From: Chitinophaga polysaccharea
GTDB lineage: Bacteria; Bacteroidota; Bacteroidia; Chitinophagales; Chitinophagaceae
Length of the DNA: 64,000 bases
Direction of reading: 5' to 3'
NCBI RefSeq assembly: GCF_007829335.1
Contig: NZ_VIWO01000001.1
Coordinates: 1,302,001 to 1,366,000, forward strand
Shown here: piece by piece, positions 1-64,000 of the stretch
How the letters are laid out: every line of letters begins with the position of its first letter
Position numbering within the stretch: position 1 is the first letter of the stretch
Translations under genes and position numbers: made by a program
The notes under the pieces: generated by a model
Databases searched by the model: none
What the model saw: the letters and a program-made list of their open reading frames with translations, nothing else
Told to the model about the DNA's origin: nothing

Positions 1-189
1 GCAACAGCAGTTTGCATCATAAATTGGTTAGTTTTAGCAATAGTTGTTTAGATTTCGTAAACCTTTAAATATGGCAAGTTAAATAAAATCGGTTATCAAC
101 GTAAAAAAATGGTATGAATGCTCATTTTTTGCCATTTTTTGAACTTTCTTTGCATTTTCTTTCGCATCTGCATTTATTAGGCAACTCAT

Positions 190-1467
190 ATGAACATACT
201 ACTACTAGGAAGTGGTGGCCGGGAACACGCGCTGGCCCTGAAAATGTCACAAAGTACCCTATGCGGTCATCTTTTTATTGCCCCGGGTAATGCCGGTACC
301 GCTCAATGTGGTACGAACGTCAACATGGGGGTGAGTGATTTTGAGAAGATAAAGGCTTTTTGCCTGGAAAATGCCATCGACCTGGTACTGCCGGGCTCTG
401 AAGAAGCGCTGGTAAACGGTATCTATGATTATTTTAAGAGCGAGCCTGCATTACAGCATATACCGGTAATGGGGCCGTCTAAGGAAGGGGCGCAGCTGGA
501 GGGCAGCAAGGCTTACGCCAAGTTGTTTATGCAACGCCATCACATTCCCACGGCTGCCTACCAGGAGTTCAACGCCGATAATTATGAAGCGGGGGTGGCT
601 TATCTTCAACAGCACTCCTTACCAATTGTACTGAAGGCCGATGGCCTGGCAGCCGGTAAGGGCGTTGTTATTGCGACTTCGCATGAAGAGGCGCTGGCCG
701 AATTTGAGCAGATGATTAAATCGGCCAAATTTGGCGATGCCAGTAAAACTGTGGTAGTAGAGCAGTTCCTCACCGGTATTGAGTTGTCTGTATTTGCTCT
801 TACTGATGGGCATTCCTACCAGATATTACCGGAAGCCAAAGATTATAAGCGGATTGGAGAAGGCGACCAGGGGCTGAATACAGGTGGTATGGGAGCGGTA
901 TCCCCGGTACCTTTTGCCGATGCGGCATTTATGAAGAAAGTAGAAGACCAGGTGATCCGTCCTACGATTGAAGGGCTTTCCAAAGAAGGAATTGTCTATT
1001 ATGGATTTGTGTTTTTTGGCCTGATTAATGTAGGAGGGGAGCCGTTCGTAATCGAATATAACTGTCGCATGGGGGATCCTGAAACGGAGGTGGTAATGCC
1101 CCGTTTAAAAAATGATTTACTGGAGTTATTCAACGCAGTAACCGCAGGTAAACTAAGTGAGCAGACTATTTACGCCGATGCGCGTGCAGCATCTACGGTG
1201 ATGCTGGTATCAAAAGGATACCCGGAAGCATATGAGAAAAACAAGGTAATCAGCGGTATTCCGGCGCCTACCCACGACCAGGTGGTGTTTCATGCCGGTA
1301 CCCGGCAGGATGGTGCCAACGTACTGAGTAACGGTGGCCGCGTACTGTCTGTTACTTCACTGGCGGCCGATCTGTCTTTAGCCCTGGCTCATTCTGTACA
1401 AACAGCAGAGCAGATCTCTTTTGAGGGCAAAGTATATCGCCGTGATATAGGATACGAGTTTATTTAG
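190..1467 (+). CDS. purD: Phosphoribosylamine--glycine ligase (GARS)
   Basis: Catalyses the ATP-dependent joining of glycine to 5-phosphoribosylamine in cytoplasmic purine synthesis. The 425-residue length is normal for a monofunctional PurD. Visible signatures are the N-terminal GSGGREHAL loop (residues 7-15), the ATP-grasp segment KADGLAAGKGV near residue 149, and the metal/ATP site EYNCRMGDPETE near residue 290. The ATG start lies directly before the conserved N-terminal strand, so it is well supported. No other purine gene is adjacent. A hairpin 8 bases after the stop probably ends the transcript, which makes this a single-gene unit. Confidence 0.97.
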   Translation: MNILLLGSGGREHALALKMSQSTLCGHLFIAPGNAGTAQCGTNVNMGVSDFEKIKAFCLENAIDLVLPGSEEALVNGIYDYFKSEPALQHIPVMGPSKEGAQLEGSKAYAKLFMQRHHIPTAAYQEFNADNYEAGVAYLQQHSLPIVLKADGLAAGKGVVIATSHEEALAEFEQMIKSAKFGDASKTVVVEQFLTGIELSVFALTDGHSYQILPEAKDYKRIGEGDQGLNTGGMGAVSPVPFADAAFMKKVEDQVIRPTIEGLSKEGIVYYGFVFFGLINVGGEPFVIEYNCRMGDPETEVVMPRLKNDLLELFNAVTAGKLSEQTIYADARAASTVMLVSKGYPEAYEKNKVISGIPAPTHDQVVFHAGTRQDGANVLSNGGRVLSVTSLAADLSLALAHSVQTAEQISFEGKVYRRDIGYEFI

Positions 1468-1796
1468 CCAACGAGCTTTAGCTGCGGGTAATGTCCGACA
1501 GGGCTGCTGCCGGCAGCTAAAGTGTTTTAGCCACGAACAGCTACAGTAGGGAGGACTGGTACAGGACAATTGAAAAGCGGGACTTGTAAAGGCGTAATTT
1601 TAGGCGGCAGGAACAATTAAAACGGACTAATTCCGTTCATCTGATCGAAGCGTAAAGAGAGCAGTTACTATGCCGTTTGTATAACAAATAACTTTTTTTA
1701 ATATTTAGCTGTATTATTGCAAGAATATCCATTTTTTGCATCGTATATTCGTTGGAATTATTCATTTTTGCATTCTAATTTTTGACCGTATCAACA
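1468..1796. other. purD-mreB intergenic region
   Basis: This 329-base gap has no credible gene. It holds a 10-bp perfect inverted repeat just after purD (listed separately), a smaller AACGGA/TCCGTT hairpin at 1621-1637, and a T-rich leader before mreB. Two weak promoter arrangements can be seen: GTTGG at 1751-1755 with TAATTTTTG at 1776-1784, and TTTG at 1735-1738 with CATTTTTG at 1763-1770. Neither matches the TTG-N(17-23)-TAnnTTTG consensus exactly. Confidence 0.5.
1476..1522. terminator. Hairpin after purD
   Basis: CTTTAGCTGC (1476-1485) pairs perfectly with GCAGCTAAAG (1513-1522) across a 27-base loop, and a short TGTTTTAG tract follows. It starts 8 bases after the purD stop. The TTTAGCTG arm resembles the hairpin between the two GH92 genes at 45841-45916. 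Confidence 0.5.
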
Positions 1797-2819
1797 ATGG
1801 GATTTTTTAATTTTTTAACGCAGGAAATCGCGATTGATCTTGGTACAGCGAATACGCTGATAATTCATAATGACCAGGTGGTAGTGGACGAGCCTTCCAT
1901 TGTAGCGATAGAACGGGCTAGTGGCAAAATTGTGGCTGTAGGAAAGAAGGCCATGATGATGCACGAAAAAACACACGAATATCTTCGTACTATACGTCCC
2001 CTGAAAGATGGCGTGATAGCGGATTTTAATGCCGCTGAAGGCATGATCAGGGAACTCATAAAAATGATTTACCCCAAAAAGCCCCTGTTTGCCCCCAGCT
2101 GGCGCATGGTGATCTGCATTCCTTCCAGCATTACGGAAGTGGAAAAAAGAGCCGTACGCGACTCTGCTGAACAGGCAGGCGCCAAAGAGGTATACCTGAT
2201 TCACGAACCTATGGCCGCGGCACTCGGTATTGGTATCGATGTGGAAGAGCCAGTAGGTAACATGATTATCGACATAGGTGGCGGTACCACCGGCATTTCG
2301 GTGATCGCACTGGCGGGTATCGTTTGCGACCAGAGTATCCGTATTGCGGGGGATGAATTTACCGCCGACATCATGGAAGCCCTGCGCCGTTACCACAGCT
2401 TGCTGATTGGTGAAAGAACCGCAGAACAGATCAAAATCCATATCGGATCTGCCCTGAAGGAACTGGACAACCCACCAGATGATATTCCTGTTAATGGTAG
2501 AGACCTGGTAACCGGTATTCCGAAACAAATCATGGTATCCTACCAGGAAATTGCGGAAGCCCTCGACAAGTCTATCTTTAAAATCGAAGAAGCCATCCTG
2601 AAAGCGCTGGAAACAACGCCTCCTGAGCTGGCATCAGATATTTATCGCAGAGGTTTATACCTGACCGGCGGTGGCGCCTTGCTCCGCGGATTGGATAAGC
2701 GTCTCACGCAGAAAATCAAACTGCCGGTGCATGTAGCGGACGATCCATTACGCGCCGTGGTAAGAGGTACAGGTATTGCCTTAAAGCATGTTGGTAAGTA
2801 TCCGTTCCTGATGCAATAA
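1797..2819 (+). CDS. mreB: Rod shape-determining protein MreB
   Basis: Actin-like ATPase that forms membrane-associated filaments guiding lateral wall synthesis. The N-terminus MGFFNFLTQEIAIDLGTAN carries the phosphate-1 loop (DLGTAN, residues 14-19). IDIGGGTT near residue 160 is phosphate-2, and the C-terminal TGGGALLRG matches the adenosine loop. An in-frame TTG at 1782 would add five residues, but the ATG at 1797 begins the sequence usual for Bacteroidota MreB and is preferred. It gives 340 residues, the usual length. First gene of the mreB-mreC-mreD-mrdA-rodA elongasome block. Confidence 0.97.
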   Translation: MGFFNFLTQEIAIDLGTANTLIIHNDQVVVDEPSIVAIERASGKIVAVGKKAMMMHEKTHEYLRTIRPLKDGVIADFNAAEGMIRELIKMIYPKKPLFAPSWRMVICIPSSITEVEKRAVRDSAEQAGAKEVYLIHEPMAAALGIGIDVEEPVGNMIIDIGGGTTGISVIALAGIVCDQSIRIAGDEFTADIMEALRRYHSLLIGERTAEQIKIHIGSALKELDNPPDDIPVNGRDLVTGIPKQIMVSYQEIAEALDKSIFKIEEAILKALETTPPELASDIYRRGLYLTGGGALLRGLDKRLTQKIKLPVHVADDPLRAVVRGTGIALKHVGKYPFLMQ

Positions 2820-2831
2820 CACTATTTTGAT

Positions 2832-2904
2832 ATTTACGGATTTTGAGGTACTGTGGCGGATACTCCCCCGATGCCGAAAAATCCGTAAATCTCTAAATCT
2901 CAAA
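2832..2904. promoter_or_regulatory. mreB-mreC intergenic alternative hairpins
   Basis: ATTTACGGATTTT (2832-2844) pairs perfectly with AAAATCCGTAAAT (2878-2890). TTTTGAG (2841-2847) can instead pair with CTCAAAA (2898-2904), and the two pairings share bases. The structure fills nearly the whole gap between mreB and mreC, so it could tune how much transcript continues into mreC or protect the 3' end of mreB mRNA. Its regulatory role is inferred. Confidence 0.45.
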
Positions 2905-2918
2905 ACCCGTGCGCGCTT

Positions 2919-3806
2919 GTGCGAAATTTAATCATTTTCTTTAGGCGATACTTTAACTTCTTCTTATTTCTGCTGCTGGAAGTGATTTGCATGGTATTGG
3001 TATTCCAGCATAACAACTTTCAGCGAACCGCCTACCTTAGCTCCGCCAACGCCATCAGCGGTAAACTGTACGACAAGTATAACAACGTTCAATACTACTT
3101 TCACCTCAAGTCGACCAACGATAGCCTGGTGAACGAAAACATGCGGCTGCACAATGCCCTGCTTACCAGCTACGATAGCATGCTTACCGCAAAGGGGATT
3201 AAAATCGATACGGTACGCCAGTACAGCGATGATACCCTGCGCCGGGTGATTGGTACACAGATTCGCCGCTACGAGTACTTTTCTGCTAAAGTGATCAATA
3301 ACTCCATCAACAAGTCTGTTAACTATATTACTATTCACCGGGGAAGTTTGCAGGGTATCCGCCCGAATATGGGCGTTATTAGTAGCAGCGGTGTCGTAGG
3401 CGTAGTAAGAAGTGTGAGCGATAATTATGCAGTGATTTTGTCGATGCTCTCTAAATCCAACTCCGTATCCATCAGCGCCCGTCTTGGCCAGGGTAAGGAA
3501 ATGGGATCGGTACACTGGGATGGTGAAGACGCTGGTTATGCGCTGTTGAAGGACGTCCCCAAAAGTGCTAAAATACATAAAGGAGATACGGTGGTAACCA
3601 GTGGGTTCTCTGCCCTCTTCCCTGAAAATATTCCTATCGGCTATGTGGAAAACATTGCTGTGGGAGATAAGGCCAGCACCTCGTATACCATCCGGTTGAA
3701 ATTGGCCACCAATTTCTACAACCTGCAATATGTGTATGTGATCGAGAACCTGTTGAAAGAAGAACAACAACGATTGGAAGATTCAACGTATAAGTTGATT
3801 AAATGA
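2919..3806 (+). CDS. mreC: Rod shape-determining protein MreC
   Basis: Bitopic inner-membrane scaffold of the elongasome that links MreB to PBP2/RodA. The start is GTG: MRNLIIFFRRYFNFFLFLLLEV is the typical N-terminal basic stretch plus transmembrane helix (about residues 10-30). A predicted coiled region (about 55-80) follows, then the periplasmic beta-barrel portion with NNSINKSVNYITIHRGSLQG and GVVGVV segments. Length 295 fits the family. Its stop overlaps the mreD start by four bases (ATGA), indicating translational coupling. Confidence 0.94.
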   Translation: MRNLIIFFRRYFNFFLFLLLEVICMVLVFQHNNFQRTAYLSSANAISGKLYDKYNNVQYYFHLKSTNDSLVNENMRLHNALLTSYDSMLTAKGIKIDTVRQYSDDTLRRVIGTQIRRYEYFSAKVINNSINKSVNYITIHRGSLQGIRPNMGVISSSGVVGVVRSVSDNYAVILSMLSKSNSVSISARLGQGKEMGSVHWDGEDAGYALLKDVPKSAKIHKGDTVVTSGFSALFPENIPIGYVENIAVGDKASTSYTIRLKLATNFYNLQYVYVIENLLKEEQQRLEDSTYKLIK

Positions 3807-4312
3807 GTATACTGTTAAGAAATATAATCCGCTTTGTGCTCCTGTTGCTGATACAGGTGTTTGTGCTCAATGAAATATTGCTGCATCAGCTGGTGAGCCC
3901 CTATCTTTACATGCTGTTTATCCTGGCGCTGCCCTTTAACCTGCCCCGTCCTGTATTGATGTTGATGGGACTGCTGATGGGGCTTTCCCTGGATATGTTT
4001 ATGAATACCCCCGGTATGCACGCTGCTGCCTGCGTTTTCATTGCTTATCTGCGCCCGTTTATTATCAATATCCTATCGCCACAGGGAGGTTTTGAAACTA
4101 CCCAGAAAACACCTTCCATGACCAGTATGGGAGTATCCCAATTCCTTATTTATGCTGCTATCCTGGTATTGCTGCATCATACCGTATTTTTTTCCTTAGA
4201 AGTATTTGGTACAGGTAACCTGTTATACCTGATCATGAAGATCGTCTTTTCATCGCTGGCCAGTCTTTTCCTGATTGTACTGTATGAATTACTATTCTTC
4301 TCGAGGAAGTAA
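3803..4312 (+). CDS. mreD: Rod shape-determining protein MreD
   Basis: Small integral membrane partner of MreC. The 169 residues are almost entirely hydrophobic, with about five transmembrane segments (for example FVLLLLIQVFVLNEILL at the N-terminus and a C-terminal LFLIVLYELLFF). Sequence conservation in MreD is low, so the call rests on size, topology and its position between mreC and mrdA. The start overlaps the mreC stop in an ATGA junction. Confidence 0.88.
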   Translation: MSILLRNIIRFVLLLLIQVFVLNEILLHQLVSPYLYMLFILALPFNLPRPVLMLMGLLMGLSLDMFMNTPGMHAAACVFIAYLRPFIINILSPQGGFETTQKTPSMTSMGVSQFLIYAAILVLLHHTVFFSLEVFGTGNLLYLIMKIVFSSLASLFLIVLYELLFFSRK

Positions 4313-4346
4313 TAGGGAGAAGCGGCAAGCTTTAGGCTTTTTAATG

Positions 4347-4354
4347 TAGGTTTG
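4347..4354 (+). promoter_or_regulatory. Candidate internal -7 box before mrdA
   Basis: TAGGTTTG matches the Bacteroidota TAnnTTTG box exactly and would place transcription initiation about 20 bases before the mrdA ATG. No TTG is seen at the right distance for a -33 box. It could give mrdA-rodA an internal promoter. Confidence 0.3.
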
Positions 4355-4382
4355 TAATTTAAAATATATCCGTCCTTAAAGC

Positions 4383-6323
4383 ATGTCGGTATTTAATCAG
4401 CCCAGGAAGAGAGTAATACAGTTGATTATACTGGGGATGGTCACATTAATCATCTCGAGATTATTCTTCCTGCAAATTGTGGAGAAGAAGTACGCCAAAC
4501 TGGCGGATGCCAACGCAGTATTGCGTAAGGTGGTGTATCCCAGTCGTGGTATTATCTACGACCGGCAGAATCGTAGTATCCTCGGAAACGATGTATTATA
4601 CGACCTCGTAGTAACGCCCGCCAGTGTAAAAAATATTGATACCGCCTATCTCTGTAATATCTTAAAAATAGATAAAGAAGAATTCAGGAAACGTATTATC
4701 AATGCCATTGTAAAAAATGGACGGGTAAGACAATCCGTATTTGCTCCCCTATTGGCGCCGGAGGTATTCGGACAGCTCCAGGAAAGCATGTACCTTTTTT
4801 CGCCGGGCTTTGAACTGGTGCCCCGGCAGATCCGCTCCTATCCTTACTCTGCAGCAGCTAACATACTTGGGTATATCGCGGAAATTTCCCCGGCCATGCT
4901 GAAGGATACCGCCAACTATGGCTCCTATAACTCTGGCGATTACCTCGGTTTTACAGGGCTGGAAAAAACGTATGAGTCGGTATTAATGGGCCAGCGAGGT
5001 ATCCAGTACCTGGTAAAAGACAACCTTAACAGGCCACAAGGCGCCTACGAAAACGGCGAATTCGATAGTGCCGCCGTAGCCGGGAAGAACCTGCGCCTTT
5101 CCCTGGATATCGAATTACAGCAGCTGGGCGAGCAGATGATGAAAGGAAAATCCGGCAGTATCGTAGCCATAGATCCCCAAACCGGTGGCATCCTGGCTAT
5201 GGTGAGTGGTCCAAGCTTTGACCCTAACCTGCTTACGGGGTCAAACAGAAGTGCCAATTTCAGTAAACTATATACCGATACCACTAAACCGCTTTTCAAC
5301 CGTGCCATCCAGGCCACCTATCCTCCCGGCTCTACCTTTAAGCCTATGATAGCCCTGGTGGGACTGGATGAAGGCGTAATTACACCCAGCTTCGGCTATC
5401 CTTGCAGGGGTGCCTATTATGGCTGTTCCCGGCCTATCAAGTGCGAGCACCACGATCCGGGCCACGCAGCCAACCTGCGCCTGGCGCTCTCCCACTCCTG
5501 CAACGCCTACTTCTCGCATGTATACCGCCTCAGTGTGGATGCTGCCAAATTTGGCGGCATTAAGGAAGGCGGGATGCAGAAATGGGCTGATTATATGAAC
5601 ACCTTTGGTTTCGGTCACAAGATTGGGGTAGATATCCCCAGCGAAGGACGGGGGCTGGTACCAGATAAAAAATATTATGATGCCCGTTATAAAGGCAGCT
5701 GGAATTCCTGTACATCCGTGTTCCTGGGTATAGGTCAGGGGGAATTGTTGTTAACACCGTTGCAAATGGCCAACGCCATGTGTATTGTGGCTAACCGTGG
5801 TTCCTACTATATTCCTCACTTTGTGGCCAGCATTGACAATGACGATACACACCTGTTGGATAAATATAAAAAGAAACATGAAGGTGCGCATATTTCCGAC
5901 TCGGCCTATAGTGCGGTAATTCATGGTATGACCGATGTGGTGGAGAGCGGTACCGGGCGTATTGCACAAATTGAAGGGATTACTATTGGTGGTAAAACCG
6001 GTACAGCGGAAAACTATGGTATTGTAAATGGCGTAAGAACAAAATTGAAGAACCACGCATTGTTCGTAGCTTTTGCACCTGCCGAAAATCCACGTATAGC
6101 CATTGCGGTGGTAGTGGAAAATTCCGGCTTTGGTGCCACGTATGCCGCACCTATCGCCAGTTTGATGATGGAGAAATACCTGAAAGACAGTATCTCTACC
6201 AAACGTCAGCCATTGCTGAAAAAGGTAATGGAAACAGTTACCCTGGACCAGTCGTTGCTGGCTAAGTCGCACCTGGATTCATTGAATAACAATGCCATCA
6301 TGCTGAAGAAGAAGAAGTCGTAA
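4383..6323 (+). CDS. mrdA: Penicillin-binding protein 2 (elongation transpeptidase)
   Basis: Class B PBP that cross-links peptidoglycan during cell elongation. A single N-terminal transmembrane helix (about residues 12-30) is followed by a dimerisation/pedestal domain (YPSRGIIYDRQNRSIL) and a transpeptidase domain. Its active-site motifs are STFK (Ser near residue 317), SCN (near 369) and KTGT (near 538). Length 646 is normal. It precedes rodA by 34 bases, the standard glycosyltransferase/transpeptidase pairing. Confidence 0.96.
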   Translation: MSVFNQPRKRVIQLIILGMVTLIISRLFFLQIVEKKYAKLADANAVLRKVVYPSRGIIYDRQNRSILGNDVLYDLVVTPASVKNIDTAYLCNILKIDKEEFRKRIINAIVKNGRVRQSVFAPLLAPEVFGQLQESMYLFSPGFELVPRQIRSYPYSAAANILGYIAEISPAMLKDTANYGSYNSGDYLGFTGLEKTYESVLMGQRGIQYLVKDNLNRPQGAYENGEFDSAAVAGKNLRLSLDIELQQLGEQMMKGKSGSIVAIDPQTGGILAMVSGPSFDPNLLTGSNRSANFSKLYTDTTKPLFNRAIQATYPPGSTFKPMIALVGLDEGVITPSFGYPCRGAYYGCSRPIKCEHHDPGHAANLRLALSHSCNAYFSHVYRLSVDAAKFGGIKEGGMQKWADYMNTFGFGHKIGVDIPSEGRGLVPDKKYYDARYKGSWNSCTSVFLGIGQGELLLTPLQMANAMCIVANRGSYYIPHFVASIDNDDTHLLDKYKKKHEGAHISDSAYSAVIHGMTDVVESGTGRIAQIEGITIGGKTGTAENYGIVNGVRTKLKNHALFVAFAPAENPRIAIAVVVENSGFGATYAAPIASLMMEKYLKDSISTKRQPLLKKVMETVTLDQSLLAKSHLDSLNNNAIMLKKKKS

Positions 6324-6357
6324 CCAATCACTCATCGAATAAACCGATTAATGAAGA

Positions 6358-7644
6358 ATGAACCGCTCGCAAGCCAAACTGACACAAGGGATTGACTGGC
6401 CAATAGTTGGCCTGTACCTCGCACTGGTGATTATAGGCATAATGTCGATTTTTGCTGCGGAATACCGGGGTGACGACAATGTGTGGTATGATATCATCCA
6501 TCCAAATAAAAACTATTCCAGGCAGCTGGTGTGGTTCGGCGTTTCATTAGTACTGGCGGCTGTAATATGGCTAACAGATAGTAAGTTCTTTACGGCTACG
6601 GCTAACCTGATGTATGCGGGCGGGTTACTGTTGCTATTATTAGTATTGGGGATCGGTAAAGATGTAAAAGGATCTCACTCCTGGCTGGTGATCGGAGGAT
6701 TCCAGTTTCAGCCGGCAGAGTTAACCAAACTATGTACTAACCTGGCCCTGGCCAAATATATATCATCGCAGGAAACGGATTTCACCAAGCTACGATCGCG
6801 GCTGATTGCGGCGGCTATAGCCCTGATTCCGGCCGGTATCATCATCTTACAGGATGAAACCGGGCTGGCACTGGTGTATTTTTCCTTCTTCCTGGTCATG
6901 TACCGTGAAGGGCTGCCCGGCGTATTACTGGTGATCGCATTTTCAGGAATTGTACTCGTATTATCTGCCTTGCTGGTAGATCGAACGGTGCTCTTTTCTA
7001 TCTTCACGGTGGTAACCGCCCTGGTCATTTATTTCAGTCGAAGGGAAATAAAACGAAAGCGGTCGAGACTAGCCATCATACTGGGGGTATATGCTTTTTG
7101 CGCCTTGTTTGTGATGTTTGTGGTGCCATTTGCATTTACCAAAGTGCTGAAAGACTACCAGGTACGCCGTATTGAAGTAATGCTGGGTAAGGAAAATGAC
7201 CCCAAAGCAACGTACAATACCCGGCAAAGTATGATCGCCATTGGCTCTGGTGGCTTCTGGGGCAAAGGCTACCTGAAAGGAACACAAACCCGTTACGATT
7301 TCGTACCAGAGCAAAGCACCGACTTTATATTTTGTACAATAGGGGAAGATTTTGGCTTTTTGGGCAGTATCGTCTTCCTGGCCATTTATGTGGCATTGCT
7401 CTTCCGGGTCATTTTCGTCGCGGAGCGACAGCGATCGACCTTTACGCGCGTCTATGCTTATGGGGTGGCGGGGATTATCTTCTTCCACCTGGCCATTAAC
7501 GTGGCCATGACCATCGGGTTGGCGCCGGTAATCGGAATTCCCCTGCCGTTGGTAAGTTATGGCGGATCTTCCCTGATGACCTTTACCATGTTGATATTTA
7601 TCTTATTGCGACTGGATGCCGACCGGCAGATGGTTTTAAGATAG
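6358..7644 (+). CDS. rodA: Rod shape-determining protein RodA (SEDS glycosyltransferase)
   Basis: SEDS-family polytopic membrane protein that polymerises lipid II with PBP2. About ten hydrophobic segments are visible. Conserved SEDS features include GSHSWLVIGGFQFQPAEL, QSMIAIGSGGFWGKG, FVPEQSTDFIF and the C-terminal PLVSYGGSSLM. At 428 residues it is longer than the roughly 370 of E. coli, with a longer cytoplasmic loop (SRREIKRKRSR), as is usual in Bacteroidota. The TAG stop lies inside the left arm of a long hairpin. Confidence 0.95.
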   Translation: MNRSQAKLTQGIDWPIVGLYLALVIIGIMSIFAAEYRGDDNVWYDIIHPNKNYSRQLVWFGVSLVLAAVIWLTDSKFFTATANLMYAGGLLLLLLVLGIGKDVKGSHSWLVIGGFQFQPAELTKLCTNLALAKYISSQETDFTKLRSRLIAAAIALIPAGIIILQDETGLALVYFSFFLVMYREGLPGVLLVIAFSGIVLVLSALLVDRTVLFSIFTVVTALVIYFSRREIKRKRSRLAIILGVYAFCALFVMFVVPFAFTKVLKDYQVRRIEVMLGKENDPKATYNTRQSMIAIGSGGFWGKGYLKGTQTRYDFVPEQSTDFIFCTIGEDFGFLGSIVFLAIYVALLFRVIFVAERQRSTFTRVYAYGVAGIIFFHLAINVAMTIGLAPVIGIPLPLVSYGGSSLMTFTMLIFILLRLDADRQMVLR

Positions 7645-7738
7645 CTGAAAGCAAAAGCGTAAACCCAAAAGCCATCGAAGCGGGTAACATGCACGAATGT
7701 GTATCTGCTTCGATGGCTTTTGCTTTATGCTTTCAGCT
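7643..7738. repeat. Long AAAGC-arm hairpin after rodA
   Basis: The outer arms AGCTGAAAGC (7643-7652) and GCTTTCAGCT (7729-7738) enclose a perfect 16-bp inner stem (7666-7681 with 7707-7722) and a 25-base loop. It begins inside the rodA stop codon and probably ends the elongasome transcript. The arms are built of GAAAGC/AAAAGC units like those after fabF and the DUF1080 gene. Confidence 0.7.
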
Positions 7739-7751
7739 TTTACCTTTTTTG

Positions 7752-7759
7752 TACCTTTG
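7752..7759 (+). promoter_or_regulatory. Candidate -7 box, very close to the hydrolase start
   Basis: TACCTTTG fits TAnnTTTG exactly and ends four bases before the ATG at 7764. Initiation about seven bases downstream would fall at or near that ATG, implying a leaderless or near-leaderless mRNA. No clear -33 TTG is placed correctly. Confidence 0.3.
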
Positions 7760-7763
7760 CGCC

Positions 7764-8510
7764 ATGGCGCGTATTATTCCATTATCCGAGGGGTCATTTA
7801 CAGTAGACGGGACCAAGAAATTCCTTCCTTTTAGCCGGGAAACCGACCGCATGCAGGATCGTCCGCATGGATCATTGCTGGTAGAAATCCAGCCATTTCT
7901 CGTGATCACTGACCGCGATTATATACTTTTTGATACCGGGCTGGGATTTCGTAACCCGGATGGGGTGTTACAAATCCATCAACACCTGATTGACCATGGC
8001 GTTAATCCCATGGAAATCACGAAAGTGTTGATGAGCCATCTGCATAAAGACCACTCTGGTGGCGTATCAGCAGAAGATCCGATTACCAGGGAGCGTACAC
8101 TCACCTTTCCCGGCGCTACTTACTATGTTAATAACGAGGAAATGCTGTATGCCATAGAGCATTCCGGCAAATCTTACCTCGCAGAAGATATCTTCCTGTT
8201 ACAGCAGCGGGATAACGTGGTGTTTACCACTGGCAATGGTATCATAGATGGCTATATTCATTACGAAGTAACTGGTGGCCATTGTCCCTATCACCAGGTA
8301 TTTTTGGTAGATGACGGAGAAGATAAAGTGTTTTTTGGCGGAGATGTGGCACCACAGATTTCCCAGATGAAGAGTCGTTTTGCCGCCAAATATGACTATG
8401 ATGGTAAACGCAGCATGGAACTGCGGCAGGAATTTATGGAGCGGGGCAAAAACGAAGGCTGGACTTTTCTGTTTTACCACGATTCCAAAGAACCTTTCAC
8501 CAAGTTTTGA
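7764..8510 (+). CDS. Metallo-beta-lactamase-fold hydrolase
   Basis: Cytoplasmic MBL-fold hydrolase of about 248 residues. The zinc motif HxHxDH appears as SHLHKDHSGG near residue 90. Further metal-ligand segments are GGHCPYHQ, FFGGDVAP and the terminal FYHDS. The ATG at 7764 (MARIIPLSEGSFTVDG) is preferred to an in-frame ATG at 7689, which lies within the preceding hairpin and would add an unrelated hydrophobic leader. It is followed by the AraC gene after 21 bases. The substrate cannot be read from sequence; lactonase-like and other small-ester hydrolases are possible. Confidence 0.85.
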   Translation: MARIIPLSEGSFTVDGTKKFLPFSRETDRMQDRPHGSLLVEIQPFLVITDRDYILFDTGLGFRNPDGVLQIHQHLIDHGVNPMEITKVLMSHLHKDHSGGVSAEDPITRERTLTFPGATYYVNNEEMLYAIEHSGKSYLAEDIFLLQQRDNVVFTTGNGIIDGYIHYEVTGGHCPYHQVFLVDDGEDKVFFGGDVAPQISQMKSRFAAKYDYDGKRSMELRQEFMERGKNEGWTFLFYHDSKEPFTKF

Positions 8511-8531
8511 ATATAAAGCGTACCGCTGTTT

Positions 8532-9392
8532 ATGTATACCCTTTTTGATAGTCATGCCCTGAAGGGACAGCATGCCGTTAAAACATGGCAGCAGAATGGC
8601 TATCGCTGGGCATCGTATAGCCTTTACCGTGAACCGGCTTCCCACGAATTATATATACCTCATACTTTGTTGAACCTGGTTATACAGGGCCACAAGAGAA
8701 TGTATGACGGCAGGCAGGTACATCAGCTGGAAGCAGGCGATGTGCTGGTAATACCAGCCGGTACCCTGCTTTGTTCTGAAATACTCCGGCCGGCGCAGCA
8801 ATACCGGAGCATCAACCTGGTGATACCGGATGAAATGGTGATGTCAGCGCTGGCAGGAAGGGCCCGTTTACAGGATGCTTACAGTAAGGAATTGACCGTA
8901 CAATCCGGCGACAGGCGTTGGCGGCAACTCGCCACCACTTTGCTGCAGGGTTTTACTGAGGAAGGTAACCCCGGCCTGGCCTGTGAGAATATTCTCTCCC
9001 AGGCCTTACACCTGGTAAGCAGCAATGGGGCTTTGAGTAGCATGCTGTTGAAGGCGGTGAAATATCCGTTACCGGATATGATGGACCAGCTGAGAACCCG
9101 CTTGCCGGAAGTGCGTTTTTTGGAAGAAATTGCCCAAATGGGACATATGAGTACGGCCACCGTAAAGCGCCGTTTCCGTGAAATATACCATTGCAGTCCT
9201 ATGCAGTGGATATGGGAAAAGCGCCTGCAGATGGCGGGCTTCTTGTTGCGCACCACGGAACAATCCATCCCGGAAATTGCCTACAGCACCGGGTTTGAAG
9301 ATATTACTCATTTTTATCGCCAGTTCAGGCGTTGTTTCCAGGTAACACCATTGCAATGGCGGCATATCGAAACTGATCTTTTCAGCAAATAG
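8532..9392 (+). CDS. AraC-family transcriptional regulator
   Basis: An N-terminal cupin-like sensing domain (GHKRMYDGRQVHQLEAGDVLVI region, about residues 45-90) is followed by a C-terminal double helix-turn-helix (about 190-285). The latter includes ATVKRRFREIYHCSPMQWIW and the diagnostic second helix IAYSTGFEDITHFYRQFRR. Length 286 is usual for the family. It lies between the MBL-fold hydrolase and the NTF2-like gene on the same strand with short gaps, so it probably regulates this cluster. The effector is unknown. Confidence 0.92.
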   Translation: MYTLFDSHALKGQHAVKTWQQNGYRWASYSLYREPASHELYIPHTLLNLVIQGHKRMYDGRQVHQLEAGDVLVIPAGTLLCSEILRPAQQYRSINLVIPDEMVMSALAGRARLQDAYSKELTVQSGDRRWRQLATTLLQGFTEEGNPGLACENILSQALHLVSSNGALSSMLLKAVKYPLPDMMDQLRTRLPEVRFLEEIAQMGHMSTATVKRRFREIYHCSPMQWIWEKRLQMAGFLLRTTEQSIPEIAYSTGFEDITHFYRQFRRCFQVTPLQWRHIETDLFSK

Positions 9393-9431
9393 CTTTATTC
9401 CCTGATTCTCTACCTTCAGGAAAAAAAAGTA

Positions 9432-9779
9432 ATGGAACAACTGAGCCACTTTGGTGAGGCCTGGGTAAAAGCCTGGAATGCCCATGACCTGGAAGAGATA
9501 TTATCGCACTATGACGACAACATCGTTTTTTATTCCCCGGTGATCAAAAGAATCAACAATGATCCTTCCGGAACGATCCGGGGCAAAGAAAACCTGCGGG
9601 CCTACTTCAGCAAGGCCCTGGTAGCGTATCCTGATTTACATTTTGAATTGTATCATATCCTGGAAGGGGTCCAGTCTGTAGTGCTGTTTTACAAGAGCAT
9701 TAACGACAAATTATCAGCGGAAATGATGGTATTGAATGAAAAGGGGTTAGTGTGTGAAGTAAGGGCACATTACAAATAA
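9432..9779 (+). CDS. NTF2-like / SnoaL-like protein
   Basis: A 115-residue single-domain protein with the SnoaL/NTF2-like pattern: an N-terminal helix (WVKAWNAHDLEEILSHYDDN), then FYSPV, a GTIRGKENLRAYFSKAL helix and C-terminal strands. Such proteins form a conical pocket and act as small isomerases, hydrolases or ligand binders. No catalytic residues can be assigned. It follows the AraC gene by 39 bases and ends at a strong hairpin, so it probably closes the three-gene unit. Confidence 0.8.
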   Translation: MEQLSHFGEAWVKAWNAHDLEEILSHYDDNIVFYSPVIKRINNDPSGTIRGKENLRAYFSKALVAYPDLHFELYHILEGVQSVVLFYKSINDKLSAEMMVLNEKGLVCEVRAHYK

Positions 9780-9797
9780 TGTTACCACCTGTTAGGG

Positions 9798-9833
9798 TAT
9801 CTTGTTCAGGGATTAATACCGCTGAACAAGATA
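9798..9833. terminator. Bidirectional terminator
   Basis: TATCTTGTTCAG (9798-9809) pairs perfectly with CTGAACAAGATA (9822-9833), followed by a T-rich tract. It lies between two convergent genes ending at 9779 (+) and 9850 (-), so it can serve both. Confidence 0.75.
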
Positions 9834-9849
9834 TCTCTTTATATTATAA

Positions 9850-10344
9850 TTAAGGTCTGCGTCTGGGGCCTCCACCCTGCCCCATCCTGTTCATTCGTTG
9901 GGTATTGAGGTGGTTAATCATAATACTCCGGAACTCTCTTTCACTTTTAAATACCATGCCTGCTTTTCTGCCGGGTAGTATGCGTTGAAATTCATTGTTG
10001 TAGCGGGAACGGATGTCGAGCATTCTTTTTTCGTAATTCAGCTCTTTGTCCATATTTTTCCGGGCCAGTTCATCGGCATTATCTGCAGTCAGCTTATCCT
10101 GTTCTTTTTTGTCCCGGCGTTCGGCTATCAGTTGTTCTACTTCGTGGGTATAATTATTATATATCGGCAGAAACTTTTGGGCTTCTTCCGGTGTGAGTTC
10201 CAATTTTTTGGTCAGGTATTGTATCTGTATAGCCTTTATTTTCTCCGTAGCATCCTCTGCCGGAGGTTGTTGGGCGCTACTAACGCGGGTACCGGTGAGT
10301 AGCACAAACATTACAATCCATATAAAGCTAAAGCGTTTCATCAT
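9850..10344 (-). CDS. Spy/CpxP-like periplasmic protein
   Basis: A 164-residue exported protein with an N-terminal signal peptide (MMKRFSFIWIVMFVLLTGTRVSSAQ). The mature part is helical and highly charged, and contains LELTPEEAQKFLPIYNNY, the LTxxQ-type motif of Spy/CpxP envelope proteins. A second helix is rich in Lys/Asp/Glu (AERRDKKEQDKL). The tail is Gly/Arg/Pro-rich. Its start overlaps the stop of the upstream membrane gene by four bases. Being in a sigma-factor operon suggests an envelope-stress chaperone or sensor; this role is inferred. Confidence 0.75.
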   Translation of the reverse strand: MMKRFSFIWIVMFVLLTGTRVSSAQQPPAEDATEKIKAIQIQYLTKKLELTPEEAQKFLPIYNNYTHEVEQLIAERRDKKEQDKLTADNADELARKNMDKELNYEKRMLDIRSRYNNEFQRILPGRKAGMVFKSEREFRSIMINHLNTQRMNRMGQGGGPRRRP

Positions 10345-11060
10345 TTCTTATCAGGTAACACTTCCTTGGATAAATCTGTTTGCAGCAGGTATTTTTCGAT
10401 GGCATCCAGCGGAACGTCTTCACTCAGTTGATGTTGAACCGGGGAAACTTCCTGGGTAGCTGAAGATGCGAATACTGCATCATTATCAAAGGAATCAGTG
10501 TGGGTTTGCAGGTATTGAACGATATCCTGGTCGTTAAGATCTTCCAGTTGTTTTTCAATAGAGGTATTGTGATAGTTATTATTCACAATAAACAAGATGG
10601 CGCTGCTGCCTATAAAAGCGGTGAGGCAGGCGGCAACGGTCCATTTCATCCATGTGCTCACTTTATTTTTATGAACAACGCGGATAGGCGAAACAACGGG
10701 GATATGACGACCTGGTTGTAGGGATGCAAAGTAGTCATCCGGAACGGAAAGGGTATCTTTTCTGGTTATAGCGGCCAGGAAAGGGGAAAGTGTTTCCAGT
10801 TCTGTTTGTACCGGATTGATATTTTCTTCGGCTTTGATCCGTTGCAGGATAGTAGCTGGCAATGCGTCAAAATAACCAATGGGGATATCCTGGGGTGTGG
10901 GTGCGACAGAACGGAGTTCTTCCAACTGAACCTGCATCATAATAGCGGCCGGGAGCTGTTCAAAATAGCCGGCTGGAACCGCAAAAGGTGCCTTTGCCGG
11001 CCAGTTGATGCCTGGCGCTATTTGCATTAATTCACTTTGTATGTTGGTTAGCTTGTTCAT
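10341..11060 (-). CDS. Membrane protein of a sigma-factor operon, possible anti-sigma factor
   Basis: A 239-residue protein with one transmembrane helix (about residues 137-160, WTVAACLTAFIGSSAILFIV). The cytoplasmic half holds three copies of a short motif: FAVPAGYFEQLPAAI (about 26-40), QDIPIGYFDALPATI (about 57-71) and LSVPDDYFASLQ (about 103-114). It lies downstream of an ECF sigma factor and overlaps the Spy-like gene, the usual place for an anti-sigma factor. No ZAS or FecR domain is recognisable, so anti-sigma activity is inferred from position and topology. Confidence 0.6.
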   Translation of the reverse strand: MNKLTNIQSELMQIAPGINWPAKAPFAVPAGYFEQLPAAIMMQVQLEELRSVAPTPQDIPIGYFDALPATILQRIKAEENINPVQTELETLSPFLAAITRKDTLSVPDDYFASLQPGRHIPVVSPIRVVHKNKVSTWMKWTVAACLTAFIGSSAILFIVNNNYHNTSIEKQLEDLNDQDIVQYLQTHTDSFDNDAVFASSATQEVSPVQHQLSEDVPLDAIEKYLLQTDLSKEVLPDKK

Positions 11061-11166
11061 ATCCTGTTTGTTAGACAGTGAAGGGATCTAATAGTTTAAT
11101 GTGATTTTAATCTTTTAATAAAAATCTTTAAAAATCACTTAAAATAGATATTTGTATGATTATATA

Positions 11167-11718
11167 TCAGGCATTTCTGATAAATTCTTCTATTTTTTTT
11201 ACTGCGTGGTGGTAAGAGGCCTTCAGGGCTCCCTCCGAGGTTTCCAGCACTTTACTCATTTCTTCATAAGGCATTTCATCGTAATAACGGAGATTAAACA
11301 CCAGCCTTTGTTTATCTGGCAAGCTCAGAATGGCCCGTTGCAATTTCCATTCCAGCTTATTGGGATCAAACTGCGGGTCAGCTTTGAGTTTGTTGCTTAA
11401 GCCGGTTTCCACTTCCGACAGGGAAACGGATGCCTTACGTTTTTGCTGTTCCAGGAAAGTTAAACTTTCGTTGGTGGCAATTTTATACAGCCAGGTATAC
11501 AATTGTGCATCTTCCCGGAAGTTTTCCAGGTTTTTCCACACTTTAATGAACACGTTTTGCAACACATCGTTTGCGTCATCGTGATCCAGCACCATTCTGC
11601 GAATGTGCCAGTATAGCCTTTCCTGGTACTTCTGGATAACGAGTGTAAACCCTTTTTCCCTGGTATCCGGGGTGCGGTATAATGCCAGTAATGTTTTATC
11701 GTCCTGTGAAACGGCCAT
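11167..11718 (-). CDS. ECF-type RNA polymerase sigma factor
   Basis: A 183-residue sigma-70 family protein. Region 2 is visible in LVIQKYQERLYWHIRRMVLDHDDANDVLQ NVFIKVWKNLENF (about residues 27-69). Region 4, with its helix-turn-helix, is in LPDKQRLVFNLRYYDEMPYEEMSKVLETSEGALKASYHHAVKKIE (about 132-178). This is the size and domain order of extracytoplasmic-function sigma factors. It leads a three-gene - strand unit with the membrane protein and the Spy-like protein, a typical envelope-stress arrangement. The gap to the next gene (106 bases) shows no terminator. Confidence 0.92.
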   Translation of the reverse strand: MAVSQDDKTLLALYRTPDTREKGFTLVIQKYQERLYWHIRRMVLDHDDANDVLQNVFIKVWKNLENFREDAQLYTWLYKIATNESLTFLEQQKRKASVSLSEVETGLSNKLKADPQFDPNKLEWKLQRAILSLPDKQRLVFNLRYYDEMPYEEMSKVLETSEGALKASYHHAVKKIEEFIRNA

Positions 11719-11889
11719 AGGTTAAATGGATCTTAACAGGTTTTAATTAGATGAATATAAATAAAAACCCACTCATAAGACGAACGGATTAAGCGAAAGT
11801 TTAATGGACAGCCAGTGTGCCGGGAGTCTGGGGGGAATCATATTTTGATCCTAGTGATGGAAGAGGGTTGCAGGATATGGCTATAACGG

Positions 11890-11918
11890 GAAAAGGCCCC
11901 GTTCAGCGGGACCTTTTC
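11890..11918 (-). terminator. Terminator after the transketolase half-gene
   Basis: GAAAAGG-C-CCCG (11890-11901) pairs with CGGG-A-CCTTTTC (11907-11918), with one mismatch and a TTCAG loop. It lies just past the stop of the - strand gene ending at 11938. Confidence 0.65.
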
Positions 11919-11937
11919 TCAGTTATTATCAATGATG

Positions 11938-12900
11938 TTATTTTTTCTTTCTCTGCATAGCTTTCTCTGCAGCAGCTACGATATGATCCGGATCCAGGCC
12001 ATACTTTTTCAGGAGTTCCAGCGGTTTACCACTCTCACCGAAGGTGTCGTTGGTACCTACGTATTCGATAGGCACGGGAATATGACGGGAGGCAACCTGG
12101 GCAATGCTGTCGCCGAGTCCACCGAGTACGTTGTGTTCCTCTGCAGTAACTGCGCAACCGGTTTTAGTGAGAGAAGCGATAACAGCGGCTTCGTCGAGTG
12201 GTTTGATCGTGTGGATATTGATAATTTCCACGCTATATCCTTTTTCTTCCAGGATTTTGCCTGCTTCGATGGCCAGCCATACCATATGGCCACAGGCGAA
12301 CAGGGTTACATCTGTACCTTCATGGAGAATCTGGGCTTTACCCACCTCGAATTTTTGATCTTCTGCGGTGAAATTAGGCCATTTCGGACGACCGAAGCGG
12401 AGGTATACCGGACCTTCATAGTCAGCGATAGCGATAGTGGCGGCTTTGGTTTGGTTGAAATCGCAGGGCACGATAACAGTCATACCAGGCAGCATTTTCA
12501 TCATGCCGATATCTTCGAGGATCTGGTGAGTGGCGCCATCTTCACCCAGGGTAAGACCCGCGTGGGAGGCACATATTTTTACATTTTTGTTGGAGTAAGC
12601 AACAGATTGACGGATCTGGTCATATACCCTGCCAGTGGAGAAGTTGGCAAATGTAGTTGTATAAGGTATTTTACCACCAATAGTTAAGCCGGCAGCAATG
12701 CCAATCATATTAGCCTCAGCAATACCTACCTGTACAAAGCGGTCAGGAAATTCTTTCACGAATGCATTCAGTTTCATAGAACCGAGCAAATCGGCTGTCA
12801 GTGCTACTACATTGGGATTTTTACGGCCTGCTTCCAGTATTCCCTCGCCAAACCCGCCACGGGTTTCCTTTTCATTTAGTGGTTGAATATCTTTTACCAT
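11938..12900 (-). CDS. Transketolase, C-terminal subunit
   Basis: Corresponds to the pyrimidine-binding and C-terminal domains of transketolase (320 residues), as in organisms with a split enzyme. Visible segments are [46 protein letters not shown] (pyrimidine domain) and [16 protein letters not shown] (C-terminal domain). The N-terminal thiamine-diphosphate subunit, normally adjacent and upstream, is not in the window; the upstream neighbour is galE, 52 bases away. The partner must be elsewhere, or the protein may serve a different thiamine-diphosphate enzyme. Confidence 0.9.
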
Positions 12901-12952
12901 TGTGGTCTTTTTAAAATTGAAGTCTAAAAGTAAACATTAAAAAGTGATGATC

Positions 12953-13981
12953 CTAGTTGCTCAGCACTTTATTACGGAGGCTCACTTCCCACTGCCAGGC
13001 AGTGCGCATGCTGTCTTCTATACCTATTTTAGGTTCCCATTGCAGTTTCTCTTTAGCCTTGCTGTTGTTGGCATAAATAGAAATCACATCTCCTTCGCGG
13101 CGGGGACCTGTTGTATAGTTCAGTTTAATACCAGATATTTTTTCAAAGGCTTTGATAGCTTCCAGCACGGTAACGCCGTTGCCGGTACCCAGGTTAAACA
13201 CTTCGCAGTTGCTGGTATTGCGGTGTGCAATCAGGTATTGCAGTGCTTTTGTATGGGCGTTGGCAATATCCATTACGTGAATATAGTCACGTACGCAGGA
13301 ACCATCACGGGTATCATAATCGGTACCAAAAACGGTCATCTTAGGAATTTTGCCGATGGCGGTTTGGGTGATCACCGGTACCAGGTTATCGGGTTTACCC
13401 AGGGGTAATTCGCCGATGAGGGCAGACGGGTGGGCGCCTACCGGGTTAAAGTAACGAAGCAGTATAGACTGGGTATCGTTTACGCGGCTATAATCTTCAA
13501 TCATCTGTTCTCCCATTTGTTTGGTACGGGCGTAGGGTGATTGCGCTTCGCCGAGCGGGGTTTCTTCTACTACCGGGAGGGCTTTGGTGTTGCCATATAC
13601 CGAGCAGGAAGAAGAAAATACCAGGTTAGGTATGTTGTATTCTTTTACACACTTCAGCACATTGATGAGTGAGGTGAGGTTGTTCTGAAAGTACATCAGT
13701 GGCTCGTTAACAGATTCGCCCACTGCTTTCAGGGCTGCAAAATGGATAACGCCAACAATATCCCTGTTTTCATGAAATACCGCATTGGTATCTTCCAGGT
13801 TACAAAGGTCAACTTTGTAGTTGCGTACCTTTTTTCCGGTAATTTTTTCTATACCATCCAATAGTTGAGTGGAGCTTCTGATGTTGCTGTCTACAGACAC
13901 TACATCAAATCCATTATTGATCAGATCTACAATAGTATGTGCGCCAATATAGCCACAACCACCCGTAACAAGAACCTTCAT
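12953..13981 (-). CDS. galE: UDP-glucose 4-epimerase
   Basis: Interconverts UDP-glucose and UDP-galactose in the cytoplasm using bound NAD. This extended SDR of 342 residues has the dinucleotide loop TGGCGYIGAH (6-15), the catalytic Ser in SSSCSVYG (123-130) and Tyr150/Lys154 in the YxxxK motif. HFAALKAVGES and RYFNPVGAHPS are typical GalE segments. It lies 30 bases downstream of rfbA, so the two probably supply nucleotide sugars for surface polysaccharide from one transcript. Confidence 0.95.
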   Translation of the reverse strand: MKVLVTGGCGYIGAHTIVDLINNGFDVVSVDSNIRSSTQLLDGIEKITGKKVRNYKVDLCNLEDTNAVFHENRDIVGVIHFAALKAVGESVNEPLMYFQNNLTSLINVLKCVKEYNIPNLVFSSSCSVYGNTKALPVVEETPLGEAQSPYARTKQMGEQMIEDYSRVNDTQSILLRYFNPVGAHPSALIGELPLGKPDNLVPVITQTAIGKIPKMTVFGTDYDTRDGSCVRDYIHVMDIANAHTKALQYLIAHRNTSNCEVFNLGTGNGVTVLEAIKAFEKISGIKLNYTTGPRREGDVISIYANNSKAKEKLQWEPKIGIEDSMRTAWQWEVSLRNKVLSN

Positions 13982-14011
13982 GATATTTCAGATTTACTTT
14001 TAGTTGATATT

Positions 14012-14884
14012 TCAGAACATTTTTTGTTTGAGTACGGTTTCGAGGTAAGTTCCGTAACCGCTTTTCAGCAAAGGTTTGGCCAGCTCTTTTAGCTGGTCGG
14101 CATTGATAAATCCTTTGCGGTAGGCAATTTCTTCGATACAGGCTATTTTAATGCCTTGTCTTTGTTCAATTACCTGCACAAACTGGGAGGCCTGCATCAG
14201 GGAATCGAAAGTACCGGTGTCCAGCCAGGCGGTTCCGCGGGGTAAGATAGAAACTTTTAATTTTCCACGGCGTAAATATTCTTTATTTACATCCGTAATT
14301 TCATATTCGCCCCTGGCGCTGGGTTCCAGGTTTTTGGCAATTTCTACTACTGAATTATCGTAGAAATAAAGCCCCGGCACTGCGTAATTGGATTTGGGAT
14401 GTGCTGGTTTTTCCTCAATAGATAGTACGGTCATATCATCACCAAATTCTACCACACCATATCTTTCAGGATCAGATACCTGGTAGGCATATACGATTCC
14501 GCCATCTGGAGAGGCATTATTCGCCAATTGGGTGCCTAGGCCGGCTCCGTGAAAGATGTTATCGCCCAGTACCAGCGCTACATTATCGTTGCCAATAAAC
14601 GATTCCCCGATTACAAAAGCCTGTGCCAGACCATTGGGATTGGGTTGTTCGGCATAATTCAGGTTAAGCCCCAGCTGGTGTCCATCCCCGAAGAGGCGTT
14701 GAAATGCGGGAAGGTCATGGGGGGTAGAAATGATCAGGATATCTTTAATCCCCGCCAGCATCAGGGTAGACAGCGGGTAATAGATCATGGGCTTATCGTA
14801 CACCGGCATTATTTGCTTACTGATAGCGTAAGTAATGGGATGTAACCGGGTACCGGAGCCGCCGGCCAGGATAATTCCTTTCAT
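14012..14884 (-). CDS. rfbA: Glucose-1-phosphate thymidylyltransferase
   Basis: Makes dTDP-glucose from glucose-1-phosphate and dTTP, the first step of dTDP-rhamnose supply. Length 290 is normal. The N-terminal signature [20 protein letters not shown], the [17 protein letters not shown] segment and the product-binding [11 protein letters not shown] and [10 protein letters not shown] motifs are all present. The other rhamnose genes (rfbB, rfbC, rfbD) are not in the window. It is the first gene of the - strand rfbA-galE-transketolase run. Confidence 0.96.
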
Positions 14885-14980
14885 TTCAAGATCATTTTTT
14901 GATGGTCAATAACTATGGTCTGCTTAAGAAAACCGCACAAAAATAGCGGCTCTCTTTCAAATGTCCAAAGAAAGCCTGCA

Positions 14981-15043
14981 GCCATTAAAGCAAACGCCCC
15001 ATGCGATCGTTGAATATTCGCATGGGACGTTTGCTTTAATGGC
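14981..15043. terminator. Long hairpin between PiT and rfbA
   Basis: The arm beginning GCCATTAAAGCAAACG at 14981 pairs with the arm ending CGTTTGCTTTAATGGC at 15043. Pairing continues inward through CCCATGCGA/TTCGCATGGG with one offset base. It starts 8 bases past the stop of the - strand PiT gene. The arms contain a TAAAGC unit like those of the other stop-codon hairpins, but the core differs. Confidence 0.65.
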
Positions 15044-15051
15044 TTATTATA

Positions 15052-16056
15052 TTAAATAAACAAATTGACGATAAAATAAGTTACTGCAGCAAGAAGTCCA
15101 CTGATGGGGATCGTTAATACCCAGGCCCAGAGCAGGGATACGGTTACACCCCAACGAACGGCCGATAATCGTTTAGTAGCGCCTACCCCCATAATAGCAC
15201 CCGTAATAACGTGGGTGGTACTGGCAGGGATACCCAGGTGTTCGGTGAGGAAGAGGGTAATGGCGCCGGAAGTTTCAGCAGCCACGCCTTCCAGCGGGGT
15301 TACTTTGGTAATGCGGGTCCCCATTGTTTTTACAATTTTCCATCCACCGCTCATGGTACCGAGGGCGATACAGGTAAAGCAGGATAAGGGTATCCAATCG
15401 GGCATTGACTTGATACTATCGATATAACCGGCAGAAACCATGGCGGCTGCAATGATACCCATTACTTTCTGGGCATCGTTACTACCGTGGCCAAGGCTCA
15501 GTGCAGCGGAAGATGCCAGCTGCAGGCGTTTGAACCAGCTTTCTGCCCGGTATGGATTCGCTTTCCGGCACACATTTACGATAATGAGCGTAATCACGAA
15601 CGCTACGATCATACCGATGAGGGGGGCCAATACGATAAAATACACGGTAGGAAGCACTTTGTGATAGTTGATCACCGCAAAGTTGCCACCTGAGGCAGTT
15701 AGCGCCGCTCCAATAAATCCCCCGATCAGGGTATGGGAAGAGCTGGATGGAATACCCAGCCACCAGGTAAACAGGTTCCAGGTAATGGCTGCTACCAGGC
15801 CGCAAAGGATTACTTTCAATGTAATAAACTGCTCAAATACAGAACTGGCCACAGAATTGGCCACTTTAAATTCTCCGATTACATATTTGGCAATAAAAAA
15901 AGCCGCAAAGTTGAAAACTGCGGCCCAGAGTACTGCCTGAAAAGGCGTCAGTACTTTGGTCGACACAATAGTGGCTATAGAGTTGGCGGCATCATGAAAA
16001 CCATTGATATAGTCAAAGATGAAGGCCAATATGATGATAATTACTAATAAAGTCAT
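15052..16056 (-). CDS. Inorganic phosphate transporter, PiT family
   Basis: Inner-membrane low-affinity phosphate permease, usually driven by H+ or Na+ symport. The 334 residues form about ten transmembrane segments with the duplicated PHO4 motif: FHDAANSIATIVSTKVLTP near the N-terminus and SLGHGSNDAQKVMGI in the middle, plus SSSHTLIGGFIGA and SASTTHVITGAIMG-like repeats. It follows a DUF47 gene by 39 bases, the standard pairing of a PiT permease with its PhoU-like accessory protein. Confidence 0.94.
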   Translation of the reverse strand: MTLLVIIIILAFIFDYINGFHDAANSIATIVSTKVLTPFQAVLWAAVFNFAAFFIAKYVIGEFKVANSVASSVFEQFITLKVILCGLVAAITWNLFTWWLGIPSSSSHTLIGGFIGAALTASGGNFAVINYHKVLPTVYFIVLAPLIGMIVAFVITLIIVNVCRKANPYRAESWFKRLQLASSAALSLGHGSNDAQKVMGIIAAAMVSAGYIDSIKSMPDWIPLSCFTCIALGTMSGGWKIVKTMGTRITKVTPLEGVAAETSGAITLFLTEHLGIPASTTHVITGAIMGVGATKRLSAVRWGVTVSLLWAWVLTIPISGLLAAVTYFIVNLFI

Positions 16057-16095
16057 GACAAAGGTGCATTATGCGTTCAGAACAGTATCCCCTAA

Positions 16096-16746
16096 TCAGG
16101 AGTACTTGATAATAATGGTTTCTATAACATTGGCGCAGTCTTCGCATTTGTCGGTAGCGATTTCCAGTGCCTGATAGATTTCACGCATTTTAATCAGTTC
16201 TGCCGCATTTTGCTCCGTATCGAACAAATCGGCGATGGCCATATCGTAAATATCGTCTGCATGGTTTTCGAGGCTGTTGATTTTTACGCAGGCATCCGTA
16301 ATGATGCGCATGTTCTGCATATTACGTAATTCAGGTATTGCTTTGGCGAGTTCCAGTACACCCAGGTGGATTAATTCAGCGAGTTTGCGGATGCTATCGT
16401 TGATATAGTGTACTTTGTAAAGGTCCATTCTTTTGGCGGAACCGTGGATATAGTCTGCCACATCATCCATAGTAGCAGCCAGGTAGTGGATATCTTCCCG
16501 GTCGAAGGGAGTAATGAAGTTTTGGCCTAGTTCTACAAATATCCGGTGCGTATAATCATCGTTTTTATGCTCCAGGCGCTCAATCAGATGTACTTTATCT
16601 TTTCTTACGGCCAGATCTGTAGTCGCTACCAGCTCATTGAGCACGGTTGCCATTTCTACCAGATTGGAAGCTACATCTTCAAACAGCGAATAAAATACCC
16701 GGTCTTTCGGCATGAACAGTTTAACAAAAGAATTGAAGCCTCCCAT
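16096..16746 (-). CDS. DUF47/PhoU-like phosphate transport accessory protein
   Basis: An all-helical cytoplasmic protein of 216 residues from the DUF47 (YkaA) family, which regulates PiT permeases. The start at 16746 (MGGFNSFVKLFMPKDRVFY) gives the usual N-terminus; an ATG at 16773 would add nine residues. Characteristic segments are LVEMATVLNELV, IERLEHKNDDYTHRIFVELGQNFITPFDREDIHYLA and KCEDCANVIETIII. It precedes the PiT gene on the same strand, so both are expected in one transcript. Confidence 0.92.
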   Translation of the reverse strand: MGGFNSFVKLFMPKDRVFYSLFEDVASNLVEMATVLNELVATTDLAVRKDKVHLIERLEHKNDDYTHRIFVELGQNFITPFDREDIHYLAATMDDVADYIHGSAKRMDLYKVHYINDSIRKLAELIHLGVLELAKAIPELRNMQNMRIITDACVKINSLENHADDIYDMAIADLFDTEQNAAELIKMREIYQALEIATDKCEDCANVIETIIIKYS

Positions 16747-16928
16747 ACGTTTGAGTTTAAAAATTTGCCGCAAAAATAGCTTTCAGGATCTATCCCAGCC
16801 AGTAAAAAACGCGAATTAATAATTCCTTAACACTGGATTAATATAAAAGTAATATAGCGATTTTTCCTTTGTATTGAAAATTATACTCATAATCAGGCTG
16901 CCTACAACCTGTACATACGACCTATTAA

Positions 16929-17759
16929 ATGTCAGACAAACGTCCATTAGATATAGCCGTTATTTCCGATGTGCATCTGGGAATTTACGGGTGTCACGCA
17001 AAGGAATTGATCCAATACCTGGATAGCATAGCGCCAAAAATTCTGATACTGAATGGGGATATTATCGATATCTGGCAGTTTAGCAAACGCTATTTTCCCA
17101 AAGCCCATACCAAGGTAATCCGCAAGATCCTCAAGATGATCGGCAAGGGTACAGAAGTGTACTACCTGACCGGCAACCACGATGAAGCACTGCGCAAGTA
17201 CGCCGGCTTCGAACTGGGCAATTTCACCATCGATAATAAACTGGTGCTGGAAGTAGATGGCAAGAGACATTGGTTTTTCCATGGCGACGTATACGATGTG
17301 ACCATGAAAAATTCCAAATGGCTGGCTAAACTGGGAGGAAAAGGATACGACCTGCTCATTATCCTCAACCGCCTGGTCAATCACCTGCTGGAAAGCCTGG
17401 GGAGAGAAAAGATGTCTTTCTCCAAAAAAGTAAAACAAGGGGTAAAGTCAGCCGTAAAGTTTATTTCCGATTTTGAGCAAACAGTGGCCGAAATAGCAGC
17501 GGATAAAGAGTTTGACGTAGTATGCTGCGGGCATATTCACCAGCCCCTGATCAAGGAAATGCAGGTGGGCGACAAAACAGTCACTTACCTGAATTCGGGC
17601 GACTGGGTAGAAAGTCTCACCTCACTTGAGTATATTAACCAGCAATGGACCCTGTACCAACATCCCATTACCAAAGCTCGTATTGTACTGGCAGAAGATG
17701 AAGACGACGCCAATCCTGACTGGGATATTCAGCGTATTATTACTTTCCCCGGCGCTTAA
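16929..17759 (+). CDS. LpxH-like metallophosphoesterase (UDP-2,3-diacylglucosamine diphosphatase family)
   Basis: A calcineurin-like phosphoesterase of 276 residues. The metal-binding motifs occur in order: SDVHLG (about 14-19), NGDIID, TGNHDEAL and CCGHIHQP. The YFPKAHTKVIRKILKMIGKG and RHWFFHGDVYD segments resemble LpxH/LpxG-type enzymes that cleave UDP-2,3-diacylglucosamine in lipid A synthesis. It is transcribed divergently from the DUF47-PiT pair. Substrate assignment is by family resemblance only. Confidence 0.85.
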   Translation: MSDKRPLDIAVISDVHLGIYGCHAKELIQYLDSIAPKILILNGDIIDIWQFSKRYFPKAHTKVIRKILKMIGKGTEVYYLTGNHDEALRKYAGFELGNFTIDNKLVLEVDGKRHWFFHGDVYDVTMKNSKWLAKLGGKGYDLLIILNRLVNHLLESLGREKMSFSKKVKQGVKSAVKFISDFEQTVAEIAADKEFDVVCCGHIHQPLIKEMQVGDKTVTYLNSGDWVESLTSLEYINQQWTLYQHPITKARIVLAEDEDDANPDWDIQRIITFPGA

Positions 17760-17884
17760 AAAAACATTTTGCTGATTTCCGCTTTGAAGTATTCATATTT
17801 ATTATATTTAGTATATATTTATAATTAAATATTATTTTCACAAAATCATAACAACCGCTTAATATTAAATTAAAGGTAGACTCC

Positions 17885-17892
17885 TAAGTTTG
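17885..17892 (+). promoter_or_regulatory. Candidate -7 box
   Basis: TAAGTTTG is an exact TAnnTTTG match in a very AT-rich 190-base gap. It would leave a leader of about 50 bases before the ATG at 17952. No convincing -33 TTG was found. Confidence 0.35.
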
Positions 17893-17951
17893 CCAGAGAA
17901 ATAATTAAGTGTAACGATCGTGGACATTTAAAAAAGCAGAAAAACAGCTAG

Positions 17952-18350
17952 ATGAAAGTATTGAAGTTGCATCCTTTAATGACTATCTCCCTATTGCAAA
18001 TGCAAATCCAGCGTTTGCTCTTTTGTAATGTGGCCGTGTATGTGCGTAATTCGCTGGCAAACACTTTTGATACATTAAAAGAAGCAGGCTTTGAAGAGGA
18101 GATACTGGTGGAGTTTCCGATTGATGAAACGCTGAGTTTGCGTGAGTTTGAGGAAGAGGTGGAAGAACGTTTCAATTTTTCACTGGAGCTATGTAACAAA
18201 GACAATAAACCTTTTATGAATAAAAGCCAGCACCTGTTTCAGCTGGCCTGTAATACGGAAAAAAGGGAAGAACGTAACTATCAATTGGATATTTCCCTTG
18301 ACATGCTGATGAATAACAATCGCCAGTCGCCGCAGCAAAACATGTGGTAA
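17952..18350 (+). CDS. Hypothetical protein
   Basis: A 132-residue protein that I do not recognise. It has no signal peptide or transmembrane segment. The N-terminal third is moderately hydrophobic (MTISLLQMQIQRLLFCNVAVY). The middle is acidic (EEEILVEFPIDETLSLREFEEEVEERF) and probably helical. The C-terminus is Asn/Gln-rich. It has its own candidate promoter and no partner gene. Codon use looks like that of its neighbours, and a start 60 bases after a -7 box supports a real gene. A regulator-like or adaptor protein is possible, but nothing in the sequence decides it. Confidence 0.6.
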   Translation: MKVLKLHPLMTISLLQMQIQRLLFCNVAVYVRNSLANTFDTLKEAGFEEEILVEFPIDETLSLREFEEEVEERFNFSLELCNKDNKPFMNKSQHLFQLACNTEKREERNYQLDISLDMLMNNNRQSPQQNMW

Positions 18351-18428
18351 TCTGTTTTTGGCTGTTAAACCCAATGATATTTCCTGTTGGCCCCACTTTA
18401 TTTATATCCCACTGTTGAAATACGGATA

Positions 18429-18530
18429 ATGGACAATGATTCCCTGATACTATTCAGCTATACCTGCGATGGTATTGGTGGAAGGGCATTTGTGGAGGCA
18501 GCCCTGACCGAAAACGTAGTACTTAATTAA
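18429..18530 (+). pseudogene. Possible relic of a SusC-type N-terminal domain
   Basis: A 33-codon stretch reads NDSLILFSYTCDGIGGRAFV and then EAALTENVVLN before a TAA. This resembles the end of the carboxypeptidase-regulatory-like domain of SusC/RagA TonB-dependent receptors (pattern D-x-LxFSYxG...GGRTxVxVxLxExVxLN). No homologous reading continues on either side, and a terminator hairpin follows 28 bases later. The match is short and made by eye, so it may be a chance ORF or a small unrelated peptide. Confidence 0.35.
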
Positions 18531-18558
18531 AATAGATTTCATAAACTGAAGCCGAATA

Positions 18559-18582
18559 CCGCCGGGATGTTTACCCCGGCGG
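18559..18582. terminator. GC-rich terminator after the YHS gene
   Basis: CCGCCGGG (18559-18566) pairs with CCCGGCGG (18575-18582) around an 8-base loop, with a CTTTATTATTATTT tract on the + side. It lies 8 bases past the stop of the - strand YHS gene. Confidence 0.7.
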
Positions 18583-18590
18583 CTTTATTA

Positions 18591-18884
18591 TTATTTGCCC
18601 AGTTTGGCCATGTATTTTTCAGGTGCTTTTTCAAATACGCCTTTACAGGTGGTGGAACAGAAGTGTACGGTATCTCCTTTATACACTGCAAATTCTTTAT
18701 AGGCAGTATCATAAGGCATTTCGCACACTGGATCCGGCAGTTTGCCGTTGGCATCTGCGGTTAATTTCTCCTCCTTGGCGGTGGCGGGGCCGGCCGGCGC
18801 AGTGGTACTGCTTTCTGCTGGCTTATTTTGCTGGGCACAGGCAAACAGGAATAAGGTGCTACAGGCAATGAATATATATTTCAT
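18591..18884 (-). CDS. YHS-domain lipoprotein
   Basis: A 97-residue lipoprotein. The signal ends in LFLFAC with the lipidated Cys at residue 16, followed by a low-complexity Ala/Thr/Pro linker (21-48). The C-terminal YHS domain (about 50-95) has the metal-binding cysteines at 54 (DPVCEMPYD), 76 and 80 (FCSTTCK). YHS domains often bind copper or other metals and accompany metal-export or copper proteins, but no such neighbour is present. It is a single-gene unit between two terminators. Confidence 0.85.
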   Translation of the reverse strand: MKYIFIACSTLFLFACAQQNKPAESSTTAPAGPATAKEEKLTADANGKLPDPVCEMPYDTAYKEFAVYKGDTVHFCSTTCKGVFEKAPEKYMAKLGK

Positions 18885-18923
18885 GACTATTATTTTTTTG
18901 CGAAGTTATAGATAAAAAAATTA

Positions 18924-18951
18924 CGGGTTTGCAGTGTTGACTGCAAACCCG
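18924..18951 (-). terminator. Intrinsic terminator of the M13 peptidase gene
   Basis: CGGGTTTGCAGT (18924-18935) pairs perfectly with ACTGCAAACCCG (18940-18951), with a GTTG loop. On the - strand it is followed by a TTTTTTT run, which makes it a textbook intrinsic terminator 24 bases past the peptidase stop. Confidence 0.88.
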
Positions 18952-18975
18952 CTATAAGTAGGATCAGGAAACTGA

Positions 18976-21042
18976 TTACCAGATGACTACGCGTTGTGCT
19001 TCCGGTAATACCATTTTATTACCAGGAGCGCAACCCCATGCTTCCTGGAATTCAGCCAGGTGAGGTAATGGTCCATTGATGCGGAATCTTGCCGGAGAGT
19101 GCGGATCTGTTTGGATCTGGTTGCGGAGGGCAGCATCGGTAATATTACCATGCCATACCTGCGCCCATCCCAGGAAGAAGCGTTGTTTCCAGGTAAAACC
19201 ATCAATTGGTTTAGGTTCCGCTTTACCTTCCAGCGATTTCGCCAGTGCGTGATAAGCCAGGGTTAAGCCACCCAGGTCGGCTACGTTTTCACCAATGGTT
19301 AAAGCACCATTTACCTTGAATCCGGGTAAGGCTTCCAGGCCGCTGAAATAGTCGATATAACGTTTAGTCAGCGCATCGAAGTTCTTACGATCAGCAGCAG
19401 TCCACCAGTTTTTCAGGTTACCATCGGCATCAAATTGAGAACCCTGGTCATCGAAGCCGTGGGTAAATTCGTGGCCGATTACGGCAATGATACCACCGTA
19501 GTTAATGGCGTCATCAGCGTTGGGATTGTAGAACGGAGGCTGGAGAATACCAGCGGGGAATACAACTTCATTGTTTAACGGATTGTAGTAAGCATTCACC
19601 GTTTGTGGCGTCATGCTCCATTCTTTCTTGTCAACTGGTTTGCCGATCTTTTTAATATTGTCACTGTGCTCAAAGAGGGCGGCTGATACTACGTTTTCCA
19701 GCAGTTTACCTTTATCGATATCGATAGTGGAGTAATCTTTCCATTTATCAGGATACCCGATTTTGTAGGTGAAGGAAGCCAGTTTTTTATGGGCCATGAT
19801 TTTGGTAGAATCGCCCATCCAGGTGAGTTTATCGATTCTTTCGCCATATACTTTACGTACGTTTTCAATCATCTCAGATACTTTCTGTTTGCTGCTTTCC
19901 GGGAAGAATTTTTTAGCAAACAGTTTACCGAGCGGCATACCCAGTTTAGCATCGGTGATACGGATAGCGCGTTCGGGGCGTGTTTTCTGAGCTTTTTTAC
20001 CTGTCATCACGGTACCGAAAAAGTGGAAGTTTTCGTTATCGAAAGCGGCAGGTAAGTAGGTAGCAAATTGTGTGAGTAATTGCCATTTGCTGTATGTTTT
20101 CAGCGTTTCCAATGGGGTTGCTTTCAGCAGGCCACCGGCTTTGGTGAGGTATGCTTTGTTTTGAATAATGATGGTATCGGCTTTGATATCCTGTTTGCCG
20201 GCAAAGTTATCCCAGTCGAATTCCGGGGCTAGTGTTTTCAGCTCAGCAAAAGCGGCCCTGTTGTAGGTTTTCACCGGGTCGCGGAGTTCTACGTTAGAGA
20301 GCTGGATATTGGCCAGTTTGGTTTCGAAGTCGAGAATGGTTTTACCTGCGTTGGCTTCCGTGAAGCCGGCCAGTTTAAACATTTTATCTACGTGGCTGGC
20401 GAATTCGCTCCGTACGTTTTTAGTAGCGGAGTCTTGTCTTTCGTAGTAGCTTTTTTCGCCCAGGCTCAGGCCGCCCTGGCCCTGGTACAGCACGTTCATT
20501 TTGCTGTCTTTCGCGTCTGCATCAGCACCCAGTCCTACAAAAGAGGATACGCCGATTTTTTGTAACTCACCGGTAACGGCGGCCCAATCGGCGAGGGATT
20601 TGATACCATTAATTTTATCGAGATAAGGTTGTAATGGTGTGATACCGCGTTTTTCCACGGTAGTGGTGTCGAGGAAAGAGGCGTAGAAATCTCCGATTTG
20701 CTGTTCTTCACTGCCTTTTTTCAGGTCAGTTTTGCTGGTAATGTCCGCAATAATTCCTTTGAGGCGAACTTCTTTATTTTCTTTATCGAGGATGTTGAAT
20801 GCACCCCAGCGACTTTCGGTGGATGGAATGGGATTATTTTTCTTCCAGTTTCCATTCACATAATTGTCGAAATCATCACAGGATTTGTAGGAGGTGTCAA
20901 TGTCCGCCAGGTTAAAGGCAGGTACTTTGGTGGTATCAGCCTGGGCTGTTTCAGCCTGGTGAGAGGAACTGTTGGAATTGCAGGCTGCAAATGTAACCAT
21001 GGCAGCCAACAACGGTAGTTTTACCGCATTGCTTTTCTTCAT
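18976..21042 (-). CDS. M13-family metallopeptidase (neprilysin/PepO-like), lipoprotein
   Basis: Zinc endopeptidase of 688 residues, probably anchored in the envelope. The start at 21042 (MKKSNAVKLPLLAAMVTFAAC) gives a clean lipoprotein signal; an upstream ATG at 21120 would add 26 residues with no signal character. The zinc motif HEFTH (near residue 526) sits in VIGHEFTHGFDDQGSQFD, the third ligand in ENVADLGGL (near 580), and the substrate-binding NAYYNPLNNE is typical of M13. The C-terminus RVVIW matches the family ending (normally a Cys-x-x-Trp). It probably degrades peptides in the periplasm or at the surface. Confidence 0.93.
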   Translation of the reverse strand: MKKSNAVKLPLLAAMVTFAACNSNSSSHQAETAQADTTKVPAFNLADIDTSYKSCDDFDNYVNGNWKKNNPIPSTESRWGAFNILDKENKEVRLKGIIADITSKTDLKKGSEEQQIGDFYASFLDTTTVEKRGITPLQPYLDKINGIKSLADWAAVTGELQKIGVSSFVGLGADADAKDSKMNVLYQGQGGLSLGEKSYYERQDSATKNVRSEFASHVDKMFKLAGFTEANAGKTILDFETKLANIQLSNVELRDPVKTYNRAAFAELKTLAPEFDWDNFAGKQDIKADTIIIQNKAYLTKAGGLLKATPLETLKTYSKWQLLTQFATYLPAAFDNENFHFFGTVMTGKKAQKTRPERAIRITDAKLGMPLGKLFAKKFFPESSKQKVSEMIENVRKVYGERIDKLTWMGDSTKIMAHKKLASFTYKIGYPDKWKDYSTIDIDKGKLLENVVSAALFEHSDNIKKIGKPVDKKEWSMTPQTVNAYYNPLNNEVVFPAGILQPPFYNPNADDAINYGGIIAVIGHEFTHGFDDQGSQFDADGNLKNWWTAADRKNFDALTKRYIDYFSGLEALPGFKVNGALTIGENVADLGGLTLAYHALAKSLEGKAEPKPIDGFTWKQRFFLGWAQVWHGNITDAALRNQIQTDPHSPARFRINGPLPHLAEFQEAWGCAPGNKMVLPEAQRVVIW

Positions 21043-21063
21043 ATATAAAACAGGTTTAGTATT

Positions 21064-21096
21064 TAAAGTTATGGAAAACGGGTCAAGTAGCCTCAA
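21064..21096 (-). promoter_or_regulatory. Candidate promoter of the M13 peptidase gene
   Basis: Read on the - strand, TTG (21096-21094) is followed after 22 bases by TAACTTTA (21071-21064), close to the TTG/TAnnTTTG consensus. It would give a leader of about 15 bases to the ATG at 21042. Confidence 0.35.
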
Positions 21097-21194
21097 GGGT
21101 TTTTTATGAGCGGCAATCACTATGGCAGCGGGTTAAGGATCAAATCAGATATTCTCTGAATAATTAGGTAGGTTTGTGTTAGAAAATTAAGAAA

Positions 21195-21701
21195 TTGATG
21201 ACTTTCAGGTTTAAATTGTATAGAATAACGACTGTACTCGCACTATTGATCTCCGCTTTTTTCGTGCTCTCGGCTGTATTAAGCCTTGCCATAGCGGGAC
21301 CGAACATCAGCATCCTGTTACCTTTTATTATGGTAGTAGCTTGCTTTATTCATAGTATTTTATCTATATATCTGCAACGTAGCCTGTCATCACCCGACCT
21401 TCCGCTGAAAGAAAATACCCCCAGCGGTATCCGTATTATGGGCATATTGGGGTTGATATTTGCATTTATGTTACTGATGTCGGGCTTTTTTGCGGTGACA
21501 ATACCCGCGGAACAAATGAAAGACCTGTTGAAGCAATTACCTCCAGAACAACAGGCCAGTATTCAATCGGACATGTTTAAACTGTTGGGGAAGATTTGTT
21601 TATTTGCCGGCGTGGTATTTATTGTGAACATTAACCTGTCTTTCAGGTTCCTTCGTCAATGGCAGGAACTGCACCAGGGAAAAGGGGAAGACGGGGAGTA
21701 A
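21195..21701 (+). CDS. Small membrane protein of unknown function
   Basis: A 168-residue protein with four predicted transmembrane helices: about 12-34, 37-58, 80-104 (IMGILGLIFAFMLLMSGFFAV) and 135-155. A short polar loop between helices 3 and 4 (EQMKDLLKQLPPEQQASIQSDM) resembles DUF-type Bacteroidota membrane proteins, but I cannot name a family. It ends 11 bases before the truncated globin gene, so the two are probably co-transcribed, which may place it in the same stress or respiration context. Confidence 0.65.
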   Translation: MMTFRFKLYRITTVLALLISAFFVLSAVLSLAIAGPNISILLPFIMVVACFIHSILSIYLQRSLSSPDLPLKENTPSGIRIMGILGLIFAFMLLMSGFFAVTIPAEQMKDLLKQLPPEQQASIQSDMFKLLGKICLFAGVVFIVNINLSFRFLRQWQELHQGKGEDGE

Positions 21702-21712
21702 AATACGGGGTT

Positions 21713-22150
21713 ATGAAAAAGCGGGAAATTGCCAACACTGAAGATATTATGGAACTGGTAAATAGTTTCTATGATAAAGTAAAGGCAGATGATGTGATCG
21801 GGTTTATTTTTAACGATGTAGCAAAAGTGGACTGGTCGCGCCATTTGCCGGTTATGTACGATTTCTGGGGGAGCTTGTTGCTGGGAAGTGGGAGCTATGG
21901 CCGTAATGTAATGGATCCGCATTTTAAACTGAATAAGCTGATTCCCCTGGAACCAGTATTCTTTGAGCGTTGGCTGCAATTGTTTGAGGCCACCGTTAAC
22001 GAACGTTTTACGGGAGAAAAGGCTACCCAGGCCATTTCCCGTGCCAGGTCCATTAAAGGCATTATGTCTTTTAAAATGGACCAGATCAATCACCCGGAAA
22101 AGGGGACCGATAAAAATATCCCACTGGTTAACCCGGGGCATCAACAATAA
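21713..22150 (+). CDS. Group III truncated hemoglobin
   Basis: A heme-binding 2-over-2 globin of 145 residues. The group III pattern is visible: an N-terminal IMELVNSFYDKVKADDVIGFIF helix, WSRHLPVMYDFWGSLLLG, then the proximal His in DPHFKL and the closing FFERWLQLFEATVNERFTG. The start at 21713 (MKKREIANTED) is preferred over an upstream in-frame ATG at 21659 that overlaps the previous gene. Such globins are linked to peroxide or nitric-oxide handling in microaerobic conditions. It is followed by rarA after 14 bases. Confidence 0.92.
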   Translation: MKKREIANTEDIMELVNSFYDKVKADDVIGFIFNDVAKVDWSRHLPVMYDFWGSLLLGSGSYGRNVMDPHFKLNKLIPLEPVFFERWLQLFEATVNERFTGEKATQAISRARSIKGIMSFKMDQINHPEKGTDKNIPLVNPGHQQ

Positions 22151-22164
22151 TATAATCCATTTGT

Positions 22165-23421
22165 ATGCAACCATTAGCGGAGCGTTTAAGGCCGGTAACA
22201 TTGGATGAACTGGTTGGGCAGGAGCATCTTACCGGCAAGGATAGTATTTTAAGAAAAGCCATAGAAAAGGGCATGATTCCCTCCATGATTTTATGGGGGC
22301 CTCCCGGCGTTGGTAAAACTACCATTGCCAACATTATTGCGCATACGTTGCAGGTGCCGTTTTATACATTGAGCGCTATTTCGGCCGGCGTAAAGGAAGT
22401 GCGGGAGGTGATAGAAATGGCGAGAAGACAGCGGCACGCTGTATTATTCATCGATGAAATTCACCGCTTCAATAAATCACAGCAGGATGCGCTTTTAGGA
22501 GCTGTCGAAAAGGGGATTATCACCCTGATAGGCGCTACTACGGAAAACCCTTCCTTTGAAGTAAATGCGGCGGTATTGTCGCGCAGCCAGGTGTATGTAT
22601 TGAAGCCGCTGGGCAAGGAGCAGCTCATGCAGCTGTTGCAACAGGCCATGGAAAGAGACGAGTGGCTGCGCAGCAAGAAAATTGAATTAAAAGAAACCAG
22701 TGCACTGTTTAATATCTCCGGTGGAGATGCCCGGAAATTACTCAATCTCTTTGAGCTGGTGGTGACCACTTTACAGGAAGAGCCTATCGTGATCACCGAT
22801 CAGAAAGTAATGGATATTGCCCAGCAACGGGTAGCTATTTATGATAAGAGCGGCGAACAGCACTACGATATTATTTCAGCCTTTATTAAATCGATCCGTG
22901 GCAGCGATCCCAATGCGGCAGTGTATTGGCTGGCCAGGATGATTGAGGGAGGAGAAGATGTGAAATTTATTGCCCGCCGGCTGGTGATACTAGCATCGGA
23001 AGATATTGGCAATGCCAATCCCAATGCTTTGCTGCTGGCCACTAACTGTTTCCAGGCTGTGAATATGATCGGTTACCCTGAGTCCCGTATTATCTTATCA
23101 CAATGTGTTACTTATCTGGCGGCATCTGCCAAAAGTAATGCGTCCTATATGGCCATCAATAAAGCCCAGTCGGCGGTATCCAATACCGGCGATCTGCCTG
23201 TGCCAATGCATATCAGGAACGCCCCTACGAAATTGATGAAGGATATGGGCTATAGTCAGGGATACGCCTATGCACACGATTTTGAGAAAAATTTCGTGGA
23301 GCAGGAATTCCTGCCGGATGCATTAAAGGGAACGAAGTTTTACGACCCGGGGAACAACCCGCGGGAAGATGAGCTGCGCCGTTACCTAAAGGCGTTGTGG
23401 AAAGAAAAATATAATTATTAG
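22165..23421 (+). CDS. rarA: Replication-associated recombination protein A (AAA+ ATPase)
   Basis: RarA/MgsA clamp-loader-like ATPase acting at stalled replication forks (418 residues, full length). Walker A is GPPGVGKTT (near residue 47), Walker B DEIHRFNKSQQDALL (near 95), sensor 1 IGATTENPSFE and sensor 2 GGDARKLLN. The C-terminal tetramerisation region contains GSDPNAAVYWLARMIEGGED and DIGNANP. It ends one base from the convergent pbpC stop with no visible terminator between them. Confidence 0.96.
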   Translation: MQPLAERLRPVTLDELVGQEHLTGKDSILRKAIEKGMIPSMILWGPPGVGKTTIANIIAHTLQVPFYTLSAISAGVKEVREVIEMARRQRHAVLFIDEIHRFNKSQQDALLGAVEKGIITLIGATTENPSFEVNAAVLSRSQVYVLKPLGKEQLMQLLQQAMERDEWLRSKKIELKETSALFNISGGDARKLLNLFELVVTTLQEEPIVITDQKVMDIAQQRVAIYDKSGEQHYDIISAFIKSIRGSDPNAAVYWLARMIEGGEDVKFIARRLVILASEDIGNANPNALLLATNCFQAVNMIGYPESRIILSQCVTYLAASAKSNASYMAINKAQSAVSNTGDLPVPMHIRNAPTKLMKDMGYSQGYAYAHDFEKNFVEQEFLPDALKGTKFYDPGNNPREDELRRYLKALWKEKYNY

Positions 23422-23422
23422 C

Positions 23423-25819
23423 TTATTCCCTTTCCTTAGCAAGTATCTCAAATACTTGCTCAATCCTTTCCCCATTTTCATCTACCAGCGTAATGGTATG
23501 CTTGCCGGCAGCCGGATGCAGCGCCATTTGGTGAAACTCTGTGGTAGTACCGATAAAATGATCGTCGAGGTGCCAGAATATTTTAACGGCGGTATTACGG
23601 TGGGTGGCGGTGAAAATTGTTTGCCCCGGCTTGCCATCAATTTCAACGGGAACGAATATACGAGCGCCCGGCTTGGGGTAAATCAATTCCATAGGTGCTT
23701 TATCCTGTCCTAACGACGCGAGGCAGTCTGGCTTGTAAGGGGGGAGTGGCTGGTAATAATTTTTGCTGCGATAATAATATTCCTGCGAAGGAGGTAATAC
23801 AAACCACGATTTATGCTGCATTAACTGTGGCGATTCACAGGCTTCGGTAACCCGCCATTGACCGGTTCTGTCGAGGTGAATTAACTGGTGATACGGACAT
23901 ACTCCGGACCGTATGCCTGCAACGGGCACATAGATGGTATCTTTTTCATCGCATAGTTCGCTGGCGCGGTAGCCGCTTTTGCGGCAAACTTCCACTTTGG
24001 TCAGTTGAGCATAGGGCGTATTAAACCAGCCGCTGGTGTGCAGGAGGCGGAATACGTCGAACAGGATGGGAGCGGCCGTAGCCACGCCGATCAGGCCAGG
24101 TCGTCCTTCGCCATCGGCATTGCCCACCCATACACCGACTACATATTGCGGGGTTACGCCAATGGCCCATCCATCCCTGAAGCCGAAGCTGGTGCCTGTT
24201 TTCCAGGCAATACGCTGGGAGGAGGAAAACTGTTGCCACAGCAGTTCTTCACCGGGACGCATTACTTCTGTCATTGCCTGGAAGGCGTACCAGATGGAAC
24301 CGGCGTCGAGCAGCCCGTTTTTACTGAGGCCATTATGCGATGGACGTTGAATATTGAGTAGGTAGTTAGGTGGATGTATATCATCCATATCATATTTTCC
24401 TTTGTATTGCTCCATATGGAGGAGCGTGCGGGCCATGCTGGCATACATCCCACACATTTCCCAGAGGGTGGTTTCGCCACCTCCGAGGATCAGGGATAAG
24501 CCGTAGTGGTCGGCCGGTTTATTGAGTGTGGTAATACCTATTTTCTGCAGCAGGGCATGAAATCTTTCGTACCGGTATTGTTGCAGCATGCGCACCGCCG
24601 GGATGTTGAGCGACCGTGCCAGTGCGCGGGAGGCAGGAACGGCGCCATCGTAGCCCAGGTCGAAGTTCTGCGGAGAGTAGCCGGCAATCTGCGTAGGAAT
24701 GTCCGGGATCAGGGTGTGCGGCAGTATCAGGCCGTCGTTGAGCATAGCGGCGTATAATACGGGTTTCAGAGTACTACCGGGACTTCTTCTTGCCTGGATA
24801 ATATCCACATGACTTTCCAACTCAGCGTTGGAGGGCTGATAAATATTTCCTACATAAGCGAGGGTATTGCCTGTTTCTACATCCAGCACCAGTACGGCGG
24901 CATTGTTGATGCCATTGGCTTTATAAGCGTTATGATATCGTTCGGCGATGGCAGTGGTATTTCGTTGAAGATCGGCTACCACCGTGGTTTTAATGCGGGT
25001 GGGGGCATCTGATTTTTGTTGTTGGTAATCGCGGCGGAAGAGATCCAGCAGGTGTGGAGCATCTTGTGGAAGTGGTAATGGCTGATCCGGTAAGGGTTCC
25101 AGCTTGGCCAGCTGGCAGGTAATGCTATCGATGCTGTGCTGGCGGTGAAGTTTGTCGAGCAGCTGGTTACGTTTGCTGAGCAGGATGGCCCTGTTGCGGC
25201 CTGGGTGTACGAGCGCGGGACTGTTGGGTAAAACAGCCAGGGCGGCCATTTCTCCCCAGGATAATAAATCTGCTTTACGCCCATAATAACGCCAGGCAGC
25301 GGCTTCCAGGCCTACTACGTTTCCGCCGAAAGGGGCATTGGCGGCGTATAGCGCGATAATTTTATTTTTTGAAGCGGCAAATTCCAGGCGGGTGGCCAGT
25401 ATGGCTTCCACCATTTTTTGCCAAATATTACGGGGCTGATTGCGGGAGAGACGAATTACCTGCATGGTGAGGGTACTACCGCCGCTCACTACTTTTTTGC
25501 CGCGGATATTCTGACTGATAGCGCGACTAATAGCAAGCGGATCTACTCCCCAATGATAATAGAAGCGTTTGTCTTCATAGGCCACAATACACTTTTTGAA
25601 TTTTTCCGGCACATGTGCATTATAGGGAAACCGCCATTGCCCATCTGGTGCAATGCTGGCGTTCAGCAGATCGCCGTTGCTGTCTTCCAGCACATAAGAA
25701 GTGGCGGTGGTAAAAAGCTGCCGGGGTAAACAGCAATAATAGGCAATGAGCAGTACAGCGGCTGCGCTGAGCCACCATTTCTTTTTTATGCACCATTGCC
25801 GGAGTGTATGTAGCTTCAT
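23423..25819 (-). CDS. pbpC: Penicillin-binding protein 1C
   Basis: Bifunctional class A PBP of 798 residues. After a short cytoplasmic tail and one transmembrane helix (about 15-32) comes the glycosyltransferase domain, with EDKRFYYHWGVDP (catalytic Glu near residue 80) and GGSTLTMQV. The transpeptidase domain follows with SPGSTLKP (near 346) and KTGTSFGFRDGW (near 537), and the C-terminus carries the PBP1C-type domain. The ATG at 25819 (MKLHTLRQW) is chosen because the 85 in-frame residues upstream lack membrane logic and cross the divergent regulatory region. PBP1C genes often neighbour alpha-2-macroglobulin genes, as here. Confidence 0.93.
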   Translation of the reverse strand: MKLHTLRQWCIKKKWWLSAAAVLLIAYYCCLPRQLFTTATSYVLEDSNGDLLNASIAPDGQWRFPYNAHVPEKFKKCIVAYEDKRFYYHWGVDPLAISRAISQNIRGKKVVSGGSTLTMQVIRLSRNQPRNIWQKMVEAILATRLEFAASKNKIIALYAANAPFGGNVVGLEAAAWRYYGRKADLLSWGEMAALAVLPNSPALVHPGRNRAILLSKRNQLLDKLHRQHSIDSITCQLAKLEPLPDQPLPLPQDAPHLLDLFRRDYQQQKSDAPTRIKTTVVADLQRNTTAIAERYHNAYKANGINNAAVLVLDVETGNTLAYVGNIYQPSNAELESHVDIIQARRSPGSTLKPVLYAAMLNDGLILPHTLIPDIPTQIAGYSPQNFDLGYDGAVPASRALARSLNIPAVRMLQQYRYERFHALLQKIGITTLNKPADHYGLSLILGGGETTLWEMCGMYASMARTLLHMEQYKGKYDMDDIHPPNYLLNIQRPSHNGLSKNGLLDAGSIWYAFQAMTEVMRPGEELLWQQFSSSQRIAWKTGTSFGFRDGWAIGVTPQYVVGVWVGNADGEGRPGLIGVATAAPILFDVFRLLHTSGWFNTPYAQLTKVEVCRKSGYRASELCDEKDTIYVPVAGIRSGVCPYHQLIHLDRTGQWRVTEACESPQLMQHKSWFVLPPSQEYYYRSKNYYQPLPPYKPDCLASLGQDKAPMELIYPKPGARIFVPVEIDGKPGQTIFTATHRNTAVKIFWHLDDHFIGTTTEFHQMALHPAAGKHTITLVDENGERIEQVFEILAKERE

Positions 25820-25927
25820 CAGGGTGTTCTGGGTCAAATAAGTATTGTGCGCCCAAAGATAATGTTTTGGGCAGTTACCGTGACGGAGATATGACCACTC
25901 ATATATACTTCTCCTTAAAAAAATATA

Positions 25928-25948
25928 TTTTGTACTAATTGGTAAAAT
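25928..25948. promoter_or_regulatory. Upstream copy of the GTACTA operator-like site
   Basis: TTTTGTACTAATTGGTAAAA keeps the left half (TTTTGTACTA) of the perfect palindrome 107 bases downstream, but has a degenerate right half. It lies in the divergent pbpC/hydrolase region and may be a second, weaker binding site for the same regulator. Confidence 0.35.
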
Positions 25949-25998
25949 ATATACCTTCACTCGAGTAAAGCGTGAAATGATGGGGTGAAAATGATACC

Positions 25999-26024
25999 GG
26001 GCAAGTGCTAGCTGCCCTTTTTTT
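25999..26024 (+). terminator. Small hairpin with T-run in the hydrolase leader
   Basis: GGGCA (25999-26003) pairs with TGCCC (26013-26017) around a 9-base loop and is followed by seven T. It lies 41 bases before the hydrolase ATG, so it could act as an attenuator. The stem is short. Confidence 0.35.
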
Positions 26025-26034
26025 AAAATCATTA

Positions 26035-26052
26035 TTGTACTAAATAGTACAA
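26035..26052. promoter_or_regulatory. Perfect palindromic operator before the alpha/beta hydrolase
   Basis: TTGTACTA-AA-TAGTACAA is an 8+2+8 perfect palindrome ending 12 bases before the ATG at 26065. The GTACTA/TAGTAC halves resemble operators bound by HxlR/YodB-type redox-sensing repressors (established for that family). No regulator gene is adjacent, so the assignment is inferred. Confidence 0.55.
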
Positions 26053-26064
26053 AATAAAAAAGAT

Positions 26065-26940
26065 ATGAAAGCAACTGTTTCTTCTTCTATCCTGCACAAG
26101 AAAGTGCGTGTTCGCGAACTGGATATTTTTTACCGCGAAGCGGGACCTGCACAGGCGCCAGTAATTTTATTGCTGCATGGTTTCCCTAATACCTCTCATA
26201 TGTACCGGGACCTGATCCGCGACCTGGCGGGAAATTATCGTGTGATAGCGCCGGATTACCCGGGCTTTGGGCTTAGCAGCCGGCCGCCGGTGAGTGCATT
26301 TGCGTATACCTTTGATCACCTGGCCGACATCATGGAAGCATTTATCGATACGCTGGGACTTACACACTTCGCCTGGTATATGCAGGACTACGGCGGGCCG
26401 ATAGGATTTCGTATTATCAGCCGTCGTCCTGAGCTGGTCAAAGCACTGGTGATCCAGAATGCCAACATATACGAAGATGGTCTGGGACCTGGCGTGCAGG
26501 AGATTGGGGCGCTGCAGCAGGTGGGCGATGAGCAGGCGCTGCATACCGCTATCGTTAATAAGTTATCCCTGGAGTATATAAAAAATGAGCATCTTTTTGG
26601 CGCCGCCAACCCGGAAACCGTGAGTCCCGATAGTTATGAACTGGCGGCTTTTTATATGAGCAGACCAGGTATGGAGGAAATCCAGGTAACGTTATTTCAT
26701 AACTATGGCACCAATTTTCCGTTGTATCCGGTATGGCAGCAATATCTGCGTACTTATCAGCCACCGTTGCTGGTGGTATGGGGTAAGAACGACCAGATCT
26801 TTACCTGGCCCGGAGCCATTGCCTATCAGCGCGATGTGCCAGCTGCAAAGGTACATCTCCTGGATGGTAGTCATTTTATGTTGGAAGAATACCATGAGCA
26901 GGTGGCTTCACTGATGAGCGATTTTATGGAGAAGATATAA
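26065..26940 (+). CDS. Alpha/beta hydrolase with Asp nucleophile (haloalkane dehalogenase/epoxide hydrolase-like)
   Basis: A 291-residue alpha/beta hydrolase. LHGFPNTSHMY carries the oxyanion-hole HG motif. The nucleophile elbow MQDYGGP places Asp at residue 108 rather than Ser, as in haloalkane dehalogenases and epoxide hydrolases. The acid is Asp243 (WGKNDQIF) and the base His270 (GSHFMLEEY). No signal peptide, so cytoplasmic. An operator-like palindrome directly upstream suggests induction by a reactive or xenobiotic compound. It sits between pbpC and the alpha-2-macroglobulin gene on the opposite strand, which looks like an insertion. The substrate is not decided by sequence. Confidence 0.85.
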   Translation: MKATVSSSILHKKVRVRELDIFYREAGPAQAPVILLLHGFPNTSHMYRDLIRDLAGNYRVIAPDYPGFGLSSRPPVSAFAYTFDHLADIMEAFIDTLGLTHFAWYMQDYGGPIGFRIISRRPELVKALVIQNANIYEDGLGPGVQEIGALQQVGDEQALHTAIVNKLSLEYIKNEHLFGAANPETVSPDSYELAAFYMSRPGMEEIQVTLFHNYGTNFPLYPVWQQYLRTYQPPLLVVWGKNDQIFTWPGAIAYQRDVPAAKVHLLDGSHFMLEEYHEQVASLMSDFMEKI

Positions 26941-26942
26941 AA

Positions 26943-27180
26943 GGTAGGAATCCTTATAAAAACCGTAAAATTGAGACATTTACTGGTGGTAAGGATGAAC
27001 AGAGTACAGCTACAAACCATACCCGCACGGGTTATTATTGCGGCAAGCTGGTAGAATGGCTTCCGTTATGAGCGTTTCAACGTAGAAGATCGCCTGTGGC
27101 GCAACGCGATGTATGTGATTCCTATTTCGGTGGATGAAACTTTACGTAATGTGAACCTGGTACAAAACGCCGGTTGGTAA
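26943..27180 (+). pseudogene. Relic of a SusD/RagB-type outer-membrane lipoprotein gene
   Basis: Two joined fragments in different frames. The first (26949-27068) reads NPYKNRKIETFTGGKDEQST then ATNHTRTGYYCGKLVEW, like the central TGYYxRKfv segment of SusD proteins, and hits a TGA at 27069. The second (27061-27180) reads RLWRNAMYVIPISVDETLRN then VNLVQNAGW and stop, matching the SusD C-terminus (xMYLxPIPxxExxxNPNLxQNPGW). The long segment that normally separates these parts is deleted. It starts directly after the hydrolase stop and its own stop codon sits in the following terminator arm. No complete susD remains. Confidence 0.75.
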
Positions 27181-27224
27181 AAAAAAGGGGTGTTTCTTAT
27201 ACAGAAACACCCCTTTTTTTTACC
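27176..27224. terminator. Strong bidirectional terminator
   Basis: Arms 27176-27196 and 27204-27224 pair perfectly over 21 bp around the loop TTATACA, with eight A on one side and eight T on the other. It contains the last bases of the SusD relic and lies 10 bases past the stop of the - strand alpha-2-macroglobulin gene, so it now ends that transcript. Confidence 0.92.
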
Positions 27225-27234
27225 AATCCCTTTT

Positions 27235-30200
27235 TTATTTTACTACTTCTATCCATTTACCTGGCAGGAAAGCATGTATGGTATTGTCATACATGGCTTC
27301 ACAGGAAGTGGCCGGCAGGTAATAGCGGCCCAGGTAAGCGGCATTGAGCAGTACATTGTAAGTACGTTTCTTGTTTTCTTCGATATTGAAATAAGTATAT
27401 ACCCTGTCGTCACGTATATCCATATACGTAGATGGCGAAGAATGAAATGCACTGTCGTTTTCCATTAAGCGGGTATTCAATATTTCCCATCCGGAAGGGA
27501 AGATTTGCGACAGGGCCATTTGCTCATAATAGCCTCGTTTCCCGGGGTTGGTGATGGTAACAGTGGCCATGAAATCGCTGCCCTGGCGTAGTGTGGATGG
27601 ATCCAGCGGTTTGCCATCGCGGGTACTGTAGCTCACCTGCATGCCCAATATATCAGGATTGTTGGTGGCCACCGGCTCCTGGCCTGCATCTGGTTGGCCC
27701 TGGAGGATCAGCCGCACGTACAGCACATTTTGCCCGTTGTTCTGGATGCTTACATTACCAGCAGCACCATTGAAGGTAACCGGTACCTGTGTAACAAACG
27801 ACTGACCATTCACATTGCCTTTCGCCCCATTGAGCGTATAGCTGAAATTCATCTTGCTACCGCCTTTATTATTACCACAATATTTAGCTACCGCAATCAG
27901 TGCGTAAGCAGTTGTTTGGGTGCTGTACCATTGGTCGTTTTGCGACAAATGAGCGGCAATTTGTTTTACCATATCATTGGCCGTATTACGTTGACCAAGG
28001 ATGGTGAGTGTTTCCAATATCATGGCTTTATCGCGCAGGTCGGAACCGAAAGTGCCTCCCAGTTGCTGGTAAGGTTTCACTTCGGTGCTCAGGCCGCGTA
28101 CAAGTGATTGCGCCACTTCCGGTTGGCCAGCCAGTTTATAAGCTGCTGCGAGTCGCCATTTAGCGGGAGCCGACAGATATTTGAATTCTTTGAGCCTGTT
28201 CATGGCGCCTAATTCCGGCGATTTAGCCAATGCCAGTAAATACAGGCGATACGACTGTGTAAGGTCGCCACCATAGAAATTGAGCGTGCTTGGGGCCCAG
28301 GTACCGGCTTTATTCCGTTGGTATTTCTTCCATTGGTCCAGTAGTCCCTGAGGAAGGGTGTAGCCTTGTGCCTGTGCTTCTATAAGGAAATGACCGCCAT
28401 AGTTGGTGCCCCACTCATCGGAGTTGCCTTCGCCCGGCCAGTAGCTGAAGCCGCCATCTGAAGCCTGGAAGCTTTTCAGGCGGTTAATGCCGGCCTTCAC
28501 ATTCCGGTCTATTTCCGCCAACTGGCTTTCTTTCAGGTCCATCAGCTGATTGAGCACGAGCTGAGGGAATACTCCGGAGGTAGTTTGTTCAATACAGCCA
28601 TGTGGATATCCTATCAGGAATTGTAAGCGCTTGCCAAGATTCAGTGATGGAATGGTAGATACTTCCAGCACGCCGGAGTTGGTGCCTGCCATGCCTACCG
28701 GGCTGAATGCTGATTGCCAGCTCTTATTGCCTTCCAGTGTATTTTCAATGATGTTGGTAATAACCGGGTTAGGATTGCGAACATTCAGTTCTACATTTTC
28801 TTCTGCCCTTTCGGCGCCGCTGGCAGCTACCACTTTTATTTTAGCTACGCCGGTGAGTGGTTTTACTTTTACATCAAAATAAACAATCTGTTCTCCTGGT
28901 CGAGAGAAGGTGACGGTTTTAGTATGTTCGCCTACTATTTCCAGCAGCGGGCTGGTGCTCAGGGTTACGCTGGCGTTGCGGATATTGGGCTCCAGGCCAA
29001 ATACGGTTACCGGCAGTTGTATAGTTTCCGACGGGCCCAGTACGCGGGGAGCAGTGGTGAGCAGCATCAGCGGTTTTTTCACCGCTACTGTTTTTTCTGC
29101 GGCGCCATAAGCGCCATCCTGTCCGGCTACCACCATGGCTTTTACCGAACCGATGTAAGGAGGTAGTTTGAATTTATGGGTTTGTTTCTGTCCTGATTTC
29201 AGGTAGAAGGGCCCCATATATTTTACTACCGGTTTAAAGCGGTTGGCTTTGGCGCTGCCAGCATTTTTATTGAGTCCTTCGTCACCGCCGATACTGAGTA
29301 TACGGTCCATATCTGCGCCCCAGGCGCCAATCACGTAGTCGAACAGGTCCCATGTTTTTACACCTAATGCTTCCCTGGCATAGAAGGAGCTATGTGGGTC
29401 AGGTGTTTTAAAGCGGGTAAGATCGAGCAGCCCTTCATCTACAATGGCGATGGTGTAGGTCATGGCCTTACCATTACTTTCGCTGACGCTGATGCTGGCT
29501 TCTGTTTCCGGTTTGAGTTTATCCGGCATACTGATCACCGGTTTCAGTATGGTGCCGGGATCTTCCACGGAAATAGGAATAGTCCCATACATACGGATAG
29601 GTAAGTCGTTGAGCGTTTGTGCGTGTGGTTGCAGCAAACTAACGTTCACGTATATATTTGGCGTCATATTCTTCTCCGCCTTGAATTTAAACGTGGTCTG
29701 TCCTTGTTTGGTGGTGATCCAGTAGGATTTCAGCACTTTGCTGCCGGATTCTATGCTGATCAGTCCCCGTCCGCCCTCGCTGCTGGGGATGGTGAGGTTA
29801 ATATCTTCACCGGTTTTATAGTTTTGTTTATCGGAGGTGAATACCAGCATAGAAGCCTCTGCCGGGTTCTCTTTCTGCATTCTTTCTGCCCATCCCGGCC
29901 AGTCGATATACACTGCTTTACCGGCAGTATGGCCGCTTTGCAGGTCCTTTACCCTTACCAGGTATCTGCCCCAGTCGGGCGAGTTAACCCGAAGGTCCCA
30001 TTTACCTTTACCATTCTGAAGGGTAACGGTTTCTTTGCTCAGCAGCTGGTTATAGTTATCCTGGGTAAAGTTGGAGAAGTCTTCCTGTTCACCTTCATCC
30101 CACCACCATCTCCATTTTATTTTGTAGAGTTCTACCTGTACTTCGCGGCTGCCGCTCGTCAGGTTACCGTTGCCATCTACATCTACCAGTTCAATTGTAT

Positions 30201-32823
30201 GCGGACGGTCGGTGAGCAACATACCGGTAGTGCGGTCGCCTGCTGGCATGCGCAGTCCAGCGTAGGAAGTATATGGGTTATAAGGCATGGAGAAGTGATC
30301 AATACTGAAATCGCCCCCGGGTTCAAATACTTTTACTTCGAAGTTCGCCTTCAGCTGGCCGGGGGGCAGTTTGCCCAATTGTATATCTGCGTTTACCGGT
30401 GCGCTGCCGTTGTCGTTCAGTGCGCCTTCAAAGATGGTTTTATTTTCCGCGCCGAAGCGGTTTACCGGATCGTCGAAAGAATAGTCTGCAAAGTTTTTAA
30501 AGCTGGTGGTTTGTTCGGTGAGCGATACATCTACCTTTGCTTTCAGGTGCTGTGCAGTAGCGCCAAAGAGCCACATGGCCGACAAGGTGCCGGTGGCGCC
30601 GGTCTTGGAGAGGGCGGTCTGGCTGCCGAAATCCATTTTTATTTTCAGCCGGTTCGGTTTCACGGTTTCCACGCGTACATTCTTCTGGAAGGTAGCACCA
30701 CCCACTTTTACTTTAGCGACCCAGCTGCCGGTAGGATCGTCGGGACCCGTAGCTGTAGCAAAGCTATAGAACCCGTTGAGCCCCTGGTGTTGGTTGATGC
30801 GTTTATAGAGTTGTCCTTTCGGATTGTACAACTCCATGGTAACGGGATGGTCTGCCGGGAGTTTCTGTCCTTTATCTTCCAGTATAAAGGTGAGATAAAT
30901 AGAATCGCCGGGGCGCCATACGCCGCGTTCACCGTACAGGAAGCCTTTGATACCGTTTTGCACCTCTTCTCCTTTTACGTCGAAGCGGCTTAATGGCAGG
31001 GAGCTTCCGTCGTCGAGTTTGAGGTAACCTCTTTCATGGTCTTTCTTAGCGATGAGGAGGTAGGGTTTACGTTTCAGCTCAAAAGAGGCGAGGCCTTCCC
31101 CATCACTCTTGGTTTTGAATATCACCTGGTTTTGATAGTCGAGCAATTCCAGGTCAACGCCTATCATCGGTTTGGTATCGCGTATATCGGTTACGGCTAC
31201 CAGCATGCTGTTATCATTACCTCTTTTGGCGATGAGGCCAATGTTGGAAGCAATGATATTGCGGGATGCCCATTTGTCTTTGCTGTAGTAAGAATTAGAG
31301 CAGGCATCGTTGCGGCGGTCCCAGTTATAACCGTAGGGATAGTAGCTATCGTAGCGTTGCCAGAAGGAGTCGTCGTCATCAATTTTTTCGCCGCCGCCGT
31401 AGTATTCCTCCTCCCCTTCTTCATCTGAGTAGCCGTTGTTATCGCTGTCTTTGGTGGTGTCGGCAGAGCAGGCGGTCATGGCGTATGATTTACGGAAGCC
31501 GATGGTGATGCGGTAAATTGCACCTGGCTCGGTGCGCAGCATTTTGTCGAGGTCGAGGAAGAAGCGGTTCTTCTTGTGCAGGTTAAGTGACTTATCCACA
31601 TCGAGACGGATAGTTTTTTCCACTACGGGCTTGCCTACACGGCGCAGTTCCTGGCTGCCGTCGAGATCATTGCGTTGGAGATATTGCGGTACGTTGTTTT
31701 CATAGATTTTGATAATGGAAACGTCTACCGCATTGAGGTTTACGGCTTCAAAGGGCATTACCAGCTTGTTGCTTTCCGGGAGGATCACGCCTTTGCCGGG
31801 AATGCTAACAGAAGGCAATGTATTTTCAAAATTCACATTGGCGCTGAATGTGTGGCCTAGTCGTTTATCCGTGATGTTGAGCACGCCTTCGTTAACGATC
31901 ACGTTGTAGTTGCCTTCTAGTCTTACGGGGGCGTACACGCTTACTTCGCTGCCATCGATGGTGTAACGAAGATCGCTCTGGCCGGAGATACCGATTAATC
32001 CTTCCAGGGTTTGCGCTACACTGATAGGGTCGGAGAACTGCACCAGCAGGTGTTGTTCCGGGTCGGAAAGGGCTTTAACCGCCAATACTTTAAAGTCGCC
32101 TACAGCAGGTACTTCTATGGTCGTTTTGCCTTCATTGTTTACCTTGAGCGGGGCGCCATTCCAATGGAGCTCCAGGTTGCGGCTAATATTACCGCGTGCA
32201 ATATTGGCGATGGTAAAACGGGAGGTGCGCTCGGTAGCATTATGTTGCCAGGTAACAGGTAAACTTTTCCCGGCGTATTGTGCACTGAGTATTTTTTCGA
32301 TGGTTTGGGGATCTTCCACATCGGCAGTATAAATAGCGCCGGTGAGGCTCATTTGATCGAGTGTATTGTTGGTACTGGCTTTCAGTCCGAAGTTTTCAAC
32401 AGAGAAAGCAGGTTTGATAATTTTAAATTCAAAGTCGAATGATTTAAGTTCTTTGGGGACTTCCAGTATTTTGCCCAATTTAAAGGTTGCCTGGTAGGTT
32501 TTACCGGGTTGCAGGTTTTCATCTGGCCTGAATTCAATGGTAGTGGCATCTATCCAATAGGACTTACCTTTGATGGAGGGAGAAAATTCGAAGATTTCCT
32601 TCTCCAGTGGTTCGTTCTGGGTGTGGGTAATATTGGTTTGGCCTGTAAGGTGAATGCGGATGGCACTTTGTTTGGAAATGATACCGGCCGTATATGCCTC
32701 GATATACCTGGCAAATTCGGGATTCATTTCTTTACGTGTGCTCCGGCAACCACTGACAATGGACAGGATAGCCATGAAAAAGAGCAATGCCGCTACAACA
32801 GGGAGCCGTTTGATTGGGTGCAT
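27235..32823 (-). CDS. Bacterial alpha-2-macroglobulin family lipoprotein
   Basis: A very large (1862 residues) envelope protein thought to trap incoming proteases in the periplasm. The N-terminal signal ends SIVSGC with a lipidated Cys26. A series of macroglobulin beta-domains follows, including a typical MG-type segment RGVWRPGDSIYLTFIL. The thioester motif is CIEQ in YPHGCIEQTTSG (near residue 1410), with the alpha-helical thioester domain after it (DGGFSYWPGE, GTNYGGHFLIEAQ). An acidic, Tyr-rich insert (about 465-520) is unusual in composition. It is upstream of pbpC on the same strand, the known functional pairing, but the hydrolase and SusD relic now separate the two. Confidence 0.92.
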   Translation of the reverse strand: MHPIKRLPVVAALLFFMAILSIVSGCRSTRKEMNPEFARYIEAYTAGIISKQSAIRIHLTGQTNITHTQNEPLEKEIFEFSPSIKGKSYWIDATTIEFRPDENLQPGKTYQATFKLGKILEVPKELKSFDFEFKIIKPAFSVENFGLKASTNNTLDQMSLTGAIYTADVEDPQTIEKILSAQYAGKSLPVTWQHNATERTSRFTIANIARGNISRNLELHWNGAPLKVNNEGKTTIEVPAVGDFKVLAVKALSDPEQHLLVQFSDPISVAQTLEGLIGISGQSDLRYTIDGSEVSVYAPVRLEGNYNVIVNEGVLNITDKRLGHTFSANVNFENTLPSVSIPGKGVILPESNKLVMPFEAVNLNAVDVSIIKIYENNVPQYLQRNDLDGSQELRRVGKPVVEKTIRLDVDKSLNLHKKNRFFLDLDKMLRTEPGAIYRITIGFRKSYAMTACSADTTKDSDNNGYSDEEGEEEYYGGGEKIDDDDSFWQRYDSYYPYGYNWDRRNDACSNSYYSKDKWASRNIIASNIGLIAKRGNDNSMLVAVTDIRDTKPMIGVDLELLDYQNQVIFKTKSDGEGLASFELKRKPYLLIAKKDHERGYLKLDDGSSLPLSRFDVKGEEVQNGIKGFLYGERGVWRPGDSIYLTFILEDKGQKLPADHPVTMELYNPKGQLYKRINQHQGLNGFYSFATATGPDDPTGSWVAKVKVGGATFQKNVRVETVKPNRLKIKMDFGSQTALSKTGATGTLSAMWLFGATAQHLKAKVDVSLTEQTTSFKNFADYSFDDPVNRFGAENKTIFEGALNDNGSAPVNADIQLGKLPPGQLKANFEVKVFEPGGDFSIDHFSMPYNPYTSYAGLRMPAGDRTTGMLLTDRPHTIELVDVDGNGNLTSGSREVQVELYKIKWRWWWDEGEQEDFSNFTQDNYNQLLSKETVTLQNGKGKWDLRVNSPDWGRYLVRVKDLQSGHTAGKAVYIDWPGWAERMQKENPAEASMLVFTSDKQNYKTGEDINLTIPSSEGGRGLISIESGSKVLKSYWITTKQGQTTFKFKAEKNMTPNIYVNVSLLQPHAQTLNDLPIRMYGTIPISVEDPGTILKPVISMPDKLKPETEASISVSESNGKAMTYTIAIVDEGLLDLTRFKTPDPHSSFYAREALGVKTWDLFDYVIGAWGADMDRILSIGGDEGLNKNAGSAKANRFKPVVKYMGPFYLKSGQKQTHKFKLPPYIGSVKAMVVAGQDGAYGAAEKTVAVKKPLMLLTTAPRVLGPSETIQLPVTVFGLEPNIRNASVTLSTSPLLEIVGEHTKTVTFSRPGEQIVYFDVKVKPLTGVAKIKVVAASGAERAEENVELNVRNPNPVITNIIENTLEGNKSWQSAFSPVGMAGTNSGVLEVSTIPSLNLGKRLQFLIGYPHGCIEQTTSGVFPQLVLNQLMDLKESQLAEIDRNVKAGINRLKSFQASDGGFSYWPGEGNSDEWGTNYGGHFLIEAQAQGYTLPQGLLDQWKKYQRNKAGTWAPSTLNFYGGDLTQSYRLYLLALAKSPELGAMNRLKEFKYLSAPAKWRLAAAYKLAGQPEVAQSLVRGLSTEVKPYQQLGGTFGSDLRDKAMILETLTILGQRNTANDMVKQIAAHLSQNDQWYSTQTTAYALIAVAKYCGNNKGGSKMNFSYTLNGAKGNVNGQSFVTQVPVTFNGAAGNVSIQNNGQNVLYVRLILQGQPDAGQEPVATNNPDILGMQVSYSTRDGKPLDPSTLRQGSDFMATVTITNPGKRGYYEQMALSQIFPSGWEILNTRLMENDSAFHSSPSTYMDIRDDRVYTYFNIEENKKRTYNVLLNAAYLGRYYLPATSCEAMYDNTIHAFLPGKWIEVVK

Positions 32824-32886
32824 CAGTAAGGAGAATTAGGGTGATTAACTGGTGCGAATGTCGGGAAAATTCTTTAGAAAGCGGAA

Positions 32887-32909
32887 AGCAGAAAGCTATG
32901 CTTTCTGCT
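32887..32909. repeat. Palindrome overlapping the 3' end of the ModF-like gene
   Basis: AGCAGAAAGC (32887-32896) and GCTTTCTGCT (32900-32909) pair perfectly around TAT. The right arm encodes the C-terminal residues of the ATPase and its stop codon lies in the centre. The arm unit AGCAGAAAGC is the same as in the hairpin after fabF. Confidence 0.65.
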
Positions 32910-34416
32910 CCCCTTTCTCCAGCCGGATATATTTATCCACACAGGCCGGTAGTTCTTCTTCATAGTGGGTAACGTAGATGAGGGTTACGGCCATATGATC
33001 ACAGAGTTGTTCTATTACTTTTTTGAAGTGCATTTTTTGTTGGGCGTCCAATCCCTGGCAAGGTTCATCGAAGATGAGCAGGGGCGGATTTTTTACCAGC
33101 GCCCGGGCCAGCAGTGTTAATCGCTGGGCGCTTTCGGATACCTGTTTAAATGGTGTTTTTTCGTGTTCCGAAATATTGAGTACACTCATCCATTCGCGGG
33201 CTATCTGTACCTGCTCCGGTGTAGCGGGACGGGTACTGCCGATTACATCGGTAAAGCCCGAGCAAATTACCTGCAGACAGTTGTCGCGGGAAGTAAAATA
33301 CTGGTGCAGTTCCGGGGATACGAAGCCTATTTTTTTCTTTATATCCCAGATACTTTCTCCTGAGCCGCGTTTACGGTCGAAGAGCCATAGTTTATTAGCG
33401 TATGCCTGAGGATTATCCCCATTTACGAGACTCAGCAATGTAGATTTTCCTGCGCCGTTGGGGCCCAACAGGGCCCATTTCTCGTTAGGTTTCACTACCC
33501 AGTTGATACCGTTGAGGATTGTATTTTCACCATATTTGATATGGATGTTTTCCATCCTCACGATGGTGTCGAAGGTAGCTTGCGGACTATTTTGTACCAG
33601 CGCATTTATTTTATCCGCCGCTATGGGCGGAAGTTGTATTTCCCCGATAGCCGGTAATGGCAGTTGTACAAATTCCTGGCGTGTATACTTGCCTGTTATA
33701 CTCCCATTATCGAGGGTAAGTACATGGGTAATATGTTCCGGGATTTCATGGGGAGAAGTAGCCAATACCACAGTAGTGCCACCTACGATGATTTCATTGA
33801 TCATCGCGCTGAAGTCTTTGCGTGCCTGTACATCCAGTCCTATATAGGGATTGTCGAGCATCAGCAAGGGTGGCTGTTGCAGCAAAGCTTTGGCAATCAT
33901 TACCCGGCGGGTTTCGCCATTAGATAATTTGATCAATCTTTTTTCCATCAGCGGCGCTATGCGCAGGGAATTGATCAGTGGCGGAATCGCCGTAATTTCC
34001 AGGTATTCCATCACTGTGGGCGAATTATCGGCATCCATACTGTTGAAGCGCTGCTGATAGTAGAAGTCGGTGGTGGTATTGGAAAGATTGCGGAAAGTAT
34101 GATGATGTCCTACCATCGCTATCAGGTTGCGATAATTAAACCAGGGATCAGTGATGGTATGCTCCCGGCACCAGTTGTCATAGAAATGGTAATGAATGCT
34201 ACCATTTATTACATTGAATTTACCGAGAATGGTATTCAACAAAGCTGTTTTGCCGGAGCCACTCGGGCCGGTGATGGCCCACTGTTCACCTTTGCTGATT
34301 TGCCAGTTGAGGGTATTGAATAATGTTTTGTCGAGGTATCTGACGGTGATATGTTCCAGGGAGAGGAACGGCGTTTGTTGGTGTGTCATGATTGTACGAT
34401 TGGGCTCAATATTCAT
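32896..34416 (-). CDS. ModF-like twin ABC ATPase
   Basis: A 506-residue protein with two fused ABC nucleotide-binding domains and no membrane domain, closest to ModF: the second half contains LLSLVNGDNPQAYANKLWLF and RGSGESIWDIKKKIGFVS. Domain 1 has Walker A GPSGSGKT (50-57) and signature LSNGE, but its Walker B reads LLMLDNP with Asn189 in place of the catalytic Glu. Domain 2 has Walker A GPNGAGKST and intact LLIFDEP, with a degenerate signature (VSESAQ). Alternative start MTHQQ at 34389. E. coli ModF lies in the molybdate operon, but no molybdate genes are here. Its C-terminus is encoded by a palindromic repeat. Confidence 0.85.
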   Translation of the reverse strand: MNIEPNRTIMTHQQTPFLSLEHITVRYLDKTLFNTLNWQISKGEQWAITGPSGSGKTALLNTILGKFNVINGSIHYHFYDNWCREHTITDPWFNYRNLIAMVGHHHTFRNLSNTTTDFYYQQRFNSMDADNSPTVMEYLEITAIPPLINSLRIAPLMEKRLIKLSNGETRRVMIAKALLQQPPLLMLDNPYIGLDVQARKDFSAMINEIIVGGTTVVLATSPHEIPEHITHVLTLDNGSITGKYTRQEFVQLPLPAIGEIQLPPIAADKINALVQNSPQATFDTIVRMENIHIKYGENTILNGINWVVKPNEKWALLGPNGAGKSTLLSLVNGDNPQAYANKLWLFDRKRGSGESIWDIKKKIGFVSPELHQYFTSRDNCLQVICSGFTDVIGSTRPATPEQVQIAREWMSVLNISEHEKTPFKQVSESAQRLTLLARALVKNPPLLIFDEPCQGLDAQQKMHFKKVIEQLCDHMAVTLIYVTHYEEELPACVDKYIRLEKGEQKA

Positions 34417-34480
34417 CTATCGGGTATAAAATTAACAGGATTATTGAAAGCATCTGATATTTTTATACGAAATTGAGGTT

Positions 34481-34945
34481 ATGAACTGGAAGATAAAATC
34501 CTTTGAGGAGCTTAGTACAACAGAGCTCTACGCTATTTTGCGTTTGAGGAGCGAGGTGTTTGTAGTGGAGCAAAATTGTGCTTACCAAGACCTGGATAAT
34601 ACCGACCAGCTGGCGCTGCACCTGATGGGTACTGATGATACCGGCCGGCTGCTGGCCTATACGCGGCTTTTTCAGCCGGGCATCAAGTACCAGGAAGCTT
34701 CTATTGGCAGGGTGATTACCTCTCCGCTGGCGAGGGGCACAGGTGCTGGCCGGGAGCTGATGGAGCGGTCGATCGCCGCGGTGCAGCAGCAATTTGGTAC
34801 CGTACCTATCAAGATCGGTGCTCAGCAATACCTGCAACGTTTTTATACTTCACTGGGCTTTGAACAAACCAGCGATACTTACCTGGAAGATGGTATTCCT
34901 CACATCGAGATGGTGAGGAGCGCCCACGGCACCCATACCGTATAA
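34481..34945 (+). CDS. elaA: GNAT acetyltransferase, ElaA family
   Basis: A 154-residue GNAT-fold protein of the ElaA group. The N-terminus MNWKIKSFEELSTTELYAIL, LRSEVFVVEQNCAYQDLDNTD and the acetyl-CoA loop IGRVITSPLARGTGAGRELM are characteristic; the tail has the usual FYTSLGFEQTSDTYLEDGIPHIEM. The substrate of ElaA proteins is unknown. It is a monocistronic + strand gene flanked by - strand genes and closed by a strong hairpin. Confidence 0.92.
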   Translation: MNWKIKSFEELSTTELYAILRLRSEVFVVEQNCAYQDLDNTDQLALHLMGTDDTGRLLAYTRLFQPGIKYQEASIGRVITSPLARGTGAGRELMERSIAAVQQQFGTVPIKIGAQQYLQRFYTSLGFEQTSDTYLEDGIPHIEMVRSAHGTHTV

Positions 34946-34951
34946 TGCCGG

Positions 34952-34993
34952 CGGGGGAAACTGGTACGGATATCTCCACACCGGTTTCCCCCG
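34952..34993. terminator. Bidirectional terminator between elaA and DUF6048
   Basis: CGGGGGAAACTGGT (34952-34965) pairs with ACCGGTTTCCCCCG (34980-34993) with one G-T wobble, then a TTATTTATTT tract. It serves elaA (+, ends 34945) and the - strand gene ending at 35019. Confidence 0.8.
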
Positions 34994-35018
34994 ATTATTT
35001 ATTTCTCTCCCGAAAAAT

Positions 35019-35843
35019 TTACCGCTTCGGTATTTTCTTTTGTTTTACTTCCACTTTAGGTGCATGTTCCTTTAACCTGTAGAAAGGTATGACGTAGGAA
35101 ATGGTGTACTGCACATCAAATACTGCCCTTTTGGAGCCGCTGCCAAAGCCGGGAATTACCAGGGGCGCTATTTCATCTGTTTTTACGCTATTGATCAGGA
35201 TACGTTCACGTATATTCCAGCCCATAAAGAAATTTTTCAGCACTTCAGCTTTCAGGCCTACCAGCAATTCCACCCAATGCGCGTTGACATTGGTTTTAGG
35301 TACGCTGCCACTCAGGTGGTCGCCCCAATAGGGACTGTTAATCGAATACGTAGGTACGGAATAGTTGAAATGTGAAAACCCATAGCGGATGCCGCCGTAG
35401 AAGATATTCTTTTCAGTAGGGTATTGTCTTTTCAGGAAATTATAATCTACTCCTAATGTTACGAACATACCATTTCCTTTATAGGTATAGGTAGAATCGC
35501 TATAGGGCGTGTTGGCATATCCACCTTCAAAGGCTGCATACAGGTTGCTGTTGATGCGGGCATCGGCAACGATGGTCACTTCTTTTCTGTAAGGGTAATA
35601 GATAGCAGAAACAATACGGCTAAGATCCACGCCTATCCGCAGGCCGCCCGGAATATACCAGGAGCTGTCTTTAAGCGGTATGGCCATTTTTTTAGCAGTA
35701 TCCACCGCTGCTTTGTGGGTGGTATCTGCCAGGATGGCCTTATGGATGGTATCCCGTTTAGCGGCTGCCGGTTGCTGGGCCGATACAGCGAGGCTGAAGA
35801 GGATACTACTGATTAAAGAAAAATAAAGTAAGATGCGTGTCAT
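35019..35843 (-). CDS. DUF6048 family protein (predicted outer-membrane beta-barrel)
   Basis: A 274-residue exported protein with a signal peptide ending VSAQ. After a charged, Ala/Lys-rich linker the rest alternates aromatic strand segments (GLRIGVDLSRIVSAIYYPYRKEV, LYAAFEGGYANTPYS, FFMGWNIRERILIN). It closes with VQYTISYVIPFYRLKEHAPK, like a small outer-membrane beta-barrel. This matches the Bacteroidota DUF6048 family, which is usually found beside DUF6452, as here. Its start lies inside the 3' end of that gene (38-base overlap in another frame), so the two are translationally linked. Function is unknown. Confidence 0.75.
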   Translation of the reverse strand: MTRILLYFSLISSILFSLAVSAQQPAAAKRDTIHKAILADTTHKAAVDTAKKMAIPLKDSSWYIPGGLRIGVDLSRIVSAIYYPYRKEVTIVADARINSNLYAAFEGGYANTPYSDSTYTYKGNGMFVTLGVDYNFLKRQYPTEKNIFYGGIRYGFSHFNYSVPTYSINSPYWGDHLSGSVPKTNVNAHWVELLVGLKAEVLKNFFMGWNIRERILINSVKTDEIAPLVIPGFGSGSKRAVFDVQYTISYVIPFYRLKEHAPKVEVKQKKIPKR

Positions 35844-36282
35844 TACTGCTGATTACTGACTTATTATTAATCTGGAGATCGCTGATAGTATGCCGGGTAG
35901 CAATAACGGTATCCAGTGTGAAGTAGGTACCAAATCCGCAACCGGGAGATATAAAATGTTTTGTACGTGTATACCTGACGGTTATAGTGTCTGCTACCAG
36001 TGCGGAATCCACTTTCAGGTAATACTGGCTGCTGTCCGCTACCGGGGAAAGCTGGAAAAAGAGATTACCCAGCGGTTGCCTTTTGTAAATGCTGTCCTTG
36101 TTCAGGGCAAAAGCAGTTACTTTAGGCATGATGGTATCTCTCACGATTCCCTGGCTATCGCGGGAAAAGTGAATATGGAGACTGTTACTTAATGTCTGGT
36201 CACATACTTTTGTTTCATTTTCGCAGGCGATGAAGCCGGCGAAAATGAAACAAGTAAGTAGTATTTGGTAAATGCTTTTCAT
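35806..36282 (-). CDS. DUF6452 family lipoprotein
   Basis: A lipoprotein of about 158 residues with the signal MKSIYQILLTCFIFAGFIAC; an in-frame ATG at 36303 would add seven residues without signal character. The body is beta-rich, with family-like VCDQTLSNSLHIHFSR, a central LFFQLSPVADSSQYYL and VRYTRTKHFISPGCGFGTYF, whose conserved Cys-Gly-Phe is typical of DUF6452. It sits 25 bases downstream of uvrA and overlaps the DUF6048 gene. The pair may form an envelope module of unknown role. Confidence 0.72.
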   Translation of the reverse strand: MKSIYQILLTCFIFAGFIACENETKVCDQTLSNSLHIHFSRDSQGIVRDTIMPKVTAFALNKDSIYKRQPLGNLFFQLSPVADSSQYYLKVDSALVADTITVRYTRTKHFISPGCGFGTYFTLDTVIATRHTISDLQINNKSVISSNDTHLTLFFFNQ

Positions 36283-36307
36283 GCTTGTTGATGCAGTTGG
36301 CAAGATA

Positions 36308-39193
36308 TTAAATTCCCAGCTCCTTTTTGAGGAAGCGGGCGGTATGGCTGTCTTTACAGGTACTTACCTGTTCCGGCGTACCGGTACATAAGATGGTACC
36401 TCCGCCTCCACCCCCTTCGGGGCCGAGGTCTACGATATAATCAGCCATCTTAATAACATCCAGGTTATGTTCTATCACCAATACGGTATTGCCCCGGTCT
36501 ACCAGTTTATTGAGCACAGCCAGGAGTAATTGAATGTCCTGGAAGTGGAGTCCTGTAGTGGGTTCGTCCAGTATGTAGATAGTTTTGCCGGTATCTTTTT
36601 TTGATAGTTCGGTGGCCAGTTTTACGCGTTGGGCTTCTCCTCCGGAAAGGGTAACGGCCGACTGTCCCAGGGTAATATATCCCAGTCCTACATCCTGCAG
36701 GGTTTTTATCTTGCGGTAAATCCAGGGAACGGGCTGGAAAAATTCCACCGCTTCATCTACAGTCATATCCAGCACGTCGGAGATAGATTTGCCTTTATAG
36801 CGTATTTCCAGTGTTTCGCGGTTGTACCGGCGGCCATTACATTTTTCACAATGTACATATACATCCGGGAGGAAGTTCATTTCGATGACGCGCATACCGC
36901 CGCCTTCACATACGTCGCAGCGCCCGGTTTTTACGTTAAAGGAGAACCTGCCGGCGTTGTATCCCCTGATTTTTGCTTCCGGTACGGCAGCAAACAGCGT
37001 TCTGATATCGGTAAAGAATCCGCAATAAGTGGCCGGGTTACTGCGTGGCGTGCGGCCTATGGGCGATTGATCGATTTCTATCACCTTATCGATGAACTCC
37101 AGTCCCTTGATGCTTTTATAAGGCATGGGTACGAGCTTGGAGTCGTACGCATGTTTCGACAGGATGGGATACAGGGTTTCATTGATGAGGGTAGATTTAC
37201 CACTGCCGGAAACGCCGGTCACGCAAACGAAAGTGCCCAGGGGCATTTTCAGGTTTACGTTCTTCAGGTTGTTGCCGGTAGCGCCTTTGAGTTCCAGGAA
37301 GTTGCCGTTCCCTTTGCGGCGCTGGGCGGGTATTTCCCCGGCTGTATTGCCGTTGAGATAGCCGGCGGTAGGTGTATCGAGTTTGAGTATATGCTTGGGT
37401 GTACCCTGGGCAATGATTTGTCCGCCGTGTACGCCAGCGCCTGGACCGATATCCACGAGGTGGTCGGCGTGCAGCATGATATCTTTATCGTGTTCTACTA
37501 CGATCACGGTATTGCCCATGTCTTTCAGGTTACGGAGGGCATCTATCAGCTGCATGTTATCGCGTTGGTGCAGGCCAATGCTGGGTTCATCCAGGATGTA
37601 GGTGATGCCCATGAGCTGGGAGCCTATCTGGGTGGCCAGGCGTATGCGTTGTGATTCGCCGCCGCTCAATGTTCGCGTGGGGCGGTTGAGAGTCAGGTAG
37701 TTGAGGCCTACGTTGAGCAGGAATCCCAATCGTTCGCGAATTTCCTTGAGGATATCTTTGGCGATGGCATTCTGTTTTTTCTCGAGGCGGTTTTCGATAC
37801 CACCAAACCAGGCCAGGAGCTTGTCCAGGTCCATGTTACCGAGTTCGGAAATATTTTTCTCATCTATTTTAAAGAAGAGGCTTTCTTTTTTGAGGCGTGC
37901 GCCGTTGCATTCGGGGCAGGTGCTTAGTTGCATAAAGCCTTCGGCCCAGCTGCGTACGTGATCGGAGGAGGTATCGTTGAAATAGCGGCGTACCATATTT
38001 ACCACCCCTTCATATTCAGTAGCATAGGCGGTGTCGCCATTGCCATTGCTTTCGCTGTAGTCCATGTCGACCTCCAGTTTGCCGTTTTCGTCGCCAAACA
38101 GGAGTACGTTAAGGGCTTTTTGCGGGATATTGGCGATGGGTGCGGTGAGGGAGAATTTATATTTTTTGGCGAGTTGCTGTACCTGTTTGAAGGTAAAGGT
38201 ATCGCGTGCTTCTCCCAGTGGTTTGAGGCCACCATCGCTGATGGACACGTTATAGTCGGGAATAACCTCGTCCATATTGATCTGGTAGATGCTACCGAGA
38301 CCTTTACAGCGCGGGCAGGCGCCATAGGGGGAGTTAAAGGAGAAAGTGTTGGGACTGGGCTCTTCGTAGGAAAGGCCGGTATCCTCGCACATCAGTTGTT
38401 TGCTGTACTGGCTCACTTTATTGGTATCGTGGTCCATGATAAACAGCAGTCCTTTTCCCATGGTGAGTGCTTTTTGCACGCTTTGGCTGATACGGGTGCG
38501 GGCATCTTCCTGTACTTGTATGCGGTCTATCACCAGTTCGATATCGTGGATCTTATAGCGATCTACCTGCATTCTTTCTTTCAGGTCCTGTATTTCCCCA
38601 TCTACCCTCACCTTTACGTAGCCTTGTTTACGTACCTGTTCAAACAGTTCGCGGTAATGGCCTTTACGTCCGCGCACGAGTGGGGCGAGGATGGCCAGTT
38701 TTTTATTTTTATAATGTTTGAAGAGGTGTGCGAGGATTTCTTCCTCGGAGAACCGCGTCATGGGTTTGTTGGTATTATAGGAGTAGGCGGTGCCGGCGCG
38801 TGCGTAGAGCAGGCGGAGGAAATCGTATATCTCCGTAATAGTACCCACGGTGGAGCGGGGATTTTTATTCGTGGTTTTTTGTTCGATGGAAATAACGGGC
38901 GACAGACCGGTAATCTTATCCACATCTGGTCGTTCCATGTCACCTATAAACTGCCGGGCGTAAGCGGAGAAGCTTTCCATATAGCGGCGTTGTCCTTCCG
39001 CGTAGATGGTGTCGAATGCCAGTGATGATTTACCACTGCCACTGATACCGGTAATGACAACCAGTTTATTTTTGGGCAACAGGAGGTCCAGGTTTTTCAG
39101 GTTATGCTCCCGTGCGCCAAAGATGGCTATTTGTTCATCTGCCGGGGCTTGCGCAACGGAGCCAGCGGGTACATTCTCTTTTTTCTTTGCCAT
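36308..39193 (-). CDS. uvrA: Excinuclease ABC subunit A
   Basis: Damage-recognition ATPase of nucleotide excision repair (961 residues). Two ABC modules are visible: Walker A GISGSGKSSLAFDT near residue 50 and GVSGSGKSTLINETLYP in the second half, with signatures LSGGESQRIRLA and LSGGEAQRVKLA. Zinc-finger cysteine pairs are CPRCKGLG in the first half, and CDVCEGGG with CEKCNGRRYN in the second. Length is normal, with a short N-terminal Lys/Ala extension. UvrB and UvrC are not in the window. It precedes the DUF6452/DUF6048 pair. Confidence 0.98.
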   Translation of the reverse strand: MAKKKENVPAGSVAQAPADEQIAIFGAREHNLKNLDLLLPKNKLVVITGISGSGKSSLAFDTIYAEGQRRYMESFSAYARQFIGDMERPDVDKITGLSPVISIEQKTTNKNPRSTVGTITEIYDFLRLLYARAGTAYSYNTNKPMTRFSEEEILAHLFKHYKNKKLAILAPLVRGRKGHYRELFEQVRKQGYVKVRVDGEIQDLKERMQVDRYKIHDIELVIDRIQVQEDARTRISQSVQKALTMGKGLLFIMDHDTNKVSQYSKQLMCEDTGLSYEEPSPNTFSFNSPYGACPRCKGLGSIYQINMDEVIPDYNVSISDGGLKPLGEARDTFTFKQVQQLAKKYKFSLTAPIANIPQKALNVLLFGDENGKLEVDMDYSESNGNGDTAYATEYEGVVNMVRRYFNDTSSDHVRSWAEGFMQLSTCPECNGARLKKESLFFKIDEKNISELGNMDLDKLLAWFGGIENRLEKKQNAIAKDILKEIRERLGFLLNVGLNYLTLNRPTRTLSGGESQRIRLATQIGSQLMGITYILDEPSIGLHQRDNMQLIDALRNLKDMGNTVIVVEHDKDIMLHADHLVDIGPGAGVHGGQIIAQGTPKHILKLDTPTAGYLNGNTAGEIPAQRRKGNGNFLELKGATGNNLKNVNLKMPLGTFVCVTGVSGSGKSTLINETLYPILSKHAYDSKLVPMPYKSIKGLEFIDKVIEIDQSPIGRTPRSNPATYCGFFTDIRTLFAAVPEAKIRGYNAGRFSFNVKTGRCDVCEGGGMRVIEMNFLPDVYVHCEKCNGRRYNRETLEIRYKGKSISDVLDMTVDEAVEFFQPVPWIYRKIKTLQDVGLGYITLGQSAVTLSGGEAQRVKLATELSKKDTGKTIYILDEPTTGLHFQDIQLLLAVLNKLVDRGNTVLVIEHNLDVIKMADYIVDLGPEGGGGGGTILCTGTPEQVSTCKDSHTARFLKKELGI

Positions 39194-39219
39194 AATATTA
39201 AACTACTAAGCTACGTGAA

Positions 39220-39343
39220 AAAGCGGAAAGCATAAAGCAGAAAGCATAAAGCTATTATAGCGAACGACCTATGCGATTTTTAAAATTCGCTAAGATCATT
39301 CGCTATAATAGCTTTATGCTTTCTGCTTTACGCTTTCTGCTTT
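39220..39343. repeat. Long AAAGC-arm hairpin between uvrA and fabF (copy A)
   Basis: A 124-base near-perfect inverted repeat. Inner arms 39236-39264 and 39299-39327 pair over 29 bp without mismatch. Pairing extends outward to 39220/39343 with one mismatch and one wobble, and partly into the 34-base loop. The arms are chains of AAAGC units. The right end lies in the fabF stop codon (39342-39344). It is homologous to the copy at 52714-52841, including the loop bases TTTAAAATTC. Confidence 0.88.
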
Positions 39344-40604
39344 ACGCAGTGTATTTTTTGAATACAACGATGGCATTGTGTCCACCAAAACCGAAGGTAT
39401 TGCTCATGGCAATATTAACGGTACGTTGCTGCGCCTTCCCGAGGGTGAGGTTCAGATTGGTAGGGATACCTTCGCCGAGTACAGTCGTATTGATAGTAGG
39501 AGGAACGATGTCTTCCTGGGTAGCCTTGATACAAGCGATGGCCTCAATAGCGCCTGCAGCACCCAGCAGGTGGCCAGTCATGGATTTGGTAGCGCTGATA
39601 TTGAGTTTGGGCGCATGTTCGCCGAAGGCCGCTACGATGGCTTTCAGTTCACTGAGGTCGCCTACGGGTGTAGAGGTGGTGTGAGAGTTTACATAATCCA
39701 CATCTGTGGTAGCGATACCTGCATCTTCCAGGGCTTGTTCCATGCCAAGGCGTGCACCCAGTCCTTCCGGATGGGTAGCGGTGAGATGGTAAGCATCGCA
39801 GGTCATAGCGCCGCCAATCATTTCGCCGTAGATGGTAGCACCTCTGGCAATGGCGTGTTCGTATTCTTCCAGGATGATAGCGCCTGCGCCTTCACCCATT
39901 ACAAAACCATCACGTTCTGTGTCAAATGGACGAGAAGCGTGTTCCGGATCCTGGTTGCGGGTCGACAAGGCTTTGAGGGCGTTGAAGCCGGCAATACCAG
40001 CACGGGTAACAGGAGCTTCAGAACCTCCGGTTACAATAGCTTTGGCTTTACCGAGGCGGATGTAGTTAAAAGCGTCTACCAGTGCGCTGGTAGAAGAAGC
40101 ACAAGCCGATACGGTACAGAAGTTAATACCCATGAAACCATATTTCATGGCAATCTGGCCTGCAGCAATGTCGCAGATTAATTTAGGGATAAAGAACGGG
40201 TTGAATTTAGGAACAAAGTTGTCTTTGGTGAATTCAACGATCTGTTCTTCGAACGTGAGCATACCGCCGTTACCCGAAGCCCAGATCACCCCGATCTTGG
40301 TTTTGTCGATACCCTCTTTGTCCAGCCCTGCATCAGTTACTGCTTCCTGTGCAGCCGCCATCGCGTACTGAGTGAAGCAATCCATCTTGCGGGCTTCCTT
40401 CTTTTCCATATATTTTTCCACATCAAAGTTCTTCACCTCACAGGCAAACTTGGTTTTAAACTCCGTGGTATCAAACTTAGTGATGGGACCGGCGCCACTT
40501 ACGCCCGCCTTCATGTTGCTCCAAAAAGTATTTACATCATTCCCGATAGGTGTTAATGCTCCCAAGCCGGTAACCACAACCCTTTTCAGTGTAACAGTAC
40601 GCAT
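39342..40604 (-). CDS. fabF: Beta-ketoacyl-ACP synthase II
   Basis: Condensing enzyme of type II fatty acid synthesis, 420 residues. The active-site Cys is in TVSACASSTSALV (near 166). The two His are in VNSHTTSTPVGDLSE and KSMTGHLLGAAGA, and the C-terminal NTFGFGGHNA loop is present. The N-terminus MRTVTLKRVVVTGLGALTPIG is standard. acpP and rnc, the usual Bacteroidota neighbours, are absent, so this may be a second fabF copy. It lies downstream of a desaturase gene on the same strand. The terminal Ala codon and stop fall inside the long hairpin repeat. Confidence 0.95.
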   Translation of the reverse strand: MRTVTLKRVVVTGLGALTPIGNDVNTFWSNMKAGVSGAGPITKFDTTEFKTKFACEVKNFDVEKYMEKKEARKMDCFTQYAMAAAQEAVTDAGLDKEGIDKTKIGVIWASGNGGMLTFEEQIVEFTKDNFVPKFNPFFIPKLICDIAAGQIAMKYGFMGINFCTVSACASSTSALVDAFNYIRLGKAKAIVTGGSEAPVTRAGIAGFNALKALSTRNQDPEHASRPFDTERDGFVMGEGAGAIILEEYEHAIARGATIYGEMIGGAMTCDAYHLTATHPEGLGARLGMEQALEDAGIATTDVDYVNSHTTSTPVGDLSELKAIVAAFGEHAPKLNISATKSMTGHLLGAAGAIEAIACIKATQEDIVPPTINTTVLGEGIPTNLNLTLGKAQQRTVNIAMSNTFGFGGHNAIVVFKKYTA

Positions 40605-40635
40605 ATTTTTTACTTTAATAAAAAAAGTTAGAGCG

Positions 40636-40643
40636 CAAATTTA
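40636..40643 (-). promoter_or_regulatory. Candidate -7 box for fabF
   Basis: On the - strand the sequence reads TAAATTTG, an exact TAnnTTTG match, leaving about 25 bases from the expected initiation site to the fabF ATG at 40604. No clear -33 TTG was found. Confidence 0.35.
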
Positions 40644-40742
40644 GTCACTTATTGTTATGAATAAGCATATTCATTAAGATAATATAATATAACTTTTCTG
40701 TTTTTATGACCAAATGCAGTGTGGGCGCGGATTTATGCGCGG

Positions 40743-40772
40743 TGTAAGAGGTGTTCTGACTCTTCTCTTACA
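40743..40772. other. Weak hairpin between desaturase and fabF
   Basis: TGTAAGAG (40743-40750) pairs with CTCTTACA (40765-40772) around a 14-base loop, 77 bases past the desaturase stop. There is no T-run, so terminator function is doubtful. Confidence 0.35.
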
Positions 40773-40848
40773 AATTTTAAGGCATTTTTTGTCAAAAAAA
40801 GGCCGGTTGCAAGAGAATTGTCAGCAGAAAAACTCCTGGTAAATGGGA

Positions 40849-41925
40849 TCACGCCGCGGCAACAGCAGCAGCTGGTGCTGATATAGCAGACATTTTACGG
40901 GTGCGCTGTTTCAGAAAGGAAATTACTTCTGCATCCGTTTGGAAGCGGCCTCCGATATTCACAAAATGTTTGGCCAGCAGGTCATAACGTTTCCCCATCA
41001 GGTATGCCCACACATGCAGAAAGTGTATGCTGTCGAATACGATGGCATCGTTGCTGATATATTCGTCGAGGGTTTGTGTGAAGTAAACGGGGTGCTCTGT
41101 CCAGTGCATACTGGGTTTCACATGGTGACTGATATGATAGCCATCATTCCAGCATTTGTGGTTGTATTTGGTATTAATGCAGGTAATGCTGTTTTTGTAA
41201 GAATTGTCTGGCTCATCGGCATCAATGAAGGCATGTTGGGCCCAGTTACCCACCATCATAATAATACGGGAGATGATAAAGGGCAATATAAATACCACGA
41301 AGGTGGCGGGAAAATTGATAAAGGACAGTGCCACGCAGGCGAGAATAAAAAATACTTCTCCCCTTACCAGCTTCACCATCAGCTTATTTCTTTTTTTACG
41401 GATATGATAGCGGGCGGTATCATAAACGCCGAAGGTAACGAATTGGAAGAGGTACAGCAGGAAGCCCCGGAAGGAATCGCGCTGGTAAATCATGGTACAG
41501 CTGTCATCATCCGGCATATTGTTTTCCGGGTGGTGCATACCTATATGGTGGGCATAATATGATTCGGGCGTTTGACCAAACAGGGGGCCAATGAACCAGG
41601 GGAGGTAGTTGTTCCAGAACTGGTATTTTTTTTCAAAGAAGGCCCGATGGCTGGTGCAATGGAGCATGAGGCCAAAAGGTCCTTTGAAGGTAATGTTATT
41701 AAGAAAATGGTAGGCAATGGCAGCCCCCCACCAGAGCCAGTTGTTGAGGCCTGGTACATACAGGAGGATGGCCAGTGGCCATAGGGTAAAGGTAATTTTC
41801 ATGGTCAGGTACACGAATGGGAGGTCGCGCTCATCCCTGATCCAGCTTAAAAAAAGACGATCAAGTGCACTGTAATGTTCCGGCTTTATGTAAACGGGAT
41901 CAGTAAGTTGAGAAAGATGCTTCAT
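40849..41925 (-). CDS. Fatty acid desaturase family protein
   Basis: A membrane di-iron enzyme of 358 residues. The three His boxes are HxxxH at 89-93 (HCTSHR), HHIGMHH at 126-132 and HISHH at 264-268. About four transmembrane segments surround them, and the C-terminus is an Ala-rich tail (SAISAPAAAVAAA). It probably introduces a double bond or hydroxyl group into lipid acyl chains using O2. It sits upstream of fabF on the same strand, 244 bases away, giving a lipid-related context. It is divergent from the LacI regulator, but there is no evidence that the two are linked. Confidence 0.88.
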   Translation of the reverse strand: MKHLSQLTDPVYIKPEHYSALDRLFLSWIRDERDLPFVYLTMKITFTLWPLAILLYVPGLNNWLWWGAAIAYHFLNNITFKGPFGLMLHCTSHRAFFEKKYQFWNNYLPWFIGPLFGQTPESYYAHHIGMHHPENNMPDDDSCTMIYQRDSFRGFLLYLFQFVTFGVYDTARYHIRKKRNKLMVKLVRGEVFFILACVALSFINFPATFVVFILPFIISRIIMMVGNWAQHAFIDADEPDNSYKNSITCINTKYNHKCWNDGYHISHHVKPSMHWTEHPVYFTQTLDEYISNDAIVFDSIHFLHVWAYLMGKRYDLLAKHFVNIGGRFQTDAEVISFLKQRTRKMSAISAPAAAVAAA

Positions 41926-42069
41926 ACGCGTTAGTATATTTTACTACAGTGATAACTGTGCTGGCAAAACGGAGCCGGTGAATTATAATAACGTGCCCCT
42001 GCGATATATATTTCACATAGGTTGGCTGAAAGATAACCATTTTTGTGCTATACTGGTAGTAATTACGGT

Positions 42070-42077
42070 TAATTTTG
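42070..42077 (+). promoter_or_regulatory. Candidate -7 box of the LacI-family gene
   Basis: TAATTTTG matches TAnnTTTG exactly. The nearest upstream TTTG (42042-42045) is 24 bases away, slightly long. The implied leader is about 115 bases and contains the inverted repeat at 42103-42123. Confidence 0.35.
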
Positions 42078-42102
42078 TAATTTCCATGCGAATATGTATC
42101 TG

Positions 42103-42123
42103 TCAGGGGCGTGAAACGCCTGA
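42103..42123. promoter_or_regulatory. Inverted repeat in the LacI gene leader
   Basis: TCAGGGGCGTGAAACGCCTGA contains GGCGT-GAA-ACGCC with flanking TCAG/CTGA. It is downstream of the candidate promoter, where an autoregulatory operator would be effective. LacI-family operators are usually even palindromes centred on CG, so the fit is imperfect. Confidence 0.3.
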
Positions 42124-42197
42124 TAACGTAGGGTTTAGAGAGTGCTAGCGATAGTCCTGTAATCACGTTAAAATACAGCCAAAACCAACCACTATAC

Positions 42198-43214
42198 ATG
42201 AAGAGATTGACCCTTAAAGATGTTGCGAAATTGGCCGGGGTAGCGCCTTCCACCGTTTCATTCGTGTTGAATGGAAAGGGGAAACAAATGCGTATACGGG
42301 ACGAGGTAGCCGCCAGGATTATGCAGGTGGCCGAAAAATCGGGATATGAGCCTCATCGGATGGCCGTAAATCTTCGCACGGGCCAATCCAAAACACTGGG
42401 ATTGATCGTGGAAAGTATTTCCGGCAGCTTCTTTGCCAGCCTGGCCAAAACCATTGAAACGGAGGCAGAGCGCAGGGGCTACAATGTGGTGTATTGCAGT
42501 ACAGAAAATAATGCCCAGAAAGGCGGAGAACTGATACGGATGCTGGGCCGGCAGATGGTAGACGGCTACCTGATTACCCCCGCTCCCGGTATGGAAAAAG
42601 AAATCCAGCAACTGGTGAACCAGCATAAACCGGTGGTGTTGATGGACAGTTATTTCCCGACTATCAAAACACCCTATGTGTTGATCAATAATTTCGACGG
42701 GGTACAACAGGGAATGAAACACCTGATTGGCAGGGGGCTGACAAAAATAGCCTTCGTGATGGTAGACGTGAAGCTGATACAAATAGAAGAGCGCCTGCGG
42801 GGCTATGTTACTGCCCTGAAAGACCATAAAATTCCTGTAAAGAAGAAATATATCCTGCAATTGCAGTACCACCGGCAGCGGGAAGATTCGCTCCGGGAGT
42901 TACAGGACTTCCTGGAGTCCAACCCTGAGCTGGATGCTATCTTCTTTTCCACCAACTACCTGGGTATCCTGGGACTGGAAGTGATTGCCCGCATGGGACT
43001 GAAAATGCCGGAAGACCTGGCGGTACTCTGCTTCGACGACCATGATATTTTCCGTTTATACCCTCCCGGTATTTCGGTAATAGAGCAGCCAATAGAAGGT
43101 ATTGCCAAAACAGCCATCGATTTATTGATGTATCAGCTGGATAAAAACAATGGTCCTATGAAGAAGCAGGCTATAGAGTTGCCCGGTAAGTTTATATTAA
43201 GAGGATCGGCCTGA
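42198..43214 (+). CDS. LacI-family transcriptional regulator
   Basis: A 338-residue repressor-type regulator. The N-terminal helix-turn-helix LTLKDVAKLAGVAPSTVSFVLN (about 4-25) and hinge helix (RMAVNLRTG) are followed by a periplasmic-binding-protein-like sensor domain (LGLIVESISGSFFASLAKTIE, VVLMDSYFP, CFDDHDIFRLYPPGISVIEQP). It is directly upstream of two GH92 mannosidase genes on the same strand, so a mannose-containing sugar or its phosphate is the likely effector; this is inferred from context. Confidence 0.93.
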   Translation: MKRLTLKDVAKLAGVAPSTVSFVLNGKGKQMRIRDEVAARIMQVAEKSGYEPHRMAVNLRTGQSKTLGLIVESISGSFFASLAKTIETEAERRGYNVVYCSTENNAQKGGELIRMLGRQMVDGYLITPAPGMEKEIQQLVNQHKPVVLMDSYFPTIKTPYVLINNFDGVQQGMKHLIGRGLTKIAFVMVDVKLIQIEERLRGYVTALKDHKIPVKKKYILQLQYHRQREDSLRELQDFLESNPELDAIFFSTNYLGILGLEVIARMGLKMPEDLAVLCFDDHDIFRLYPPGISVIEQPIEGIAKTAIDLLMYQLDKNNGPMKKQAIELPGKFILRGSA

Positions 43215-43248
43215 GTGGGGGAGAGCCACCAAAAAAACCGGTAAATAC

Positions 43249-43280
43249 TTGCAAATGCTGGAAAAATATTTATACTTTTA
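43249..43280 (+). promoter_or_regulatory. Candidate promoter of the GH92 pair
   Basis: TTG (43249-43251), a 21-base spacer, then TACTTTTA (43273-43280) is one base off the TTG/TAnnTTTG consensus with correct spacing. It lies 35 bases after the LacI gene stop and about 195 bases before the first GH92 ATG. Confidence 0.4.
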
Positions 43281-43343
43281 GTATCAGCTTTTGAAAAGTA
43301 AGGGAAAAGGATTCTATGAATCTTTTTTTTCTATACCTGTGCT

Positions 43344-43353
43344 AAATCGATTT
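43344..43353. promoter_or_regulatory. CG-centred palindrome in the GH92 leader
   Basis: AAATCGATTT is a perfect 10-bp palindrome with a central CG, as expected of LacI-family operators. It lies between the candidate promoter and the first GH92 gene. It is short and could be chance. Confidence 0.3.
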
Positions 43354-43475
43354 TTCAAATTAGAGAACAAGGCAACAAAGCAGCAAAGAGGATGTTATTT
43401 TCTTGTAAGTTTTGTTGCGCGGTGCTTTTAGAAGAGAACAAATAATTGTTATAATACATAATCATCATCGTAATC

Positions 43476-45767
43476 ATGAAAAAAGTTGGACTGTTAGCAG
43501 CCGCTTTGTTATGCCTGCATGGCGCCTATAGCCAAACGGTGAATAAAGTGACTGAGCCTGCAGACTGGGTAAACACCCTGATGGGCACCGATTCCAAGGT
43601 AAGCCTGTCGAACGGTAATACCTATCCTGCCATTGCCCTTCCCTGGGGAATGAATTTCTGGATGCCTCAAACCAATACTATGGGTAATGGCTGGGCATAT
43701 CAATATACCGCTGATAAAATCAGGGGTTTCAAGCAAACACACCAACCTTCTCCATGGATCAATGATTATGGCCAGTTTGCCATCATGCCGGTAACCGGAT
43801 CCGTGAAGTTTGATCAGCACAAGCGTGCCAGCTGGTTTTCCCATAAGTCAGAAGTAGCCCGTCCTTATTACTATAGCGTATACCTGGCCGACCCTGACGT
43901 AACCACTGAAATTACGCCAACGGAAAGAGCCGCCCAGCTGCGCTTTACCTTCCCGGCTACCGACAGCGCCTTCATCGTGGTAGATGCGATGGACCATGGT
44001 TCTTATATTAAAATAATACCGGAACAACAGAAAATCATTGGATATACCACCAAAAACAGCGGTGGTGTACCTTCCAATTTCAAAAACTATTTTGTTATCA
44101 CTTTTGATAAACCTTTCACTGTTAGCAACACCTGGCACGACTCTGTACTGGTTAAAGGCCTGCTGGAACTGCAGGCCGATCATACCGGCGCCGTGGTTGG
44201 CTTTAAAACAAAGAGAGGCGAAAAGGTAGGTATTAAAACCGCTTCATCCTTTATCAGCTTCGAACAGGCGGAATTAAGCCTGCAGCGTGAAATTGGCGGC
44301 GACAGCTTTGATGCCACCTGCAAGAAAGCGAAAGACACCTGGAACAAGGAACTTGGCCGCCTGGCAGTGGAAGGCGGTACTACCGAACAGGTCAGCACCT
44401 TCTACTCTTCCCTGTACCGTACCATGTTGTTCCCCCGTAAATTCTACGAAATCAATGCGAAAAATGAAGTGGTACATTACAGTCCGTTCAATGGCCAGGT
44501 ATTGCCAGGTTATATGTTTACCGACAATGGTTTCTGGGATACTTTCCGGGCGGTACACCCTTTCTTTACCCTGATGTACCCTACACTCAGCGCACACATC
44601 ATGGAAGGCTTATCCAATGCCTATACAGAAAGCGGCTGGTTGCCCGAATGGGCTAGCCCCGGTCACCGCGACTGTATGGTGGGCTCCAACTCTGCTTCAC
44701 TCATCGCAGATGCTTACCTGAAAGGCATACGCGGATATGATATCAATAACCTCTACCAGGCAATACTGAAGAATTCTGAAAACGAAGGCCCTATGAGCTC
44801 TGTTGGCCGCCTGGGCGTGAAATACTACAACAGCCTGGGATATGTTCCATATGATGTAGACGTAAATGAAAATGCCGCCCGTACACTGGAATATGCCTAC
44901 GATGACTTTACCATTTTCCAGCTGGCCAAAGCGCTGAATCGCCCTAAGGAAGAAGTTGAGCGCTTTGAAAAACGTTCACAGAACTACCGCAACCTCTTCG
45001 ATCCCGAAACAAAACTGATGCGGGGTAAAAATAAAGATGGCAAATTCCAGACACCATTCAACCCATTCAAATGGGGCGACGCCTTTACGGAAGGTAACAG
45101 CTGGCACTATACCTGGTCTGTATTCCATGATGTAAAGGGTTTGTCCGATCTGATGGGTGGCAAAGATATGTTTGTCCGTATGCTGGATTCTGTATTTAAC
45201 ATGCCGCCTGTATTCGATGAAAGTTACTATGGCACTGTTATACACGAAATACGTGAAATGCAGATCATGAACATGGGGCAGTATGCACATGGCAACCAGC
45301 CTATTCAACACATGATCTACCTGTATAACTATGCAGGACAGCCGTGGAAAACACAGTACTGGGTTCGCCAGGTAATGAGCCGCCTGTATAAAGCTACTCC
45401 GGATGGATATTGTGGAGATGAAGATAATGGTCAAACCAGCGCCTGGTACGTGTTTTCGGCCATGGGCTTCTACCCGGTTTGTCCGGGCACCCAACAATAT
45501 GTACTGGGTACCCCGTTGTTCTCTAAGCTCACGATGACTTTGGAAGATGGTAAGAAAATGGTGATCAACGCACCAGGAAACAGCGAGAAAAACCTGTATG
45601 TACAAAGTGCTGCCTTAAACGGCAAGCCTTATTCGAACAACTGGATCAGCCACCAGGATCTGCAAAAGGGCGGTACCCTGGAATTTAAGATGGGCGCTGC
45701 TCCGCAGAAAACAAGAGGCACCTCTCCTGCGGCGTTCCCTTACTCTTATTCAACAGCGAACAAATAA
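43476..45767 (+). CDS. GH92 family alpha-mannosidase, secreted
   Basis: A 763-residue exported glycosidase (signal MKKVGLLAAALLCLHGAYSQ). GH92 enzymes are calcium-dependent exo-alpha-mannosidases that act by inversion. Family segments are GNTYPAIALPWGMN at the N-terminus, WDTFRAVHPFFTLMYP, the EGNSWHYTW motif carrying the likely catalytic acid Glu, and DNGQTSAWYVFSAMGFYPV with the likely base Asp. The N-terminal NTYPAIALPWG differs from the second enzyme, so the two probably have different linkage preferences. It follows the LacI gene and precedes the second GH92 gene by 167 bases. Confidence 0.94.
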   Translation: MKKVGLLAAALLCLHGAYSQTVNKVTEPADWVNTLMGTDSKVSLSNGNTYPAIALPWGMNFWMPQTNTMGNGWAYQYTADKIRGFKQTHQPSPWINDYGQFAIMPVTGSVKFDQHKRASWFSHKSEVARPYYYSVYLADPDVTTEITPTERAAQLRFTFPATDSAFIVVDAMDHGSYIKIIPEQQKIIGYTTKNSGGVPSNFKNYFVITFDKPFTVSNTWHDSVLVKGLLELQADHTGAVVGFKTKRGEKVGIKTASSFISFEQAELSLQREIGGDSFDATCKKAKDTWNKELGRLAVEGGTTEQVSTFYSSLYRTMLFPRKFYEINAKNEVVHYSPFNGQVLPGYMFTDNGFWDTFRAVHPFFTLMYPTLSAHIMEGLSNAYTESGWLPEWASPGHRDCMVGSNSASLIADAYLKGIRGYDINNLYQAILKNSENEGPMSSVGRLGVKYYNSLGYVPYDVDVNENAARTLEYAYDDFTIFQLAKALNRPKEEVERFEKRSQNYRNLFDPETKLMRGKNKDGKFQTPFNPFKWGDAFTEGNSWHYTWSVFHDVKGLSDLMGGKDMFVRMLDSVFNMPPVFDESYYGTVIHEIREMQIMNMGQYAHGNQPIQHMIYLYNYAGQPWKTQYWVRQVMSRLYKATPDGYCGDEDNGQTSAWYVFSAMGFYPVCPGTQQYVLGTPLFSKLTMTLEDGKKMVINAPGNSEKNLYVQSAALNGKPYSNNWISHQDLQKGGTLEFKMGAAPQKTRGTSPAAFPYSYSTANK

Positions 45768-45816
45768 CCAATAAATGGATATATAAACGATTTTCATTGT
45801 TCACTGAAATATTTCG

Positions 45817-45832
45817 TCCCGATTCTTCGGGA
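45817..45832. terminator. Small hairpin after the first GH92 gene
   Basis: TCCCGA (45817-45822) pairs with TCGGGA (45827-45832) around TTCT, 50 bases after the stop. It is followed by another, larger hairpin rather than a T-run. Confidence 0.35.
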
Positions 45833-45840
45833 AGTATCTC

Positions 45841-45916
45841 TTTAGCTGTCAGGTGTTAGTTTTTAGCTTTTAATACATAAAAAATCAAAGGCAAAAGCGA
45901 ATATCTGGCAGCTAAA
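45841..45916. repeat. Hairpin between the GH92 genes
   Basis: TTTAGCTGTCAG (45841-45852) pairs with CTGGCAGCTAAA (45905-45916) with one G-T wobble, followed by ATTTTT. The interior contains TAGCTTTT and AAAAGC units that can also pair. It may partly terminate transcription and so set the ratio of the two enzymes. The outer arm resembles the hairpin after purD. Confidence 0.5.
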
Positions 45917-45934
45917 ATTTTTAAAACCACTGCT

Positions 45935-48217
45935 ATGCGAAAATTATTAATACCCTTATTCCTCGTTACTGCTGTTGCTGTAAAGGCACAGGAAAACGTG
46001 ATACAATATGTGAAGCCGATTACCGGCACACAAAGAATGGGACATACCTATCCCGGCGCTACCGTGCCCTTCGGAATGGTGCAACTTAGTCCCGATACAG
46101 ATACCATTCCTTACGAAATGAATGGAAAGTATAACCCCGATGTATACAAGTACTGCGCGGGTTACCAGTATGAAGATAAAACCATTGTAGGGTTTAGTCA
46201 TACGCACTTCAGTGGAACAGGGCATTCCGACCTGGGTGATTTCCTGATTATGCCCACTACAGGCGCCTTACAGTTAAACCCCGGCACCGCCGATCACCCT
46301 GAAAGTGGCTACCGCTCTGCCTACTCTCACAGCACGGAAGTAGCTGAACCCGCCTACTATAAGGTAAAACTGGAAGACGATAATATCCTTGCAGAGCTGA
46401 CGGCCAGCAACCGAGTGGGATTTCATCAGTACACTTTCCCGGGTACCGGCCAGGCACACATCATCCTGGATATGATGCATGGTATTTACAACTACGACAA
46501 CAAAAACGTGTGGACGTTTATCCGCGTGGAAAATGATACGCTGGTAACGGGCTTCCGGCAAACTAACGGATGGGCACGTACGAGAATAGAATACTTTGCC
46601 ATGGTGTTTTCCAAGCCCATTGCACAATACGGACATGCCAACTACGCCAAAGATGTGTATAAAGGTTTCTGGAGAAAGTTTGATCAAACAAAGAACTTCC
46701 CTGAAATGGCCGGAAAACAAATCCGTGCCTATTTCGATTTTAACACCACGCCCGGCGAAAAAATAAAAATAAAATTTGCCCTCTCCCCCGTGAGCACTGA
46801 AGGCGCCCTGAAAAACCTGCAGGCGGAAATACCCGGATGGGACTTCGACCAGGTAAAGCGTGATGGACAGGCGTTATGGACAAAAGAGCTGAATAAGATT
46901 CATATTGAATCCGGTAGCCGGGAAGAAAAGGAAAATTTCTATACGGCCATGTATCATGCGTTCATCAATCCTACTACTTATATGGATGTAGATGGCGCCT
47001 ACCGCGGACTGGATATGAATATTTATAATGCCGGCGGGCATACGAACTATACCACTTTTTCGTTGTGGGATACTTATCGTGCCCTGCATCCCCTGTTTAA
47101 CATGATTCAACCCGGCCGCAACGCCGATATGATACAATCCATGCTGCACCATTATGAGCAGAGCGCACAGCATATGTTGCCCATATGGGCGCATTATGCT
47201 AATGAAAACTGGTGTATGATTGGTTATCACAGTGTATCGGTGATTGCCGACGCCATCATGAAAGATAATGCACCGTTTGATGTGAATAAAGCCCTGGATG
47301 CCTGCGTTACCACCGCCCGCCACCGTAGTTATGATGGCCTGGGATATTATATGGACCGGGGTTATATCCCGGAAGATAAAAACGGTTCGTCGGTATCTAA
47401 AACACTGGAATATGCCTATGATGACTGGTGCATTGCACAGGTAGCCAAAAAACTCAACCGGATGGACATTTATGATGAATTCATGAAGCGGTCCAGGAAC
47501 TACAGGAATGTGTTTGATGGCAATACTGGCTTCATGCGTCCCCGTTTGGACGATGGCAGTTTCAAAGCTAATTTTGATGCCCTGCAAACGCACGATCAGG
47601 GCTTTATAGAAGGCAATGCCTGGAATTATAGTCTATATGTGCCGCATAACCCGGATGATATGATCGGGATGATGGGCGGCAAGCGGCAGTTTACCGCACA
47701 CCTGGATTCATTATTTACCATGGAGCTGCCGGATAAATTTTTTGCAGAAACGGAAGATATCACCCGCGATGGCATCATCGGGAACTATGTACATGGCAAC
47801 GAACCTTCCCATCACGTAGCTTACCTCTATAACTGGACCGGCTACCCGTGGAAAACGCAGGAACGGGTGCGCATGATCCTGAAGAAGATGTATCATCCCG
47901 GCCCTGATGGCCTGGGAGGGAATGATGACTGCGGACAAATGAGTGCCTGGTATATTTTTACCACGCTGGGCTTCTACCCGGTTTGTCCCGGATCTGACCA
48001 GTATTCGCTGGGCAGCCCGGCTATTGATAAAGCCACCCTGCAATTGGAGAACGGAAAAACTTTTACCATAGATGTGAAAAACCAGGGCGATAAAAATGTG
48101 TATGTACAAAAAGTACTGTTGAATAGTACGCCATTGAACCGCTTGTATATTACACACGCCGATATCATGAATGGAGGGACGCTTACTTTTTATATGAGTA
48201 ACAAACCTAAAAAGTAG
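45935..48217 (+). CDS. GH92 family alpha-mannosidase, secreted
   Basis: A 760-residue second GH92 enzyme with signal MRKLLIPLFLVTAVAVKAQ. It has the canonical N-terminal domain motif GHTYPGATVPFGMVQLSPDT, the SHTHFSGTGHSDLGDF segment, FSLWDTYRALHPLFN, EGNAWNYS (likely acid Glu), GNEPSHHVAYLYN and DDCGQMSAWYIFTTLGFYPV (likely base Asp). It is closer to the typical Bacteroides GH92 pattern than its neighbour. The gene ends 21 bases before a strong terminator. No SusC/SusD transport pair accompanies the two enzymes, although a SusC relic follows. Confidence 0.95.
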   Translation: MRKLLIPLFLVTAVAVKAQENVIQYVKPITGTQRMGHTYPGATVPFGMVQLSPDTDTIPYEMNGKYNPDVYKYCAGYQYEDKTIVGFSHTHFSGTGHSDLGDFLIMPTTGALQLNPGTADHPESGYRSAYSHSTEVAEPAYYKVKLEDDNILAELTASNRVGFHQYTFPGTGQAHIILDMMHGIYNYDNKNVWTFIRVENDTLVTGFRQTNGWARTRIEYFAMVFSKPIAQYGHANYAKDVYKGFWRKFDQTKNFPEMAGKQIRAYFDFNTTPGEKIKIKFALSPVSTEGALKNLQAEIPGWDFDQVKRDGQALWTKELNKIHIESGSREEKENFYTAMYHAFINPTTYMDVDGAYRGLDMNIYNAGGHTNYTTFSLWDTYRALHPLFNMIQPGRNADMIQSMLHHYEQSAQHMLPIWAHYANENWCMIGYHSVSVIADAIMKDNAPFDVNKALDACVTTARHRSYDGLGYYMDRGYIPEDKNGSSVSKTLEYAYDDWCIAQVAKKLNRMDIYDEFMKRSRNYRNVFDGNTGFMRPRLDDGSFKANFDALQTHDQGFIEGNAWNYSLYVPHNPDDMIGMMGGKRQFTAHLDSLFTMELPDKFFAETEDITRDGIIGNYVHGNEPSHHVAYLYNWTGYPWKTQERVRMILKKMYHPGPDGLGGNDDCGQMSAWYIFTTLGFYPVCPGSDQYSLGSPAIDKATLQLENGKTFTIDVKNQGDKNVYVQKVLLNSTPLNRLYITHADIMNGGTLTFYMSNKPKK

Positions 48218-48238
48218 TGATCAATCTATAGTGCAGCA

Positions 48239-48268
48239 GCCGTCTCTACTCAGTAGAGACGGCTTTTT
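48239..48268 (+). terminator. Terminator after the second GH92 gene
   Basis: GCCGTCTCTAC (48239-48249) pairs with GTAGAGACGGC (48253-48263) around a 3-base loop, followed by TTTTTAT. A clear intrinsic terminator. Confidence 0.9.
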
Positions 48269-48276
48269 ATGCCCAG

Positions 48277-48463
48277 GTATCTGCGCAAACAGCTACTATC
48301 ACCGGTGGTAAACAAAGACGAGACCGCCGTGTCCGGCGCATCTGTATGGATAACGGGCTGTAATACAGGTGTAACATCTGAGGCTGAAGGTTCCTTTAAA
48401 GTTAAGGCGTAAGCAGGAGATGTGCTGCAGGTCACTGCTATTGGACCGGGTATGGTGGGATAA
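48277..48463 (+). pseudogene. Relic of a SusC/RagA-type TonB-dependent receptor (N-terminal domain)
   Basis: The segment starts VSAQTATITG (48277-48306), like the end of a signal peptide plus the first strand of the carboxypeptidase-regulatory-like domain. After a one-base frame change it continues VVNKDETAVSGASVWITGCN then TGVTSEAEGSFKVKA (48305-48409), an in-frame TAA, and AGDVLQVTAIGPG. This matches the SusC pattern GxVxDExGxPLxGVSVxxxGTxxGTxTDxxGxFxLxV. The plug and barrel are gone, and terminators flank the fragment at 48263 and 48475. Confidence 0.78.
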
Positions 48464-48474
48464 GAACTAAATTA

Positions 48475-48506
48475 AAAATGGGCGTCTTGTAACAGACGCC
48501 CATTTT
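48475..48506. terminator. Bidirectional terminator
   Basis: AAAATGGGCGTCT (48475-48487) pairs perfectly with AGACGCCCATTTT (48494-48506) around TGTAAC. It lies 21 bases past the stop of the - strand fusion gene ending at 48528. Confidence 0.88.
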
Positions 48507-48527
48507 AATTTAATATAAAGCCATATA

Positions 48528-51500
48528 TTAAGTATGCAGTGTAAATGAAACAATGCCCAGCTGTACTTTTTGTGCCGGGTCAGTGGCTTTAAACCGGAAA
48601 TACAGGTTGTGGTTTTTACCGTCTGCTACTGGTGTAAAGTTGAAGTTCACTTTATTGGCAGTTTTAGGCTGAGCGCCTGGTCCAATGGTTACTTCTCCTA
48701 AACGGGTACCGTTGGCATCGTCCAGGAATGCTTCCACTATATAACCTTGTTGTGGCGTTTCCTGTACCATATAGGTAAGTTCAATGCCATTTACCTCTGT
48801 AAGATCCAGTTTATTGTAGCTTACCCAACCCGCTGCAGTAGCAGGGATGAGGAATTTCATACCATCTACTGAAAATACAGATACGCCATCGGCTTTGCTG
48901 TAATCAGCAGCTGCCAGCACGGGGCTGATCAGCTCCAGTTGCGCGGCACCGGTAATGGGTTTGATACCAGGACCGCCTTTATCGGTGTAGCTGGCCAGCA
49001 TGTATAATACGCCGTTGTCTTTTACTTCAGCGCCCATGGTTGGGTTGATGCTGCCGCTAACAGGCAGGGAAGCCGCTTTGGGAGCGCCGCCGCCAACAGA
49101 ATAAATATATTCTACCAGTTGTTTTGCTTCACCAACAGACAAGCCAGGGTGCGCCGACATGGCTGTTTCACCCCATACGCCACCACCGCCGCTGATGATT
49201 TTCTTAGCCAGCATTTCAGGCGCTGCCGGATCTGCTTTATACTTTTCGGTGATTTGTTTGAAAGAAGGCCCGATTGATTTTTCGTCAGGCTTGTGACAGG
49301 TTTTACAGTCTGATACTTCCATAATGTTTTTACCGGCAATAGCGCCGGTAATAATCTGGTGGCCCTGCGGCGAAGCTGCTTTGTCGCGGCCCTGTATGTA
49401 GTCGGCCTTTACGAAAATGTTGTTGACATCGAGCTTACCGTCAGCAGAAGTACCATCTTCTTTATCACTCACATTAACGGTATAATGTACCTGCTTGCCC
49501 GGGAAGTAGAACATTTTATTACCGGTGATATCAATCTTTACATCAGGCGTTTCATTACCTGCATAAAGGTCGATAGACTTACTCTTGGTTTTAGCGCCTT
49601 TATCATCGGATACTTCCACGTACACGGGGTATTCGCCGGCTGCAGTGTAAGTAAATTGAACAGAAGGCTCAGTGGTTTCTTTTTTGGTACCATTACCAAA
49701 ATACCAGAGATAGGTGAGCTTATCACCATCGGGATCTACCGATCCATCGGCGGTTAATTTTACTTTAAAGGGCAGTCCGCCGGTGAGGCGATCTACATGG
49801 ATTTCTGCTTTTGGTGCCCTGTTGCCGCCATTGTAGTCAATACGTGACAGGCCGGCATCTGCATTTTTGCTGAACCATCCGTTACCGTATTCCAGGATAT
49901 ACAAACGACCATCAGGCCCCATCTCCATATCGATAGGTGCATTGAGTTTGGTATGCGGCATGAACTTTTCCATTTTGGAGAAGTTGCCGTTTTTATCCAT
50001 GGTAACAGCCATGATCCAGCCACGGATCCAGTCGTAGATAAACAGTTTGTCGTTATAATAATCCGGGAAGCGGGTTTCTTTCGGATAGAACTCGCTGTAG
50101 TAAACCGGTCCGGCTTCAGCGTTACGACCGCCGCTACCTACAATCGGGAATTCATCTGATTTACCATAAGGATACCAGATAAACGCAGATGTTGCGGGTG
50201 GCAGTTCTCTTAGGCCGGTGTTGTTACGGGAATCGTTGATGGGTTTAGCCGGATCGAAATAAGGGCCGCTTTCGCCGGTTTCGTAATTGTATTTGCGGTA
50301 AGGTTTATTGTTGGCAATAAACATGGGATAACCGAAGAAACCGGGTTTCTTTGCCTGGTTTATTTCATCGTACCCTCGTGGGCCCCGCGTAGAGTCATCG
50401 TTGTTGGCGTCTGGCCCTACTTCTCCCCAGTATACATATCCTGTTTTCCGGTCTACCGTCATCCTGTAAGGATTACGGGTACCCATAGCATAAATTTCAG
50501 GACGGGTATTTTTGGTGCCTTTAGGGAACAGGTTACCATCCGGGATGGTATAGGAGCCATCTGCTTCCACTTTGATACGCAGGATCTTTCCACGCAGATC
50601 GTTGGTGTTGGCGGAGCCGCGCATATCATCATATTGAAGGTGACCAGGACGGTCGTCTGTAGGACCATAGCCTTTGCTCACATATTTCTGTCCGGGTTCG
50701 TCAAATGGTGTAGTGTTATCGCCGGTAGATACGTACAGGAGTCCGCCGGGACCAAACGCAATAGAACCGCCGGTATGGCAGCAGATATCGCGCTGGGAAT
50801 AAAACTGGAGGATAACCTTTTCTGATGCCATATCCAGTTTGTTGTTTTCAAATTTGAAACGTGACAAACGATTTACGGAGGTATCTATCGGAGAGTACAT
50901 CGCGTAGATGTAGTGATTGTTTTTGAAGTCGGGGTCAGCGGCGAGGCCGATGAAACCTTCTTCTGCATTTACTTTGGGCACATCGGTATGATGATATACT
51001 TTCAGTAAGCCTACCTGCGACAATTTCTTTTCTGCATTGTTATACAGCATCAGCTCACCGCGGCGTTGTGCCACGAGGATGTCGAGGTTAGGGAGTATAG
51101 CCATTTCCGTTGGCTCGAAGAATTCGCCGGATACCAGTACATTTTTGGTAAAGCGGTCTTCAGATGGAACGCGCAGTGTTTTAGCCTGGCTGTAATCCAG
51201 TACCAGGTTTTTGCCAATGGCATATTTAATACCGCCAGCCAGGTGTTTCAGGAACAGGCTGTCGGTGTAGGATTCTTCGGTATGACCGAGGCCGGTGTAG
51301 AAAGCGCGGCCACCATCATAATCATGGTACCAGCTGATGGGGTGGTTGTTACCCATTTTACCGCCTTCATAAGATTTCTCATCTAATTTCAGCAGTACGG
51401 TGGTAGTGGTATCTACATCTTTGTAGTTGTACCATTCATCGGTATGTTCCCATTTTTCGGGGAGCCCTTCTGTAGCGGGGAATGATTTTTCAACGACGTC

Positions 51501-51941
51501 AACTATAGCTTTATGTACGCCCGGAGGGTGGTTCTGGAACCATGCGCCGGCGAGGTGGTTATACCAGCCCCATTCATATTCGGTATCTGCGGCAGCGTGA
51601 ACGCCTACGTAGCCGCCACCTGCCTGGATATATCTTTCGAAATCGGCTTCCTGGTAGTTATTGAGTACATCGCCGGTAGTATTGAGGAAAATAACGGCTG
51701 CATATTGTTGCAGGGAATCCTCATTGAATTTATCGGCATTTTCGGTGGTATCTACTTCAAAGCCGTTGGCGGCGCCTAATTTCTGGATGGCTGCAATGCC
51801 CGCAGGAATAGAGGCGTGGCGGAAGCCCATGGTTTTAGTAAACACCAGTACTTTCGGTTTCCCGGAGCGTGTTTTTTTACAGGCTGCCAGGCCTGCTGTT
51901 ACAAGGGCTAACAGCAGGAAAACTTTAATTGCATGTTTCAT
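48528..51941 (-). CDS. ThuA / PQQ-type sugar dehydrogenase / PKD / cytochrome c / CBM6-like fusion lipoprotein
   Basis: A 1137-residue envelope lipoprotein (lipidated Cys21 in GLAAC). Domains in order: ThuA-like (about 30-245, VLVFTKTMGFRHASIPAGI); glucose/sorbosone dehydrogenase-type six-bladed propeller (about 265-690, with GFIGLAADPDF, HTGGSIAFGPGG and ILRIKVEADG); PKD (about 710-795); cytochrome c with heme motif CKTCH at about 880-884 and axial-Met candidate ETAMSAHP; CBM6-like C-terminus (about 985-1137). This suggests that a bound sugar is oxidised and its electrons pass to the attached heme. It lies 7 bases downstream of a separate ThuA gene. Cofactor and substrate are inferred from family membership. 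Confidence 0.9.
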   Translation of the reverse strand: MKHAIKVFLLLALVTAGLAACKKTRSGKPKVLVFTKTMGFRHASIPAGIAAIQKLGAANGFEVDTTENADKFNEDSLQQYAAVIFLNTTGDVLNNYQEADFERYIQAGGGYVGVHAAADTEYEWGWYNHLAGAWFQNHPPGVHKAIVDVVEKSFPATEGLPEKWEHTDEWYNYKDVDTTTTVLLKLDEKSYEGGKMGNNHPISWYHDYDGGRAFYTGLGHTEESYTDSLFLKHLAGGIKYAIGKNLVLDYSQAKTLRVPSEDRFTKNVLVSGEFFEPTEMAILPNLDILVAQRRGELMLYNNAEKKLSQVGLLKVYHHTDVPKVNAEEGFIGLAADPDFKNNHYIYAMYSPIDTSVNRLSRFKFENNKLDMASEKVILQFYSQRDICCHTGGSIAFGPGGLLYVSTGDNTTPFDEPGQKYVSKGYGPTDDRPGHLQYDDMRGSANTNDLRGKILRIKVEADGSYTIPDGNLFPKGTKNTRPEIYAMGTRNPYRMTVDRKTGYVYWGEVGPDANNDDSTRGPRGYDEINQAKKPGFFGYPMFIANNKPYRKYNYETGESGPYFDPAKPINDSRNNTGLRELPPATSAFIWYPYGKSDEFPIVGSGGRNAEAGPVYYSEFYPKETRFPDYYNDKLFIYDWIRGWIMAVTMDKNGNFSKMEKFMPHTKLNAPIDMEMGPDGRLYILEYGNGWFSKNADAGLSRIDYNGGNRAPKAEIHVDRLTGGLPFKVKLTADGSVDPDGDKLTYLWYFGNGTKKETTEPSVQFTYTAAGEYPVYVEVSDDKGAKTKSKSIDLYAGNETPDVKIDITGNKMFYFPGKQVHYTVNVSDKEDGTSADGKLDVNNIFVKADYIQGRDKAASPQGHQIITGAIAGKNIMEVSDCKTCHKPDEKSIGPSFKQITEKYKADPAAPEMLAKKIISGGGGVWGETAMSAHPGLSVGEAKQLVEYIYSVGGGAPKAASLPVSGSINPTMGAEVKDNGVLYMLASYTDKGGPGIKPITGAAQLELISPVLAAADYSKADGVSVFSVDGMKFLIPATAAGWVSYNKLDLTEVNGIELTYMVQETPQQGYIVEAFLDDANGTRLGEVTIGPGAQPKTANKVNFNFTPVADGKNHNLYFRFKATDPAQKVQLGIVSFTLHT

Positions 51942-51948
51942 CAGACGG

Positions 51949-52692
51949 TTAGTTTTTGGGTTTCCAGTTACCGATGGCGTATTGGATGCCGCCCAGTAAA
52001 TGTTTCAGGTATACCGGATCCTGGTATGATTCTTTTATGTGTCCCATTTCGGTATAGAATGCGCGGCCACCTTCAAAATCGTGGTACCAGCACATGGGGT
52101 GGTTATCCCCGTTTTTACCGCCTTCGTAGGTGCTTTCATCTATTTTGATGAGTACATGTACATCGGGGTTGAGATTTTTGAAATTATACCATTCATCTTT
52201 ACGGATCCATTCATCGGGCAAGTCTTTGGTAGCAGGGTGATTGTGGTCTACTACCCTGAGCGTGGCCTGTTGCTGATGCGGGTGGCTCAGGAACCATGCG
52301 CCGGCGAGTTTGTTATACCATGGCCAGTCGTACTCGGTATCGGTAGCTGCATGTATCCCCATCCAGGCGCCGCCTTTGTGGATATAATTTTCAAAGGCTG
52401 CCTGTTGTGCATCATCAAGTACATCGCCGGTAGTGCAGCTGAAAATAACGGCTGCATACTTTTTCAGGTTAGCAGGGGTAAATGCGCTGGCATCTTCCGT
52501 TGTATCTACTTCAAACCCATTTTCTTTTCCGAGTTGCATGATGGCTAATTTGGCAGCCGGGATGCAATCATGCCGGAATCCCTTTGTTTTAGAGAAAACC
52601 AGCACTCTTTTGGCTTTGTGTTTTCCCTTTGCCTGCACGGATAAAGTGCCGGCCAGTAACAAGAGTGTAATAAACGCGGTTAATGTTTTCAT
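51949..52692 (-). CDS. Secreted ThuA-domain protein
   Basis: A 247-residue exported protein (signal MKTLTAFITLLLLAGTLSVQA) made of one ThuA domain, a glutamine-amidotransferase-like fold. ThuA proteins take part in trehalose/keto-sugar use in rhizobia (established for that family). Segments RVLVFSKTKGFRHDCIPAA, GIHAATDTEYDWPWYNKLAG and WYHDFEGGRAFYTEMGH are near-identical to the N-terminal domain of the downstream fusion protein, so the two arose by tandem duplication. It is preceded by a long hairpin repeat that separates it from the DUF1080 gene. Confidence 0.88.
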   Translation of the reverse strand: MKTLTAFITLLLLAGTLSVQAKGKHKAKRVLVFSKTKGFRHDCIPAAKLAIMQLGKENGFEVDTTEDASAFTPANLKKYAAVIFSCTTGDVLDDAQQAAFENYIHKGGAWMGIHAATDTEYDWPWYNKLAGAWFLSHPHQQQATLRVVDHNHPATKDLPDEWIRKDEWYNFKNLNPDVHVLIKIDESTYEGGKNGDNHPMCWYHDFEGGRAFYTEMGHIKESYQDPVYLKHLLGGIQYAIGNWKPKN

Positions 52693-52713
52693 TGTTATTA
52701 TTTTACGTGGATG

Positions 52714-52841
52714 AAAAGCTTAAAGCAGCAAACAAAAAGCAAAAAGCTATTGTGGAGAATGATCTTAGCGGATATTTAAAATTCACCAAGGTCATTCGCT
52801 ACAATAGCTTTTTGCTTTCTGCTTTAAGCTTTCTGCTTTAA
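52714..52841. repeat. Long AAAGC-arm hairpin inside the sugar-oxidation operon (copy D)
   Basis: The inner arms 52736-52753 and 52801-52818 pair perfectly over 18 bp. Outer AAAGC-unit arms extend to 52714/52841, and the loop partly pairs. The right edge touches the DUF1080 stop codon (52843-52845). It is homologous to the hairpin after fabF (39220-39343), with shared loop TTTAAAATTC and TCATTCGCTA. Its position suggests partial termination or mRNA-end protection between the upstream five and downstream two genes. Confidence 0.85.
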
Positions 52842-52842
52842 A

Positions 52843-53565
52843 TTAAAGAACTTTGATTTTTATGTTTCTGTACCAAACATCGTTACCATGGTCCTGTAAA
52901 GCAATGTGGCCTTTTGGATATTTACCGAATGCTTTCCAGTCATGGAATTTGCTTTTTGCTACCAGGGCATCCCATTCAGGGGTACCCATCGTAGTTTCGG
53001 CTGTTTTTACGCCATTGAGCCAGAGGGTAAGGTGACCGTCTTTCTTCAGGATCCTGGCGGTATTCCACTGCCCTACTGGTTTTGCAGCCAGTTTAGGCGC
53101 CTTGATAAGGTCGTACAGATCGCCGGAGTTATGTTTCGGGATCTTGCCGTCGGAATGTTTGGCATCATCCAGCACCTGCATTTCAGGGCCGGAGAGATAA
53201 GTTTGACCTAAGGAAGGATCTTCATGTACGCTGAAGATGATACCGCTGTTGCCTCCTTCGGAAATTTTCCATTGCAGGCTCAGTTCATAGTTTTCATATT
53301 CCTCGTTTGTTACGAGATCACCACCGGGAGCGCCATTCTTTTTTGCTGCCTGATCCAGGCCAATGGCGCCATCAGTCACACCCCAGGCGGGGCTGGCTTC
53401 TGTTTTCCCGTAGGTATGCCATCCTTTGGTAGAAGTACCATCGAACAGTAATACCCATCCTTGTTTCTTTTCCTTTGCTGAAAGGGTATTTAATTGCTGG
53501 GCTTTCACTGCGGAGGTAGCGATGAGGGCACCTACCGTTAGTGCGCCCAAGATTAACTTTTTCAT
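52843..53565 (-). CDS. DUF1080 (3-keto-disaccharide hydrolase domain) protein, secreted
   Basis: A 240-residue exported protein. The start at 53565 (MKKLILGALTVGALIATSAVKAQ) gives a normal signal peptide; an ATG at 53589 would add eight residues. The concanavalin-like DUF1080 domain fills the mature protein: GWVLLFDGTSTKGWHTYG, YENYELSLQWKISEGGNSGI, GPEMQVLDD, WNTARILKKDGHLTLWLNG and the closing IALQDHGNDVWYRNIKI. Members cleave 3-keto-glycosides, which fits the dehydrogenases in this operon. It is followed directly by a long hairpin. Confidence 0.9.
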   Translation of the reverse strand: MKKLILGALTVGALIATSAVKAQQLNTLSAKEKKQGWVLLFDGTSTKGWHTYGKTEASPAWGVTDGAIGLDQAAKKNGAPGGDLVTNEEYENYELSLQWKISEGGNSGIIFSVHEDPSLGQTYLSGPEMQVLDDAKHSDGKIPKHNSGDLYDLIKAPKLAAKPVGQWNTARILKKDGHLTLWLNGVKTAETTMGTPEWDALVAKSKFHDWKAFGKYPKGHIALQDHGNDVWYRNIKIKVL

Positions 53566-53599
53566 GCCGGATGATTGAGTAATGAGCAATTAGTTAGAC

Positions 53600-54013
53600 T
53601 TAGTGCTTTAATGATAAGATATAGCTTACCATTTCCTTTGCGTCGTCTTTAGATACCTGTGGATGTGGCAGCATAGCTACTTCACCCCAGTTGCCAGAAC
53701 CGCCTTTGATTACTTTATCGGCCAGCTTGTCAACATTTTCTGGTGTGTTAGGATATTTACCTGCAATGTCTTTTAAGGCAGGTCCTACCACTTTCATTTC
53801 CTCTTTATGGCAGGTTTTGCAATCACTCTGCGCCATCAGGGTTTCGCCTTTGCTTACTGGTTTGTCGGCATTGGGCGATACCATGGAATTGTCTGCTGCC
53901 GGAGTTTCGTGTTTGCTTACGCTGTCAGCATTTGTTTCTTTCTTTTCTCCTCCTCCGCAAGCTGCAAAGAACATAGCGGATAACAGCAGCGGCGCCAGAT
54001 ATCTCTTTCTCAT
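53600..54013 (-). CDS. c-type cytochrome lipoprotein
   Basis: A 137-residue lipoprotein (lipidated Cys19 in MFFAAC) with an Asp/Ser-rich linker and a single class I cytochrome c domain. The heme motif CKTCH is at 65-69 and the candidate axial Met is in GEVAMLPHPQVS. It is closely similar to the cytochrome domain of the fusion lipoprotein in the same operon (GPxxKxIxxKY...GWGExAMxxHPxxS pattern). It probably carries electrons from the periplasmic sugar dehydrogenase toward the respiratory chain. Confidence 0.9.
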   Translation of the reverse strand: MRKRYLAPLLLSAMFFAACGGGEKKETNADSVSKHETPAADNSMVSPNADKPVSKGETLMAQSDCKTCHKEEMKVVGPALKDIAGKYPNTPENVDKLADKVIKGGSGNWGEVAMLPHPQVSKDDAKEMVSYILSLKH

Positions 54014-54070
54014 TTGTTGTTTATTTATTTGGTTATTGTTTACGAACGATTAGTGGATAATAGATGGTGA

Positions 54071-55126
54071 TTAAATACCTAATATTCTTTTATTAAATGC
54101 ATCATCGGTACCGCCGCCGGCAAAGTCGTCGAAGGCTTTTTCGGTGACACGGATAATATGATCGGCGATAAAAGGAGCTCCTTCTTTAGCGCCATCTTCC
54201 GGATGTTTAATACAGCATTCCCACTCCATAACAGCCCAACCGGCGAAATCGTATTGTGCCATTTTACTGAAGATGGATTTAAAGTCGACCTGTCCGTCGC
54301 CGAGAGAACGGAAACGGCCCGGGCGATTGATCCAGGACTGGTATCCGCCATACACGCCGGAGCGGCCGGTAGGATTAAATTCCGCGTCTTTTACATGGAA
54401 AGCCTTGATTTTTTCGTGGTAGATATCAATATATTCCAGGTAGTCGAGGCATTGCAGCAACAGGTGACTCGGATCGTACAACAGGTTTGCCCGGGTATGA
54501 TTGCCGGTAGCTTCCAGGAAACGTTCAAAAGTAACCCCGTCGTGGAGGTCTTCTCCCGGGTGAATTTCATAGCAAACATCTACGCCGTTGGCATCAAATT
54601 CGTTCAGGATAGGTAACCAGCGTTTGGCCAGTTCAGCAAAAGCTGTTTCCACCAGTCCCGCCGGGCGTTGTGGCCAGGGGTACATGGCAGGCGCCCACAG
54701 CAGCGCGCCGCTGAAAGTGGCGTGCGCATTGAGTCCCAGGTTGCGGCTGGCCTTTGCAGCATATTTCAGCTGGTTCACCGCCCACTCCGTACGTGCGTGC
54801 AGGTTACCCCGGCATTCGGCAGGGGCAAAGCCATCAAACATTTCAGAGAAAGCAGGATTTACGGCTACCAGTTGTCCCTGCAGGTGCGTGCTCAGTTCTG
54901 TGATTTCCAGTCCTGCTGCATGCACGATGCCTTTGATTTCATCTGCGTAGGTTTTGCTCTCTGCTGCCTTTTGCAGGTTGATCAGACGGGTTTCCCAGGT
55001 AGGGATTTGTACGCCTTTAAAACCGAGAGCAGCGGCCCATTCACAGATCGATTTCAGATTATTGAAAGGCGCTTCATCTCCCATGAATTGCGCCAGGAAA
55101 ATACCAGGTCCTTTAATCGTTTTCAT
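54071..55126 (-). CDS. Sugar phosphate isomerase/epimerase-like TIM-barrel protein
   Basis: A 351-residue cytoplasmic xylose-isomerase-like TIM barrel (AP endonuclease 2 superfamily). Barrel segments with likely metal ligands are ITELSTHLQGQLV, GLNAHATFSGALLW, GVDVCYEIHPGEDLHDG, NLLYDPSHLLLQ, KAFHVKDAEFNPTG and the late WAVMEWECCIKHP. Relatives include keto-sugar isomerases, epimerases and lyases. It lies between the cytochrome and the Gfo/Idh gene (22-base gap), where it is expected to process the keto-sugar made by the dehydrogenase. Confidence 0.88.
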   Translation of the reverse strand: MKTIKGPGIFLAQFMGDEAPFNNLKSICEWAAALGFKGVQIPTWETRLINLQKAAESKTYADEIKGIVHAAGLEITELSTHLQGQLVAVNPAFSEMFDGFAPAECRGNLHARTEWAVNQLKYAAKASRNLGLNAHATFSGALLWAPAMYPWPQRPAGLVETAFAELAKRWLPILNEFDANGVDVCYEIHPGEDLHDGVTFERFLEATGNHTRANLLYDPSHLLLQCLDYLEYIDIYHEKIKAFHVKDAEFNPTGRSGVYGGYQSWINRPGRFRSLGDGQVDFKSIFSKMAQYDFAGWAVMEWECCIKHPEDGAKEGAPFIADHIIRVTEKAFDDFAGGGTDDAFNKRILGI

Positions 55127-55148
55127 ACGCTCGTTCTAATGGTGAATA

Positions 55149-56312
55149 CTATATCTCGAAATTAGTCCATTTAGCATCGCTCTGGGAAGAACGTACTACA
55201 TTATCGATGAATGCCATACCACGTACGCCTTCTTCAGTGCCCGGGAAGTCCAGGGATTCAGGAGAAGGTTGTACGCCGTCGATTTTGGCAGATAAGGTTC
55301 GGGCAAAGTTGCGATACAGGTTACCAAATGCTTCGAGGTATCCTTCGGGGTGACCGCCAGGAGTGCGGGTGTTGTGGGTCATGTAGCTCGACTGGAAAGT
55401 ATATCCGCCGCCTGCGCGATAGATTTCAGTGGGCTTGTCCAGCCATTTCACCAGCAGGGTATTCGGCTCGTGTTGCGCCCATTCGAGGCCGCCTTTTTCG
55501 CCATATACGCGGATCTTCAGGGCATTTTCTTCACCGGCAGCTACCTGGGAGGCCATCAGTACGCCCGCAGCGCCATTGTCGAAACGCAGTAATACGGCGC
55601 CATCGTCATCCAGGGCACGGCCAGGTACGAGTATATTCAGGTCGGCACAGAGTTTTTCGATTTTCGCACCACTGATATATTCTGCCAGGTTAGCAGCGTG
55701 GGTGCCAATATCGCCCATACATCCGCTTTTACCGGATTTTTTCGGATCTGTTCTCCAGGCTGCCTGTGCATTTCCTTCTCTCTCACTCAGTTTGCTGAGC
55801 CAGCCCTGTGGATATTCTACCCATACCTTGCGAATTTTGCCCAGGGCGCCATCTTTCACCATCTGCCTGGCTTGCTTTACCATGGGGTATCCGGTGTAGG
55901 TATGTGTCAGTAAAAGTGTTAAGCCGGTGGCTTCTACTTTAGCTTTTAATTGTTTGGCTTCTTCCAGGGAAAACGTAATTGGTTTTTCTATCACTACGTT
56001 AAAGCCGAGGTCCAGCGCCATCATGGCAGGTTCGAAGTGTGCAAAGTTCGGTGTAACGATGGTCACGAAGTCCATACGTTTATCTGCCGGCATAGCCGCT
56101 TCTTTGGTTAACATGGTTTTGAAATCGAGATAGGTGCGTTCCGGATCGAGGAACAGCATTTTACCTGATTCTACGGCAATTTCATTATTGATGCTGAGGG
56201 CACCTGCCACCAGCTCTATCAGTCCATCCATATTGGCGGCAATCCGGTGGATGGCGCCAATGAAGGCGTCTTTACCGCCTCCGATCATTCCCATTCTTAG
56301 TTTCCGTGTCAT
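55149..56312 (-). CDS. Gfo/Idh/MocA family oxidoreductase
   Basis: An NAD(P)-dependent sugar dehydrogenase of 387 residues. The Rossmann start GMIGGGKDAFIGAIHR, the conserved EKP (NVVIEKPITFSLEEAKQL) and the catalytic His region GDIGTHAANLAEYISG define the family. The mid-protein LSKLSEREGNAQAAWRTDP and late FLYRNFARTL-type segments resemble 3-dehydrogenases acting on glycosides or inositols. It has no Tat or Sec signal, so it acts in the cytoplasm. It stands between the MFS transporter and the TIM-barrel gene with gaps near 22 bases, so the three are surely co-transcribed. Confidence 0.92.
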   Translation of the reverse strand: MTRKLRMGMIGGGKDAFIGAIHRIAANMDGLIELVAGALSINNEIAVESGKMLFLDPERTYLDFKTMLTKEAAMPADKRMDFVTIVTPNFAHFEPAMMALDLGFNVVIEKPITFSLEEAKQLKAKVEATGLTLLLTHTYTGYPMVKQARQMVKDGALGKIRKVWVEYPQGWLSKLSEREGNAQAAWRTDPKKSGKSGCMGDIGTHAANLAEYISGAKIEKLCADLNILVPGRALDDDGAVLLRFDNGAAGVLMASQVAAGEENALKIRVYGEKGGLEWAQHEPNTLLVKWLDKPTEIYRAGGGYTFQSSYMTHNTRTPGGHPEGYLEAFGNLYRNFARTLSAKIDGVQPSPESLDFPGTEEGVRGMAFIDNVVRSSQSDAKWTNFEI

Positions 56313-56334
56313 ATTTACAATGCTCTTTTAGAGG

Positions 56335-57609
56335 TTATACTATTTGAATCTGTGCTTTTTTGCGGTTGCGCATATAAAAGAAGAGCCCGGCAAATGCTAC
56401 AATCAACATCACTGGTATGATCAGGGTAGCGTTAATAATTTCGGGGCCGGCTACAGCAGTCGCCTGGCTGAAGGCCGTAGCTTCAGGAGAGCCGGGAGCT
56501 GCGGAGCGGTAAGCATCCAGCGAAGCGCCGGCAGGCAATTGTTTGGTAATGATAGTGTCGTAGAAACCGCCCATGAAGTACATGTACACGGATACGGCAA
56601 ACATACCGGCGCCACCCATCAGGTTCATGCCCAATGCACCTGATTCCGGAATGTTTTCAGACACAAAGCCCAGCATGGTTGGCCAGAAATAAGTTACGCC
56701 CATACCAAAGATAAAGGCTGCCACAAATACCATACTGCCGGATACATGCGACAGCAGGTACAAACCGATAGCGGATAAAATGGCAGATATCAGCAATACG
56801 CCGGTAGGAGAAATTTTATGTACCACTGGTCCGGCGATACCGCGTCCCAGTGTTTGGGTACCCGCTGTTAATGCCAGGATCAGGATAGAATTTTCAGTAA
56901 CATTCTTCAGCAATACTTCAATCCACTGACCGGTAAAGAGTTCTGTGATGGCGGTGCCAAACATCAGGATAAACATAACGATGAACAGGGGGCTTAACAC
57001 AGATTTGTACATCTGTGCAGAAGATACGCCGGAAGCCACTCTTTCCGTTACCGGGAAATCGAGTTGCATAAAAAGATAACCATAGATCAGGGTAGGAATA
57101 ATCATGGTAGCTACCTGCAGCTGCCAGCTAAGTCCGAGTTTAGACAACAGGAATACCAGCAGCGTACCTACTACGATACCGCCGGGAAACCAGAGGTGGA
57201 AGTGATTGAGCTTGGTGGTTTTGTTGTCGGGGAAGATAGTAGCTACCAGTGGATTACAGGCTGCTTCTACTGTACCATTGGCCATCCCGATAAACAGGGT
57301 GGAAATAAACAGGGACCAGAATCCACCGGCAAATACGGTGAGAATGATACCTGTGAGATGGAGTACGAAAGCTGCGAGGAGCAGGCGTTTCATACCTATC
57401 GCATCTACAATGAAGCCTCCTATTACCACTGCCAGCGGGAATCCCCAGAAAGCAGTTCCGGCAATAATGCTCAATTCTTTTGTATCCAGGTGAAATTCGA
57501 CGCCCAGGCGGCTTAAGATGCCGGCGCGAATACCAAAGGATAACGATGTTACCAGCAGGGCCATACAGCTGGCTACAAACAGTTTTTGTGGCTGAATTCC
57601 ATTTGCCAT
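56335..57609 (-). CDS. MFS sugar transporter
   Basis: A 424-residue major facilitator with 12 predicted transmembrane segments. Features include the N-terminal MALLVTSLSFGIRAGILSRL, the loop motif GGFIVDAIGMKRLLL (MFS motif A) and GMGVTYFWPTMLGF in the second half. A polar 30-residue loop (AGASLDAYRSAAPGSPEATA) precedes the last helix. It resembles the sugar-acid and nucleoside-type MFS carriers common in Bacteroidota oxidative sugar loci. As the first gene of the operon it probably imports the sugar or keto-sugar across the inner membrane. Confidence 0.88.
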   Translation of the reverse strand: MANGIQPQKLFVASCMALLVTSLSFGIRAGILSRLGVEFHLDTKELSIIAGTAFWGFPLAVVIGGFIVDAIGMKRLLLAAFVLHLTGIILTVFAGGFWSLFISTLFIGMANGTVEAACNPLVATIFPDNKTTKLNHFHLWFPGGIVVGTLLVFLLSKLGLSWQLQVATMIIPTLIYGYLFMQLDFPVTERVASGVSSAQMYKSVLSPLFIVMFILMFGTAITELFTGQWIEVLLKNVTENSILILALTAGTQTLGRGIAGPVVHKISPTGVLLISAILSAIGLYLLSHVSGSMVFVAAFIFGMGVTYFWPTMLGFVSENIPESGALGMNLMGGAGMFAVSVYMYFMGGFYDTIITKQLPAGASLDAYRSAAPGSPEATAFSQATAVAGPEIINATLIIPVMLIVAFAGLFFYMRNRKKAQIQIV

Positions 57610-58284
57610 AAACGTGGACTTTTGAGTAAAACTTGAAAACCTATATTAAACCTTTAAATTTATAAAAAGTATTTTCATATTTCCATCTTTTTGTATGGAC
57701 GAACGGCATTTTTCCTGAAAATTTTCATTTTCGCGGGGAATGTCCCGTGGTACAAGGGGGTATCACGATTTCATTATGGTCCCTGCGGTAATAATTCAGG
57801 ATAAGCGGTTGGGGGCAGCCCACGCCATTGACCACTCATTTTACCCGAATCCAAACGGGAAAGTGTAATATATAATATAATTATATGCGGGTTCAGGGAG
57901 ATAGGAATCTCGTTGCCTGCTGCTTCGCCGCAGGTGTTATATTATGCCGCAGAACATCCACAGCGGCCTGTTAGCAGCAAATACTATCAATATGTTAATT
58001 GATAGCGGGAAAAGCAAAATCCCTTCAAAATCCCCGCTAAATCACCGAATTTATTCCTACTTTTACAGGCCTTACGGGGCAGCTGTAAAACTGACACCTT
58101 GACAGTTGGCCTTTACAAGCACAATATTTGAGTAACCAGGATGCCGTCTGTCCAAACTGACTAAGCCCGCAGCCTTAGTGCCACAGGCTGATAAAGCAGG
58201 ACGTTATCAACTGATTATATACTCAGCCTGGATGGGAGTAGGTTACCATAAATAGAAATCGTAATTCGTAATTAAACGTTTAAC
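57610..58284. other. Long intergenic region between the MFS operon and secA
   Basis: A 675-base divergent gap. I see no credible gene or RNA. It must hold the operon promoter near 57.6-57.75 kb; that part is AT-rich, with TACTTTTT on the - strand but no clear -33 box. A possible secA promoter is TACTTTTA near 58062. A perfect palindrome TTAAACGTTTAA (58272-58283) abuts the secA ATG. One short reading (57836-57868, SFYPNPNGKV then stop) resembles the start of a type IX sorting domain, but is isolated. Confidence 0.5.
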
Positions 58285-61200
58285 ATGTTAGGTTTTTTAT
58301 CAAAGCTATTTGGAGGGAATAAATCAGAAAGGGATATCAAATCCATCTCTCCGGTGGTACAGCAGATTAATGAGGAGTACGAAAAACTGCAATCCCTGCC
58401 TATTGATGAGCTGCGCCGCAAAACGCAGGACTTCCGCGGGCGTATCGCCCAACACCTGGCCTCTATTGATAAAGAAATAGCGGAGAAACAAGAGAACGCC
58501 GATACCACAGAAGACGTAACAGAAAAGGATACCATATACCAGGAGATAGATATTCTGAAAAAAGACCGCGATAAGCAACTGGAAGTAATACTGAAAGAAC
58601 TGCTGCCCGAAGCTTTCGCCGTTGTAAAAGAAACAGCCCGTCGCTTTACCAACCATCCAACGCAAACCGTTACCGCCACTGACCTGGACCGCCAGCTCGC
58701 CGTAAAAGGTGACTACGTAACCATAGAAGGAGATAAAGCGATCTGGAAAAATACCTGGAATGCCGCCGGCAATATGGTTACCTGGAACATGGTACACTAT
58801 GATGTACAGCTGATCGGTGGTACCGTATTGCACCAGGGTAAGATTGCTGAAATGGCAACGGGTGAAGGTAAAACGTTGGTATCTACCCTGCCAGCCTACC
58901 TCAACGCATTGGCCGGACAAGGCGTACACATTGTAACCGTGAATGATTACCTGGCACGTCGTGACTCCGAATGGAACGGCCCCCTGTTTGAATTCCTTGA
59001 TATTACCGTAGACTGTATCGATAAACACCAACCCAATACACCGGATCGCCGCAATGCCTACCTGGCAGATATTACCTATGGTACCAACAACGAATTCGGC
59101 TTCGACTACCTGCGCGACAACATGGTACACAGCCCGGATGAAATGGTACAGCGTAAACATCACTATGCCATGGTGGATGAGGTGGATAGCGTATTGGTAG
59201 ATGATGCCCGTACCCCGCTGATCATTTCCGGTCCTATCCCACGTGGAGAAGAACAGGAATTCCATGCGCTGAAACCACGTATCGAATACCTGGTGGAAAT
59301 GCAGAAAAAGTCGGTGAACCAATACCTGCAGGAAGCCAAGAAACTGATAGCAGAAGGTAAAGATGATCCCAAAACCGGTGGTCTGGCCCTGATGCGCGCC
59401 TGGAGAGGTTTGCCAAAGAGCAGCGCCCTGATTAAATATCTCTCTGAAGCAGGTAACCGCGTATTACTGCAAAAGGCAGAAAACTATTACCTGGCAGACC
59501 AGCAACGCGAAATGCCAAAGGTTGACGAAGGCCTGTTCTTCGTGATCGATGAAAAACAAAACAGCGTAGACCTCACCGATAAAGGTATTCACCTGATCAC
59601 ACAAGGTGGAGAAGATGCCAACTTCTTTATCCTGCCAGATGTGGGATCAGAACTGGCAGAAATTGAAAAACTGTCAATAGCAGCAGAAGAAAAACTGCAG
59701 CGGAAAGATATGTTGCTGCAGGACTTTGCCGCTAAATCAGATCGTATCCACTCCGTGCAGCAATTGTTGAAAGCGTATACCCTGTTCGATAAAGACGTTG
59801 AATACGTAGTACTGGACGGTAAGGTAAAGATCGTAGATGAGCAAACCGGTCGTATCCTCGATGGACGCCGTTACTCCGATGGTTTGCACCAGGCGATCGA
59901 AGCAAAAGAAAATGTGAAAGTGGAAGCAGCTACCCAAACATTTGCTACCATCACTTTACAGAACTTCTTCCGTATGTACCACAAGCTGGCCGGTATGACC
60001 GGTACCGCTTCTACAGAAGCAGGTGAATTGTGGGAAATCTACAAACTGGATGTGGTGACCATTCCTACTAACCTCCCTATCTCCCGTATCGATGCGGAAG
60101 ACCTGGTATATAAAACCAAGAGAGATAAGTATAAAGCGGTAATTGATGAAATTAAGCAATTACAGGCCAAAGGACGTCCGGTACTGGTAGGTACTACCTC
60201 CGTAGAGGTGTCGGAGTTGCTGAGCAAAATGCTGACTTTCGATAAGGTACCGCACAACGTATTGAACGCTAAACAACACGCCCGTGAAGCACAGATCGTA
60301 GCAGAAGCAGGTTTACCGGGAGCGGTAACCATCGCTACCAACATGGCCGGTCGTGGTACAGATATCAAGCTCGGACCTGGCGTAAAAGAAGCCGGTGGTC
60401 TGGCTATCATCGGTACGGAAAGACATGAAAGCCGTCGTGTAGACAGGCAGCTGCGTGGTCGTGCCGGTCGTCAGGGAGATCCGGGAACTTCCCAGTTCTT
60501 CGTATCCCTGGAAGATGACCTGATGCGTATGTTCGGTTCAGAACGTATTGCCGGCCTGATGGACCGTATGGGTTATAAAGAAGGAGAAGTAATCCAGCAC
60601 AGCATGATTACCCGCTCCATCGAAAGAGCACAGAAGAAAGTAGAAGAAAATAACTTCGGTATCCGTAAACGTCTGCTGGAATACGATGACGTGATGAATA
60701 AGCAGCGTACCGTGATTTACGCAAAACGTAACCACGCCCTGTTTGGCGAGCGCCTGGCCATCGATATTGATAATGCATTCTATGATGTAGCTGAAAGCAT
60801 GGTTACCACACACAAAGGCAGTGGCGACTATGAGGCCTTCAAAATGGATGCTATCATGAACTTCTCTATCGATACCGCTATCACCGCTGAAGAGCTGAAC
60901 AGAACAGATGTGCCTACCCTGGCCAACAGGCTGTATCACGAAGGGAAAGGCAATTACCAGCGTAAAGTAAATGACCTGGTAGCGAATACCTTCCCGCTGA
61001 TTGAGCGTATCCACACAGAACAGGGGCACCAGATCGAAAATATCTCTATTCCATTTACCGATGGTAAGAAAGGTATTAACGTAATGGCGAACCTGCAGAA
61101 AGTGGTAGAAACCAAAGGTCATGAAACCATGAATGCGCTGGAACGCAGCATCACACTGGCCCTGATCGATGAATCCTGGAAGGAGCACCTGCGCGCAATG

Positions 61201-61605
61201 GACGACCTGAAACAGTCGGTACAAAGCGCCGTATACGAACAAAAAGATCCATTACTGATCTATAAATTCGAAGCCTTTAACCTGTTCAAGGAAATGGATG
61301 GCGAAACCAGCCGCGATATCGTATCCTTCCTGTGTAAATGTGGTATTCACGGTGGTAACCAGGAGCAGGAAGCCGCGGAAATCCGTGAAGCACATGAAGA
61401 AAGAACGGATATGAGCCGTATGCGGGCTTCCCACGAAGAGCTGGTAGACAATAATGGCCACCAGGGCGCAGCCCCGGATTACCAGGTAGCTGAAGAGGTG
61501 AAATCTGAACCCGTTCGTCACCAGGGTCCGCAGATTGGCCGTAATGACCTCTGCCCTTGTGGTAGCGGCAAGAAATACAAACAATGCCACGGTAAGAACG
61601 CGTAA
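58285..61605 (+). CDS. secA: Preprotein translocase ATPase SecA
   Basis: Motor ATPase of the Sec pathway, 1106 residues, the long form normal for Bacteroidota. Walker [15 protein letters not shown] (near residue 193), the [19 protein letters not shown] motif, [24 protein letters not shown] and [12 protein letters not shown] in the second ATPase half, and [13 protein letters not shown] are all present. The C-terminus carries the zinc-binding SEC-C motif [14 protein letters not shown] used for SecB/phospholipid contact. An N-terminal charged helical insert ([17 protein letters not shown]) is lineage specific. A terminator follows. Confidence 0.98.
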
Positions 61606-61633
61606 GTAGTTATACCACTATAACGAATATCAG

Positions 61634-61662
61634 AACGGATTACGGCAACGTAATCCGTTTTG
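61634..61662 (+). terminator. Terminator after secA
   Basis: AACGGATTACG (61634-61644) pairs perfectly with CGTAATCCGTT (61649-61659) around a GCAA loop, followed by TTG. It stands 28 bases past the secA stop. Confidence 0.85.
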
Positions 61663-61696
61663 CATTAATTTCGCCCTGTAATCAGTAAATGTATTT

Positions 61697-62356
61697 ATGG
61701 AGATTAACCGCTATATAGACCATACCGTATTGAAACCCACCACCACGCTGGAGGATATCAAAAAGTTGTGCATGGAATGCGTGGAGTATGATTTTGCCGC
61801 CGCCTGTGTACCACCACTGTACGTGAAACTGGCCAAAACATTCCTGGGATCTACCAATACCAAAGTTGCTACCGTCATCGGTTTTCCATTCGGCTATTCG
61901 GCTATTGAAGCCAAAGTGGCGGAAACGGTGCTGGCCATTGTAGATGGCGCAGATGAACTGGACCTGGTGATCAATATCTCCGCGATTAAAAATAATGACT
62001 GGGAATTCCTTGAGAAGGAAATTGCCAATATCATGTATATCATCCGGGAAAAGAAGAAAGTGATTAAAGTAATTATTGAAAGTGGCATATTATTAGAAGA
62101 GGAAATCGTGAAATGTTGCCAGCTTTACAGTAAATACGGTGTGGATTTCATGAAAACCTCCACTGGCTATGCTGAAAAGGGTGCTACGGTAGATGCGGTT
62201 AAACTGATGAGGGCAAATTTACCAGCCAACATACAAATAAAAGCTTCCGGCGGTATTCGTACCTTTGCTTTTGCGAAGGAGTTGGTGGAAGCCGGTGCTA
62301 CCCGCATTGGCGCCAGTGCCAGCGTAAGTATCATGAAGGAGAGCAAAGAACAGTAA
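61697..62356 (+). CDS. deoC: Deoxyribose-phosphate aldolase
   Basis: Class I aldolase splitting 2-deoxyribose-5-phosphate into glyceraldehyde-3-phosphate and acetaldehyde during deoxynucleoside breakdown. It has 219 residues. The Schiff-base Lys is in FMKTSTGY (near residue 152). The second catalytic Lys is in KASGGIRT (near 182) and the proton-relay Asp in DELDLVIN. N-terminal INRYIDHTVLKPTTT is standard. It begins a three-gene + strand unit with the SPOR and M20 genes; the pairing with them is probably one of transcription rather than pathway. Confidence 0.96.
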   Translation: MEINRYIDHTVLKPTTTLEDIKKLCMECVEYDFAAACVPPLYVKLAKTFLGSTNTKVATVIGFPFGYSAIEAKVAETVLAIVDGADELDLVINISAIKNNDWEFLEKEIANIMYIIREKKKVIKVIIESGILLEEEIVKCCQLYSKYGVDFMKTSTGYAEKGATVDAVKLMRANLPANIQIKASGGIRTFAFAKELVEAGATRIGASASVSIMKESKEQ

Positions 62357-62385
62357 TTATTCATTCGTTAATTATACCTTATTTC

Positions 62386-62826
62386 ATGCAAAAGTTATTC
62401 ATCCTGGTCTGCTGCCTGTTAGGAAGTAGTTGGGCAATGGCCCAGGACAACAGCGTGGCCACTAACGGTGGCGTAAGAGTGGTAAAAGATAGCCGGCTGG
62501 ATGTGCTGATTAAAAAGCAGATCTATATCAATACCCTGGCTATCCGCAACCAATCCGGTTTCCGGGTACAGGTAATTTCCACCAACAAACGTGGCGATGC
62601 CAATGAGGCCAAGGCGAAGGTGATGCAGCTTTTTTCCGACTATCGTACCTATCTTGATTATCAAGCCCCCTATTTTAAAGTGCGCGTAGGCGATTTCAAA
62701 ACCCGTGAAGAGGCCACCGAATTACGGGACAAATTATCCGACCTGTTTTCAGGAGGTGTATTTGTAGTACCTGCCATTATTAACGTGACACTGGATAAAG
62801 AACTATCGAATGAAGAATCGAATTAA
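62386..62826 (+). CDS. SPOR-domain protein, exported
   Basis: A 146-residue exported protein with signal MQKLFILVCCLLGSSWAMAQ and a C-terminal SPOR domain (about 45-125). FRVQVISTNKRGDANEAKAKV, YQAPYFKVRVGDFKTREEA and LSDLFSGGVFVVPAIIN show the paired beta-alpha-beta repeats that bind denuded peptidoglycan. It is probably a periplasmic wall-binding protein active near division or remodelling sites. Its last 17 bases overlap the M20 gene, so the two are translationally coupled. Confidence 0.88.
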   Translation: MQKLFILVCCLLGSSWAMAQDNSVATNGGVRVVKDSRLDVLIKKQIYINTLAIRNQSGFRVQVISTNKRGDANEAKAKVMQLFSDYRTYLDYQAPYFKVRVGDFKTREEATELRDKLSDLFSGGVFVVPAIINVTLDKELSNEESN

Positions 62827-63985
62827 AGAGTTGGCGAAGGCATATGCGCCCGAGTTTACCGCTGTGAGGCGCCATCTGCATTCCCACCCCGAACTGTCTT
62901 TCCAGGAATTTAAGACCACTGCGTTTATCCAGGAACAGCTCACCGCCTTTGGCGTCCCTTTCCAGGCAGGTATTGCCGGAACGGGTATTATAGCGCTCAT
63001 TGAAGGTAAAAACCCCGCTTCCAAAGTGATTGCCCTGCGTGCCGATATCGATGCGCTGCCCATTACCGAAGCCAATGAAGTATCCTACAAATCTACCAAC
63101 CCGGGCGTCATGCATGCCTGCGGACACGATGTACACACCTCCTGTGTACTGGGTGCTACTAAGATACTGAACGAGTTAAAAGATCAGTTTGAAGGCACCA
63201 TTAAAGTACTGTTTCAGCCGGGTGAAGAAAAACACCCAGGTGGCGCCAGTATTATGATTGAAGAAGGCGCATTGGAAAATCCACGCCCCGACGCTATTTT
63301 GGGATTACATGTGCACCCTTCCCTGGAAGTAGGTAAATTGGGATTTCGTGCCGGCAAATACATGGCCAGCGCCGATGAAATTTACATCACTATAAAAGGT
63401 AAAGGTGGTCATGCGGCACAACCACATCTTACTGTAGATACCATCCTGGTAGCATCTCAGCTAGTGGTAAGCCTTCAACAGATTATCTCCCGTAATAACA
63501 ATCCTTTTTCACCCTCCGTATTATCTATCTGTGCCTTCAATGGCGGATTTACTACCAACGTAATCCCCAGCGAAGTAAAGCTGATGGGTACTTTCAGAGC
63601 TATGGATGAAACCTGGCGGTTTAAAGCGCATGAGCTGATCCGCAAACAGGCCATCGGCATCGCCGAAGCGATGGGGGCTGAAATAGATATTGAAATATTG
63701 GTTGGGTATCCTACTTTATACAACAATGAAGTAGTTACCAGCAAAGCCAGGAACTTTGCCACCGACTACCTGGGCAAAGAACTGGTGGGAGATACAGAAA
63801 TCCGGATGGGCGCAGAAGACTTTGCGTTCTATTCGCAGGTAGTACCGGCCTGCTTTTTCCGGCTGGGTACCGGCAATATAGCCAGGGGTATTACTTCCGG
63901 CGTACACACGCCCACTTTCGATATAGATGAACAGGCGATTGAGGTAGGCATGGGTACTATGGCCTATTTAGCTACACAGTTCTAA
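62810..63985 (+). CDS. M20-family amidohydrolase (N-acyl-amino-acid hydrolase-like)
   Basis: A 391-residue cytoplasmic M20D metallopeptidase/amidohydrolase of the hippurate hydrolase / N-acetyl-amino-acid deacetylase type. The di-metal site is visible in HACGHDVHTS (near 100-106), the catalytic Glu pair in QPGEEKHPGGA, and further ligands in GLHVHPSLEVG and MGAEDFAFYSQ. The lid-domain segment GKGGHAAQPHLTVDTI is characteristic. N-terminal FTAVRRHLHSHPELSFQE matches the family. The gene ends 15 bases before the window edge and is complete. The substrate is an N-acyl amino acid or peptide; which one cannot be told. Confidence 0.93.
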   Translation: MKNRIKELAKAYAPEFTAVRRHLHSHPELSFQEFKTTAFIQEQLTAFGVPFQAGIAGTGIIALIEGKNPASKVIALRADIDALPITEANEVSYKSTNPGVMHACGHDVHTSCVLGATKILNELKDQFEGTIKVLFQPGEEKHPGGASIMIEEGALENPRPDAILGLHVHPSLEVGKLGFRAGKYMASADEIYITIKGKGGHAAQPHLTVDTILVASQLVVSLQQIISRNNNPFSPSVLSICAFNGGFTTNVIPSEVKLMGTFRAMDETWRFKAHELIRKQAIGIAEAMGAEIDIEILVGYPTLYNNEVVTSKARNFATDYLGKELVGDTEIRMGAEDFAFYSQVVPACFFRLGTGNIARGITSGVHTPTFDIDEQAIEVGMGTMAYLATQF

Positions 63986-64000
63986 AGATATGTATATGAT

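Follow-up and report, generated by a model that had tools for sequence, protein, structure and literature searches.

A susD pseudogene remnant between a hydrolase gene and an alpha-2-macroglobulin gene of Chitinophaga polysaccharea

The window analysed here is a stretch of 64,000 nucleotides from the soil bacterium Chitinophaga polysaccharea (G000:C1:1302001-1366000). Between an alpha/beta-hydrolase gene and a convergent gene for a bacterial alpha-2-macroglobulin (A2M), it harbors two short pieces of susD followed by a long hairpin. SusC and SusD constitute a TonB-dependent outer-membrane uptake pair, with an ECF sigma factor and FecR as its sigma/anti-sigma regulator, and susD is a nutrient-uptake gene. 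The features of the locus are the following, with L035 denoting the sister reference, a stretch of the genome of Chitinophaga eiseniae Ak56 (G018):

23423-26074, strand opposite to the hydrolase gene: pbpC (TIGR02073, E = 1.6e-210), beyond the hydrolase gene
26065-26940, plus strand: alpha/beta-hydrolase gene, left neighbour of the remnant (291 aa; Pfam Abhydrolase_1, E = 7.5e-32; ortholog at 95% amino acid identity in G018)
26941-26957, plus strand: 3' flank of the hydrolase gene, 17 nt up to the first join (17 of 17 bases identical to L035 up to 4396)
26957/26958: join of deletion 1 (L035 4397-10942, 6,546 bp: ecf, fecR, susC and the first 379 susD codons; one shared T)
26958-27055, plus strand: susD remnant, piece 1 (98 nt, codons 380-412 of 567, frame of 26943; 88% identical to L035 10938-11040)
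27055/27056: join of deletion 2 (L035 11041-11384, 344 bp, frameshifting; no microhomology seen)
27056-27180, plus strand: susD remnant, piece 2 (125 nt, C-terminus, frame of 27061; 86% identical to the susD of G018; Pfam SusD_RagB, E = 0.0036)
27174-27226, no strand: inverted repeat, probable bidirectional intrinsic terminator (perfect over 24 bp, loop of 5 nt, A-tract/T-tract at the base of the stem)
27178-27180, plus strand: native susD stop codon TAA, terminating piece 2 within the left arm of the hairpin
27235-32823, minus strand: A2M gene, convergent right neighbour (1862 aa; Pfam bMG3, A2M_BRD, bMG6, A2M and others)

The original prediction placed the remnant between pbpC and the A2M gene and let it begin at 26943. 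The A2M gene is indeed its neighbour, but pbpC is not, the hydrolase gene (26065-26940) lying between them; likewise, the susD-derived DNA begins at 26958, whereas 26943-26957 belongs to the downstream flank of the hydrolase gene. The top NCBIfam models for the hydrolase are haloalkane dehalogenases, with scores below the model cut-offs. The listed pbpC frame has a TTG at 26074 as its first codon and overlaps the hydrolase start at 26065; because most relatives align over only about 770-810 of its 883 residues, the true start probably lies further inside this frame. pbpC was located at 56 of the A2M loci; at 40 of these it lies close to the A2M gene and on its strand, the aligned ends being separated by less than 1,000 bp. 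The other 16, all titled Chitinophaga, have a gap of 1.1 to 9.6 kb (measured between aligned ends, loci L036-L094), and this interval seems to be a place of repeated gene gain.

The remnant carries SusD pieces in two frames, as predicted: TGYYCGKLVEW is encoded in the frame of 26943 and FRYERFNVEDRLWRNAMYVIPISVDETLRNVNLVQNAGW plus a stop codon in the frame of 27061, the translation of the second piece reading FRYERF...MYVIPISVDETLRNVNLVQNAGW and then the stop. A SusD profile match was obtained for the C-terminal piece, which aligns weakly with the very end of Pfam SusD_RagB (profile positions 264-297 of 297, the last 34; E = 0.0036, 17.4 bits, below the gathering score of 23.1 bits), but not for piece 1, which has no Pfam match; neither piece matches an NCBIfam model. 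A functional SusD (PF07980) would be expected to reach the gathering score over the domain, and the remnant does not (17.4 versus 23.1 bits). Because these profile searches are too weak, the identity of the pieces was settled by DNA comparison with relatives. One intact susD of the sister genome, at the orthologous place, matches both halves, the first at 88% identity (E = 3.6e-31) and the second at 86% (E = 8.6e-38), with agreement in order, strand and neighbourhood, which bears out the earlier recognition of a SusD relic. What is retained amounts to 223 of 1,704 bp, or about 13%, and the reading frame is disabled, the start and 379 codons being absent and a frameshifting deletion separating the pieces. 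On the evidence of this comparison, 26958-27180 is a susD pseudogene remnant.

The intact state is preserved in relatives, where the original prediction had proposed to look for a complete susCD. Along L035, the genes follow one another as pbpC, hydrolase, ECF sigma factor (201 aa), FecR (335 aa), SusC-type TonB receptor (1143 aa), SusD (567 aa) and A2M, and all four operon proteins have Pfam support. Its intact susD spans L035:9806-11509 (families PF07980 and PF14322), and the two matching halves, at C21:1207437-1207539 and C21:1207884-1208013 of G018, lie about 6.6 kb downstream of the ortholog of the window hydrolase. An intact operon between hydrolase and A2M was found within the flank examined at two of 59 A2M loci, namely those of Ak56 (L036, NZ_JABAHZ010000002.1) and Chitinophaga sp. 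Ak27 (L045). These 59 loci come from named genomes, may omit the window's own, and have flanks of at most 10 kb, shorter in a few. The hydrolase is present at 70% identity or more at eight of them, and some other A2M loci have nearby SusC relatives that are only distant (26-30%).

Used as a DNA query, the remnant found matches in nine of 59 genomes, the window's own included. Both halves occur in G043, at 77% and 70%, within an intact susD that is 75% identical to that of G018. A wider DNA search of 79 Chitinophaga genomes (again including the window's own) gave 12 that match at E <= 1e-10: the window's own genome is the only one in which the halves are joined (1 of 79), they are 344 bp apart in Ak56 and in Ak27 (G088, whose stretch is an exact part of L045), and each of the other nine has one half only at that threshold. 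The susD of Ak56 and Ak27 is the same gene in the same place; of it, the window has parts of codons 380-412 and 527-567 together with the stop codon, while 87% of the gene is missing, as are the start and an uninterrupted frame. The ECF sigma / FecR / SusC / SusD type of uptake operon, known from Bacteroidota, is complete with its four genes at the sister locus and reduced to a scrap of susD in the window.

The joins can be read directly from the alignment of the two loci. Comparison of 22001-36000 of the window with L035 by blastn yielded collinear blocks at 22666-23420, 23421-26957 and 27056-34677, with 93-94% identity, and, lying between the second and the third block, a small piece at 26953-27055. 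At single-base resolution, the window matches the sister hydrolase flank up to 26957 and susD from 26958 on. The claim that the stretch between the two SusD pieces is deleted is confirmed by the 344 bp missing relative to the sister (L035 11041-11384), and since 344 is not a multiple of 3, the remnant is read in two frames. Because the remnant belongs to a gene that is intact in both relatives, the change is polarised as a loss. A relocated copy of the operon was looked for in the window's genome but did not turn up: with a 6,541-bp query of the lost DNA, the best of 15 matches was 44 bp at 91% (40 of 95 candidates scored), and the best SusD was 38% identical (23 of 126 candidates scored).

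The hairpin that follows the remnant consists of two arms (27174-27197 and 27203-27226) and the loop TATAC. Its perfect stem measures 24 bp instead of the 21 bp first given, and the susD stop codon is embedded in it as described (27178-27180, left arm). The predicted RNA fold has an energy of -40.9 kcal/mol, compared with an average of -17.45 for shuffled sequences (z -6.92), and none of 200 shuffles was as stable. This stable, G+C-containing hairpin has an A-tract on its 5' side and a T-tract on its 3' side, as expected of a bidirectional intrinsic terminator, and we infer that it would terminate transcription on both strands. A consensus terminator scan reported no site in window 26000-28000 and likewise left the homologous hairpin of the sister unreported, probably because the T-run lies within the stem, whereas the scan looks for one downstream of the stem and does not count beyond 20 pairs.

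Hairpins that are homologous to it but differ in some of their letters are found between the intact susD and the A2M gene in both Ak56 and Ak27; the hairpin therefore predates the loss of the operon. In Ak56, an A-to-G difference is paired with a T-to-C difference on the other arm, and there is an extra G-C pair; the outermost TTGG/CCAA pairs are perfect in the window only. The presence of the hairpin in both relatives is the ground for rejecting the idea that it became two-sided only after the operon was lost; the view that a susD terminator "now also" ends the A2M gene is not supported. Such evolution of a hairpin has a precedent in Bacillus cereus, where compensatory evolution and stronger conservation of bidirectional terminators between convergent genes have been described (PMC5381666). 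The two cases are alike in having a long hairpin between convergent genes, with pairing kept despite changed letters, but differ in that the window has lost one of the convergent genes and the hydrolase gene has taken its place.

As for the origin of the hairpin, its core GTGTTTC...GAAACAC has three occurrences in the 59 A2M loci (1,479,030 bases in all), in Ak56, Ak27 and L086, each time 28-32 nt behind the A2M gene; a slightly longer core pattern has one place in the window's genome, which is here. At L086, the core lies at the same distance behind A2M although no susD was detected at the locus. By contrast, it is absent behind all eight more distant intact susD genes (L096-L103; 87 nt read after the stop codon). 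The hairpin is thus more likely to belong to A2M than to susD, and it is probably the terminator of A2M in origin. The core at L086 could nevertheless be a chance resemblance; it is absent from L037-L040, L057 and L062, all of which are nearer relatives than L086. Elsewhere in Chitinophaga, 15 of the 16 other A2M ends that were read have a different hairpin or none, the exception being L086. More broadly, long hairpins, often perfect and varying from species to species, stand behind many A2M genes (18 loci: L036-L045, L053, L057, L062, L076, L080, L084, L086 and L094), those of L039 and L043 reaching about 30 or more pairs, as if the terminator behind A2M had often been replaced.

The age of the remnant can be approached through its substitutions. 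Over the large blocks, identity is 94.5% and 93.6% between the window and Ak56, 91.9-93.4% between the window and Ak27, and 92.9% and 93.9% between Ak56 and Ak27, so that the window looks slightly nearer to Ak56, and Ak27 slightly more distant. The remnant itself is nearer to Ak27 (90% and 93%) than to Ak56 (88% and 86%), and because flanks and remnant point to different nearest relatives, the branching order is not firmly established. Each change was assigned to whichever of the three sequences differed from the other two, a count that is independent of this order except that the window branch would be longer if the window were the outermost of the three. The window branch has 10 synonymous and 5 nonsynonymous changes, the Ak56 branch 12 and 1, and the Ak27 branch 3 and 1. 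Under neutrality, 11.7 of the 15 window-branch changes would be nonsynonymous, and 5 or fewer have a probability of P = 0.00025. On these 15 changes, the nonsynonymous/synonymous rate ratio of the window branch is 0.14, against 0.034 for intact susD (Ak56 versus Ak27) and far from 1, which is consistent with a recent loss. With 0.034 taken as the constrained state, and with the small numbers and simple model that this involves, a fraction of about 0.11 of the window branch is estimated to have passed without constraint (95% range 0.003-0.43). As the changes resemble those of a selected gene, the gene was alive for most of the branch and the remnant is young; its survival then needs no benefit as an explanation.

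This bears on the proposal that a useful terminator explains why the scrap was kept. On this view, selection for a terminator needed by the A2M gene, and now by the hydrolase gene, would have retained the remnant. The hairpin is very stable, complementarity of its stem has been maintained in the relatives despite changes of letters, the deletion does not extend into it, and the hairpin that belonged to the hydrolase gene was lost. We nonetheless regard this explanation as unlikely: such selection would protect 27174-27226 but not the preceding 216 nt of susD, it is unneeded for a remnant so young (11% of the window branch unconstrained, 95% range 0.3-43%), and the hairpin is replaceable in principle, given the differing or missing hairpins at the other Chitinophaga A2M ends. 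The hairpin likely acts as a terminator, but that role does not explain the persistence of the adjacent susD scrap.

The hydrolase hairpin in question is a terminator-like structure of the sister at L035 4410-4441, with 13 pairs followed by TATTTTTTCA, found by the consensus terminator scan. It is weak by itself, the scanned stretch of the sister having 5 terminator-like sites versus 9.5 expected by chance. It falls inside the deleted stretch, and with its removal the hydrolase transcript is predicted to run through the remnant, so that it probably ends now at the A2M-side hairpin. A further version is that, through the deletion, the bidirectional terminator of A2M came to serve the hydrolase gene as well, the scrap having become a 3' untranslated region of the hydrolase that is held by selection for proper transcript ends; we consider this doubtful.

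The remaining alternatives fare worse. It is very improbable that a misassembly brought stretches together at the junctions that are not adjacent in the genome: although the assembly is a draft in 21 contigs, the locus lies inside a contig of 1.99 Mb, joins with 1 bp of microhomology or none offer no visible repeat to misjoin, and no other part of it yielded the missing DNA (among the 40 of 95 candidates scored). That the window lineage never had the operon and imported susD fragments from a relative by recombination is extremely improbable: two separate fragments would have had to arrive in the correct order and orientation at the correct place, both directly abutting flanks that are collinear with the relatives, and deletion from a shared ancestral state is far simpler. 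Finally, the stretch almost certainly does not encode an unrelated small protein: it has short frames, such as one of 27 aa beginning with a TTG at 26971 and one of 23 aa beginning with an ATG at 27109, but the former is the shifted frame and the latter the end of the susD frame, the DNA matches the intact susD of relatives, and the sole Pfam match of the searched pieces is to SusD_RagB, with no NCBIfam match.

Operon loss by deletion thus remains the preferred reading. In the ancestor of the window genome, Ak56 and Ak27, an ecf / fecR-susC-susD operon stood between the hydrolase and A2M genes. On the window branch, deletions of 6,546 bp and 344 bp removed it, save for two pieces of susD that do not make up a gene any more, and the pre-existing hairpin between susD and A2M, just beyond the deletion, was retained. 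Deprived of its own terminator-like hairpin, the hydrolase transcript would run through the remnant to the A2M-side hairpin. We hold the loss by two deletions, with susD scraps and hairpin left behind, to be close to certain.

Among the papers listed on Chitinophaga SusD pseudogenes, on bidirectional terminators and on SusD remnants in polysaccharide utilization loci, none describes this locus in its title or the opening of its abstract, and a search on macroglobulin-pbpC neighbourhoods in Bacteroidetes found no paper. The locus is an ordinary pseudogene remnant produced by ordinary gene loss, but unusually well documented, and it leaves the general picture unchanged. It provides a clean and roughly datable case of the loss of a SusCD uptake system in Bacteroidota, in which the state before the loss is kept in two close relatives, the joins are readable to the base, and selection acted on the gene until late in the branch. 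It also illustrates how, through a deletion, a gene may come to use a terminator that belonged to its neighbour.
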